This document shows, in pieces, positions 1-64,000 of a DNA stretch of 64,000 nt. The DNA lies in assembly GCF_000004075.3 (NCBI RefSeq), contig NC_026656.2:15438001-15502000 (forward strand), read 5' to 3'. The notes beneath the pieces were generated by a model that worked only from the letters and a program-made list of their open reading frames with translations, was not told the DNA's origin and searched no databases. The position numbers and the translations under genes were made by a program. Every line of letters starts with the position of its first letter. The first letter of the stretch is position 1. Source of the DNA: Cucumis sativus. Lineage: Eukaryota > Streptophyta > Magnoliopsida > Cucurbitales > Cucurbitaceae.

Positions 1-834
1 CTTCTTCTTCCTCCATTTTTATTTTTGAGAGGGCGTCTATTCTATTTTCCACACATGCAAGATGTATGCTTTGGCAGAGAAGCACCAAACGGCTAAGTTA
101 GATAATTAATTTACAAAAAGATATTGCTTAGCTAATTATATAAGCAGCTGGACGGTATACTAAATTATAAATACATTGAGGCTTGGCCATTTGCGTAGCT
201 TGTCCTTTGTTCACCAGCTCAAAGTTGACTTTTCCTTCATGGTCCGGCAATCTATGCAGTAATCCTCGATTCGGCACAGTTTTCTCCTGTTTTGAATGTA
301 GAAGCTAGAAAATTTTGTTACCAAATCTTTGAGGCATTAAATAAATGGATGAGAAGACAATAAATTTAACCAATTGACAAATAGATCTGGAAGGTGAAAA
401 CGGATGCTAACTGTTGACCATAAGTGTGCCTGGATGATGGTTCTGCTGTGCAGAAAAATGCAACATGAATGAACTTTTCACGTTCATGTATAGAACTTTG
501 TTGAACCTGCAGCCGGCTAGAGCTTTTTCATCAAGATTAGAAACTTGTTCATATTTGTGTTTGAATTAAATTTGGATCTTGACCTAACAGACTAAGAAAT
601 TGCTCAAAGGATTGTACATGCTTATTCTAATTCTTAACTGTTATCCAGTGGTCCTAGTGCTGTGAATTATAAAGATAATATAGTTGTTCTTGTTGATTAG
701 CCATGATGTATTTGATGGTACTAGGGTATTACTTCCTATATTTTCTTGTAATGAATCTGTATGAAAGAAATCTGGTTTACCACATCTCCAAACTATGCAT
801 CTTGTAGAATCTAACTCAATGTTCAATCGTACAG

Positions 835-2509
835 CTGGGCAGGAGAGATTCAGAACACTGACTAGTTCATACTACAGAGGTGCTCAAGGGATCATTATGG
901 GTGCGTTCTACTCCCTTCTTTATTTGATTGTTTTAAAGAGAAGAAATTCTTTGCTTGGCATAAATGTTAAATTTCTCAGCTGTGTTTAGTTTAAACGCAT
1001 TCATGATTTTATCAAATGATAAGTTGTTCATTTGTTTGGCCGTCCAATATTATTCTATTGCCTTTTGTATTATGTTATCTTGATTATGACATCAAATATT
1101 AACTGTCAGTTTATGATGTAACGAGGAGAGACACGTTTACAAACCTTTCTGAGGTATGGGCAAAGGAAATAGATCTATATTCAACCAATCAAGATTGCAT
1201 CAAGATGCTTGTTGGAAACAAAGTTGATAAGGTAAGCGTCTTCAACTTCCATTTGAAATTTTCCATTCACCTGAATTTGGTTACTCTAACATTTGTATAG
1301 ATGTCGATTAATTGTTCAAGTGTATGGTGAACTGAAATTCATATTCCAAAGAGTTTTCAGGTTAATTACCAATAACATATTGATAATTTAAGAACCGATT
1401 AAATGAGTTATGAATATCAAAGCTTTTTCCGTATGAGTTTGTTAGGTATTCAAGCTGTTATTTACTACTATTATTAGAAAGCTTAGAAGATGGCCTAATG
1501 GTAAAAACGGAGACATAGTCTGAATAACTAACTAAGAGGTCATGGGTTCAATACATGGTGGAATTAATTTCCTACATGTTATCTTGACACCCAGATGTTG
1601 TAGGGTCAGGCGGGTTGTTCCGTGAGAATAGTCGAGGTGCTCGTAAGCTTTCCCGGACACTCACGGTTATAAGAAAAAGAATTAGAAAGCTTAGAAGAGT
1701 GTTGAAACACTGTACAAATGAAATCTAACTTCTAGGTCTGGCTCATCTCCACGCACAAAGCCTATCCTAAATTATGACTCAAGAAACCAAACTTCCAATA
1801 GGAAGAACATAAAAACAAAAAGGCATGTGCGAAATACACTAAATGTGAAGTTCAGGTTTTTGAGATTCTTTTAAATTTCTTATGATAATGTTTTTCATTG
1901 TCTGCATCTAACTTACTTTTTATCTGGAATTTTATTCTTCAGGAAAGTTATAGGACAGTAACCAAGAAAGAGGGAATTGACATGGCTAGGGAATATGGTT
2001 GTCTTTTTACAGAATGCAGTGCCAAAACTCGGGTTAATGTACAGCAGTGCTTTGAAGAACTTGTTTTAAAGGTAGCAATTTCAGTTTAGTATTACTGTTG
2101 GTTCATTTATTGGTCAAGGGATTGATATTGATTGGTGAGTAGCAGGAACATGGTGTTTCCCTGTTGTAATTGTAACAGTCACATTTCTGATATTTTTTAA
2201 AAGATAAAAGCAATCACATTCCTGGTATATTCATAAATAGGTTAAGGCAGTGAAAAATTTTGAACCCTCTTGAATAGTCATATTTTAACGGCTAAAATTT
2301 TCCTCTTCCTTTTTCCCATTTTAAGATTTAGAAATATCCTGCAAACTCACTGAATGTTGCTTGGACGATTAAAACATGATGATAACGATTCTTATATACA
2401 GATTCTTGATACGCCCAGCCTTTTGTCTGAAGGCTCTAAAGGAGTGAGAAGGAACATCTTCAAGGAAAAACCTCCACAGTCTGATGCATCCACGAGCAGT
2501 TGTTGCTGA
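835..2509 (+). CDS. RABC/Rab18-type small GTPase, 3' part
   Basis: Small Rab GTPase of the plant RABC (Rab18) clade, a membrane-trafficking switch. Exons read in phase: 835-900, 1110-1231, 1943-2071, 2402-2509, all with GT-AG borders. The first visible exon starts in the switch II motif ([19 protein letters not shown]). The next carries the [16 protein letters not shown] stretch and the guanine-binding motif NKVDK. Then come the ECSAK G5 motif and the [18 protein letters not shown] segment. The protein ends in SSCC*, a double-cysteine geranylgeranylation site, so it is membrane anchored. The P-loop and switch I exon is not in 1-834 and must lie upstream of the window, so the gene is partial here. 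About 140 residues are visible. The clade call comes from remembered RABC2 sequences, which match almost residue for residue. The intron after 1231 holds a SINE. Confidence 0.93.
1491..1680 (+). mobile_element. tRNA-derived SINE (Au-like) in RABC intron
   Basis: A 190-bp element starts with a pol III A-box-like TGGCCTAATGG and has a B-box-like GGTCATGGGTTCAA near 1541. Its 3' half (GGGTCAGGCGGGTTGTTCCG, then GTCGAGGTGCTCGTAAGC and CCGGACACTCACGG) matches what I remember of the plant Au-SINE family. It ends in a short A-rich tail. The 18-bp sequence attagaaagcttagaaga flanks it exactly at 1473-1490 and 1681-1698, a perfect target-site duplication typical of LINE-mobilised insertion. The family name is from memory; the insertion itself is shown by the sequence. 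Confidence 0.9.
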
Positions 2510-3774
2510 AATTGATTCATTGTCTCTAACTACATTTGCTGGTTGTTTCTACATTGTTGTAAAACTACAGTAGAGGAGCATGGTGTTATAGCTTTTATTT
2601 GTCTCACTCTCACAAATTACCTTACAAATTGAAAAGGGTGGTTTTGTCTTCTTGCTGGCTTTCTTGTACAGGGAAAAATTGAAATGGAAATATATGATAC
2701 ATGATTTCAGTCTTTCTTGCTTTAATTTAGTTGCTGTCCTCTGGACTTTTGTTTTGTTTCTATACACTGAGTCATAGATTCAGTACGATTAAAAGATGAT
2801 TCTTGTTAATGTAAGAGCTGGGGGGAGGGGGGTTGGGAAGAAGTGTCCCACCTGCAAGTGTTTAATTGAAGGGCATATTTGGATGACTTTTAAGGGGTTA
2901 TAAAAGGGTTCAAGGAAAATCCAAATAGGTCCTCATCCGACTCAAGTGGGGTTGATTTGAAGTCGAGTTGGGCTTTGTGACGGAAAGGAAGAACAACCCC
3001 GTTTGGTTGTATATGCATAAATTTAGCGATCTAATAAATAGGATCTTCTTTTACCGGTTACTCGTTTCTTTCACCGGTTCATGGAAGGTAACCGCTAGAT
3101 TTGTTTTTTAGATGGAGAAATAAAAACCACTTGTTAGGGGCTTCTTTTTATTGAACTTATAAAGTTGGAGAATGGTGTGACTAAAGGTATCAGCTCGGTA
3201 TGTGTTTGTTACAGTCGAGACGTTAATAAACTTAAATTCTTGAAACGTTGAAGAGGTTCTTTTGATTTCCTTTTATGGAAGGTATATCAAGAATGTAAAT
3301 ATTCTGATTGATTTGTGGAAACCTTTGAGTTCATTATGTATGGTAAACAAAGTGAATGTTGATGGTAGTAGTAAATGAGATCAAAGTTTATGATATGCTT
3401 TTCAAGAGAAGAATGATGGTAGTAGTGACCAAGAAAGATCAAAGTTTATTTCTCTCGTTGATGCCGTATAAAAAACATTGTAAAAGTAGTATGCTCCAAA
3501 ATTGGAAAATATAAGAGTTCTATAAAATGTTCTTGGCCAAGAAAATGTGAATAAAAAATTCAATTAAATCGAAACAGTCCTTAAATCTATCAAAATGTGA
3601 AAAATTCTCAATCTCTCACAAGTATTGAAAACTCAAGGTTTTAATTGATGTTGGTTAGGTTCCTAATAGTAAATACTCTAGGACTCCGATGTACATCTTT
3701 ATGATTATGTTGTGTTTAAGGAAGAGATTGAAAGACACATACAAAATGTATCACCAACAAGGATCATCTAATCC
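2510..3774. other. Intergenic, 3' flank of RABC gene
   Basis: No coding exon recognised. It begins with the probable 3' UTR of the Rab gene. A G-rich run lies at 2819-2834. The rest is AT-rich and may be older decayed Gypsy sequence running into the recognisable relic that follows. Confidence 0.5.
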
Positions 3775-4200
3775 AATATGAGCCCTTACTTCAACCTAGT
3801 GTTGTTAGTCAAGAAAAAAAGACATGATTTGACGTTTTTGTGTTATTATAGAGCTTTGAAGGAAGCCATTGTTCCACGTAGATTTTCAATCCTTGTCATT
3901 GAGAATTGCTAGATGTTACATAAGTCTTTCATGTATTATATGTTAGACCACAAATTTGACTATTTACATCCATAGAGGTTACTATAAATTTCTTGTGATG
4001 CGTTTGAGTTAAAAAAGAACACTTCAACCACTTTTTAATCTACGATGAATCAAAGTATTTATACATGTTATGTTTTTGATAAAACGTCTTATAGTTTTGT
4101 TTGAAGATATATTGATGTATAGCCTCAACTTGAGACCCACGTAATATCCTCGGCCACAATTTTCTATTAGCAAACATGAAAGAAATGCAAGTGTGAGGAA
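3775..4200 (+). pseudogene. Decayed Ty3/Gypsy reverse-transcriptase relic
   Basis: With shifting frame and several stops, the plus strand still reads like the Gypsy RT core. First comes a block like SPYFNLVLLVKKK followed by YRALKEAIVP (3780-3890). Then HRGYYKFLVMRFEL (about 3970-4010), a degenerate TF..MNQ block, and a block resembling the segment after the catalytic motif up to KKCKC near 4190. Stops and frameshifts lie between the blocks, so no protein is made. I saw no LTRs around it. It is an old fragment left between the RABC and TPR genes. Confidence 0.75.
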
Positions 4201-5228
4201 AGTTGTGTGTGGATCTAACTATTCATAAATGGTTTGTGAAAGCATTGGACGTGGAAACCATTAAAAAAAGGTCAAAGAAGATGAATATCTGTGTAAGATT
4301 TGAGTGGAGTGGCACGATGATTCTCAATCCCAACTTTTTTTTACTTTTTTTTATTTGTCTTTGACACTTTTCTCCCTAATTCTTCCCAATTTTGGAGCAA
4401 TCTAGCTTAATCTAGCTTAATCTTTTGAAGATATTTGAATCAAGAATGATGTTGCGAATTTCAAAAAATGATAAAATTTAGATAGTTGTAAACTCTAAGC
4501 TATGAGTATATAATGTGAGAAGTTGACAAGACATAAAATTGATATATTTTAGTCACGGACTCAATAACTCTTTAGACCAAACAAGGAGTGTAGCTCACAA
4601 GTCGAATCTTTCTAATTCTCTCCTCTTCATACCTTAACTTTTTGGCCTAAACACCTCGGTAAGTGCTTGCATATGTATCGCTTTATTTCTATGTCACATA
4701 TTAGACTCTTTCGACCACTACCCATTAGTCCATAACTAATTTGAAATGATATCTTTTAAGGATTTCATTGACATGGGCTCCATAGACACATCACACAAAT
4801 GGAAAGGCTAATTCTATGTCTAAGACAAGGTGGCTCTCACCACCCGGGTATTGTTAAGCTCTACTAGAAAATAAGATGTGATTTGAATTTAAATCAAAGT
4901 TGAAAGAGATTGTTACCTTCCCAAATTGGTAGAAATTTTGGTTGTATTTTGTTTGAAGGTGATCAAAATATCAAAAAAGAACCTTAGATGTTCATTCCTC
5001 AAGTGCTCATAAATTACATTGATTCATCTTACATATTACACTTAGAAACAGGTCATAATAGCATTTAAATCTAAATAAACATAGGGAAGTAAGAAGAATA
5101 AAAGTTCGAAAATGAGAAAAAAAGAAATACACAATTTGATTCCAAAATTATATCTAAAGTATAAGCAATTTAGTATGGAAAATATGAAAATAAGGCTGAA
5201 GTTTTGCCACCAAAACAAACCAACAGCC
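4201..5228. other. Intergenic, upstream of TPR gene
   Basis: AT-rich, no gene recognised. The last part should hold the promoter and leader of the lumenal TPR gene. An in-frame ATG at 5112 would add 39 residues, but the sequence between it and 5229 is AT-rich and unlike a transit peptide, so it is probably 5' UTR. Confidence 0.5.
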
Positions 5229-8100
5229 ATGGGTTCTACAACTGCAAGACTGCTGATTCCTCATCTTCTTCTTCCCTCTTCTTCTTCTTCTTCTCACAAT
5301 CCATCAACAAACACTCGCACCAAATCTTCAAAACCCCTTTCATTTCCCAACCATAATTCATTACCAACCAGGCGTTTGTTGCTTTTCTCCCTCCCCATAG
5401 CCACTGCCTTTCTTCTCCCAATTCCGGGCAATCCAATTCAACCCAGTTCTTCCTTTGCTGTGGAGAGCTTTGACCCTGTCAGCCGTTCCGAGAAAGATGC
5501 CAGTGCCGCCATTTCACGAAGAGTATCTGAAGCTGTGGAGCTTCTCGATAAAGGCAGGGAGTTGCAAGCTCTTGGTGATTTCAATCAAGCTCTTCTCTAC
5601 TTCACTCAGGTTTGTACTAATTTTGCATCTTCGAATTCGTAGATTTAACGTCGAGTCCCCAATAATTTAAACAATGATAAGTTATAGAATTGTTGAGGAT
5701 TGATGCTTAGCTGAATTTTTCCATTCTTTAGAGTCAACTAAGTTTTAGATGTAAAGTTCTTGTGATGGACATCGTGTTATCAGATAGCAATGGCTTTTTT
5801 CCAAAAACAAATTAACAGGAAAATTTTCAGAAAAATTAATATGCTCTGGAGTGTTGTTAGTTTATGTTATTGTATCTATAAATCTAAAATGTATGTTGGA
5901 CAAAGCATATCAACAAAAAGAAACCTTTTAGGAAATCCTGCATGCAGGATCTGGTGCATAAAAGTAAGGCATATTATCCACAAATGATTTACTTATCTGA
6001 CTTTATGGATAATTCCCCAATATATTTTGGCGACCCATTGGGATGTTATTAGTCTTTTCCACCCACATTTGGTGTGATTATGCGATTTACCTAGTTGGAA
6101 TTTTCAAGTCTTAAGCATACTGATGGGTTTTCAGCTGAATGGATTAAACCATTTCTTACAAAATGTCAAAATCGTGAAGATTTGTGGAAAGGGTACTTGT
6201 CTTTTTTGTTTTCAGATAAGTTGTATGTAAGGAACTTTCTTGTAAGACATAAGATCCACGTATTTTTTAAGGCAGTTCTATGAATGGAATTTTGGAGGCC
6301 CATTTGGGTGTGGTTTGTTAGATCCATATGTTCTAATCACGAGTGACTTAACTTAACAACACAGTTCTGTCACTATCCAGATAGAAGAATGAGAAAACTA
6401 TTATGTTTTTCGTTTTTAATCGTGTTTGAGACTAGGATCCGCGGTGGATCATTATATTACTGATCTTCAGAAATATTCACTACTTCAATTTGGATTTGCT
6501 GTAGGCTTCAAAACATGCAACATGAAATTACTTTCTGATTTCTAAACACCTGTCTCGCATAGACAAAAATTCTATAGCCTCTAAATACTGAGTGTTCCTG
6601 AGGTTCAGGTAGGGGGCGACAAAACTTTGATTATAAACTTTTTTTATTATTTATTTTGCTGAAGAAAACTCAAAACGAAAAGTGTTTAGCATGTGACGAG
6701 AAGACTTCAGATTCCTTTCCCTTTGAAGCTCATATTCAATCTGCACTCCTCATTTAATTGAGAGAAATTATTTAACTATTGATTTATTTGTCAAGTCAAC
6801 GTATTTTGAGTGTTAGTTCTTATTAAAAATTTGATTTTAGTTCTTTTCTAATTTCAGGTAATTGATAAATATAAAGATTTTGCTTTCTCGGATTATGCCC
6901 GAGTAGGCAGAGCATTGGCCCTGTACGAGATTGGTGACCGAGAAGAAGCCATTGCAGAGATGGAGGATGTTTCCATATCATTGAAGGGATATCCAGGTAC
7001 TTGAATAAATTTTGCACAAATTTTGGGTTCTAGACGTACAGATTGAAGAGGGTATCACGTAGATGCAGTGCAACAACAGTTTTAGCTAGAGAAAGAGACT
7101 TTAACATACAGTATACAAGTACTTGAGAATATATATATATATATTTAAATGATTCTTCAAACAATTTTCCTGAGGTAAAAGTTTAGTTAAATTATATGTT
7201 TAGTTCATAAATTTTGAGGTTTGTGTTCATTTTAGTTCTTTAGCTTTCAATAGTCGGTTAAATTTTAAAATAATTTATTCAAGTAAAGGTCAAAATTGCA
7301 ACTTGAAAGTGAGAGTTTAAGATGAAAATGGATGCATATTGTTTAGAGTTAAAAGTAGATGGATGATTAAGGCTATGATGGCATAATTGAATCGTGCCAA
7401 GGAGCTTGGATGCAACGCAAATAACTATAGATATGGGTCATGGATGTGTTACCAACATAATTAATGCCATTTAAAAAAGAGTCAATAGTATGCACAGGAT
7501 AATTTTATACATTCATGGGTTTGAGGTATGCAAAAGTTTATTTATTTTTATGTTATATATCTATTTAGGATGCTCAACCAGTGTTTGATACATATCTAAC
7601 AAATGTGGACTAGTATTTATTTGTACAATTAGTGTCAAATGCATTTATTGTAGTTACAAGAGTTCTATGCTTGTATTCTTTCTCTATCATTTTCTGGTGT
7701 GGTTGGATTTTGTAAAACATCATTGAATGTGGATTGAAATTTTGACTGCTCTCTCGAAGCTATGTATAGCAAGCCACCTAGAATCTAAAAGATCATAATG
7801 TTTAACAGTAGTACTCGACAGTTGGTGTCTTTTCTCTTACATTATGTGGCCATAATGAATCATGTGTAGTACATAGTACTTACTGGCATTTATGTACCGG
7901 TATATTGTTTTGCAGAAGTGCATGCGGCATTGGCTGCAGCTTTATACGTGGATAAGCATGCTGCATTGCTGGCTGAAAATCAATTCACCATTGCAACCTT
8001 GCTTGATCCTCACTATGTGGATATCTCGTATGTGAAAGAAACAAAGCACTGGCCTCCTAGTTTGATCAGTTCTTTGCAACATTTCTTAACACTTTCTTAG
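5229..8100 (+). CDS. Thylakoid-lumen TPR-like protein
   Basis: Predicted 234-residue chloroplast protein. Exons 5229-5609, 6858-6996 and 7916-8100 join in phase and end at TAG. The start at 5229 gives a Ser-rich transit peptide (residues 1-45). It is followed by twin arginine RR48-49 and a hydrophobic stretch (LLLFSLPIATAFLLPIP), with a plausible cleavage after SSFA near residue 77. That is the bipartite signal of Tat-exported lumenal proteins. The mature part has helix-rich TPR-like segments (SEAVELLDKGRELQALGDFN; ARVGRALALYEIGDREEAI) and a conserved-looking C-terminus (YVKETKHWPPSLI). Plants have one-copy 'TPR-like' lumenal proteins of this size with no defined role. TPR proteins usually act as assembly scaffolds; that role here is inference. 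Intron 2 is long (919 bp) and AT-rich. Confidence 0.85.
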
Positions 8101-8218
8101 ACATTTGTAATAAAATATATACAGTTTCTGTCATAAAAAACTCAATTCCTTGTTTTGTAAGTGCACAAAATTTAATACACTTTAAACATCCATGTAATTA
8201 TTAGTAGAAATATAGTTT

Positions 8219-9565
8219 ATGTTTACTCTCTTATCCCCTTTGACTTGTAACATAAATTCATTTCTTCATTTAAACTTACCTGATGCTCATCCTCATTCAT
8301 GTTCTGAGTCTATTCAATGCACCTTCTTTATTGACGGAGGATACAATGATGGTTTTGCTAGTTTTATACCATTGGATATAAGTAAGTGAAATTACAAAAC
8401 ATTTTTTGTATTGGAATCTTGAATCTATAATTGAGTCAACTTCATTCATATTTGTGTTATTGAACTAATCCTAGAAATTGGACAGAAACTTTGAACACTT
8501 GAGCTGGATAATGGATGTATCAGAATTGTCCTTAATTAACCAAGGTTGATTGACCTCTACAAGACAATGGAAGTCACCATTTAGGAAGGCTTTTCTTTCA
8601 CGCTGAAAAGTCTTTGCTGTGACTCTGCACTCATTTTTGTACTTTTAGTGCTTTCATATTAACTTTTTAAATGGTGAGACCACAATACTTTGTCCTAGAG
8701 TAACTATAGGTCTTTAGTGGGTCCTCATATTAATAAAAAAAAAAAAAAATTGCTCTTTTAATGCCATTCTGGTGTTCATAAAATGCTTTCACACATGGAA
8801 ATTTTCCCACTTCTTCAAGAAAGATCACAGAAAATATTTTGCCACAAGTAACTTCTGGTTTGTATAACCACATCTTTCAAATCAGCCTTCTCTTTCTGAT
8901 TTTTCAATTATTTATAGTTTTGATGGTTTTTTTGGGCAAGGTAAAGTCCCATCAGAAGTACCTGCCAGTAATTGCAACTATTTTAGAAAGATGCTGGGGA
9001 TTCAGAATTCTGATGTGCTCTCATTCATTCAAGCTAAATGCCATTGCTGACAGGCAAGCAGTGAAGTGCTTCCAGCAAATTGAGTGGGCCATCAAGCATG
9101 TGCTTTGCCCCTGCCTTTCTAAATCATATGCAAATCTCTGCAGTTACTCATACTATTATTAAGTTGTAAAGTATTGAACACTTGTCATGATTATTAATCA
9201 GTTGTATCATGACATTTACAGGCTTTCAATTCTGATGCTCATATTGGACATGGGAGGCTTATTTACACATCATCAATGGCTCTGATTGAGCCTCAGGTTC
9301 ACTTAATCCAATCTGCTTTATTGATTTTCTTTTATCAAATCAAATCATACCAAAATTTGGATTGTGAACATTTGATTAATGAGAAAGCTAGGTATATTAT
9401 AATTAAAGTTTTTCCAATCTGAATATAATGATACTGAAATGCATTTGCATGTGATTAAAAATCTCCAATGAGTGAATTTTTTCTATACTTGATTGTGTAC
9501 ACTACTAGATATTTCTTCCATAGCCAATCAATTTTGCTGGCTACAATGTAAAGATTCACATTTGA
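8219..9565 (+). CDS. Unidentified four-exon gene, ~153 residues
   Basis: I do not recognise this protein. Four exons read through in phase with good splice sites: 8219-8381 (donor GTAAGT), 8918-9099, 9222-9296, 9524-9565 (TGA). Each pair of phases fits, and the joined frame is 462 bp without a stop. Recognisable stretches are CTFFIDGGYNDGFASFIPLD, KYLPVIATILERCWGF, CFQQIEWAIK, GRLIYTSSMALIEPQ and a short last exon ending YNVKIHI. No signal peptide or clear membrane segment is evident. The start at 8219 is the first ATG of the open frame, but there could be an upstream exon or an internal acceptor instead. The 3' end is 55 bp from the stop codon of the convergent U-box gene. It could be a conserved plant gene or a recently dead remnant; the intact phasing favours a gene. 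Confidence 0.6.
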
Positions 9566-9620
9566 AAGGGAAAAAAAAAGGTCCCAAAAGGGTTGAGGGA
9601 TAGAATATTATTATCACACA

Positions 9621-10820
9621 TTACATATTCCTTTTGTCCTCAACCCACTTGGATCTAAGAAGCTTGAGTAGGATTCTTGCCTTTGTTTTGGTTTTTGCAC
9701 AACACTGACTTTGCAGAAGCAGAAGTAATTGACTCAAAACTCCACCTCTAATGGCCTTTTCTCTTGCCTCTACTGAATCATAACATAAAATTATAAGTGA
9801 ACTAACAGCACTTTCACTGCCTCCGTGATCTGATACTCTAAAAACCATCTTCACAATAACATTTACACCATCTGGAATATTTACCACTTCCTCTTTTGCA
9901 CTTCTAAATACCAAAAGTTTCTCAATTGCTGCCATTGCTTCTCGTGCAGAGCTTCTTTCTCTTTGTTGAGCATTAGAAATGTATGAAATAAGTCCAGTAA
10001 CTGCACCTTCCACAACCAAATTGTTGATGTTTTGTTCCAAGTTACTTAGTGAACATATGGCTTTGGTTGCTGCATCAGATGCCTCTGAGTTGTGGTGTAG
10101 AAGTTGCACGATTTCTCGTAAAAGCTCGGTTGTGTTTCCGAGTAAAACACTAAGATCTTTAGTCTCAACTGAAGATGAAATTGCCTGAACCAAATGACAC
10201 AAACTGATCTTGATCATGGAAGTGCCATTACTGAACAAAACCATGAACCGTGATAGTTTTGACTCATCCATTAGCACATTTAGGGACTGTATCTGTTCAA
10301 GAGAAACCATAGCAACCATAAAACTAAGCGCTTGCTCTACAAATTCCTGATATTCTTGTGATAGTTTGGTTTCTTCTTGCCCAAAAATCAACTCCAAAAG
10401 CACTGACAAGAACCCAATTCGGATCAAACAAGAATTACGAGAAGGAAACTCTTCACATAAAATTCTAACTCTTTGAAGAACTTGTAGCTTGTATTCATAA
10501 GAAAACTCATCAGATTCAAGTTTGATTCTCAAAGCAGCCATAGAATCAATAGTAGAAACACATTGAGGGTTTATTTGGTCACTCATCTGAAGCCACTGAC
10601 AAATCAAATGACGAAGAGTATTATTAGGAACAAAAGAAGGATCATGAAGCTTCTGCATTGTAACAGGACATGTAAGATTCCCTGATGCCAACCATTTCTC
10701 AATGCTTGATCTTTCATAAGTTTGTCCTGTGCAAAGAGTGACAGGATCCTTAAACAAATCAAGACTTATTGGACATCTAAACAAGTGAGGGATGGTCTCA
10801 TGATCATCAGCTTCTTTCAT
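9621..10820 (-). CDS. U-box/ARM-repeat E3 ubiquitin ligase
   Basis: Intronless 399-residue plant U-box protein. The U-box spans about residues 9-82 (PHLFRCPISLDLFKDPV, CTGQTYERSSIEKWL, TCPVTMQKL, PNNTLRHLICQWL). It is the E2-binding fold that replaces a RING in this ligase family. Residues about 100-390 are helical ARM-type repeats (for example EASDAATKAICSLSNLEQNI and a terminal SQCCAKTKTKARILLKLLRS) that would bind substrates. Length and architecture fit the PUB25-31 type of U-box-ARM proteins. Within it, the CTGQTYER and TCP.TMQ.L pattern reminds me most of PUB30/31, but I would not assign an orthologue. Members act in stress and immunity signalling; the substrate here is unknown. The start at 10820 is the first ATG before the U-box. 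The leader is purine-rich on the plus strand (CT-rich in the mRNA). Confidence 0.93.
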   Translation of the reverse strand: MKEADDHETIPHLFRCPISLDLFKDPVTLCTGQTYERSSIEKWLASGNLTCPVTMQKLHDPSFVPNNTLRHLICQWLQMSDQINPQCVSTIDSMAALRIKLESDEFSYEYKLQVLQRVRILCEEFPSRNSCLIRIGFLSVLLELIFGQEETKLSQEYQEFVEQALSFMVAMVSLEQIQSLNVLMDESKLSRFMVLFSNGTSMIKISLCHLVQAISSSVETKDLSVLLGNTTELLREIVQLLHHNSEASDAATKAICSLSNLEQNINNLVVEGAVTGLISYISNAQQRERSSAREAMAAIEKLLVFRSAKEEVVNIPDGVNVIVKMVFRVSDHGGSESAVSSLIILCYDSVEAREKAIRGGVLSQLLLLLQSQCCAKTKTKARILLKLLRSKWVEDKRNM

Positions 10821-11546
10821 GGAGAAGAAAAAGAATAAAACTAATTACAAAAACCAGAGAAAGAAGAGAGTGAGTACCCCCTATTAGAAATTTGGTAAAA
10901 AGAGAGATGGAAATGAAATCTTTGAGAGAGGTGGAATGATAAAAAAGGAAGATACGGTGGGAAAGTTTTCAAAAGAAAGAGAAAAAAGGGAGACCGATTG
11001 AGTTCTTAAAGGCTTTTCTTTTCAAGTCACAAAAGAAGAACACAACAGTGTGATATTTGAGGAAAGGAAAATGGAGACCCCAAAAGCTAAAAGGCATAAA
11101 GAGAGATGAAAAACAGGTATAGAAATTGGAATCAGATGGTATAAAGGTGGATTTAGAAAGCAAAAAAAGCTGAAGGAAAGAAAAGTAGGCAAAATATTAA
11201 GACTTAAACAGTGAGTTTCTATGGGGGAAAAGTGTACTGATTTTGGTCTGAGCTAATGCTGTTTCACACTGGCAGATATAACGAAAAAAAAAGATAAAAG
11301 AGTATAGATCAGAAGAGAGGGACAAAGTAGAGGTTAATCCTAGTGAGAGAGATGAACAAAGTAAAATGATATGGAAGAAGTATGAGAAAAATTGGTCCCC
11401 ATTACTCTAATATAGAATTCAGTCAAAGTGACCCACCATCAAATAATAATAATTATTATTGTCTTTGAAGTTTGAATCAACCCTCATAATAAGAAAAAAA
11501 AATGGGGAAAAAAGGAGAAAAATAATGGGTCTAATTCCCTGTGATA

Positions 11547-11620
11547 GAGAGAGAGAGAGAGAGAGAGAGTTTTGACTAAGAATTTTTCTTATTCCTTGAG
11601 ATATAGATAGAGAGAGAGAG
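11547..11620. repeat. GA/CT microsatellite upstream of U-box gene
   Basis: Two GA runs (about 22 bp from 11548 and about 16 bp from 11605) separated by TTTTGACTAAG-type sequence. They lie 0.7-0.8 kb upstream of the U-box start codon. CT-rich tracts are common in plant promoters and leaders; function is not shown. Confidence 0.85.
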
Positions 11621-14600
11621 TTTGACTGTGAAATGTTAATGGTAATCACAATTAGATTTTGATGAGAATTCTGATCTCAATTATGATTATAAACACTCAT
11701 ACCAATCATATAATGCAAATCTAAACTGGATAATTCTCTAATATGTGTACTAATAAAGGTGGCCTTTTTTTCCCCTATGTTCATACCTTTAAGATCTTTC
11801 AAAATTCAAACAAAATTTGAATTCTAAATTTTATATATTTTAAAATTTTGGTTTTATTTTTAGAAATTGGATATGAGTTAAAAAGAAAAAAAATAAACCC
11901 AAAATTTAAAAATAAATAATCGAATAATTATCAAACGTAACCTACGAGATCATGTAAATATGTACTTAATTACTTTATTTGAAGTTGCAATTACTTGCTT
12001 GATCTAGGCCATAAATATGACATAGGATGGTCTAACAATAGCGAATCTATTTGAACAATAATCATATCAATTATTAAAAGTTGAAGCAGTTTACACAACA
12101 AAATGGTATATTCTTTCCTATATAGACATGATTTAACGACTATAGATATAAAACAGTGAAGAAAAGTCAGAATAGATGACTTTTACTCTTTAAATTTTTA
12201 TTTTTTCTTTATAAAACGTAGACCAACTCAAATATTTAACTAAAGGAATAGTCATTTATTTGAAGGTTCTAATTTTTTAAGATATATTAAAATGAAACTA
12301 CAAATTTCACCTACATCCCAAACACATGTAATGAGCTAATATACATAAAACAGAAAGAGAAAAATCAATTGACTCTCCCACTTTGAATCGCAATTATTTA
12401 TTTTTGATTCATTTCTATTTTCATTTAGAAGTTGAAAATTATTTACATAAAATTATTCTTAAAAAATATCACAAAATCTCTCTAAACAAGTAAATAAAAG
12501 TAGAGAAGGATTAGCAAGTGAAAAGTTACTCAAATTTGATGAAAATCACTCCTATATCTATTTAGATCCACGACTTTAAAACAAAATTTTAAATAAGAGT
12601 CTAAATAAGTTAACTTAATTAAATTGATAGATATATAACAATGGGTAATTAGTATAAAGTTAAAAAAGTTTTAATTAAACTAATACAAAGTCAAAATTTA
12701 AAAGTATAGATTAAATTTTGTAGTCCCTCTAGAAGTGATGTTAAATGCGCAACATCATTCAAGTAATTAATCCACTTAGAATCCATAGTTTTTGTTGAGT
12801 AGAGAAGTCTTCAACAATGGAATTCCATCACAAACTAAGAACCTTTTTTGTAACAAAAAGAGGCCAAATTTAATTTGTTCACGTAAAGTGTTACAAAAAA
12901 AAGTCACTCAATTTTATATTATAAATAAAAAGAAAGAATGGAAACTACCAAATTATGGATTATACCTGATTATGGATTCAAATAAAACTTTGTCTCATAT
13001 ATATATAAAACTTATAGCTTAGCTTATAAGTTTACTTTAGAAAGACTTCCACATTTTGCTTCCAAACCGTCTTTAAAGTTGAGGGACCTAATATTCATTA
13101 TACAAAATTAAAAGTCATGATATGTAAATAATTAATAAGGTCGTAGTTGTACAATCTATAAAACATATGTCATATTTGAATAATTAAACGGTCAAAGATC
13201 GAGGATGATAATGATGACGAACTAAGTTGATTCAATGAACATGATACTTTTATATGTATATTCATGTTAATATGATGAAAATTGTTGACATGAACAATAT
13301 TTGAAATGTAAGATATTTATGATTTAGACTAGTTAACAATGAAATGATGAAAAAGAGAAGGATTATAAGTTTTGAAACGTTACAAAAACGTTGGTTGAGT
13401 TAGGTCATATTTTGAATAGTGTTGAAAGGATGATGTTTAAGATTGAATGCATGCACACCCACCATATTTATTTGAAGTGTGCCGGCCAAAGGCATCATCA
13501 CAAAAACACAAATTAATTCTATCAACACTTTGACTTTTTGACTCTCATTATATACACCAAACTTCCCCACCTCATGACTTCCTAATGTTTAGTCTATTTT
13601 TTCCAATAGTGTGTTATGGGGATGATCCATTGCCCATTATGAACGAAGGGGTGATTCCAAATTCTCTCCATAGTCCCACTTTTATCATACGACTTTCAAA
13701 CGTGGATCAAACTTTAGGTATTTGTGTAATGATGTCAACCATATATCGTGTCATTTCATTGAGGTTTTAAGTCTTATTTGTAGTCGTTTGTCAAAATTCT
13801 AGAAGCTTTTTTGTGACGGTATTGTGTGATTATATTATAACATCTAGAGGTATAATAATTTGTGTTTGAAGTCAAGCATATAGATACATACACAAACAAC
13901 TTCTCTAACTTCATAATATTGGACAAAAGTATATATCTAAAAGTGGTATTTGCAAAGTATATAGAGAACAACCCACTAATGATACAAAAAGTATTTTCAA
14001 ATTAGACGATAAGAGTTCAAGATGAAGGAATCATCAAAGTACGTTTATCGAGATCAAAAAACTTACGATATACTAAAATAATTTCTTATATATATATAAC
14101 ATGAGTGGAAAATGTATAAATCGTTAGAAAAATTTCTCATTTTATTCTCTAATATTATGCATAGTTTTTTGTTTTAAGCTTTGTGAAGACCCATAAAATG
14201 TATTACATATACTTAAACACATGGTTGGATTGACAAAAAAAAAAAGATGTTTTAAATAAATCATTTTCATCCAAACACTTTGTATAACAACTTAGTTATA
14301 CTTAATTACATTCTTGAAGACAAATTTGTTAAGTCTGACATAATCAAAGTGGATGGTTGATATCTATAGTTTCAAAAAGAAAAATAAATAGCAAAGAGAA
14401 AGTACTTGTGAATTAAATCAAAGCAATGAGAATGGTTAATTAAGTAAACCAATATCCACAAAAGGTAAAAGACCAAGTTCATTTCCCTTTCAATGTTTAC
14501 AATATTTTACACCCAATTCTTTTAATTTGATAAAAAGGAATTCAAATGTCAAAAAGGATAGTCAAGAATATTTTAGCTTTAATGTTCCCTCAAGATTAGG

Positions 14601-15211
14601 TAAGTTTGGCCAAAAGATATTGGAAGAGAGAGAGAGAGAGAGAGATATCCAAAGCCACAAAAAGACAAATAAATGAGCAAAATACACAAACTATTCAAAA
14701 TAATATTTTTTTATTTTCTTCTTCTCTTTAAAAATGAAGAAAATGAACTTTGAACTTAATCTTGTCGGCTTCTTCAATACTTTAATTTGAAATTACAATA
14801 TTATTTCTTTTTAAAACAACTATTAATTAATAATCTTTTGTTAGAGACTTTTATCTAAAGAAAATAAAATCTTTTATTGGACTTTGTTACATTCCTTACT
14901 TTGTACCCAACAATTGTTTGAAGATAATAAACTAATAGAAATGTAAACAAAAATTCTTACATTGATCCAAGAAAAAAGTGATCGTGGATATATATAAGCA
15001 ATTATTTGTATTGATAAGACTTCTACATATGGTCATGATTTGTGAAGTTGAATGTAGGTAAGAAAAGGAATGTATATATATATTTCACAAGTTTTTTCCC
15101 TAGGTAGCCACTTTAGGTCATTTTTAAATGGGTACTATTGGTATAAATTTTTAAGATATCGATCCTTTATTTTTTTAGTTTTAGTATACATTCAAGTTTT
15201 AATTCCTTGAT

Positions 15212-15310
15212 CAAAGTGAGCTTAGTTTAACGGTAATTGATATGACTTTCTATTTTAGAGATGTGAGACGTTCGAATCTCTCAACCTTCAATTGTTGTAC
15301 TAAAAAAAGT
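15212..15310 (+). mobile_element. SINE-like tRNA-derived fragment
   Basis: The segment GCTTAGTTTAACGGTA, about 45 bp later GACGTTCGAATCTC, and an A-rich end (TTGTACTAAAAAAAG) looks like the A box, B box and tail of a tRNA-derived SINE head. The spacing is right for pol III boxes. No perfect target duplication is visible. A partial look-alike (GCGGTAATTTGATATGATCTTC) occurs at 15812-15850. Low-confidence repeat call. Confidence 0.4.
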
Positions 15311-16136
15311 TTCAATTACTTGTATATATTTCACCTCAAGCTTTAATAATTATTTTTATTCATTTAGTAGTAATTAAAACTTTAAAGGGAGAGATTATAA
15401 AAAGAAAATTGATAGGGATTGATTTATTTTGATGCATTGTGATAAATTGAATTAATATTTTTATCGACGAATTGTAAGTAACGCCCTCGAACAAAATTTG
15501 TAGATCCAACAACTGGCTCGATTATAGTCCCATTTTGAAGTTAGGTTTCACGCAATAACATTTGCATATATTCTAATATACTCCTCGTTGAAACTCATGG
15601 AGAGATAATCATTTTTACCTCATGATATGCTCATATTTTCTTTGTCAACTCATCAACGTGGAATCCATATCTCTATGCATATTGTATAATTAACTTACCA
15701 ATTATACATTTCATTCTTCACACACACGCACACTAAAAAGAAATCCAATGTAATTTTATTTCCATGCTACTATTCTAGGCAACTTTTAAGTAGTTAGTCA
15801 ATACTTAATTAGCGGTAATTTGATATGATCTTCCTTCTATCTATTGTACTAAAACGCAAACTTTTAGATGGTTAAAAGTTGTTAAGTGTTTATTGTGAAT
15901 TTTTTGGTCAAATTTTGGTTGAAACAACACTTCATATATTTTATATATGTGTGTGATCTAACTGTTGGGTTGGCCATGCCCATGCTCTAGATGAACATTA
16001 TTTATAATGAGCCCTCAGTCCATGTAATATTCCTCCAATTAAATATTATAAACATGATGAGAAAAGGGAAAATAATAATAATCCAAGACAAAATTAAATG
16101 AGGTTTAATAATTAACTAAGATTATATATTGGAAAT

Positions 16137-18558
16137 TCAAATATCATCTAAACTCAAATACATCTCATCCAAATAAGAAAGTTCACTTTCATCATCATCA
16201 TCATCTTCCTCATAACAAAACATACTTCTTCCAATAATATTATTGTTTTCTTTTGCTTCAAATACTCTACATACAACCCATATTCCAAACTCCTGTTCAA
16301 ATCACAACACATACAATCACCTTAATAAATCAACCCAACAATAATGTTTAAATTAAATAACCTAACAATTCGAACAATCTAGACTATCCAATCTAAATTG
16401 TATAGACTAGGTTAGGGTAACCCAAAATTTAGAAAATGTAACCAACAACTCACTCTAATCTAACTCGAATTTTAAAGATTTGGTTCGATTGGGTTGAAGA
16501 TACAATCATTTTGGGTTGCCAATTTGGTCCAAAAACTTTCCATAATCCAACTCAATCAACCCATTTACCTTCACCTAATTAATCTCTATACACAATTATA
16601 AAATATACCATCATTCAACCACTACTACATAGTTTTATGTTTTTCTCTATTTAATTTAATTATGCTCTTAGGAAAATACATACACTAGTTAAGTTTTTTT
16701 TCTTGATATGGATTGTATAGTTATATAATCTTGTATCTATTCAGTATTTGAACTTTTGGATTACAATTTATGTGAACCTCCAACTTTATCAAATAGGTTA
16801 TTGATTTTCTTTCAACTATTTTTATAATTTACATACCTTAGTGATCGTAAAACATTAATAAAGCTTGAAGTCTAGATTTGTTATTATTTTTAAAAAATTT
16901 AATATGTCGTGAACTTATTAAATACAAAATCTAAAGTTTAAAGACACATTTAATATTTAGGAACCCTTTTACCAAACTTTAAAAGTTTAAGAGATAAATT
17001 TGTAAATGAATCTGCATCCAAATTATCTAAATACTTTTTTGGTTTTTTAAGCTTTTAAATATGATTTTCATTTTGGTCCTTAAAATTTCTACTTCCGTTC
17101 CTAAGCTATAAATTTAGTTTTTATTTGGTGATAATACTTATCTAAATTAAAATTTAAAAAGTTACATTTTGCCATTGTGTTTGAGTTTTTATTTCCATTT
17201 AGTCTATAAGCTTTATAGTTTTATACTTTTACTTAAGATAGTAAAAAGACCATAGTACCAAAACTAGTAATTTCACATATATTTTTTTATTTAATAAAAA
17301 ATTAAGTACTAAGTGCCAACTAGAATGAACATATACTTCATTTAGCAAAAAGTTTGTACTACAAATTTCAAGATTAGAACTTTATTGATTATTCACTCCA
17401 CGTATTATTTTTCTAGAAAAACACCCGCCATACCAATTACTTTGTCTGATTTTGAGGGGAAAACATGGTGATCGAATCTATAACGAAATGAAAAAGTGTA
17501 AAATGAAAGAAAACGAAAAACGAGAAACAAGGAAAAATAGTGAAAATGTAAGATTCTTGAGTTGTTTCACTTACTGATTTTGTTTGTGATAGATTATTGT
17601 TGTTGTTTTGAGATGGATGAGTATGATCATGAGTGTTCAAAAGGTAGTTGTAAATGTGATACTCTTGCATGACCCAACTTGTTTGAATGGGTGTTGGTGA
17701 TTCATCATCTTCTTCTTGATCACCAACAAAGAAAATATGATATTTTTTGATACCCACTTCATCCCCATTGGCACCGCAAAAGATTGGTTCATCCATTAAA
17801 ACATCTTTCCAATATCCACTCTCTGTTGCTCTACTTTCTCCCACTCTGCTGAAAAAGTAATGAATGTCCCCATTTGACAGTGTTTTACCTGTGAAACACA
17901 ATAAAATTTTAACTTTAAAATATGTGTTTTGGTTGTTTCAATTTGGTTCATATAGATACAAAATTTATAAATATAGAACTTTTACTTTTCACTTAGTATT
18001 ATTGCTCTCGAATTTGAAACTTAAATGAAAACTAAAACAAAAACTCAAGAAACAAAAACATTTTAAGTTCTAATGAAGTCTACAAGTTTTAGAGAAGATA
18101 AAACAAACTAGAATCAATATTTACTTTAAAGGAAAACGTAAAATAACACACACATATATATATAAATTTTAAAAGCAAGATCTTATGCTCTTCCAATGCT
18201 CCTCATCAATCTAACTTAAAAGCTAGCTTGACTTCTTGTACCTACTGCATGCATATATAGCTAGCTATATTGTTCTTCGCATAATAAGAGAAAAGATAGA
18301 GGGGGGGAGAGAGAGAGAGAGAGAGAGATTATGTATATATTATATTATACCATGGAATTGCCAAGGGTTATAGAGATGAAGCTGAAGATGAGGAATAATA
18401 ATGGAATTGGAAAAACGATGATGAGAGTTAGCTTTGTGATAGAGAAAGTGAAGCACAAGGTCTTCATCAGTTGGGCAGAATCTAAGACCAGGAGGCAACA
18501 GATTTAAGCTATTATTTCCACTTATCCCACCTTCATCCATATTAACAAACTCAATCAT
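16137..18558 (-). CDS. XND1: XND1/NAC104-like NAC-domain transcription factor
   Basis: Complete NAC protein of 225 residues. Minus-strand exons are 18351-18558, 17575-17888 and 16137-16292, all GT-AG and in phase. Subdomain A is LPPGLRFCPTDEDLVLHFLYHKA. Exon 2 carries ESGYWKDVLMDEPIF, VGIKKYHIFFVGD and the TSWVMQEYHIYN block. Exon 3 starts with IWVVCRVFEA and ends in an acidic tail (EEDDDDDESELSYLDEMYLS LDD). The short length, the missing long activation region and this acidic LDE..LSLDD ending are hallmarks of XND1 (XYLEM NAC DOMAIN 1). In Arabidopsis it restrains secondary-wall deposition and cell death in xylem. The start could be 18558 or the in-frame ATG at 18540. Oddities: FCPTDED replaces the usual FFPTDEE, and exon 2 has a poly-Asn stretch. 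Function is by homology. Confidence 0.88.
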
Positions 18559-21500
18559 AATAATATAAATAACAAATACACAATAATAGTATTCTTTTCT
18601 TTTTTCTTTTTGAGGAGGTAACTAGGTTAAGGCCTAGTAGGTTTTAATGGAGAAACTTTGCACCACATTTGGCCTATTTATATATAGAAATTAAATGCAT
18701 ATATGAAATTAAATTAAATATATATTTAAGAAGAGGATAATATTAGTGCATATATGTGTTTTGTTTCATTGATTTAATAAAGGCATTTTTTCCCAACACC
18801 ATGCTTCCTTGACCCACACTTTTGGAATGAAAACAAAATCAAAAGTAACTTTTTCTTTTGCTTTGTTTTTATTGTAAAAGAGACACAAAAAGAAAAATAA
18901 AGAAAACAGTAACTACTACTTTATATGGTCTACTAACACCAACTTGTGATCATAAACTTTAGGTTTAGCTTACATTTATATTTTATTTATTAGGTATATG
19001 GTGCTATAAGATAATGTTTAAGTTAATGATGGAAAATTATTTTCAACCAAAAGATGAAATTTTCAGTACTTTTTTGGGGGAGAAGTGACAAAGCAATAGC
19101 AATTAAATGTTGTAATTTTGTTTTATTTATAGAAGCAATGAATTAATGGTATTTAGTGAGAGTGAAATGGTGTGGATTGCAAATGGATGAAATGATAAAT
19201 GGGTAATCAATCAAATCTGAACATAGTGGGTGTCGTTGTTTGATGAACTACTGCCTAAATCATTTTGTTTAATCTAATGCATAATTACGTTTAAATTATT
19301 CCCTCTCTTTGATTATTGACTTCACCAATATTTCTACCAAACAAAAATAGAAGATGAGATGTATTAATCCACTAAATGTTCCTTTGGATTTTAAAGTCTC
19401 TATCTAGTACAATAATAATGACAATTATATATGTAGAGAGAAGAGTCACACCCTAACAATTTAATCGTGAAAGAAATTATTAACATTTTGGGATAGATTT
19501 GAATAATGTTAAATATAATCATCAATATTGATCCAAAAACTTAAGTTAATAAGTGCACGTTCTAACGTTCAACATTATTAATATGAATTCCTTAGGGTTG
19601 CTTGCTCATGAACATTTTGTAGTAAAGGATCTTTCCAAAGAAAAAAAGATTTGAGAGGTGTGAGAATTGATTATATATTAAAGATGAAAGACAATTATCA
19701 TATATTAAAAATACTTAGAATATTGATTGATTTACATAGTAAAGACAAGATTATCAAGGTATTAAAACACTAATATATACCTTCAAAATTCCCAATAAAT
19801 CATACCAATATACACAAACAAACAGGATGAAACGTTAGTTGACTCACCAATTGATCAAAAACTACTTTAAGTTTTTTTTAAAAAAATAAGTAACAACAAA
19901 AATAAATATAAAAATTAGTATATTATTAGATTAAAATACTTTGTGAAAGGGATCTAATAATAAGTGGTGACAAATATATTATTTTATGGAGTGATGTAGA
20001 ATCAAATCTAATGAAGCCCTTAAAATTAATAAACACTCACGAGATCGATCATTCATTGTTTATAAAAAATACATCATCATTGTTTATATGAAAGCAACTT
20101 CTTTCTATTATTTTTTATTCTCCCATCTCATCATTTTGTTGGATGGGATCTTAACACATATATACAACAGATTCTGCCAATTAGAATATCTATATAGTTC
20201 TTTGAAAACAAAACATATAATTCTAATCCAATATAGTTGACAGACAAGTTTTACCACTCCAACACAATTTTTTATATTAGAAACTTTGGTAACACTCTAC
20301 TCCCTGTTATGATCACTTTCCTACATAGGAGAATAAACATGTATTTATGCGTGCCATTTAGTTGCATTCAAATTTTCTCGTGATAGTTGTTCTTTATTTT
20401 AGAAATTCAATTGTCCTATACATTGAAATAGTTTATAGAAATGATGGGTTTCAATATGCCTTTGGTTTCAAATCATCCTAATTAGAAACACTTTTATAAG
20501 TTTGAATGTGCTAATTAATTCTTGTTAAATTCTCTTTTGTAATTTTAGTTTTGAGAGGTGAGATTAAAAGGTGTGAGTAATACTAAAGTTTTGAGAGAGT
20601 GTTCTTGTAATTGAGATTGGAAAAAGAACTATTTATATTATGTGTGATATATTATAACAATTTTCACACGGTAAACTTCTTTTTAGTTAGTAGGTCATGG
20701 TTTTTTTCTAGGTTAAGAGATTTTCGTGTAAGCCTTGTGTTTTCTATTATTTTCTTTTAATTTCTATATCATCTTTCTACTTATTTTGTCAAAGAGATGA
20801 TAGATTTTTTTTTTCTTCTAACAATTGGTATTTCATAGCCTTAAATTCATAGTTTCTTGAATGTTTGAGTATACGTTTTATAGTTACCGCACTATTTATA
20901 TACTTTCATGTCACTATTTATATACTTTCATGTTAGAAAATCGTAAACACTAAACATTAAACGTATTATGAATATTGTGAATTGGTTCACGCTACTTATA
21001 AATTATTTAGAAGTGCAGCAAATATACGTTAATTAGGTTTATAAGGTGAATATGAAATTTGTCAGTATAGAAATGAACTCAACTAAGGAGAACAACTTCA
21101 ACTTGTACTGATCATAATTGTATTATGAATTATACATGAGAATAAAGAGTGGTAAGTGCATTGGCCTAATATTATTATGCATGCTTTGGTTTATCAAAAG
21201 CCATATCATTACGTTACAACTCATTAGGCTATTCAAAATGATTCCCATTTATTGTTTTAGTTGAGAGGTCATATCTAAAAGCATTTTGAAGGAATAATCT
21301 CAACCACAAAAGCGAAGCCACTTTTGTGCTTATCCCAATACAAAAGGAAAGAAAAACACTTTGCAATTGCAATTGAGTTGCAACCCAACTCTTTTCCCAA
21401 TATTATCTTATTTATTTATTATTATTAATTAGTTAAGTTTGAATGCAACTTGTTTGTAGTTGCAAACAAATACTATATTATTTGGCATTTGTTATATATT

Positions 21501-22637
21501 TGTTTTGATAATCATTTAAACTATTAGAACACAGTTCTATACAACTAATAAGTGATGATCACCATTAGACATTTAGGAGAGATTTGTAGTGCGAAAGTTT
21601 AAGAACCTATAGTTTAAAAATGGTAATGTATAGGAAATCTACAATTCTGGAGATAACTAGACATAGTAAAAAATTTAAGAATCTCTAGTTCCTTTACAAT
21701 TATCATGATTATATGTATATCTAATCATCCAAATTAGTTCTAGAGTAGTACTTAGCTTCAATGTATAACTAGTATTAGTCCACGTGATATAGCATTAGAT
21801 CAATAGTTTAGTGCTTTTTCAAAGAAATTAAAAATGGTTGATAAGAGACGAATAAATTGATAGATAATCATAACTATTAATTTTATTTCTTGCTCCTTTT
21901 TTCTAACCACCACTCACTTTAAAAATTGACATATGTTTCTTTTTCGATATAGACAAGGCATTATTAGTTCAATCTATATATTTAAGTTAGCATGGTTTAT
22001 TCTTAACTCAATCATATAAACATGGAAATAATCTTTCACCCTATACTTACCTAGAAATTTAATTCATATTAGTACCTATAATATAGGTATTTCAAAATCA
22101 ATAAAGGGAAGAATAATGAATTGAAAATCCCATCATTAGTTCATCTTGTTTTCAATCCTTACATAAAATTGACACAATATCCTAGCATGCATTTAATCTT
22201 TCTTATTGATTTTAAAAGTCTAATTTATTTTATAACATTTATAAAAACTTTTAGACTTAATCAATCATTTTATCAATATATAACCTTATAAAAACATTCA
22301 ATTAATATGGATTTTAATTTATTTAACTTTAATTAAATCATATTTAATTTTAATTTAATTAAATCATATTTAATTAAATTAAATCAAACAATAACTAATT
22401 AATTTGATTAAATCATATTTAATCAAGAATAACTTAATTAATTAATCATATTAATTAATTTCCATATTAATCAATTAACATGCATACAATACAATATAAC
22501 ATTTATATTATACATTTTAATGCATGAACATGTTAACCTATGGTGGGATTTTAAATCTATATGACATTCAAAATGCACATACAAATTTAAAGTAATTTAA
22601 TCATACATCACATGCATAAATAAAAAAACACCCTAAA
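18559..22637. other. AT-rich gene desert 5' of the NAC gene
   Basis: No coding exon recognised in 4.1 kb. The first few hundred bases should be the NAC promoter; a GA run (about 18309-18328) lies just inside its first intron. A 22-bp tandem duplication (ctatttatatactttcatgt) occurs at about 20890-20935. 22310-22480 is a long degenerate TTTAATTAAATCATA repeat. Confidence 0.6.
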
Positions 22638-22809
22638 ATGGACTGATTTTTGGCTCCTAAATTAAGTTAAGTACTAAATTATTACATAATTAATTTGGTG
22701 TAGTACAGAACCACTCCCAAAAACTTCGAACCGGCTGAAAAACTAACCGAAACCCCTTGAACCGGCCCAAAAACCAAATTTATTGGCTTGAACCGGCCCA
22801 ATTAACTAA

Positions 22810-22990
22810 ACAGGCCCAGGCGCACACGGGTCGGGCGCAGGCGGGCGCGGCGGGACAGGCAGGAGGGCGCGCGGCGCAGGAGGGCGCACGGGCGCATGCG
22901 GGCGCGCGGCACAGGCGGGCGCGCGGGCACAGGCGGGCGCAGGAGGGGCGCGCGGCGCGTGGGACGCAGGCGGGTCGCGCATCGGGTCAT
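22810..22990. repeat. GC-rich GGCGC/GCAGG degenerate tandem array
   Basis: About 180 bp made of variations on GGGCGCAGGCGGGCGCGCGG, with very high G+C and dense CpG inside a genome region that is mostly AT. It is open in several frames on both strands, giving false ORFs full of Arg, Ala, Pro and Gly. It lies in the 3' part of the solo LTR. Confidence 0.9.
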
Positions 22991-23212
22991 GACCGGGTTT
23001 TCGGGTCTGTGACCTTCTTTTCTTCATTTTTTTTCAATTCTCTCACCCGGTTGAACCCGTTACAGCCTAACTTCAACTCTAATGACTTTTTTAGTTTTTA
23101 AAAAATTACAAACACTTTGCAACAATAAAAATAAGCCATTAACAAGGCTAATTACAATAATTAGAACAAAAACACTTAATCTAGAGCCAAATTCATAATA
23201 TATCCATTTTAG

Positions 23213-23507
23213 TTCAAACCAAAATTTATCTAATAAATATGAACCCACCACATACAATTGGGTAAAAATGAAGCATGCTCTGAAACCACATGTACCAACT
23301 TGATCACCACAAGTCCCAACTTGATCACCACAAGTCCCAACTTGATCATTGATGGTACTTGTGGTGATCAATGATCAAGTTGGGACTTGTGGTGATCAAG
23401 TTGGGACTTGTGGTGATCAAGTTGGGACATGTGGTTTCAAAGCATGCTTCATTTTTACCCAATTGCATGTGGTGGGTTCATATTTATTAGATAAATTTTG
23501 GTTTGAA
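23213..23507. repeat. Long palindrome: 141-bp arms, 13-nt loop
   Basis: Left arm 23213-23353 and right arm 23367-23507 are reverse complements in perfect register (paired positions sum to 46720) with only scattered mismatches. The inner part of each arm is built of about 21-bp tandem units, gatcaccacaagtcccaact and its complement. The RNA of either strand would fold into a long hairpin. It sits inside the solo LTR. Confidence 0.93.
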
Positions 23508-25205
23508 AGTAATGGAGATAAAATGGGATTGGAAGGTTTCTTTTTTCTTTTGTTGAGATGATGAAAATGATAAAAGAGGCAAAAGTTCTTCAACATTTGA
23601 AAACACCTCTATTTATAACCTAATTACATGCAAAAATGCATGTAATTCATTTGCCAAATCTCAACACCTAATGTTCCACTAACAATTAGTGGGCTAGGTG
23701 TCTATATCTCATATAGCCACATATCCCACTAAGAGTTAGTGGGATTATCCAACAAAATGTTGGATTTTTCCACTAACTTAGTCCAAGGGTAAAATGGTCA
23801 TTAGATATTTCTAGTCAAAAGTCAAACTTTGACTTTTCTAAGTCAAAAGTCAATATTTTGACTTTTTACCATTTTGTCCGTCTTGACTAATTCCAACCTC
23901 CCGAGCATGAATCCGCATTCATTTTTCCAAAATTCAAATCACATTTGAATATAAGGCCGGTCAAAGTTTGACCTTTTCAAAGTCAAAAGTCAACATTTTG
24001 ACTTTTTACTATTTTTGACCAATTCCATCAATTCTGAGCTTCTTAGTATGAATCCGCATTCATACTTATAGTATGTAAAACATAAAGCTCTATTTCTAAT
24101 TAGAAGACCGACGACTATATCACTATATTTGTCGGTTTCCCTTTCTTCTCCCAATTCGAAACAATTCGAGCTTATTTCATCACACTGTTCTAAGTTTAAT
24201 CCATATGAGCTAGCAGAGGAACCTAATGGACCTATAGATCATGGGCTCCAACGATTCAAGATTAACTAGCTAAACTCTTTTAAACCGAGTTAATCAACAT
24301 TCGTTAACTAACGGGTCATTCCACTAAAGTCCCGTAGTTGCACTCCCCTCACTATAGATATATTTGTGTCCATTTGATAAAACCATAATCAGTAAGTTAA
24401 TCCTTCACAGGTTGCTCGTAACCTTGGCTGGGTCAAAATACCGTTTTACCCCCAAGATTACATCTTGCTCCTTAAGTCCCACTAATCCACTATTGAACAA
24501 TTGGTTTAAGGTTCAACCTATAAACTTAATCCCTCTCGGGCCAATGAGAGGGTGGGGCCCCTTGTTCAAGACTTGGATTCAGTGCTTAAGAGAGCAACCT
24601 ATCTACTAACCCTAAAGCGGGTAGGAGTGAATTCCATCTTGTACCCTATGTTCCCAGCTATCCACCGATCTTACCCCTGAAATGGGAGGCTTATTGGGCC
24701 AACGCTGATGAGCTGCCCTCACCTATGCAGATCTAAGGATAATCTCGTGTGAACAGGAGTTCATAGTTAACTCAGGATTAAGACTAAGTTACCTAGGTCA
24801 TCAATAATTGAGATAGTCAGTTTTAAACAGTAAACGGTGTTATAACGTAAAAATGACTAATTCATGGTTCAGTCTTATGTAAACATTTTACATAGGATGC
24901 CCCCACTTTCATGTCTCTACATGAACGATTAGGATCACCTCGTTTGTACTACAAAGTGGGCCGCATCCATAGTTTCTCTAAATAAGGCGCCCAACCTTTA
25001 TTTCATATACTATAGACTATTTAGGCTATATACTCGAACTTGATCCACGTTTATGTTTACACATAAAGTTCAAGTTTATTCAAAAAATAGCCTTGGAACT
25101 TGATTTATTGGATTTAAGATTATAATATTTAATTTCTCAATAACAACTTTATTGAACAGAATATGATTTACAAACTACGAGTTTTAGGACAAAAAATTCC
25201 AACAC

Positions 25206-25765
25206 TAAAGAGGTGCAAGATAAAAATAAAACAATTAAACCCTTCAAAAACAAGTTTTGGGATAAAAAAAATGAGTATGTGGCATCACTGGTCACTTTTT
25301 GTGGAAATTTTTTTCAATATTATTCAAAATGAGACTATCTAGTAGTCAGATTTGAATTTTCGATACTTTTCACATTGTTCTAAATTGGGTCGTTTCTTTG
25401 TAAGCTATAGCATGGACATTTTTAGAACCGTTTTGGGTGCTACCATAATACATCACTAAGGAGCACCAGTCTCGACCATTATGCAATTTTCTGTGTCATA
25501 GAGTAATGCAAAAGATAGGATGTCGCACTTATCAACCCACAATCATTGAGTTAAAGAGGTGCAAGATAAAAACAAAAAAAAAAATTAAAATAAACGCTTC
25601 GAAGACAAGTTTTGGGACAAAAATAAAACATGAGTCTTAGAGCATCATGGATCAGGTTTTAGTTTTTGTGGGGAAAAAAACTTTAATATTACTCAAAATG
25701 ACACAATCTAGTAGTTAGATGTGAATTTTCGAAACTTTTTAACATTGTTCTAAATTGGGTCGATC
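25206..25765. repeat. Pair of ~190-bp direct repeats
   Basis: Copy 1 (about 25206-25393) and copy 2 (about 25554-25763) both begin taaagaggtgcaagataaaa. They share acaagttttggga, tctagtagt.agat and cattgttctaaattgggtcg. They are diverged and 348 bp apart. Copy 1 starts exactly at the outer edge of the LTR. Nature unknown, probably an old non-coding repeat. Confidence 0.8.
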
Positions 25766-28700
25766 CCAATTAATTTTCTACTTTGTAACAATGTTTCATT
25801 TATGTCAATGGTTAGGTTGGAACAAGATATAAGCGTTAGGTATGAAAACGGGTCATGTTTGTTTATTTTTCTAGAAAAAAAAAATTGACATAATCCAACT
25901 CAAATTTGGTTTCACAAAGAAGTTGTTCGACTTGACTCGGAAAAAAATTAGAAACAAAGAGGAAGACCTTGAACAACCTAAATTTGATAGAATTTAGGTA
26001 ATGAAAATGATTTGAAGATCCATGAATGTGAAGGGCAGCTCAATTAGATATGAAGTACATAATGATCATGTTGATTATTATTGCATGCATTTAGGTTTGA
26101 AAACCATGAAGTATTGAGAAAACATAAAAGTGAAATTCAAAGTTTAATTTGGATGATTGGATGTTTTTGTTGAATATGATTTGGGATAGACACTATTTTT
26201 CCACCTCTCTTAATTCATCATTCGCCAAATGGCTACACAATTATATACATCCAATATATAAGAGATATATAATGATGAACAATGTTTCAACTTTAATTAA
26301 AGTGATGGAATCATGGAAATATATGTAAGAACGATGAGTTCGCATGCCAAATTGCCATAAACCACTCCATCTTCATTGATTTCATAAGTTATATGATAAC
26401 CTTTTCTTTTTCTGTTTTTCATTTTTTACTATAGATTTTTTAAATTATTAATTTCATTTTTCGTTTTCAATTTTTGAAAAGAATAAACATTAGTAAGATT
26501 GAAGATAAACCCAAATAAACATTGGCCCAACATAAGATAAAACCCCATTATTAGCAAAATGGGCTCATATGGGCTGTAAGCTTATAAGGGTAACTACCCA
26601 CGTGGGTCATGTCTATCGTGCGGTCAGCCGTCAACTCCATAATGGGTTGGAATCTTTTTGGATCTGGGCTAATTGGGCCAATTGGGTTTGCTCCATTTAT
26701 CTTTAAAGCTATGTTTGCTCCATTTGAGTCTTGCACTCATCCGTATAACTCCAAAAGGCACTTGAGGCTTCTAAAGCTAGCTAGATTTTCTCTATCAATA
26801 AACAAACTTGAAGACAAAGTTAGTAAATTGGATTAAGTGATTTTAGTTTCATTAGAGTGACCTAAAGTAAAAAAGTAGGAGATGAGATCTTCTGGTTTAG
26901 GGATACACAGAGTCGTCCTAAGATTGATTTTGTGGAGTGAGTGGGCATCCCATTGGGTTTAACCAAACAACATCTAGAGATGTGAGAAAGGGTTGAAATA
27001 GTTGGATGGAAGAAAGAGAGATGAATGGAAAGGAAGTAAGTATTCACGGGGTAACAAAAGTTTGATATTATTAAAAAAGAAAAAGAAAACAAAGAGTTGA
27101 AAACATGGAAATGAGTTGTAAGGAAGGAGTGATGGAAAAGTTTGGTTGGGTACCCATTGACCACAAAACAATGGTTCACGGGTGCCTTTACACTCTCTCA
27201 CTACATCCTTTTTTTAATCACACATTCCAACAAACACTAAGGCCATTTTTCTTTTAACAAACATATACAATTTACATTATTGATATCTTTTCAATATTTA
27301 ACACAATATTATATATATATATATATGAAAATTTGTATGGATGAAAAATGAATCATAACGAAATCAATTTATTTAACTATTTTAAAAAAAACATTAATTT
27401 CAAATAAAAACAAAGGAAAGAAAATTGATGTATAATTTCCACACATAAATAGTTTTAGGGCAAAGGACAAAATAGAAATAGGTAACTTTTGAGGACAACC
27501 AAGCAATTTTTGAAAAAGTGAAGAAGAGCTGAATCTTCTCTTTTGCTCTCATCCACAAAAAAGATTTGCCCATTTTTTTCATCTATTTTTCCTTCAATTT
27601 TAACCTTTTGTTTGAATAGGAATTAATTCTCCACCACACAAAATAATGAAAAGCTCATAAATCCAAATGCCTTTCTTACAAAAATATAATAACACTAATC
27701 ACCCTTCAATTTTTGTGGTCCACTAGTTTTGCATGTAAATCCAAATCTTTGGACCCATGGGGTGGAAAAATTGAATAAATATCTAAATTTTTAACATACT
27801 TTATACTAAATATCAATTCATACAAAAATAGATTATAAATGTAAAGGAGTACTGTATAGAATAGAGAAACACCTCAAATTAACTACATAATTTTAATTAA
27901 CATTTAAGTTAACTATACATTATTGTTTACTACATGTAACATTAATACATAATAGAGAGAAAGTTTACCAAAAGAATGTAAATTGAACTTATGGGTTCAC
28001 TTGCATGGTAAAATTAGTAGTTACAAAGTAAAAATGTTATTATTATCATCCCTATTAATAAACCTTTCTTGTTGGCTAAAATAATAACAAAGACATGATT
28101 GAGTATTAATTTAGGAAACCACATAATAAAAGTGCTAAGAAATAGAAGGGATATGTTATATTACTTTATAGTATTGAATCAATTATAAAGGTGAATGACA
28201 AAAAATAATGGAGTTAGATTAGAGTAATGTATGGTCATATGTACTTAATAATTAATTATTCTTTTACATTATGTCATGTTTTTATTTATTTATTTATTTT
28301 TTTTTGGTCCAATTCATCTAATTATCAATACATTAAACTTAATTATTCAAGTTCCTTTTGACATTAAAACTCATCATTTTAACTCTATGAAAGGATTTGG
28401 ATGAAATGTGCAGTTGTAAGATTCCTTACCATATCAATTAGCTATTTGTATTTTTAATTTGATAGGATGATGTAATTATCATTCTACTACATAATAATAC
28501 AATTGAATGAAGATTGATACAAACAAAAAGTAGTTGCAAATATAGCAATCAAACCTAAACAATAACTCATCATCTTTCAGTCTCTAATAAGTTTGAAGTA
28601 GTAAGAAAAAAGAAAAGAAATGAAATGAAAAAACAAAACACTAAGAATAATTATATTTAAAGAAGAGATAGAATGCCAATGTTGGCATATTGAGAGAGAG

Positions 28701-28817
28701 AGAGAGAATGAGAATGTGAAGAAAACAGTGTGTGTGTGTGTGTGTGTTTAAGGGCTTAGAAAGAAAGCAGTGAGCTGAGTTAGTAAGAAAAACCCAAATC
28801 AGAAGAAGATAACTGAA
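25766..28817. other. AT-rich intergenic region before ABCG gene
   Basis: No supported gene. 26525-26720 is somewhat GC-richer (GGGCTAATTGGGCCAATTGGG) but has no recognisable product. 26900-27200 is purine-rich on the plus strand. The stretch just before 28818 is the ABCG leader, with GA (about 28692-28706) and GT (about 28729-28747) microsatellites. Confidence 0.55.
28691..28747. repeat. GA and GT microsatellites in ABCG leader
   Basis: A GA run followed 20-odd bases later by nine or so GT units, about 70-125 bp upstream of the ABCG start codon. They are probably in the 5' UTR. They are length-variable tracts and good candidates for marker use. Confidence 0.85.
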
Positions 28818-30680
28818 ATGAAGAAGCAAGAAGAAGAACAACATCAAGAACAAGAAGGATGCGACATTGAAGCCATAGGAATCACCTACAAGATTCAAAT
28901 CCATAACTCCAAATCCCCATTTCTCAACTTCTTCTCCACCTCAAAACCCTCCCTCCGCCATCGCCATGTCCTTTCCGACGTCAATTGCCAAGCCAAATCC
29001 TCCCAAATCCTTGCCATTGTCGGCCCCAGCGGTGCCGGAAAATCCACTCTCCTCCAAATCCTCGCCGGCAAAACCACCCCTCACGGCGGCTCCCTCCTTC
29101 TCAACCACCTCGCCGTCGACCCTTCCTATATCAACCGAATCTCCGGCTACGTCCCTCAAAAAGACTCCCTTTTCCCTCTCCTCACTGTCGAAGAAACTCT
29201 GACCTTCACCGCCCGCCTCCGTCTCTCCCTCCCTTCTGCCGTCCTCACCGCCAAGGTTACTTCTCTGATCGACGAACTCGGTCTGACCCATGTCGCCCGT
29301 TCCCGAGTCGGCGACGACCGAGTCCGTGGAATCTCTGGCGGCGAGCGGCGGCGGGTTTCAATCGGCGTGGAAGTGATTCACGACCCCAAAGTTCTTATTC
29401 TTGACGAACCCACTTCCGGTCTCGACAGCACTTCCGCTTTTCAGATCATCGACATGCTGAAAACAACCATGGCTGAAGCTCAGCGAAGAACCATCATTCT
29501 TAGCATCCATCAACCTGGATTCAGAATCGTGAAGCTTTTCGATTCCATTCTTCTTCTTTCCAATGGCTCTGTTTTACACCATGGCTCTGTCGAACATCTC
29601 GGACTCAACCTCACTCTAATCGGCCTTCAACCTCCTCTTCATCTCAACATTCTCGAATTCGCCATTGAATCCATCGAAACAATCCAACAAACCCCAAATC
29701 AAACCCAATTGTTAATCCCTCACTCCCAATTAAAACCCCCTAAATTCACCCTGCAACAGCTATTTCAACAATCCAAAGTCATCGACGAGGACACCATCAA
29801 AATCGGAATCCACAAATCAATCCCTCACCATTTCGCCAATTCCCCATTCAAAGAAACGGCCATCCTCATGCACAGATTCTCCAAGAACATAATCAGAACA
29901 AAGGAGCTTTTCGGTTGCAGAACAGTACAAATGTTGGTAACAGGGCTTGTTCTTGGTTCAATTTTCTACAATCTCAAATTCGATTTAATTGGTGCTGAAG
30001 AACGCGTGGGGTTATTCGCCTTCATTCTCACATTCCTATTAACAACCTCGATCGAAGCCCTCCCAATTTTCTTACAAGAAAGAGAGATTCTAATGAAAGA
30101 AACCTCCTCAGGTAGTTACAGAGTATCCTCATACGCCATAGCCAACGGATTAGTATACCTTCCGTTTCTACTAATCTTAGCAATTCTGTTCTCAATTCCA
30201 TTATACTGGCTAGTGGGGCTTAACAGAAACATAATAGCGTTTCTTCATTTCATGCTGTTGATATGGCTGATTCTATACACAGCAAATTCAGTGGTGGTTT
30301 GTTTCAGTGCATTAGTGCCAAATTTCATAGTGGGGAACTCAGTGATATCGGGGGTAATGGGTTCGTTCTTCCTGTTCTCGGGGTATTTCATATCGAACCA
30401 GGAAATACCAAAGTATTGGATATTTATGCATTACATATCAGTGTTTAAGTACCCATTTGAAGGGTTTTTGATAAATGAGTTTTCGAGATCAGGGAAGTGT
30501 TTGGAAATGATGTTTGGGGAATGTGTAGTGAGAGGAGAGGATGTGCTGAAGGAAGAAGGATACGGGGAAGAAAGTAGGTGGAGAAATGTAATGGTAATGG
30601 TGGGGTTTGTTTTGATCTATAGATTTGTTTCTTATGTTATTCTTAGATGTCGATGCTGCAGGAAAACTGGTTTTGTTTAA
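28818..30680 (+). CDS. Half-size ABCG (WBC) transporter, ABCG10-like
   Basis: Intronless 620-residue ABC transporter with the reverse order, nucleotide-binding domain first, of the ABCG/White subfamily. Walker A is GPSGAGKS (69-76), the Q-loop is at Q114 in YVPQKD, the signature is ISGGE (172-176), Walker B is VLILDEP (192-198), followed by SGLD and H-loop H231. From about residue 355 come six membrane segments. They include the conserved FAFILTFLL and EREILMKE blocks, YWLVGL, and GSFFLFSGYF followed by the YW.FMHY.S.FKYPFE re-entrant motif. The C-terminus is Arg/Cys-rich. Overall it matches the ABCG4/8/10 intronless clade, whose members move hormones and other small lipophilic compounds; the substrate here is unknown. 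The start at 28818 is the first ATG after the microsatellite leader. All catalytic motifs are intact. Half transporters must dimerise. Confidence 0.95.
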   Translation: MKKQEEEQHQEQEGCDIEAIGITYKIQIHNSKSPFLNFFSTSKPSLRHRHVLSDVNCQAKSSQILAIVGPSGAGKSTLLQILAGKTTPHGGSLLLNHLAVDPSYINRISGYVPQKDSLFPLLTVEETLTFTARLRLSLPSAVLTAKVTSLIDELGLTHVARSRVGDDRVRGISGGERRRVSIGVEVIHDPKVLILDEPTSGLDSTSAFQIIDMLKTTMAEAQRRTIILSIHQPGFRIVKLFDSILLLSNGSVLHHGSVEHLGLNLTLIGLQPPLHLNILEFAIESIETIQQTPNQTQLLIPHSQLKPPKFTLQQLFQQSKVIDEDTIKIGIHKSIPHHFANSPFKETAILMHRFSKNIIRTKELFGCRTVQMLVTGLVLGSIFYNLKFDLIGAEERVGLFAFILTFLLTTSIEALPIFLQEREILMKETSSGSYRVSSYAIANGLVYLPFLLILAILFSIPLYWLVGLNRNIIAFLHFMLLIWLILYTANSVVVCFSALVPNFIVGNSVISGVMGSFFLFSGYFISNQEIPKYWIFMHYISVFKYPFEGFLINEFSRSGKCLEMMFGECVVRGEDVLKEEGYGEESRWRNVMVMVGFVLIYRFVSYVILRCRCCRKTGFV

Positions 30681-31907
30681 CAGAAATGAAGAAGAACGAA
30701 GATGAAGAAGATGAAGAAGATTGAAGATCGAAGAAGAAGAATAAGGACAAAAAAAAATCTCTCTCTTCACGAGTTTGGATTTGAAAGATGCTCTTAGTTC
30801 ACGTGGTAGTTTTAATTGTAGCCAAAGGTTATACTCACACGTGTTTCTTTGTTCTTTCGGATTTTTATTTTTATTTTTTGCCCTTTCTCTCTAACTATAT
30901 ATATATATATAATATATGTAAAATTTTCTTTTAAATTAACAATTTGGTGTGTGGTTTGTTCATCTAAGTTCAAATTTATTCAACCAATTATTTAGTAGAG
31001 AAAAGCTTAAATGGTGAAAGTGATTTTAAGTAATCAAAATTTCTTCTTACAAAAATTGTGAAGTATCATGAATATTTCTTTTACATAATTCTTTTCTTCG
31101 GTAAAAGATAAGTTCAGGTTAAACAAAACTATTTTTTTATTTATTTGCCAAATATGATATTTAACATATTATTACTTATGAAACACAAATAAAAGAAAGA
31201 AAGAAAAAAAGATCTGTAAACATAGATTCAGAAATCCATATTAATAGAGATAAATCGTGTTAATACCATTAAAACATACATGCTTTGAAAGAACTAATTT
31301 CAAATGTTAGTTGTTTTAGGAAAAGAACAAGCAAAACCGAGAACAATGACTAAGCAAACAAAACGTAGATCCAATCACAACTTTCATATATGCGTGAGTA
31401 GTGTCACCTCATTTCAACAACAATCATGGTTCAAGATTTGATTTAACTAACAATTCTATTCATCACTCCCTAACTATAGAATCACCAATTCAATCAATTA
31501 TATCACCATCAAAGAAAGAAAAAAAATGGTAAAAAGTATTTTTATTTTTGAATAATTGAAATGCTCCATAGTTTTCAACCTTTAATAGTTTATTTAACAA
31601 AAATTGTAAAACATAGAAATATATTCTAAATAAAATAAACGACATATATCTCACAACTCCACCTTAACAAATTTAACACTTGAAAATAAACATCATGAAT
31701 GAAGACTAAAAATCCAAACTTTCAAAATTAATAAAAAAAATTCTCAAATTTGAATGATTTTTAGAAAAGCTCTACAAATAGTGTCTCTTCCCAAACTCGG
31801 TTATTCCAATTCTTTTTCTTTACCGTTATTTTCCCCCTTCTTCATCAATAATTTATAAAACACTCTCCCAAATTCCATCCCCACCCCATCCCTTCTTCTA
31901 TAAAACA
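30681..31907. other. ABCG 3' flank and intergenic DNA
   Basis: The first 60 bp are a GAAGAA-rich 3' UTR. No further gene. A copy of the direct repeat actatagaatcaccaattca lies at 31473-31504 (see the repeat entry around the DMP relic). Confidence 0.6.
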
Positions 31908-32529
31908 ATGGACAAACACACGGTAACCTCCGATGAACTTCTCGGAATCAAAATCTACACCGAAGAACACGCCAACGGCGGTGGGCGGAAAAGACGAGCA
32001 ATGGCAAAAGGAATGCAAAAAACACGCTCAAAAACCTCAATGCTAGCTAGTAAACTTCCTTCCAACCGGCACTCTCCTAACCTTCGAAATGCTTCTGCCG
32101 TCGGTCTCCGGCAAGGGGGAGTGCACGCGGGTGAACACGATGATGATATATAAACTTCCTCTTGGGCTTATGCGCTTCTATCCTGTTTCTTGTTTCACTT
32201 CACAGACAGTTTCAAATTAGGCGTGGACGGGAAAGTTTATTACGGGATCGTGACGCGGAGAGGGCTGGCGGTGTTCAAGACGGGGTTGAGTGAGGTGGAA
32301 GTGGCGAAGGAGGAGAGGTTATGGAAAGCTTTCCTTTGATGGTGGGAAGCATTTGTAGTGCTTTGTTTTTGGTGTTTCCTAATACTATATATTATATGGT
32401 ATTGGTTGTATGGCTAATTGACTCTATTACCCCCCACCTTTTTTTTCTTTTTCTTAATTGTTAGGATTTTTTTAATAATTATTATTCTAATTTTACTAAA
32501 CTATAATCACCAATTCAATCAATTATATC
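31473..32529 (+). repeat. Direct repeats bracketing the DMP pseudogene
   Basis: atcaccaattcaatcaatta followed by tatc occurs at 31481-31504 and again at 32506-32529. Each is preceded by aactata and followed by a purine-rich AAAGAAAGAAAAAAA-type stretch ending in TTGG or TGG. The second copy is itself partly repeated just downstream (32530-32583). The two copies flank the pseudogene about 1 kb apart. Confidence 0.8.
31908..32339 (+). pseudogene. DUF679 (DMP) membrane-protein pseudogene
   Basis: Remnant of a DMP (DOMAIN OF UNKNOWN FUNCTION 679 membrane protein) gene. Frame 1 from ATG 31908 gives the N-terminus through MAKGMQKTRSKTSMLA. The next frame gives NFLPTGTLLTFEMLLPSVSG, the hallmark 'LPTGT' start of the first membrane region. 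A further frame gives LGLCASILFLVS, and then another gives FTDSFKLGVDGKVYYGIVTR to a TGA at 32337-32339. So at least three frameshifts are needed (near 32050, 32150-32160 and 32185-32200). The protein also stops before the second half, since the last two membrane helices and the FVHA-type motif are absent. Intact DMPs are about 200 residues with four helices. Sequence is GC-richer than the surroundings, as expected of former coding DNA. It could alternatively reflect sequencing errors, but the truncation would remain. Confidence 0.85.
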
Positions 32530-33485
32530 TATAAAAGAAGAAAAAAATTGGTTATATCTATAAAAGAAGAAAAAAAATTGGTTGTATGGTCGTGTATGTT
32601 GCCATGGCCTTTGTTAATTCTTCGAAACTAGAAAGAACAAAGATCTCACATATTCATACAGGTGGAAAAGATAGAAACATGCATCGTTTTGATTGAAACT
32701 TCTTTTATTGATAGAGGACGAAAAAACAAATACAAGTAGTCATACACCTAAAAAACGATCATCCAAATCAAAAGATATGACCTAGAAACTATCCATTTCT
32801 CATGTGTCGTCAAATTTTGCCTAATTGCTTCTTAGAGATAGTTTGTTTTAGCTCCATTTTCGTCCTTACACTCAATTGTGCTTCTTTGATGCTTAAAACC
32901 AGTAAAATAATCAAACATAATAAGAACCTAGAATTAAGTGAAGCTAGATAACATATTTATGGTGCTATCATTTATTTACCATTTCACACTATAATTTTAT
33001 TATTTCTAGTTTATCTTACCAAGCCAGTGTCAATTTTCTTTTCTCATTCTCAATGTTCTTTTATTTGCTTCAAAAATTCAATTTGAAAAAAAAAAATGTG
33101 AGAAAGTTGAGAATTGAAGAGGAAAAAAAAGAACAAAATTAGTTTTTTTTTTTGTTTATTTGATTAATTAATTCAAGAATGTTGATTATGTTTGAGTATT
33201 GACATGAAATATTTATCGAAAAATTAGGAAGAATTTTCATCATTTGTTGAAATCAAAGTAAGGCTCTCTCTAAAAGTGCTTGTAAAATTTGGTAACAAAA
33301 TAGGGTTTAAACCAAAAGATTATAAAAGAAGAAAAAATAATAATTACTAATAATTAATTAACATTGTTGGGGCAGCCCAAAGAACGGTTGTGACCTCCAT
33401 TGCAGAAACAGAAGAACAAAGCTCATTTGGTTGTAAAACCAATAGAACGAATCGAAAGCCTCCCTTGAGAGTTATACAGTTGAAA
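32340..33485. other. Intergenic between DMP relic and PAXX-like gene
   Basis: AT-rich, no exon recognised. Contains the second direct repeat (32506-32529) and a duplicated ataaaagaagaaaaaaa tract. The final 100 bp (from about 33370) are GC-richer and are likely the transcribed leader of the next gene. Confidence 0.55.
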
Positions 33486-36400
33486 ATGGAGCTTCAAGAT
33501 TTTGCGCCAATTTTTGGTAAACCCACCAGAGTGGAGTGGGTAAACAGGGGTTCACTTTCTTTGCTCCAATTTTTGTTCCATGTTTATTCTCCAAATCCTT
33601 CGCACCTCAGATTTCTTGTTACTGATTTTCATTCTAACACTTGGGAATCCACCAAATCAGCTTTCCAGCTTGAGGATATGGTGGGCATCTTTGATTTCTC
33701 CCTGTACGTCGTCTCTTTGTTGCATCCTTCTTCTTTGATTTCTATTAATATGTTGTTCTTGCTTCTTTTTTTCCTCTTAGCAAATGATGAAATGGGATTG
33801 TTTTTTAGAATTTGTTGGTGCGAAAAGCTCTACTATTTTATGTAATCTTTGATACAGAGAGATGACATTGGAATTGGAGGGGCTTTTTCAGAGTTTGTTG
33901 ATTATATTGTTGCATCTATGAAATTTGGAGATGTAAGGCTTTGTATGGAAGGACAATCGGGGAAAGATGGTAATCTTCCTGATATGTAACTAATTCAAAT
34001 TCTCTTTCCCATTCAATATATTGTGAAACTCACTCCTTTTTTTATTATTCTACAGGTGCAGCATCTGTCAAACTAATTGCTCAGAAATCAAAGGGAATGC
34101 CTGTATTTTCCATTTCTCTCACAAAACTTGTTGACTCTGCTGCTGCTGAAGCTATGGCAACTATGTCCTTGGGGCTTTTTAACTCATTAAAAGAAAAGGA
34201 GTGTTCACTTATGAAAGGTTTTCATCGCTTATCTATAGACTGCCTATATTCTGTGCTATAGTCATCAAATATGTCGATATCGTTTGGTTAGAAAAAAAAA
34301 GAATACATTTTTATAGTGTTTGAACAGAAGGAAAGATGTTGGAGGTTCTTATGAAATATAGTGATCGGGTGGGCTCAGTGTGTGGATCATTCTAATTAGA
34401 TGGAAGGATAGGCATCTTTAGTTTCTTTTCCCTTTTTGTTCCATCTAGATTTTGGTATTTGGCTTTCATTTCTCTCAAATAACTTCTCACAGCATTCTAC
34501 AAAATTGTTTGGTATTTTGTTAAGGCCTTAGCCACAATTTTATTTATCAACTATGGGGAAGGATTTGAGAGTTCCCCAATCTCTCCACACTACTCTAATG
34601 AGAGTCTATACCAAAATCATTTAGCCAAAAAGATACCCACCCCCAACATTCACAATACCTAAATAGGCAAACTCTAAGAAAGCTAACAGAATACTTGGCC
34701 CCACTTTAACAGTCATACTCCTAAGGGCCCACCTTACGGGAAATTACTAACTAACTCTCAATCATTCTTTCTTCTTCCCACTTTTATTCCTATGTGAATA
34801 CACCTTTACTATGGGGGGTCTATCAAATTTGTATCTGAACATTGGCATGTTGCATTTTTTGTTATGAATTATGCATATACAAAATAATTGTCTTATATTC
34901 AAATGGATATATTAGAATGTGTCAACTCTCCGGTGTGTCTGTGAACTTTAAGAATACCTAATTTTGGTTCCATTCGTATGTGATGGGCCAATCCAGTCAA
35001 GCTGATTTGAAGTAGGGAAATAAACACAGTACTCTCAATCAAATCTGTCTTGGGAAGCTGTTTCTTTTTAGTCTCCCATTGGTGTGGTTTTGTAGGACTG
35101 ACTCAAATATCATGTGCGAACTGCTTGAAAATGTTTGTACTTGAAAATTACTTTGTTTAGACTTTAGGGTACCGTGTTTATTGAACAACAAACTACGTGA
35201 TGTACATGGTTTTAGTTTTTCTTTCTTTATTATTATTATTTTTTTTTGGTAACTGTGATAGCATAGTTTGATGTAATATTCATTTATAGGTTAAATTTAG
35301 AACAAGATTTTTCTCAGAAATGTTCAATTTTTTGCATGCTTGCATTGAAACTTAGCATCTGTAGCATTGACTTTTCTCCTATACTGTTCTTTCAGAACAA
35401 GAGCACTCCCTTCAGTTGACAACCATGATATCAACTGAAAAGGTATATCCATCTTCGTCTTGCACCACTGTAAATAAATATGATACATGGTGATGGGCAC
35501 TTTTAGTTTTATACTTATCGATAGACTTCATTAATAAATACATTTAATAATACACAATATAACGATAACAAGATTTCTTCTGATTTCTTCTCTTCCACAG
35601 CCTCTCTTATATATCAGAACTCAAACAGTTTACTCTAGTCAATACTGTTCCCTGTTATTAGTCTGCATATGTTTTGTTAATTTTTACTTCCTTTGAAACT
35701 TTATTTATTAAATGTTAATAAGAAAAAAGATTAAAAATTAAAAATGAAGAACACGGATGTTCTTTATGTCTCACTTATTCTTTCATTATATATGACCTCA
35801 TGTAACTTTGTTAGCCATTTCTTGGTTGAAAAACATTTTCCATTACAATACCAATTGCTTCCTTATCCCCTATGGATTCAACTCATGGGTCTTTGAGTTT
35901 CTCTATTTTTGTATTAAACATTTCTTATTTGAGATTATACTTTTTGTTGATGTCAGGAAAAGAACGAAAATATCCAAACTCAGCTCGGGCAATATAGAAA
36001 GAAACAGAAGTTACAAAATATGAATGCCTCAAATTCTCCTGGTATGTTCCTATAATCAATCCATTTAAGGTATTATGAAATTATATGTTATGTACTAAAG
36101 GACTGATCGATTTTTTCCGTTCTTCACAGATAAATCTGGCGTACATAATATTGGCTTGACAAAAGCCACCAATCGTGTGGTGCCAGTACACCGGAGGTCG
36201 GTTTCTCAAAGTTACATTCATCACATAATTCAATTGATTTATTCCCAATACTAATAGATGTACTTAGCATTGTATTTGAACAGGGCGAAAGCTAGGGGTG
36301 CCCTTCTGCAAGACTCTGAAGATGACAATGGTAGGTAGAGAAGTTGAATGTCTTGTATCCAATCTAGTTTTGTACAGAATTTTGATTTCTGAAAAGCTGC

Positions 36401-39400
36401 TCTAGCCAATCACTCTCTTCCCTTTGAATGGAGAAAAAAAATCCCGTGGTATTGAGTTCCTCAATGGTTTGCTTAAAAAGGAACAGGAAATCCTTGTTTA
36501 GGGTCAAGAGGCTATCTCCCTGTCGTTATCCCAAAGCTTTAAAACTTTTGTTTCTTCCATGCAAGTTTTACTTTCTAGCACATCCACGTTAAATGATCTC
36601 ATTTTTTCATATATTTTCTTTTAATCTACACTAATAGAGATGTTCCTTCCATTTTTTTCCCATTTTTTCTTACAGAAAAAGAGCGCTCCCTTCAGTCGAC
36701 ATTCGAGGAAAAGGTATATTCAGTCTCCTGTCCCCTTTATGAATAAAGCACTTTGTCCTTTTATAGACGGGTTCTTATTGTCTTGAAATACCTCAAAATT
36801 AGTACAAGTATGACCATAGTCGTGGTGTATTTTTGGTGCCTTCGGAGCGTATTTTCATCTTGCTCATTAATTGTTTGTAAATTTTTTAATCTACTTTTGA
36901 ATATGTCAGGAAAAGAAAGAGGGGTTGCTAAATACAGATACCTTGGCCATTGTAGACAATCTTCATAAGCCTCCTAGTATGTTTTTTATGGTTCCCTCTA
37001 AAATTTAAGCTTATTTGTTTTTATTGAAAAGAGAGACAACGAGTTCACACCAATTTACGTGGAAACTCGAGTACCGGGAGAAAAACCACGATTGTTTGTT
37101 GTTATTATTTTCTAATGAATAAAACAATAGGTACAGGGAGAATAAATAGAGTACACAATGGAATAAAAAAGGAAAAGATTTAGGAAAATAAGGAATACAT
37201 TCCCATAATCTTTCCATAATTATTCTAGGATTCTAACAAGGAAAAAGCCTAGAAAAAAAGGAAAGAATTCCAACACTCCCCCTCAAGTTGGGACGTAAAT
37301 ATCAATGAGGCCCAACTTGCTAACGCAAAGTCGAAGTTTGGTCTGAGAAGCCCTTTGGTAAGAACATCAGCAACCTGTTGACTCGAAGGGATGTACGGAA
37401 TGCATATGCTCCCACTGTCAAGTTTTTCTTTGATAAAATGTCGATCAATCTCAACATGTTTAGTTCTATCATGTTGAACAGGGTTGTTAGCAATACTAAT
37501 AGCGGCTTTATTATCACAGAAAAGCTTCAATGGTGTCTCACATTCCTGATGAAGATCTGTCAAAACTTTCTGAAGCCAAATTTCCTCACATATTCCTAAA
37601 CTCATAGCTCTGTATTCAGCCTCAGCGCTGCTCCTGGCCACAACACTTTGCTTCTTACTCCTCCAAGTTACAAGATTGCCCCAAACAAAGGTACAATAAC
37701 CAGAGGTAGATTTTCTGTCAACAACAGATCCTGCCCAATCCGAGTCAGTGTATGCCTCAATGGTCTTTCTGTCTGTTTTTCTAAACATCAGCCCTTTACC
37801 AGGTGTTGATTTTAAGTATCTCAAGATTCTGTTGACAGCTTTCATGTGTTCCTCATTAGGGGTCTGCATAAACTGGCTGACAACACTCACAGCAAAGGAA
37901 ATATCAGGACGAGTATGAGATAAGTAAATTAATTTACCCACGAGGCGTTGATACTGTTCTTTATCAACTGGAACTTGATCATCAGAGTTTCCTAGTTTGC
38001 AGTTGAATTCAATAGGAGTGTCAGTGGGACGACATCCTAACATACCTGTCTCGGTTAACAAATCAAGGATGTATTTTCTTTGAGATACGGAGATACCTTC
38101 TTTAGATCTGGCCACCTCCATTCCAAGGAAATATTTCAAATTTCCCAAATCCTTGATTTCAAACTCATCGCCCATTCTCTGCTTTAGTTGACTGATTTCT
38201 GCCTGATCATCTCCAGTCAAAACAATGTCATCCACATAAACTATTAGAACAGCAATCTTTCCTGTTTTGGAAACCTTTGTAAATAAAGTATGATCAGAGT
38301 GTCCCTGCCTGTACCCTTGGGACTTGACAAAGGTAGTGAATCTGTCAAACCATGCTCTGGGAGACTGTTTCAGACCATATATAGATTTCTGGAGTTTACA
38401 CACATGCTGACCAAACTGGGCTTCAAATCCAGGCGGAGGGCTCATGTAGACTTCCTCTACGAGGTCTCCATTCAAAAAGGCATTCTTAACATCCAGCTGA
38501 TATAAAGGCCAATCTTTGTTCACAGCAACAGATAACAGAACTCTAATAGTATTCAACTTAGCAACTGGAGAAAAAGTTTCTGAATAGTCAATACCATAGG
38601 TTTGAGTAAATCCCTTCGCAACTAACCTTGCCTTGTGTCTGTCAAGAGTACCATCAGCTTTGTATTTGAGAGAGAACACCCATTTGCATCCCACAGTTTT
38701 GTGTCCCTTAGGTAGAGTACAAATGTCCCAAGTACTATTCTTTTCAAGAGCTTTCATCTCTTCCATGACAGCATTCTTCCATTCAGGATACTTTAAAGCA
38801 GTGTAGATATCTTTTGGTATTATGGTAGAGTCAAGGCTTGCTGTAAAAGCTCTGAACTGAGGAGAGAGACTATCGTAGGAAACATAATTGCAAATGGGGT
38901 GTTTAGTACAAGACCTGGTGCCTTTTCTCAGAGCAATGGGAATGTCAAGAGAGGAATCATACTCATCTGATTTTCCTGTATGACCCTGTTCCGCTTCATT
39001 ATTACGGGTTTCTATTCTGACCTCAATCTCATCACCACTGTCCTTTTCTTCCACGTTTTCAAGAACAGCAACATTAGACCTGTCATTCTCACTTATCATA
39101 TTCTTAGTACAGGGTTCAGTAGGGTTTTCCATACCTTGATCTCGAGGAGGTTCAGAGTCTTGGACTGGAGCCGGCGGCTGACTAGTAGGGGAACCGACTT
39201 CCTTTTTGTGATTCCTCCTGTAGTACGTTTTCCAGGGGACTTGGTTTGTGGGTAGGACTATGGAATGAGGAATGATGTTAGACACGACACTAGGAGTGGG
39301 TTCGATGAATTCAAAGGTGTTGTTAGACTCTTCACTCACACTCTCCCCCTGAAGATGGCTAACGGGAAAGTAGGGTCGATCCTCACAGAAAGTAACATCC

Positions 39401-42400
39401 ATAGTGACAAAGTATTTTCTGGATGGTGGGTGAAAACATTTATAACCACGCTGGTGAGGGGGATACCCAACAAACACACATGCCTGAGCCCGAGGGGTAA
39501 ATTTGGTTTGATTAGGGCCAAAATTATGGACATAAGCGGTACACCCAAACACACGAAGAGGAACCTCAGAAACATGACGAGTCGATGGGTAGGACTCCTT
39601 AAGACAATCTAAGGGAGTTTGAAGATGAAGAATACGAGAAGGCATTCTATTGATTAAATGAGCTGCTGTAAGAATAGCATCTCCCCACAAGTATGAAGGA
39701 AGGGAAGTAGAAAGCATAAGGGAACGGGCTACTTCCAGAAGGTGACGGTTTTTTCGCTCGGCCACTCCATTTTGTTGAGGAGTGTAGGCGCACGAGTTTT
39801 GATGAACAATCCCCTTGGAAGCAAGAAATTCACTAAGGTTATGGTTTTGGAATTCCCGACCATTATCACTCCGAAGAATAGCAATTTTTTGATGGAATTG
39901 TGTTTCAATGGTGTGATAGAAATTTTGAAACATAGAGGAAACCTCAGATTTATCAGTGATAAGGTAGACCCAGGTAAGACGGGTATGATCATCAATGAAG
40001 GTTACGAACCACCGTTTTCCAGATGAGGTTGTTATCTTGGATGGTCCCCAGACATCACTATGAACAAGAGTGAAGGGTTGGGTTGGTTTGTATGGTTGTG
40101 AGGGAAAAGAGACTCGATGTTGTTTGGCCTGAATACACACATCACAAGATAAGGTAGTCATCTCAACTTTAGAGAAGAGATGTGGAAATAAATGTTTCAT
40201 ATATTGAAAATTAGGGTGGCCTAAACGAAAATGCCACAACATACAATCTTGTTCAGAAGTAGTGAAATAGGAAGATAAGAGACTAGTCCTAGGAATGCTA
40301 CTAGAAGAGGTATCGTCATCAAGGAGGTAGAGTCCCCTACTATGCCGGGCAGTGCCAATCATCCTCCCCGAGCTCAAGTCCTGAAAAGAGACAGAATCAG
40401 GTAAGAATATTGCTTTGCAGTTTAACTCATGAGTGATCTTGCTTATCGAAAGCAAATTATAAGATAGTTTGGGCACATGCAAAACATTATGTAAGGAGAG
40501 CCCTGCACAAGGAGAAATCTTCCCCTTTCCAGCAATGGGGGCCAAGGAGCCATCTGCAATTCTAATTGTCTCGTTCCCAGCACAAGGAATGTAAGATACA
40601 AAATGTTCAGAGGACCCAGTCAAATGATCTGTGGCACCAGAATCCAGAATCCAGGGGTTCTTCCCATCAATACTAACAAGACCGAAGGAATGAGGTATAC
40701 CTGATTGGACAATGGCACCTAAAGTGGCAAGACTGAGATCAGTTTGGTTTTTGTGTGGATCGGATTGTTGAGGAGGTTCAGCAGACTCACTCACATACGC
40801 CCGCCCTGTGTTCTGTTTGTCGTTGGAAGGGCGTTTCTTACTTCCTGGGGGACGACCATGTAACTTCCAACATTGTTCTTTGGTATGCCATTGTTTTTTG
40901 CAATGCTCGCAGACAGGAATTGGTTTTCCATTATGCTTGTCACTGCTACTGTTAGAAGATCTTGCACTAAAAGCAGCAGAGTCAATAGTAGGGGTTGCGG
41001 AAATATTCATAGCACTTGTGCGATCTTCCTCGAGGCGGATTTCAGAGCAAACTTCCATCAGGGAGGGAATCGGTCTTTGACCTAGTATACGCCCTCGAAC
41101 TACATCAAACTTAGGATTAAGACCAGCAAGAAAGTCATAAATCCTGTCATTCTCTTCAATTCTCGAGTACTGTACACCATCAGTGGGATCACGCCAGACT
41201 AGTTCTCTGCATAGGTCCATTTCTTGCCATATAAGAGAAAGCTTATTGAAAAAGGATGTGACATCCATGGTTCCTTGCTTGCATTCATGAACTTGCTTTC
41301 TCAGCGTGTATAGACGAGAGGCATTCTGACGTTTTGAGTAAAGTGTCTGGGCTGTGTCCCAAATATCCTTGGCTGTTGCAGCAAACAATAACGGCTTGCC
41401 AATTTGAGGTTCCATACTATTGATCAATATGGATCGAAGAATAGAGTCTTCTGCCTTCCAATATCGTTCATGTGGGTCGCCCGGTAGGGGGCGAGGTATT
41501 TCCCTGTCAGAAAGCTAAATTTTTGTCGTCCTTCGAGGACCATCTTTACTGACTGAGACCATGAGAAATAGTTGTTGCCATTCAACTTTTCTCCTGAAAG
41601 ATGATACATGGAAGACTGAGCCACCGTATTAGTCACATAAGGAGAGGATACATTAGGGAACGAGTTTACCGGATTCTCAGAATACATCGGTAGAGTGGAT
41701 GTCGTCCCTAAGGTAGCCTCAAGTGCTGCTATCTGTTGTCGAAGCCCTTCCAATTGTTGATGAACTATTCCCGAGGAAGCTTGCACGTTACGGTTGGAAT
41801 ATGCCGAAGATTCACCAACCTCAAATGTTGAGTGAATTTGAGAGTTTTTAACATCGGGATGGTAGCTAGGATCATTGGGTGGCTGGCCATACAGATTTGA
41901 CGAGCAGAAGCGGTGGTAGCCGATTGGAATTAGATGGCAGAACATAAATCGGGGCGTGGGGAGCAATATAGGCCGCGGACGAAGAAAAGGGTTGGACAGA
42001 TGGGATGGTCGGCGCCGTCTGAGGAAGAAAACCAGGCGCGTGGTGGTCCGGTGACGGCGCGGACGACTGCGGTAATGACGAAAAATTATTTTCGGACGTT
42101 TTCTGTAGCCGGCTTAATAATTCGTCCATGGCAGCACTCATCCGAGCATCGGTGGCAGCAGCTACGGCAGCACTAAAATTGATGGTTGTCCCTTCTGTTT
42201 GATTTTAATCAGTGGTTTGGTTTTTTTGGGTTTCTAGGGTGTTTTCATTGTCCCGCTCTGATACCATATTGAAAAGAGAGACAACGAGTTCACACCAATT
42301 TACGTGGAAACCCGAATACCGGGAGAAAAACCACGGTTGTTTGTTGTTATTATTTTCTAATGAATAAAACAATAGGTACAGGGGAGAATAAATAGAGTAC

Positions 42401-43223
42401 ACAATGGAATAAAAAAGGAAAAGATTTAGGAAAATAAGGAATACATTCCCATAATCTTTCCATAATTGTTCTAGGATTCTAACAAGGAAAAAGCCTAGAA
42501 AAAAAGGAAAGAATTCCAACAGTTTTCAAGGTTTAAGAACACTTTTGGTCCCTGAGCTTTCACGAAAGTAATAATGTATTTCCTAAACTTTAAAATGCAA
42601 AAATTTTGTCTATTTACTTTCAACTTTGTATGGACTTTAGTCTCTATGATGAAAGTGTTCATTCAAATTAAGTGTTAATTTATATTACATAATGGCTTAG
42701 TCTTCATAGTTTATATGTGAATTTGATCATCAATGAGTTATAAACCTACCCGGGTAAGAAACTTAACTCAATCACAATAATAATTTCCACCATAGAGATT
42801 TGGTTCTTACTAATTGTAAATTACAAGAACTAAATTGTTACATTTTAAAGTTAAGGAACTAAATTGTTAATACATTTGCAAGAATGAGGACTATCTTTTT
42901 GTTACCAACTAAAGTTGAGGGTCAAAATCGTTAGTTTTATGCTAGTTTAGGGACGAAAAGTGTTTTTTAATTATTCGCTACACAGAACTCATTATTGAAT
43001 TATCTTATTCTTAACAGACAAATCTGTTCATGATATCGGCTCGACAAAAATCACCAAGCATGTCGTGCCAACACATCACAGGTTGGTTTCTTGACTAAAT
43101 GAACCTAATTTTGTTTGTTATTTCCCCACGAACGATGGTAAACATACTGTAGCATTGTACTTGAGCAGGGCAAGAACACGAGGTGCCCTTCTGCAAGATA
43201 ACGAAGATGACGATGGAAGGTAA
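33486..43223 (+). CDS. Possible PAXX/XRCC4-superfamily protein, duplicated 3' exons
   Basis: Exons: 33486-33680, 33858-33969, 34056-34217, 35396-35442, 35957-36041, 36130-36196, 36284-36338 (stop TAG), giving 240 residues. The first three exons encode a compact domain (HLRFLVTDFHSNTWES, GAFSEFVDYIVASMKF, VKLIAQKSKGMPVFSISL, AMATMSLGLFNSLKEKE). Its pattern resembles the XRCC4/XLF/PAXX head plus the start of a coiled coil; PAXX acts in non-homologous end joining. That assignment is from remembered patterns and is tentative. The tail is basic and ends GALLQDSEDDNGR*. Exons 4-7 are repeated as 36676-36713, 36910-36976, 43018-43081, 43169-43223, ending GALLQDNEDDDGR*. A donor inside exon 7 (after 36330, GTAGGT) joins in phase to 36676, so a second product of 312 residues is predicted. 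A Copia element lies in the intron before 43018. Confidence 0.7.
37022..37275 (-). repeat. Copia 3' LTR
   Basis: 254 bp. On the minus strand it begins TGTTGGAATTC and ends CTCTTTTCAATA. It differs from the 5' LTR at four substitutions (for example CTCGAGTACC against CCCGAATACC on the plus strand) and one single-G length change. Confidence 0.96.
37249..41427 (-). CDS. Copia polyprotein (gag C-part to RNase H)
   Basis: Open frame of 1392 codons from the ATG at 41427; its last codons run into the 3' LTR. In order: gag C-terminal (UBN2-type) region; zinc knuckle CEHCKKQWHTKEQC (173-186); aspartic protease DSGAT (262-266); pre-integrase H-H-C-C region (about 399-431); integrase with D458, D521 and E557 (35 residues between the last two, the D,D-35-E pattern); reverse transcriptase with YVDD (1064-1067); RNase H with TDSDWAGS and SSAEAEYRAM, ending near DVLTKGL. 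Every catalytic residue I can check is present and there is no internal stop. The gag start is in other frames upstream, so the ATG at 41427 is not the natural polyprotein start. Confidence 0.95.
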   Translation of the reverse strand: MINSMEPQIGKPLLFAATAKDIWDTAQTLYSKRQNASRLYTLRKQVHECKQGTMDVTSFFNKLSLIWQEMDLCRELVWRDPTDGVQYSRIEENDRIYDFLAGLNPKFDVVRGRILGQRPIPSLMEVCSEIRLEEDRTSAMNISATPTIDSAAFSARSSNSSSDKHNGKPIPVCEHCKKQWHTKEQCWKLHGRPPGSKKRPSNDKQNTGRAYVSESAEPPQQSDPHKNQTDLSLATLGAIVQSGIPHSFGLVSIDGKNPWILDSGATDHLTGSSEHFVSYIPCAGNETIRIADGSLAPIAGKGKISPCAGLSLHNVLHVPKLSYNLLSISKITHELNCKAIFLPDSVSFQDLSSGRMIGTARHSRGLYLLDDDTSSSSIPRTSLLSSYFTTSEQDCMLWHFRLGHPNFQYMKHLFPHLFSKVEMTTLSCDVCIQAKQHRVSFPSQPYKPTQPFTLVHSDVWGPSKITTSSGKRWFVTFIDDHTRLTWVYLITDKSEVSSMFQNFYHTIETQFHQKIAILRSDNGREFQNHNLSEFLASKGIVHQNSCAYTPQQNGVAERKNRHLLEVARSLMLSTSLPSYLWGDAILTAAHLINRMPSRILHLQTPLDCLKESYPSTRHVSEVPLRVFGCTAYVHNFGPNQTKFTPRAQACVFVGYPPHQRGYKCFHPPSRKYFVTMDVTFCEDRPYFPVSHLQGESVSEESNNTFEFIEPTPSVVSNIIPHSIVLPTNQVPWKTYYRRNHKKEVGSPTSQPPAPVQDSEPPRDQGMENPTEPCTKNMISENDRSNVAVLENVEEKDSGDEIEVRIETRNNEAEQGHTGKSDEYDSSLDIPIALRKGTRSCTKHPICNYVSYDSLSPQFRAFTASLDSTIIPKDIYTALKYPEWKNAVMEEMKALEKNSTWDICTLPKGHKTVGCKWVFSLKYKADGTLDRHKARLVAKGFTQTYGIDYSETFSPVAKLNTIRVLLSVAVNKDWPLYQLDVKNAFLNGDLVEEVYMSPPPGFEAQFGQHVCKLQKSIYGLKQSPRAWFDRFTTFVKSQGYRQGHSDHTLFTKVSKTGKIAVLIVYVDDIVLTGDDQAEISQLKQRMGDEFEIKDLGNLKYFLGMEVARSKEGISVSQRKYILDLLTETGMLGCRPTDTPIEFNCKLGNSDDQVPVDKEQYQRLVGKLIYLSHTRPDISFAVSVVSQFMQTPNEEHMKAVNRILRYLKSTPGKGLMFRKTDRKTIEAYTDSDWAGSVVDRKSTSGYCTFVWGNLVTWRSKKQSVVARSSAEAEYRAMSLGICEEIWLQKVLTDLHQECETPLKLFCDNKAAISIANNPVQHDRTKHVEIDRHFIKEKLDSGSICIPYIPSSQQVADVLTKGLLRPNFDFALASWASLIFTSQLEGECWNSFLFF
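37276..37285 (-). other. Copia polypurine tract
   Basis: TTGAGGGGGAG on the minus strand directly before the 3' LTR, the primer site for plus-strand DNA synthesis. Confidence 0.85.
41428..42141 (-). pseudogene. Copia gag N-terminal region, frameshifted
   Basis: The 5' part of gag starts at ATG 42141 (MSAAMDELLSRLQK). The frame changes once at about 41890-41940 and again at about 41470-41520, after the conserved LNGNNYFSWSQSVKMVLEG block and the segment that follows it. Two neighbouring frames together with the long polyprotein frame carry the whole gag. Copia families of this kind normally have one continuous gag-pol frame, so these are probably inactivating indels and not programmed shifts. 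Confidence 0.8.
42255..42266 (-). other. Copia primer-binding site
   Basis: TGGTATCAGAGC on the minus strand, directly after the 5' LTR. It is the classic initiator-methionine-tRNA primer site of plant Copia elements. Confidence 0.93.
42267..42521 (-). repeat. Copia 5' LTR
   Basis: 255 bp, next to the primer-binding site, and close to 98% identical to the 3' LTR by eye. Its outer end abuts the target duplication gtttt at 42522-42526. Confidence 0.96.
42533..42970. mobile_element. MITE-like element beside the Copia insertion
   Basis: About 438 bp with terminal inverted repeats. The left end TTAAGAACACTTTTGGTCCC and the right end read in reverse, TTAAAAAACACTTTTCGTCCC, match at most positions. 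The interior has the 'ccctaaactttaaaatgcaa' style of plant non-autonomous DNA elements and no ORF. Its left end lies 6 bp from the Copia target duplication. The superfamily is not decided; a TTAA at both ends could be target site or terminus. Confidence 0.65.
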
Positions 43224-46200
43224 AAAAAACAAGACAGTTTCAAAATGTTGAGTCCTTGTGTTCAAAACTAGTGTTAGACATGGAGTAGGTAAACAAAATA
43301 ATAGATATGATTGTGCAATGCAGACATTTCTTTGTTGTATATGATTACGTAATTCTCATCTAACTTTGGCTTTCTGCTCAATTTAGATTCGAAAATGTGT
43401 AAATTTTCGAATGACGAGTAGATACAAATTTGAAATATATTGTGCAGCTTAAAACAAGTCACAGTGTGAGACTTTTCATTAATTTCTCAAACAAATCAGC
43501 ACTTGTTGACAACTTTATATTACCATATGAGTTAGCTTGAAAAATATTATTATTATTATTAGAATGTAGAACACATTTTAATTTCCAATATATCACGTTC
43601 TACAATTTTTTAAACATTTATTTTCAAAACTCTTGACTTTTCTTTAGAAAAAACCAAAAGCTTTTGTTCCAATATATCAGGTTGTAGTCTTTGGCCCTTG
43701 AATTTTGTTAACATTTATTTTCAACTATATTGACTCTTTCTTTAGAAAAAATAAAAAAAAAATTCAAACGATTACCGATAATAAAAATAGATAAAGATAT
43801 AATTTGAAAGATATTTATGAATAAGTTTATGAGTAAAAATAGATAAAGATATAATCTAAAAGTCGTATCATTAATAAAAGTTTATCAAATCAAAAAATTT
43901 ATTACGAAAAAAAAATATAGATAATCTAACGAAGAGGGAATCCAAAAATGATGATGTAAAAAGGAATGAAAAAGCATTATCCCCACACTTTAGTTTCTCG
44001 TACAATGAGAACCATCCAAATTGTGACAAAGACAGAAATGAGATAAGCACAAACCACCATTATTGCAATACAACAATCAACTAAACTCAAACTCACTCAC
44101 TCACCTAGACACAACTTTTAATGCACTCTTTTTGAAAAAGCTTTCCCAAACAAAAGAAGAAGAAAAAAAAACTTATATAATGTGTTGTATACAAATTATT
44201 TATGTTTATATGCAGAGTTGCATTCATGAACCACTGATATATAGTGAAACTGATATGAGTTGTAACTTTTGTAGTTCTATTTCATTGGTGCCTCATATGG
44301 AAGTGGTGGTGATTGGTGGGTCATATACTCATTAAGAACAAAAATAATAATAAATCAAATGAAAAAGTTACTTTTTACTTTTTAGAAAAAGCGATTGCAA
44401 ATGACTAAGTAATGGAGACATTGATAGGTCTATCAATATATTTATATATATTAGGTGAGGCAATTGGATTAGAATGATAAAATAGCAACTTTTATCCAAT
44501 CAATTACTTTATAAATGTTAAAAGAAGAACGAAGAAAGAGTTGTTTTTCAAATTAAGCAACATAAACTCTATATTTTGACAACAAAGTTAAAAAGATAAC
44601 TTTATATTTTTCTTCTTCTTTTATAAAGATATGATTGAACATACACCATTTCAGGAGGTGTCGGTGTCCACTAACATTATGCCCATCCCATGGTTGCTTT
44701 CATTTCAAAAGGATCAAAATTTGGATATGAACTCTTACATTTTGCCTTTTGGTGTTACCTAACTTTTCTTTAATTAAAATTAAAGTGTGTTTAGTTTGGA
44801 GCAATTCTATGTTCGGTGACTTTTTGAAAATTTTCTTAGAATGGATGTGAGTGAAAACAAAACATGCTGAAATGACTCTAATTGGTTCGTGGAACAACTT
44901 TCACTCTAATAAGTCTTTAAGACAAGTAAGAATGATATTGTCAAGTCGCAAGTAATTAGACGTTACAGATATATAGTTTTATTTATATATAAACACATAT
45001 CTACATTAGTGAGGGTCATACGTTTTACAGAGTGTTTGTATTTACTCAGTAACACTAATATCATTTTCACACATTTAAATTTATGCACGTTATAGATTTT
45101 ATTAGGTATGTATACAACTTAATAACACTAGTAAGTATAATGTTTTGTTGGTGTATATACATATATACATAATACGTCTACGTTTTTGCAGATTATTGAT
45201 TTAGTAACTTTCTTTGGGTGAATTCAATTTGTTTTTTTTTGTAACAAAACTAAATTGTAAAGTCTAGTGTTAGAAAGTATGGTTTCTCTCCTTCACCCTT
45301 TGTTTAATAATTTTAATAATTTTAAGTTTTAATAGATTGTGTTCATATTAAGACGATGGCATAAGCAGAGTTGGGTGTGGGGCACCGCCGTCACCACCAC
45401 TACCAATCTTCAACAAATCACTTTAACGACGTATGGGTAAAGGCAGTTAGTATTATTGGGTTAATCAATTTTAAATACATCTTGTACCACTAAATTCTTT
45501 TACTTTATTATCTGTTTTTTACCAAACCAAATCTTTCTTACACTACAAGAGTTTTTTTTCTTTTTCTTTTTTATCTTTATAAAAAAAATACAAACCATCA
45601 TAATAAGAAATTAAGAAAGAAGTAAAAGTTAAAAATCAAAGGTTAATCAAACGGATCTTCAATGTTGAGCTATTACCATTTATATCCACGATTTGTTTAA
45701 ATAATATTTAAATTCTAAGTCTTCAGTCATTTTGTGATTGAGTAATTTTTAATATCATCCTTCAGAAAAGAAAAGGATTAGGATTAGGATTGTCCTAATG
45801 GGAGTGGGAGTGGGAGTGGGGAGTAGAGAATTTTGTGAGGATGAAGATGGGATAGGGGGGCGGGGACGGGGATCGGTAGTGGCATCCCCGGCCCTCCTCG
45901 TCCCGTGGACATCTCTACTCCTCATCCCCGTCCCTCACCATTAATACCGCGCATAAGGAGTGATCCATTTCCGATAACGAAAATCGTGCGTGGGGAATGG
46001 TCCCAACGCTCGACGCGCAAGTGAAACCGTCGTGTGTCGAGTGATGGATCTTACAAGGTGGGTGGGAGGGGACGGGGGGGGGGGGGGGGGGGGGGGGGGG
46101 AATATTTATAATTTTAATTAAGAAGGATAGATATTGAAGAGAGGAATGAGAAATTAGAATGAAATCAAAACATTATATGGTAGATGAAACTTAACATAAA

Positions 46201-46255
46201 TCAAAGCACATAGAAACTAAATAGAAGAGAGAGAGAGAGAGAGAGTTGGATGAAT
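43224..46255. other. Intergenic 3' of PAXX-like gene
   Basis: Mostly AT-rich with no exon recognised. The last third includes a GC-rich patch (45780-46100, separate entry). Confidence 0.55.
45780..46100. repeat. GC-rich patch with 27-G homopolymer
   Basis: It opens with ggattaggattaggatt and gggagtgggagtgggagtgg, continues with cggggacggggatc and, about 60 bp on, the partly complementary catccccgtccc. It ends in gggtgggaggggac followed by 27 consecutive G (46074-46100). The G tracts could form quadruplexes on the plus strand. The exact G count is likely unreliable in any assembly. No gene. Confidence 0.8.
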
Positions 46256-46471
46256 TCATTTGTTGGTGGTGGAGGATGAGTTGGCGGCGATGCCGAAGTT
46301 GCCTGTGGAGAGAAATTGGTTTTTGAGTGCGCTCCTCGACGCCGGATATTGAGAAGAATAGGAATAACCCGGATATGGAGTAGTACATGGTTTCGATTTC
46401 CGTTCGGCGCCGGACTTCATTTTTTCTCCGTCTTTGTCTTTTGATTTTTGCTTATCGCTTCTCTCACTCAT
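46256..46471 (-). CDS. Small hydrophilic protein, unidentified
   Basis: Candidate 71-residue protein from the ATG at 46471. It starts MSERSDKQKSKDKDGEKMKS, is rich in Lys, Asp and Ser, and continues with a Tyr/Ser segment (YPGYSYSSQYPASRS) and GNFGIAANSSSTTNK*. In-frame ATGs further up (MKGEKM and beyond, to 46537) could extend it. Codon and base use are GC-richer than the flanks, and a GA-repeat lies just downstream in the probable 3' UTR. No domain or signal recognised. It could be a real small gene or a chance ORF; no splice partner was found. Confidence 0.4.
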   Translation of the reverse strand: MSERSDKQKSKDKDGEKMKSGAERKSKPCTTPYPGYSYSSQYPASRSALKNQFLSTGNFGIAANSSSTTNK

Positions 46472-46537
46472 CTTTTCCCCTTTCATAATATTATCTTCCA
46501 CCTTCCAAATAATAATAATTGAGCTTGAGCCACCCAC

Positions 46538-49500
46538 GCATTTATAACCTTAATTTTACACGTGTCTTTTTCTTTTTACTCTTTTAAATTTTCCATAAAA
46601 TTACATATTCTATATACAGCTTACCTTCATAAACCCTATCTACTGTTGAATCACTTTATCTTTACTATTTAGGATAATTTTCTATAATCATAAAGGCAGA
46701 TGAAATTTTAATTTGGTTGCTATGATTCCAAAAAAATATAATTCATATATTTCGGCTAATAGCAAAGAATTCCACGTCAGTGACTATTTCAATTCATATA
46801 TTTTGCCAAGTGGATGATTTCAAGGTACAGTATGATCCAATAGTTCACTGACACGTTAGTGATGGTGTGGGATCTTGCGTTGGTGACGTTATATATATGG
46901 CGTCATTTACTTACTTTTAATTACTATTATTATTATTATAATATCCACTAGTGTATATCTGATTCATTTATTGCTTCCTCCAACTTAAAAAAAAAAAGAA
47001 AGTAAACTAGAAAAATAATTATTAAAATACAAAATTCATTACTCTTTTCTTTTTTTTTTCCCTTCTAATTCTAATCTAAAAAACTTTAAACATTTCCTTT
47101 ATAACAAAACAATAAACAAACTTGTTTGATTTTACTTTTTTTTTTCTTAAATATGTTAATATTTTTTCTTTTATATGTGATGAGAATAATTTTAATATCA
47201 ATTTAAAGTATAATTAGCCATCGGTCATCCATATATTTTTGTCAACGTTTTTCTTTCTTTTAATTTGACCAAAATTCTTTAACTTGCGTAGTCGTTTTTC
47301 ATTCAAATATTTTGCTTTTTCGATTAATATATAGATAACTGTTACAAAAATGACTTAATTAAGTTAAGAGGTGAAATTTTTTAGACATATGTTTTTATTA
47401 GTTACATGTATGGTTATAATGTTTTTGAGATATTTTAATACAGTATTGAATTAATAATATCGTCAAAGTATGTATTGTAGAAAAAAAAATCTCTTTTGCT
47501 CATCTCATATGACCCATTCTTGATTAAACATATAAATATATTGAATCTATATAATGTGATGTCAACAGTACTATACATTCTTGATAAAATTATTTCTCAA
47601 ATTCTCAATAATTTACAAAGTAGATAAGTAAGAAATCAACAAATTCAAAGAGGTTTAGGTGAGATAGATTTCTTAGATGAATTATTGTGGAGAATCGAAT
47701 TTAATTAATTAGTTTGTTAATTATTGCTTTTCAATATGTAATTCTTTAAAAATATGTATCCACTTGCCCAAAAGATGTTATTCTCTCATTCATCAAGATT
47801 TTGGTACTTGCAATTATAGCCTCAAAATTATTGTTTATTGTAAATTGAAATCTCAAATTTGTTAAAATTGGATCCTAAAATTTACATATAATTATTGGTA
47901 AAGATATGTTTTTGGTTTAATTTTTATCATTTAGTGACCTATTTTAACGTTGGTTTAAGTTCCAGATTTAAACTTTTTCAATTGAAAATTTGAGAGTGTA
48001 ATTGTAGCGATTACAAGTCCACACTTAGCTTCAACGATGACTAATTTTAGAAAATTTTCTAAAATAATTATTGAAGTGTTGCGTTTTGACAAAATATTAA
48101 AAAAATATTTGTTCGACATTGGAAAAATTATATTAGAAGAAAAACAGAGAGATCAATATACTATAAAATAAGTCTATGACTTTGGTTTTAAATAACTGTC
48201 TTAATTAGAAACCCTTTAAACATAAATATATTAACTCAATCTAAAATTCATTCGACTAATGCCTCTTCAAAGCTAGATAGAGGATCATTTTCTCTTTAAA
48301 GGAATCTTGCTCTTTTATCTTCTTCTTTTGTTGTTGTCGTAGAAGATTTGTATTCTCTAGTTTAAAAGCAAATTAATCACTGTTATAAAAAAGTTTTAAA
48401 AGAGTGCGTTGTAATCGAGATCAGTTGCTTTTTTAAAAAAATATTTATTTATGGTAGATATTAGATGTCTAGTTATCTAAGTCTAGATCATCTATATCTA
48501 CGATACTTCATTATATTAGGAAAGCTTTATAATTGATTACACAATTAATAGTTGATATGATCGGTAGTTCGTTATATTAGGAAAGGTTTATAATTGATTA
48601 CACAATTAATAGTTGATATGATCGATTAGAAGAGTTGAGTGATTTAAATATATATATTATATTTAATCTGCACGTTTATTTGTTGGGGCTTTTATTACTC
48701 AACACAAGAAGTTGATAAGTTTCTTTCAAAACCGCCATCTAATTCTCACTCAAGTTGATGAAAATATTCATTTTAGTCTTTTCTTTGACTTCTCTTTTTC
48801 TAAGCAGGTGATGCGTAATCTATTTTTTTCCCTCCTAATTTAACTTTTTCATCACTATTTTATTCCTATTATACACCTTTATTTTTTAAACAAAATATAT
48901 CTAGAATAATTAATGCAAATGAAATGAGATGAGATGAATCGAACTCTAATATTTGAATAATAAGTTTTAAATCAAGTTTGATGGTGGTAGAGTTTTTAGA
49001 TTGAAATGGAATTAGTAAGATATATAGATTTTAAAGTAAGCTGTAAAAAAAAACCTTATATATGTTGTTAAATGTATTTCATTTAAAAGAAAAGGTAAAT
49101 AGAAAAGAAACATCAAATCAGTAGTGAGAGGCAGCTGAGAAGATTAGTTGAATTCAAAAGTTTTGGTGTCCCAAGTCAATCACTTTAAATATAAAGACCA
49201 AAAGAGAATTTGATTATTCAAAAAAGAATAGCCCCTAAGATCACCCTCAGTCCTCACTATTGTTTTTGTTCAAAGTCTATCTCTCTCTCATACATTATCC
49301 AATGTACAAGGAATTAGAACCAACATTTTGTCTTAACATTGAAAAGAAAGAAATAATTTATAAACTTTCAAGTTCCTATAAATTAATATTTGTCCTTTTC
49401 AATTCGCTTTTTACCTCTTCATTTTAATTTGGGTCTAAATTATATATGCATGATTTAATTTCTAATTTCCAATTGGCCTTAATTATAGTTTGAATTGGTG

Positions 49501-50781
49501 GGACTTCAATTAGCACACAAGCTCCTTTTAATCAACTATGTTTAAAATTAGAGTGTATTTGACTATTTTGTAAAGGTATTTTTGAGAAAAGTAAAGCTAA
49601 ATTAAAGGGAGGAAGTCAATAGACATAATAGAAAATCAAGAAAAAAGCTAAGACACATTGATATGATATGATATGACATGCCAAGTTGCAAAAATTATAT
49701 ATATGATGAAGTGTATATGGGGTGGTCAAGTCAATTCATTTTAAGAATCAAATCAGTATTTGTCTTTCTTTATTTAAATTAATATATGATAATAGGCATG
49801 CATGTAATGGCATATTTTAGTACCAAATGTAATAAATTAGGTAAATATGAAGAAGAGAGCCTTCAAATACATCAAAACATCCCACCAAAAGAAAAGCAAT
49901 TGATCAATGAAATGATATCCAAAAAAGCATAAAGGTAAGAAGAACGTAAACAACATAGAGCTAAATTCAATGGTAGAACTAAGCTTTTCCTTTTTTGGAT
50001 CTCCCAAAATTATTACCTAAATTTGTGGGATCTAATGAGGATGAATGTTCTGGAGGTATAAATTGAGTTTTAAATTCAATTTTTAACCAAATTTGACTCT
50101 CATCCATCTTTTCCTTTTTTAAAATCTTAATCACAAATAATAATCCAATAACATTTAATACCCTCTTTAAATTAAAAAATCAAATCCAAAATTCATGGAT
50201 AACTAACCCCAAAAAGGGTAATGTGTTATTGGGTCTATGTCGTTGTGCATTTACTCTGTGTCTTTAAAGTGATATTATGATAGTGAGTATAGAAATGTGT
50301 TAATATGAAGTTGAGATAACATTCTTTATGAACTTACTAATTCATTTCTTCTCCAATTGCTTGCTCTCTCCTTCAACCAGTGATATGTGTGTGTATATAT
50401 ATATATATAGACACATATTTTTCTGGTTAGGTATTAAATTAAAATCTTCTATTTTCTTGTTAATTCGTAGTATGAGATCAAAATGTGTAATGGGAATATT
50501 GATCTCCGTAATTTAGATATTATGCGATTTCATGAGATTTTATTTTATTTGCATTTATTACCATAGAATAAAACAACATCTTATGTAAGATTTTCGTTTG
50601 ACTTTATCTCTAATAATAATAATCTCCACCCTCTCAATCTCTGCCCTCACCCACGCTCGCCATCTCTCTCTCATCCATCATTCGCTGATAATCTTCTCCT
50701 TCATCAGTCTTAAGAATATATCGTTTTTAGGGTTTTTTTTTTTTTTTTTTTTTGCTTGGAAGAGAATTTCAAATTATAGCC
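46538..50781. other. AT-rich gene desert 5' of the MADS gene
   Basis: 4.2 kb without a supported exon. It contains the 61-bp tandem duplication at 48511-48624. A CT-rich leader region at 50620-50700 and a T tract (about 50731-50753) immediately precede the MADS start. Confidence 0.6.
48511..48624. repeat. 61-bp tandem duplication
   Basis: ttatattaggaaag.tttata and the following aattgattacacaattaata run to gttgatatgatcg, present at 48511-48563 and 48572-48624. Nearly identical, so recent. Confidence 0.9.
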
Positions 50782-51994
50782 ATGGGGAGAGGAAAACTGA
50801 GCATGAAACTCATAAGTAATGAGAAATCTCGAAAGACTACTTTTCATAAGCGGAAAGCAAGTTTGTTGCGAAAAGCTTACGAGCTTTCCACATTGTGTGA
50901 TGTTCGTGTTTGTGTGGTTGTTCATGGCCCTAACCAATCAAATGACCAATCTCCACTCCAACTTCACACATGGCCGCCCTCTGCTGATGAAGTCAATAAC
51001 ATGATTGCTTCTTACAAAACTAATTGTCTCTACAAACGTGTTCGCAAGTCATTCGGTCTTATCGATTTCTTCTCCGAAAGAAAGAAGAAGGTCGAAACTG
51101 ATATGTCCAAGCTTCGTAAGGATGTTTCTGAAGAAAGGTAATTATAATTATAGTTAAATATGCATGTTTGGATTTACTATTTGTTTATAGTTTAACAATC
51201 TTTGTGTGAGTTAATTTGTTATTATATTATGAATGTTGATTAGGTTTCCAAGTTGGGATGAACGTCTAGATCATCTCTTAGAAGATCAATTACGAGTTTT
51301 AATGGTGGAATTGGATTCAAAGATCGAGATAGCGAAGAAAAGGATTGAGATAGCAACGGAGAATAATTATAATGTTGAGGAGGGGACGTCAGTGGAGAGT
51401 AGCGGCCAAACCCTAAATGCAAACATGAAGTGTAAACAAGTAATGGGATTTGATCATGAAGAGGAAAGTACTGATTATGGGATGTTTGGAATTAGGTCAT
51501 CAATGGAGCAAACACAAGGCATAATGCCATTCCATCATCATCATCATCATCATCATCAACAACAACAACTTCAAACAATGGCACAAAGCTGTCTTCAAAT
51601 GGATCATGAGATTGAGAATTTGTCTCCATTCCTATTTGGATCTAATGGGTCAGCACCACAATTTCAGTTAAGTTATGGAAGTAATACTAACAATTGTTTC
51701 CAAAACTACCCTCATAGTTTTTACAATGATCCAACAAATGGGATGATTATGGAGAACACACAAAGCTACTCATCAATGTGCCATTATGGAGTTCCATTTG
51801 GTGCACAATCAGTTGTTCCAATATCATATATGCAAATGCAACAACTCACTGCCGGCGCTGAGGATCAGATGATGATGGGTTATGCTTCAACCTCTCAAAT
51901 GGCTTTGCCCAATACTGCTTCTTCTCAAGTGATCAATGATCCATTTGATTTCTACAATAGCTATGAGTATTTGATGAAGCCTAACAACTTCTAA
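50782..51994 (+). CDS. Type I MADS-box transcription factor
   Basis: Two exons, 50782-51137 and 51244-51994, joined in phase, give 368 residues. The MADS domain occupies residues 1-60 (MGRGKLSMKLISNEKSRKTT, then KRKASLLRKAYELSTLCDVR). It is followed by a WP motif (HTWPPSADEVNNMI), as in type I proteins, which lack a plant K-box. Exon 2 encodes a predicted helix (DHLLEDQLRVLMVELDSKIE). A long low-complexity tail follows, with nine consecutive His then Gln and many Asn, Ser and Met. In type I MADS the DNA-binding domain is N-terminal and many act in gametophyte, embryo or endosperm; I cannot place it firmly in M-beta or M-gamma. The start is in good context (GCCATGGGG), directly after a CT- and T-rich leader. 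Confidence 0.92.
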
Positions 51995-52864
51995 AGCCAT
52001 GATTAATTAGTTCAAAGGCTAATTTGAAGTAGAAATAGTTCATTTGTATCTTTGTTTGTTGATCACTAATATAGCTCTAAGTTGTAATGATTTTGGATAT
52101 ATATCATTTCTGATCTCAATTGCTATTCCTTTTGGTTGGAAGTTTTGATATTTGAGGATTTTCTTAATTGGTTTTTGATTTGAGTAATGGATCTGAGATC
52201 TCGATATTATTTAGAGAAAATATTTACAAATACTTATTATTGGATTAAAAAAATTATACAATAATGTCTTATCCCTATTAACTCCATTTGTCATTAAAAT
52301 AAATATAAGAAGGTTGATTTAGATTTGTCTTACCATTTATAAAATGATTATACCATATTTTCCTTATTTATTGAAAGACTTCTTGATACTTTATTTCTTT
52401 TTTCCTATGAATGATCATTATATTAAAATTGACATTCCACGATTTAAGGTTATAAGATTAATTTTATCATTTTCAAAATTAATTTGAATTCAATTCCAAT
52501 CATATGGTTGCTTGATGTATAATTTGAATAAAGCACATTTATTTATTTATAAATAGTAAGATGTCAACTAAGTGGTAATTAATATAAATTAAACAAAAAA
52601 ATATTAAATTAAATTAAAATTATTAATCAAATTTAGAATGGTAAGTAAATGTGAAAATTGAAAAGGTTGAATCGGGGGCTAATTTTGTAAATTCTTATAG
52701 AGAAAAACCCTAGTTCTTATTTCCATCAATATTTCCCCACATTTCTTCCATTTCAGCACAGCCCCTACCTCGACATCCATTCCTCACGATTCTTCAAATT
52801 TGCTTTTGAATCTTTTTGTTGTGAGACTGATTCGTTTTTTTCTTGAAGAGAAGGGGTAATCGCA
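51995..52864. other. Intergenic between MADS and membrane-protein genes
   Basis: AT-rich. The MADS 3' UTR lies at the start. The last 180 bp (from about 52680, with AAACCCTAG) are the likely leader of the next gene. Confidence 0.6.
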
Positions 52865-53185
52865 ATGGTGGACGTCGAGGAGGAAAACGGAGAAGATAAG
52901 TTAAATGGTGTTGCTAGTTCGAGTGGATTTTTCGGCAAATTGGAACACAAGTACAGAGAAATCAAAGAGAATGCAGAAAAGTATCCTTATGTGTGGGGAT
53001 CATACATTGTCGTCTATGGCGGAATTTTTCTTTGGGCTGGGTATAGATGGAGAAAGCTTCGGAAGACGGAGGACAGAGTACGCATTTTACAAGAGAAGCT
53101 TCGAAAACATTATGAAGCACAAGAATCATCTATCAAACAATCAGCAAATTCAGTTGATAAAACTTCAACTCCTTCCAAGCAGTAG
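52865..53185 (+). CDS. Small single-pass membrane protein
   Basis: Intronless 106-residue protein. The acidic N-terminus (MVDVEEENGEDKLNG) leads to a charged helix and then one membrane segment at about residues 45-62 (YIVVYGGIFLWAGYRW). Next is a basic coiled-coil-like helix (KLRKTEDRVRILQEKLRKHY) and a Ser/Thr tail. I recall similar small plant proteins annotated only as transmembrane proteins; no function is known to me. AAACCCTAG, a telo-box-like motif, lies in the leader near 52705. The position of the basic side next to the segment predicts a cytosolic or stromal C-terminus by the positive-inside rule (inference). Confidence 0.82.
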   Translation: MVDVEEENGEDKLNGVASSSGFFGKLEHKYREIKENAEKYPYVWGSYIVVYGGIFLWAGYRWRKLRKTEDRVRILQEKLRKHYEAQESSIKQSANSVDKTSTPSKQ

Positions 53186-54773
53186 CCAGATTTTGAATAC
53201 GTTCTTCTTCTTCTTCTTCTTCTTCTAAAGATAATGGTTAGATTTTGTATCTCATTTGTTCTGCTGTTAGGTTCTGATTTTGTTTTAATTTAATGGGGAT
53301 CCCATTTCCGTTGTTGACAAGTACACTGCTCTGTTGTTGTTCAAAATCAATTCTGCAATGCAAATTTAGGAGATAAAAGAATAATGTTTTACAATGGCTG
53401 GAATGCTACAAGGAAACCATTCGCTCAAATTTAATACGATTTGAGTGATTAGAGCCTTTGTTTCTCTTCAATTCTTCTGTTTGTCATTTAAGTGTGTTTT
53501 GATTGACTTTGGTAGAGTGATTTAGTTGTTGTTTGGCTTTTCTTAGTGTTGTTAGAGAACATAATATCATTTCAGAATTCAGAACCAATGTTGCTCCCAT
53601 TGGTTAATGATGAAGTTAGTAGACGAATACTTTTTGGATTTTATTATATCTTATGATGAACAACTCTGGGATTGTTTATATGTGGTTCTGACAAATTCTA
53701 GGTAAGATTACATTCCATTCCATTTCATACAGTTTTCATTCCCTTAACCAATAAGGCTTTTCATTGTGTTTTGAAGGAGAAATTGAAATTGTGTCTGAAC
53801 CATTTCCTTTCAAACAATTTTTCTCCTTTTCGTTCAAAAGATGATACTGAGATTGTATTAATTTTTCTATATCTTATACCGAATTTGGAGAAAAGTTGAA
53901 AATATATACAATTTGGTATAATGTTCTTATGGGAATATTTGAAAAAAAAAAAAACTATAATGTGTAATCAGGGTCAATCTTGGATGGACCTAGAAGAATT
54001 GCGAAGACTCAATCATCTTATTTTTGAAAAAATTTCACTTGAGCTATGTTAGGTGCCTCCGGACAAAGTGGTGGAACGTCAAGGAAGTTGGCGATCAGAT
54101 GACAAGGGATCCGACGGAACGTCAAGGAAGTTGGTGATCCGATGACAATGGATCCGGCGGAACGTCAAGGAAGTAGGAAGTTGGTGATCCAATGATAATA
54201 GATTCGGCAACGGAAGCCATTTCGAATTTGCTTGTATTTATGTTGGTTTTTTATTTTAGTTTGACTATGCGAATTGAGATAGATGATCTAAACTATTTAG
54301 AATGAAGAAAGAAGAAAAAAGAATAGAAAGATAGATTCACTGATGATTGCGTTAAAGGAACTTCCTATGATATCTAAGAACAAAATTTGGGTGGCTAAAG
54401 ATCATGATTCGGAAAAGTAGAAACACTAGTAGTATAGTATATGGGTTTAAATATGCAAGGGAGTAAAATTTCAACTATTACAAGGAGTTTGAGCAAAAAG
54501 AAAATTAAAACCATTCACCACCTAGCTATATCCTATGTCCTGTCGTATGTAGAGAAAAACAGGTCTAATGTTTCCAAGTTTATCGACCACCATTGGTGCT
54601 CGATCGAGAACCGCTCTTTTCTTACACTTGCATGGACAACATCACTATCATATATACACTCATGAAAGATCAATGTTCTCATTTTAAATGGAGGTATTAA
54701 ACGACTCCAATTCTCTTCCTCCATGTGGAAAAACCAAATCCTTCTTTAATGGAACTCAAATCTTTAGCCAGCT
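53186..54773. other. Intergenic, with 43-bp tandem repeat
   Basis: It begins with a TTC microsatellite 3' UTR (about 53200-53226). AT-rich afterwards, with the tandem repeat at 54073-54215. No gene supported. Confidence 0.6.
54073..54215. repeat. 43-bp tandem repeat, three copies
   Basis: Units start at 54073, 54116 and 54159 with ggaacgtcaaggaagttgg, followed by gatccgatgacaa.ggatcc. The third unit carries an 8-bp insertion (a repeated aagtagg). GC-richer than the surroundings. It reads without a conserved protein pattern. Confidence 0.92.
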
Positions 54774-55226
54774 TTACGATGCCATTGTTATGGCTAATGG
54801 CATTTCACTCTCACGAGATACTATTGAGTTGTTGGATGACGAATTGCTGTGTCTTTGATCAGCATTGTTGTTGTCCTCGTTATCTCGTTCTCCCACGTCC
54901 TGCTGAGCGGATTCAGCAGACGATGCATTATTGTTATTGTTATTATTGGCATTTGCATTATTGGAACTTACATCCGCCCCAATACCAAGGGAGACTCTAA
55001 AACCACATGCACGTGAGAGAACTCTATAGAAGAAAGTTAATAGCCAAAAGAACCAAGGGAGGCAGACCAAGGACAAACCGGTGATAGGTAGCCAGGCGGT
55101 GGTTTCGGTTTCAGGGAGGATCATGTACATCAAAAGACAACCGCCACCGCTGAGAATGGAGAAGAAGAGAAAACAAGTGACGATCCATATGAATGCACGT
55201 CCAGCTGAGGGATTCACCAAAGACAT
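54774..55226 (-). CDS. Two-pass membrane protein, Asn-rich tail
   Basis: Intronless 150-residue protein. Two membrane segments lie at about residues 12-37 (FIWIVTCFLFFSILSGGGCL) and 46-70 (LPITGLSLVCLPWFFWLLTF). A conserved-looking loop (YMILPETETTAWLPI) sits between them. The C-terminal half is soluble and low-complexity (poly-Asn, Ser, Glu, Asp). I recall plant proteins of this shape only as uncharacterised 'membrane lipoproteins'. An upstream ORF precedes it (separate entry). No catalytic motif is seen. Confidence 0.8.
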   Translation of the reverse strand: MSLVNPSAGRAFIWIVTCFLFFSILSGGGCLLMYMILPETETTAWLPITGLSLVCLPWFFWLLTFFYRVLSRACGFRVSLGIGADVSSNNANANNNNNNNASSAESAQQDVGERDNEDNNNADQRHSNSSSNNSIVSRESEMPLAITMAS

Positions 55227-55259
55227 TAATTTTGGCGTTTTGAAAGAATGTGAGTTTGA

Positions 55260-55340
55260 TCAAGAGATGATGGATGAAAGGTAGAAAACAAGAGTTAGGA
55301 ACATGATGATGTTCTTCCTGTGATGATGATCATCTTCCAT
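55260..55340 (-). promoter_or_regulatory. Upstream ORF in leader of the two-pass protein
   Basis: ATG at 55340 opens a 26-codon ORF (MEDDHHHRKNIIMFLTLVFY, then LSSIIS*) that ends 33 bp before the main start at 55226. An in-frame ATG 9 bp upstream (MRKM) would lengthen it slightly. If the leader reaches this far, it could lower translation of the main ORF. It is not in frame with it. Confidence 0.5.
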
Positions 55341-56438
55341 TTTCCTCATTGAGAAACAAACTGGTTCGAGATTTGCATGGAAATTTCTGTCTTTTGTGAA
55401 GAAAAAAGAAAAAAAAGTTTGTGGAGAGATCCTCAAAAGTTTGTTTATGGAGAAGAAACACAATATCTAATTTACAACTTTTTTTTGTCAAAGTTTTTTT
55501 CCAATGGTGTTACGTGATTTCAGCTCTCTCAAAATTAGTCTGTTTTTTTCCATTTACAGCTTTGAAATTCATTTCTTTTTTTTTCAAGAAAGAAAAACTT
55601 TTTTTATTGCATTCTAATTACACACTATATAATCAAAATTTGTAGATCATATGATATTTTTTATAAAAAAATCCAATATATGCATGCTAAAGTAAATATT
55701 TGTATATTTTTCATTGAGAAAATTCTTACTAAAAAAATTGGAATTGAAACGTTAAACATGCTTGATAATTAATAAAAAGAACTAAGAATATATTTAATGA
55801 ATGTTTGAACCATACATGTGTCAGTGTTATACATTATCTTAAGAAACTGAGAGGCAATAGAATTGAGAGAGAGTAATTAATTAAAAGAGTTAACACCGTT
55901 ATCAAAATGAAAAATATTGATATTATTACGAGATAACATAAATAACAAAATATAAGTCATTTTGATAACTTAATTTAGAGCATCATGTTTTATAGAAAAA
56001 TCATTTTATTTAAAATCAAAACATTCGTGCTTTTATGAGATATACTTCCACAAAATATATATATATACACACAAATTTGTTTAATTTTCTATATACTAAA
56101 AGAAGTGATGGTATTGATGTCAAGTTAGCCTAAAGAACTATCAAACCCTATGAACAAATGATTTTAAAACATTTTTAAATTGTAGTTTAAACTCTTTTAT
56201 CAAAAGACTTTGGATAAAAATGGTTTTTTTTTTTGTTTTTGTTGCATAAAACATTTTTCAAACCTTAATATATCGCATGATTGTCAAATACTTCAACTTT
56301 TTCTAAGATGACTTATTTTCAAGACTAAACGAAAACCAAGTACAACTAGTAATCAATAGTTCGTGCATGATCGGAAAACACAAATAAGAGTGGAAGATGA
56401 TCCATAAGAAATTGAGAAGGAAATAGTAGTGAAATGGA
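55341..56438. other. Intergenic, AT-rich
   Basis: No exon recognised between the two-pass membrane gene and the 3' end of the GST gene. Poly-T and AT-microsatellite tracts (about 56056-56068) are the only features. Confidence 0.6.
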
Positions 56439-59400
56439 CTAAGTAGAGGTTGGAGTAGCATCAGGCTGCTCCGCTGGGGCTGCATCTTGAAATGCTGCTG
56501 TACCATTGTATTCCTCATTCAACCTGTTTAATAGAGAAAATTTGGACTGCCAAAAACAAATATAAAACATTGCTTAGCAATTTTACAATTCCAAATACTA
56601 GAGGGAGAGATTGTCAATTTGATTTCGACCATAGACAAATGAGTAATAACAATGATATGGTTCTCATTTCCAATGAATAATATAGTCCATTGAGAACTTT
56701 TCAAAAGTATATAATAAGCTTTAGAGATCAAATAGATAGAAAGAAACAAAGTTTAAGGAGGACTTATCTTGTAATTTATCCTAAAAGTAAATACTATATC
56801 TAAGCATTTCAGGAGGCTTGGACTTCCCCATAGTAACGACATGCCAAACTCTTCCCTCATCCCAAACCCTCTAACCTAATTCCAATAATAGCAATGCAGT
56901 ACTTCTTAGCTCCTATTGCTCTCATTCTCTTCTAAATAAGGTCTGGAAAATGTAATTAGGCGGAAGATAACCAATGAAGGTGGGCCTATGGACTGTGATC
57001 GTTAAAAATATTGAACCAATTACAAACGGAGTGACACGAGCTGTAATAGAACTTGTTATATTATAAACGAAGCATTTCAGAGCAATGACTAAAAGCTCTA
57101 ATAAGTTAGGAACCAGTAATACCATGTCAATATTGAATCTATTGATGGCGCCATGAATTTGAGGAGCCAAGAACAAGTCCGCCTGCAGATGATAAGAAAT
57201 GGTTAATCTTAATATGTATAAAAGAAGTTCAATATAAATTACTCTTTCTACTTCTGTAAACATAAGAAATGTACTGTATTTTCTTGGAAAAAGGAACATG
57301 TATTGTTATGAAAGAACTTCAAAAGTAGGATGAGGCATACTGAAGAATCCCTAAGAACTTACATAAAAGCACTCCATTTGGCACTAATGTGTAAAGGAGA
57401 ATAAATTTGGAGACTGTACTAATGTTAACCCTACTGAAAAGATACAACTTTTAACACAGAGCATTCTAAAAATTATCATATTTCCTTCTAACCAAACTTT
57501 AAAAAGAAAAACCTTAAAAACACAGTTCCAAGGATTTACTCCTTTCCTATGAGGGAGTCTCTCTGATTGTTCTTGAAAAAGCATCATTGAACTCCAAAAA
57601 GTATTTAAATAGACTGCCGGCAAATAATCACAAAATCAACAATTGGAGAATAAGTGTTTCAGATTCATTCTCTCTTTTTTTATTTTTAAACATATTTCCC
57701 TCCAGAAAATGTACAAGGTGGGAGAAATTTGGATGTGACAATTTCCACAATCTATCACTCAGGTTCACCCCTTCTGAACAAACATAACAAGAAATATACT
57801 GTATTATTGCCATACTGTCCCTGAATTCTAAAATAGGTTCAGATCCACTGATAGAGTTTCATTAAGGACTACAACAGAAAAATATTGGCCACCTTTAAAC
57901 CAAGGCCAAACTGCAACTTGATATTCAGATGAGACAATCACTTAGATTTTCTAATCAGAGCTATCATCTGTATCATAATACTCATAGCACAAACTCAAAC
58001 TAACCATATAGATTTCATCTCCAGTAGCATATTTCCCAGCATGAGGTTTTAGCAGCTTTTCAAGTGCTGAAGCACAAAAATGCAAAAATGCAAAAAAAAA
58101 AAAAAACTATTAATAATAAAATAACTTTCAGCAATATATAAATTAAGAGTTGAGAGACCATGAGCTTTTAGGAGATTTTCAAGTGTTGAAACCGAGTGAA
58201 ACACACATTAATGGCATAAAAAAATAACTCTTTCAGCAACTATATAATCAAGAGTTGAGAAAACTGAGCTTTTAGCAGCCTTTTTATTTTTCCTCTAACA
58301 AGTTGAGGGAGGGTAATTGAAGCTAATTGATCACAACTAACCCTACTCGACATCAGTTATGTAGATTAAAACTGGACATGAGAGTGGATAGAATCGTTAT
58401 CTATATTGTCCTATATCCATTCCATGTGCTAAATTTGTTTTCTGTAGGAATTTGAAGAGAACTAGTACAGCAAACTTGTCTTAAATTCGGCCTAAGTTCG
58501 GTTTTTTATCACACACCAAGTCCTTTTGTGGTCTGATTATTTAAAAAGGGATGATTTCTAAATATGATCACTAAGTACTTGTCAAGTGTGTGGACAGAAT
58601 CATCAGAGCTACTAATAAGGAATCGTTTATTTTCCAATATTCACATCTTTACTTGTCCAGGAAGTCTCTTAGATTTCATCACAACAGAGATTTTTTTAAG
58701 TTTCATCACAACCCAATCTTACCTGTAAAACCTTTTTCAATATTATGTTGAACCCAACGAAGTTTTTCTGCTGGACCAGATTTTTCCTCAATGTACTTCT
58801 GTAAAGTGAAAAAATAAATCATTAAAAAATAGCAGAGGGAGAAAACAAAACAAGTGAATGAAAAGCATTATAAATATAACGTTTACACCTGGGAGGGAAT
58901 AAACGGCACCAAATCAACCAAATACCAAAAGAATGCACGTTGAACACTCACCAGAACAGCTATATTTTGAAGAGGCTGTATGCTAGAAGAAACAATGTTT
59001 GCAGCCTGAAGAAAAACTTGGAGAAGTTATTTAATGTCGGGTACGTTTACATACAACAACAGCTAAAAAGTTTCTCAAAATTTCAATAACAATCCACATC
59101 AGTAATACTGTGCTTAAGAAAGAATCATCAGGCTCCCTCCAATGCGGTCTCATGGATTTTATACAATCGCAATTTTCTAAGACAGATATTAGTCCCAGCC
59201 CCCATACGAAGTAGTCCCACATTACTTTGGCGCATTTCTTGCCATTTGCAGGTACTAAACGCACATTAATCCCATGCATTATTAACAAACGCAATATACC
59301 TGGTAGTTGATAGCTCTTTTACCAAGATCACAAGGCAACAGAGGATTCTGAGGGTACTTCTCCTCCAAATACTGTAAGTTCAGAACAAGTTCAAAAAATC

Positions 59401-60052
59401 AATTAAAAGTAAAGAACTGAAAACCGCAAGCTAATTATATAGATGAATTGAAAACAAAAGGCACGAACCATGATTATAGCAAAAGAGTCAGCAATAACAA
59501 CATCACCATCCACAAGAGTGGGTACATAACCAATAGGATTAAGCTTCTCATACTCTAAGCAACAGGAAAACAAAGTAAACATAGAAATCAGCTTCAATTT
59601 CAAAGCAGAAGAAGGCTTATTCTAGAAGAATAAATGTGATCCTGAGAAAGAAATTGAGGAAATGTAAAAAAAAAAAATCAAAATTACCGGGTGAGAATTG
59701 CTCTCCCTTGAGTAGATTAACAGCCTTGTACTCGTAATTTAGACCTGAAAAAGGAACAGATAATAATAATAATAATAATAATAAAAAAGTATTAAGTAGA
59801 AAAAGCAAAATGAAAGAAGGAGGGTGAGGTAAGAATGGAGGGGTTAGGCAGGAAAAGGAAGAAAAGAGGAAATACGTTTGAGGTTTAGGGCAATTCGAAC
59901 ACGGTGAGAACAAGAGCTCCTCCAGTAAGAGTAAAGCTTCAAGGAAGAAGCTGCAACCGGCGAGGTCTAGAGTTGAAGAAGCACAAAAAATGAAGTGAGA
60001 AAGAAAAAGCAAAAGTGGAAGAAGAAAGAAGAAAGTAAGAAGGATGAACCAT
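56439..60052 (-). CDS. GSTZ: Zeta-class glutathione S-transferase (maleylacetoacetate isomerase)
   Basis: Catalyses glutathione-dependent isomerisation of maleylacetoacetate to fumarylacetoacetate in tyrosine breakdown, normally cytosolic. Ten minus-strand exons: 60050-60052 (the ATG alone), 59876-59966, 59688-59744, 59469-59554, 59300-59371, 58952-59005, 58723-58798, 58005-58066, 57123-57182, 56439-56546. All borders are GT-AG and phases agree, for 222 residues, the usual length of GSTZ. The N-terminal thioredoxin-like domain has the zeta signature [15 protein letters not shown] with the catalytic Ser-Ser-Cys, then [21 protein letters not shown] and ADSFAIIM. The helical domain has [45 protein letters not shown] and the [15 protein letters not shown] tail. 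Residues and exon pattern match plant GSTZ as I remember it. The first exon being only ATG is unusual; skipping that 83-bp intron would change frame. Confidence 0.95.
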
Positions 60053-62379
60053 GGTGATCCGATGAGCGGAGAATCCAGAGAATCAGAAATGAGGTGATGA
60101 TTCAGAATGAGAACGATCGTATTAATTTGAACGGATTCAATTCCAATTCCAAGGCCATGTAATATATAATATAGTAATGATGATGGCATAGAGTAAGGAA
60201 TAGAGTGGATCGGATCCAAATGGAATCGAATCCGAAAATGAATAGATTTGTACAACTTATGTCTAGGAGTGACCACTGAGCATAGCACCAAAACCCGAGT
60301 TCAACTGACCAAACCGGTTGAACCCAGCAAAAATTGACCGATTCTTCTTTCAATTCGGTTAAAACCCGGTTTCCTTTTTGAAAGAAAAAGCCGAACCCGA
60401 GGATCACCATCCAAATTCCAAGGGTTGCCTGAAGTTGTTGGACCAATGCATTCTCAGAAGTATTCTCACCTATGCATGTCTTCTGCTAACCCTTTCTCCT
60501 TTATGTTTGGTTGCATGCACACAATGCCTCTGCCTCTTTCGGAGCTTTACCAACCAATTTTCAATTTTCAATTTTAATTCCCAACACCTAAAATTATAAT
60601 TATTCATATGAACGCTTTCCACATAATCCACATAAAAATTGAATCTTTTTCTTGGAACGTGGATTATTCAACAATCGAAGTTGAGTTACGTTTTAAAAAG
60701 GAATATATCAATAAACTTCTATGAAATAGTTTCATGGAATTGAGTCAATTGTCTTCACCCTGGGATATCATTGAGAAATAGGAATTCATGTTATCAAAGG
60801 ATTTGATATCGATGTATGTTAAAAGACCAAAAAGTTCTTTGTTTAAATATACCCACTCTTCATTTGTACTAAAACAATAGTTAATATAAGATAAGAGGTG
60901 AAATATACTTAGGTTGGTAAGTTAGATATTTTGCAAATGTGTTGACTAGGTCTCTATGGTTTGTGTAGCCTCTATTTATCAAAGTTTGGGATGCAACATT
61001 TTTAATATACAAAGTGCATCACAAATGGAGTAAAATAATACATTTGTCAAACAAAGAACTAACTAAACACCTGACAATATCGAAGGTTGTTTGGAGAGGA
61101 TCTCTCGACACATTGTTAACAATTTTTCGATAATTATAGATATTGGGAGATCATCTTTTTTTTTTTTTTTTTTTGTATGTAATCATACGACAATATGATG
61201 GTAATAAAAAAACTACTTAATAATCTATAAAAGATGGAAGATAATGAGATGGTTATCTGAAACTACTTATTAATTATATATAAACAAAAATGTAAGATCA
61301 TTTGATAGCAATTGATGTTATTTACAATTAAATAACAATTGATATTAAAGTAAATAACAATGAGATGGTAAATCGGTATCATTAATAATCAATATAAATA
61401 GCAGTAAGACAGTAATTAAATAATGATCAATATCATTGTTAACTAGTGTTAACCAAGTGAGAATTCGATAACAATGAGACGATATACTCAAATGCAGTCC
61501 ATATTTTTAAATATAAAAGCATTTTGGTCGTTTGACAAATTCAATTGGACTGAACTTCTCAACTTATAACTCTCGTAAATTTTAAAGTGTTGGGTCTTTT
61601 CTTTGCCTAGGTGTTTCAATTACTTAGGATGAGGAGGTTTCTTCCCTAAAAGAAATAGAAAATTTGTGTAGAGTTTTAATATAAATTGGTCCTCACTTTA
61701 ATATTTTCTTTATATATATTTCATTTTTATTTTTAAATTATAGGTTAAATTTTATAAAAATGCACCACAAACCCTATAGAATTAAAGAAAACATTTTTGT
61801 CTTTTATGGAAGAAAAGATGTGTTTGACTTAAATTTAGTTAAAAGCTTAAAAACAAACGTTGTGGGACGTGAAGTGAGTTATTATAATATGTGTTATTAT
61901 AGTATGTGGGTTATAATAATTTATGAGTTATTATAATCTGTGTTTGGGATGCAGATTATTATAGTTTGAGTCATTGTAATCTATGTTTGAGAAAAGTAAG
62001 AAATATTGAAACGAGGGAGTGAGGAATAGTGACATATATGAGAAATGAGGGGTGAGGAATAGTGAAAGGGAGGAGTGAGGAATAAGTGAAACGAGGAATA
62101 GAAGAATAAGAAAAAAAAAATAGAATAGTCATAATCCTTGAGACAAACATAGAATAGCCCATCCCACCAATGTGAGGGTTAAATGACCAGTTACTATAAA
62201 AAAAAGGTTCAACACAAAAAAAAAATTTAAACATTTTACAAAATATTTATACTTAATAAAATTTGTACCATTGGAGGAAGAGTAAATAATTTGTCTTAAC
62301 TTTTTTTTTTTTTGAAAAAATCCCAAGTAATTTTTGAAAAATATAAAACGAAAATAGAAAAAATGGAATGATTTGCAAT
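60053..62379. other. Intergenic between GST and RPL10
   Basis: Starts with the GST leader and promoter (about 60053-60300). The rest is AT-rich, with a T tract near 61160 and a repeated (t)tattataatctgtgttt motif at 61870-61990, probably a decayed transposon end. No gene supported. Confidence 0.6.
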
Positions 62380-62380
62380 T

Positions 62381-62580
62381 GGGCCTTTTTTGAGCCCGTA
62401 ATAATTGGCCTTTTCCCAATCCGTTAATAGTGGGCCTTTTTCTAAGCCCGTATTAGTGGGCCTTTTCCCAAGAAGTAATGGTGGGCCTTTTCCTAAGCCC
62501 GTAATAGTGGGCCTTGAGGATATCCTCTTGAGAAACCCTAGTTTATAATTCACCTTCGTTTTCCCAAAAATAAACCCTAA
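62381..62580 (+). promoter_or_regulatory. RPL10 promoter: tandem site II array and telo-boxes
   Basis: A 25-26-bp unit, gggccttttcctaagcccgt followed by aatagt, is repeated from 62381, 62407, 62432, 62458, 62483 and 62509. Nearly every unit has TGGGCC, the site II element bound by TCP factors. AAACCCTAG at about 62533 and AAACCCTAA at about 62573 are telo-boxes. Site II plus telo-box is the standard arrangement for plant ribosomal-protein genes expressed in dividing cells. Confidence 0.88.
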
Positions 62581-62614
62581 TCTAGCACTCGAAGTTCTCC
62601 AGCAAAACACAGCC

Positions 62615-63821
62615 ATGGGGAGAAGTATTGCTCTCTATTCTGTCTACAAATTGCAATTGAAATGTAGCATTTTTTTTTCTTTCTTTTATCTTTTCTCATT
62701 GTTTTTGCATTTGGTTTTGCAGGACCTGCTAGATGTTACCGCCAAATCAAGAACAAGCCTTATCCCAAATCGCGATTTTGTCGCGGTGTTCCTGATCCCA
62801 AGATTAGGATTTATGATGTTGGAATGAAGAAGAAGGGTGTTGATGAATTCCCCTTCTGTGTTCATCTTGTGAGTTGGGAGAAAGAGAATGTTTCAAGTGA
62901 AGCTTTGGAAGCAGCTCGTATTGCCTGTAACAAGTACATGGCAAAATTTGCTGGGAAAGATGCGTTTCATTTGAGGGTTAGAGTTCATCCCTTCCATGTT
63001 CTTCGAATTAACAAGATGCTTTCATGTGCCGGAGCTGATAGGCTCCAAACTGGGATGAGAGGTGCTTTTGGTAAGCCACAAGGAACTTGTGCAAGAGTCG
63101 CCATTGGTCAGGTTCTTCTTTCCGTTCGATGCAAGGACAGCAACAGCCAGCATGCTCAGGAGGCTCTCCGTCGTGCTAAGTTTAAGTTCCCTGGTCGTCA
63201 AAAGATCATTGTTAGCAGGAAGTGGTATGCCTCTTCATTCTCATTTCATCTGATTTATATTTAGTTTCAATTCATCTCCTTGGAGTGTATATTTGATTGA
63301 ATCATAAATGTTCAAACTTTTCTCTTCAGGGGATTCACTAAATTTAGCCGAGCTGATTACCTCAAGTTCAAGTCAGAGAACAAGATTATGCCAGATGGTG
63401 TTAATGCTAAGGTATTTGATGCCTGATAATTGCAATTGCATTCCTGTTCTATTCTATTATAGGAGAATTACTTCTTTCATCAATTTGTTGCATTTAGCTG
63501 AAGATTGATTTACAAACTAAAGAAACGTGGAGGGGTTACTCCCTGAAAATGTTTTGAATGGGGCTTCCTTGTTAGACCTTAGGGCCATATTTTTAATTGT
63601 GATCTCTTGTTTTTCTGGGTTGTCCGTCACTTTTAAGGCACAATCACTGCTGCTATCAATATGTTTATACATTTTCTATAGTTTGTTGTGAGTTGCATTC
63701 TTGTTAATTTATTTTGAGTTAAACTCATGGTTTGAAAATTTCGACTGTGCAGCTTCTTGGATGCCATGGGCCTCTTGCAAACCGTCAGCCTGGAAGAGCT
63801 TTTCTATCTCAAACTGTCTAA
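62615..63821 (+). CDS. RPL10: 60S ribosomal protein uL16 (RPL10)
   Basis: Cytosolic large-subunit protein uL16, which sits near the peptidyl-transferase centre and P-site tRNA and is added late in 60S maturation. Exons 62615-62624, 62723-63224, 63330-63411 and 63753-63821 join in phase to 220 residues, the normal length. The start is [20 protein letters not shown], split by the first intron after MGR plus one base. Then [60 protein letters not shown] and [20 protein letters not shown]. Exon 3 gives [13 protein letters not shown]. The last exon gives [20 protein letters not shown]. The end is a little divergent from Arabidopsis RPL10 as I remember it (LLGCHGPL rather than FLSNHGPL, and a shorter tail). 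The gene is complete in the window. Confidence 0.97.
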
Positions 63822-64000
63822 GCTAAGCTAGTTAATTTTTGGATTTTGAAACTATGTGAGAATTAATGTCGACATCATCATCATTTTCTCTGTTTGAACA
63901 TTGTGAAATGAGCTAGTCTCTTTTTTGTTTTGATTTACTACATTTTGATATTGGAACGAAAGCTTTGTTTCTTTCTTTTGAGTTCTATTTAATACTTAGT
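63822..64000. other. RPL10 3' flank
   Basis: Short 3' UTR and flank up to the window end. Nothing else recognised. Confidence 0.6.

Follow-up and report, generated by a model that had tools for sequence, protein, structure and literature searches.

The cucumber PAXX gene carries a tandem copy of its last four exons that can be read in frame with the first, so that the conserved C-terminal tail is encoded twice. Judged from protein sequences, the resulting long, two-tailed form is the protein present in every cucurbit that we found, and the known protein PAXX appears in the gourd family as a new variant whose conserved tail is carried twice. The explanation that best covers the whole, and one that we consider probable, is a duplicated-tail PAXX with a doubled terminal motif, through which the protein would dock on Ku at a higher valency.

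The gene lies within the 64,000-nucleotide stretch of cucumber DNA that was analysed, hereafter the window (Table 1). As rebuilt from the sequence, seven exons encode a 240-residue product ending at a TAG stop (36336–36338), whereas the donor at 36330 (ATG/GTAGGT, that is, ATG/GTAGGTAG) followed by four further exons gives a 312-residue product ending at TAA, with GT-AG borders at every intron. Exons 4–7, taken to the internal donor, form an 82-codon module that is in phase 1 at both its start and its end, so that its own copy can follow in frame or the module can be skipped; on paper, splicing of exon 3 to 36676 skips copy 1 and yields a third in-phase product of 230 residues. In length, the exons of copy 1 and copy 2 differ by 9, 18, 3 and 0 nt when the final pair is measured up to the stop. 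The fusing donor agrees with the consensus at 7/9 positions, equal to the best donor of the gene, a level reached by 4.4% of the GT sites in the window. The end of copy 1 (36327–36338, AATGGTAGGTAG) has this GT donor, and the end of copy 2 (43212–43223, GATGGAAGGTAA) has none there; from this comparison, one base change could have created the donor. Searches of the 226.6 Mb genome, in which the best candidates were scored, found only this locus.

A sequence-only reading of the window had proposed 240- and 312-residue products with both ends in frame, an in-phase tandem duplication of the last four exons, and exon lengths differing by multiples of three. The rebuilt model gives the same products and length differences, and the exon matches beat shuffled controls (see below). 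Its junctions, 36330/36676, 36713/36910 and 36976/43018, yield a protein that aligns gap-free (93%) to the 312-residue melon protein P0001. Its statement that copy 2 lacks a stop holds insofar as no premature stop is present, but not at the end, where copy 2 has a terminal TAA of its own (43221–43223).

Table 1. Features of the cucumber PAXX locus (positions in the window).
Feature	Position	Strand	Description
Exon 1	33486–33680	+	Contains the start codon; encodes head domain of PAXX; 91% identical to melon residues 1–66
Exon 2	33858–33969	+	Head domain
Exon 3	34056–34217	+	Head domain, first part of coiled coil; phase 1 at end
Exon 4, copy 1	35396–35442	+	Coiled coil; similar to 36676–36713
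Exon 5, copy 1	35957–36041	+	Coil end, linker
Exon 6, copy 1	36130–36196	+	Linker and first part of terminal motif
Exon 7, copy 1	36284–36330	+	Remainder of motif RAKARGALLQDSEDDN; runs to internal donor ATG/GTAGGT
Old coding end, copy 1	36331–36338	+	GTAGGTAG, stop TAG 36336–36338; intronic in the long form
Exon 4', copy 2	36676–36713	+	
Exon 5', copy 2	36910–36976	+	Coil part shortened, linker retained
Exon 6', copy 2	43018–43081	+	
Exon 7', copy 2	43169–43223	+	Remainder of second motif, RARTRGALLQDNEDDDGR; TAA stop
LTR retrotransposon, 5.5 kb	37022–42521	-	Within the intron separating exons 5' and 6'
LTRs of the retrotransposon	37022–37275, 42267–42521	-	Flanked by GTTTT, 37017–37021 and 42522–42526

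The cucumber protein is homologous to Arabidopsis PAXX over residues 4–237 (E 2.3e-46; profile E 6.2e-88). For the melon orthologue, the predicted fold contains an XRCC4-type head and a coiled coil, with 43–47% identity to Arabidopsis PAXX (PDB 8p26, reportedly from Khan and Ochi, 2023) over the resolved part. At the level of sequence and of the orthologue's predicted fold, the gene is confirmed as PAXX, in agreement with the PAXX-like end-joining factor suggested earlier. The Pfam model PF15384, which we presume was built on animal sequences, gave no match to the cucumber protein at E 1 and matched 1/59 homologues (E 0.0014). The Pfam scan otherwise returned one weak, unrelated match in the cucumber protein and scattered weak matches among the 59 homologues; the composition profile of the window contained nothing informative. 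Arabidopsis PAXX shares the head and coiled-coil fold and the terminal motif (RRTRKRGALLQDSEEEDG, P0113) but has one tail, one motif and 238 residues, compared with 311–316 residues in the full-length two-tailed cucurbit proteins. It is reported to bind KU70, KU80 and XRCC4 (as cited in PMC12707071).

A search of 5.8 billion proteins gave 135 homologues, 120 of them listed. Under a strict pattern, which misses variants and cut-off proteins, the terminal motif occurred twice in 6 of the 120 listed homologues, once in 100 and in none of the remaining 14. The six two-tailed clusters are melon (P0001), Benincasa (wax gourd), Cucurbita maxima, Momordica, and two 'lgn' proteins, P0003 and P0006, which fall with the cucurbits in the tail tree described below; the remaining 114 of the list include none with both tails. 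In a tail-only search the six cucurbit proteins scored 171–243 bits and the next among 28 scored 53 bits. A looser count over 133 proteins found at least two motifs in seven, namely the six cucurbits and P0117 (Zingiber), the latter being rejected as a doubled tail because its two matches lie only 11 residues apart. Beyond the coil, the tail measures 119–122 residues in the six doubles against a median of 61 in 53 singles. In 7/7 aligned proteins (cucumber and the six homologues), the join between the end of copy 1 and copy 2 falls at the identical codon. P0003 (311 residues) is encoded by three contigs, the longest of 1212 bases, and P0006 (240 residues, without the N-terminal part) by one contig of 1802 bases. 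The matching coding region in cucumber spans 9.7 kb, or approximately 4.2 kb minus the retrotransposon, and the contigs, being far shorter, should therefore represent spliced RNA.

These comparisons also bear on the other proposals of the sequence-only reading. Selection on the longer form, which it had suggested, gains support in that both tails, and the junction between them, are conserved across cucurbits. It had tied that form to transcripts crossing from copy 1 to copy 2 and to the survival of copy 2 in relatives: transcript-sized contigs do cross, and each relative found has copy 2 in frame. The idea of two possible ends gained no support, as no single-tailed cucurbit protein was found among the listed homologues, although clustering at 90% could mask one. 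Separately, the gene model of P0069 (Rhododendron simsii) contains the coil-end stretch EKNETIQRQLDAGLYSNRQKSQKMNDKSNPGAMLATG exactly twice with a single terminal motif, which is either an annotation error or a separate, recent exon duplication.

Traces of the duplication are concentrated in the exons. Compared with their copies, exons 4, 6 and 7 were equalled by 0/500 shuffles each and exon 5 by 10/500. Intron 6 also resembled its counterpart (0/500 shuffles as good), with the match close to the acceptor, while similarity did not exceed 500 shuffles for introns 4 and 5, nor shuffles for the sequences immediately preceding exons 4 and 4'. In a search for what might be left of the 3' UTR that once followed copy 1, similarity to the region past the copy 2 stop was likewise no greater than in shuffles (229/500 as good). 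Retention of the exons, with the introns mostly not retained, indicates that the duplication is old. In a tail tree of 67 rows (14 cucurbit tails and 53 single tails) and 98 columns, the cucurbit tails formed one group (93/90), within which the tail 2 sequences grouped together (94/98) and the tail 1 sequences more weakly (87/48); the bootstrap was unsettled, and support was starred for none of these three groups. The tree suggests a single duplication before the split of Momordica, Cucurbita and Cucumis, and its pattern fits the absence of homogenisation between the copies since then. In the passages cited, the Momordica split is dated to 33.3–40.4, 39–96 and 115–120 million years (PMC9832870) and to 44–87 million years (PMC7704671).

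Among 120 single-tailed proteins with the plant PAXX terminal motif, R-x2-P-x2-RR-x3-RG-x2-L, each core position is conserved in 112–120, the Gly being fixed in 120/120 and the Leu in 118/120. The second residue after the Gly is L, I or V in 108/120 and F in 4, and the third is L in 118. Across 59 aligned homologues, three of the seven invariant columns fall within the motif (R223, R227 and G228). Copy 1 keeps all 7 core residues in 7/7 cucurbit proteins; copy 2 keeps 7 in five proteins, 6 in melon and 5 in cucumber, in which two core Arg are changed to His. Against the plant motif profile, copy 2 scores below copy 1 in 7/7 proteins (44.5–57.2 vs 61.5–65.0 bits), and tail 2 is the least conserved part of the cucurbit protein (mean identity 0.73). 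Nevertheless, RTRGALLQD of copy 2 is invariant in 7/7 aligned proteins while the linker drifts. By eye in the alignments, copy 1 retained the end of the coil but little of the linker seen in other plants, whereas copy 2 lost coil residues and retained the linker.

The copies also differ directly after LLQD, where copy 1 has Ser in 7/7 proteins (with Glu-Asp-Asp next in 6 and Glu-Asp-Glu in the other) and copy 2 has Asn in 6 and Asp in 1. In single-tailed proteins the corresponding residue is Ser or Thr in 93/121, with an acid three residues on in 81 of these. We take the copy 1 Ser (QDSED) to be a CK2-like site. Between the cucumber copies, all 72 aligned codons gave dN 0.43 and dS 0.61 (NG86) or 0.51 and 0.58 (ML), a near-neutral ratio of 0.7–0.9 from an uncertain alignment; YN00 (Biopython) returned dN 0.50 and dS 0.42, with warnings. 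For the 23 motif codons, NG86 gave dN 0.21 and dS 0.82, and the ML value was set aside because its dS of 7 is impossible.

We propose that an ancestor of the gourd genera sampled underwent a tandem duplication of the four terminal exons of this gene, and that a donor inside the old last exon, overlapping its Gly-Arg-stop end, made the first stop intronic and linked copy 1 in frame with copy 2. The locus would then exemplify how a stop codon becomes part of an intron and a terminal domain becomes a repeat. The normal product would consist of the head, the coiled coil and a disordered tail of approximately 120 residues carrying the conserved terminal motif twice. If each motif docks on Ku, a PAXX dimer would offer four docking points on tails about twice the usual length, and these longer tethers could make it likelier that Ku, ligase IV-XRCC4 and DNA ends are kept together.

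By analogy with known Ku-binding elements, the plant PAXX motif most likely binds Ku, an assignment that the sequence-only reading had also made for the tail of a PAXX-like factor and that we make with moderate confidence. The tails of XLF and PAXX are reported to end in short elements that reach Ku (VKRKKPRGLFS and FKSKKPAGGVDFDET; PMC4831024, PMC10413649). Like the XLF element, the plant motif (RRAKTRGALLQ) contains a basic patch, followed by Arg-Gly and hydrophobic residues (PMC4831024, PMC10369993). It differs in having neither Phe nor another conserved aromatic residue (PMC4831024) and in its placement, the XLF-like motif lying at the extreme C-terminus (PMC4831024, PMC10369993), whereas cucurbit copy 1 is internal and copy 2 is followed by acidic residues. 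The human PAXX element (P-KBM) ends in GGVDFDET, contains an aromatic residue absent from the plant motif, and binds Ku70 (PMC10413649, PMC4831024); the plant motif shares an acidic end with the PAXX element (PMC10413649). An argument for Ku70 binding from this acidic end, as in human PAXX, was rejected as too thin. Several Ku-docking elements per chain are described for WRN and MRI (PMC4831024), as is putatively the case in two-tailed cucurbit PAXX, but the plant element differs from theirs in sequence type and was doubled by copying of a whole C-terminal exon block within the gene.

Work on XLF, in the passages cited, indicates that one Ku-binding motif per dimer suffices, that a minimum tail length is needed, and that an internal motif works poorly, probably because a C-terminal carboxylate is required (PMC7744095). 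Were this free-end rule valid in cucurbits, copy 1 would be weakened rather than the valency doubled. The plant motif precedes acidic residues even in single-tailed proteins, so less dependence on a free end would be expected. A more specific, tentative reading, plausible but short of probable, is that the protein has two Ku-docking motifs and one CK2-like Ser, and that the copies have split the work, copy 1 keeping the coil end, copy 2 the linker and both the motif, with cucumber perhaps returning to a single functional tail. Given Asn or Asp in copy 2 at the position of the CK2-like Ser of copy 1, phosphorylation may tune only one of the tails.

It is somewhat unlikely, in our judgement, that the doubled element serves something other than Ku docking, with RRAKxRG acting in nuclear localisation, in contact with DNA or ligase IV, or the duplication simply lengthening the tether. 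The basic opening half of the motif, with a net charge of +5 across 12 residues, would suit such roles, as would reports that the basic stretch of XLF binds DNA and, together with the Ku-binding motif, contacts LIG4 BRCT1 (PMC10369993), and that joining is limited by tail length rather than sequence in XLF (PMC7744095); the cucurbit tail beyond the coil is indeed about twice that of single-tailed relatives. A role in length only would not hold the motif in both copies, as is seen with the invariant RTRGALLQD of copy 2 beside a drifting linker, and a plain localisation signal needs neither the core Gly nor the Leu, which are as fixed as the Arg residues. Regulated ends, in which the copy 1 donor is used or left unused to give double- or single-tailed PAXX, we regard as unlikely. 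Both ends are open in frame, and the label isoform X2 carried by the records of Benincasa, Cucurbita and Momordica indicates that further isoforms have been annotated; however, no single-tailed cucurbit cluster was returned, with the above reservation on clustering, and the fusing donor is as good as any in the gene. None of the 7 poly(A)-like hexamers occurs between the copy 1 stop and exon 4', a count of zero that says little against 1.4 expected (P 0.24) and does not separate the two ends.

A harsher view of copy 2, which we find distinctly unlikely, makes it a relic that is in frame by history, has drifted under weak constraint and is now failing in Cucumis. The low conservation of tail 2, the two His replacements in cucumber, the near-neutral ratio between the copies and the young retrotransposon in a copy 2 intron agree with it, as do the lineage-specific amino-acid changes, which number 14 in cucumber and 3 in melon, with 5 unassigned (two-sided P 0.013). 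By part, cucumber and melon have 7 and 1 changes in the head, 2 and 2 in tail 1, and 5 and 0 in tail 2; the excess in the head implies that the cucumber drift is not special to copy 2. Furthermore, copy 2 is open to its end in 7/7 aligned proteins with RTRGALLQD intact, and an unconstrained tail would be expected to have been lost over the tens of millions of years since the Momordica split (PMC9832870, PMC7704671). From these substitutions, a relaxed constraint on PAXX in cucumber is possible, and copy 2 may be relaxing in Cucumis. That gene models falsely join two neighbouring pieces is very improbable: the named records are mostly predicted proteins, but the join is encoded by the short contigs of P0003 and P0006, the junction is identical in genera with differing linker lengths, and the genome searches found a single locus among the best candidates scored. 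We retain the duplicated-tail PAXX with two putative Ku-docking motifs as the preferred reading.

The doubled tail belongs to a DNA-repair protein of crop plants whose genome editing relies on end joining. The two-tailed cucurbits and their single-tailed relatives constitute a natural experiment on the number of Ku contacts and the length of the tether, which have so far been studied with artificial XLF constructs (PMC7744095). The literature that we searched on plant PAXX, cucurbits and cucumber, mostly outside subscription papers, contained no report of a doubled PAXX tail. The combination of PAXX with cucurbit returned only an ethnobotany survey and that with cucumber only a UV review (PMC12707071), and AT5G64010 was not mentioned in the literature searched.

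On the minus strand, two long ORFs of the retrotransposon measure 1392 and 180 aa by their coordinates. The element is probably of the copia type, given its 5-bp flanks GTTTT and a primer site similar to initiator tRNA-Met. Compared over 254 positions, its two LTRs are separated by 4 transitions, which, at usual substitution rates, would date the insertion to about 0.6–1.2 million years ago. This age places the insertion after the split of cucumber and melon, put at 9.0–10.2 million years (PMC7704671). Of 720 candidate LTR matches in the genome, the 40 that were scored are 97–100% identical, so that the family looks young and abundant.
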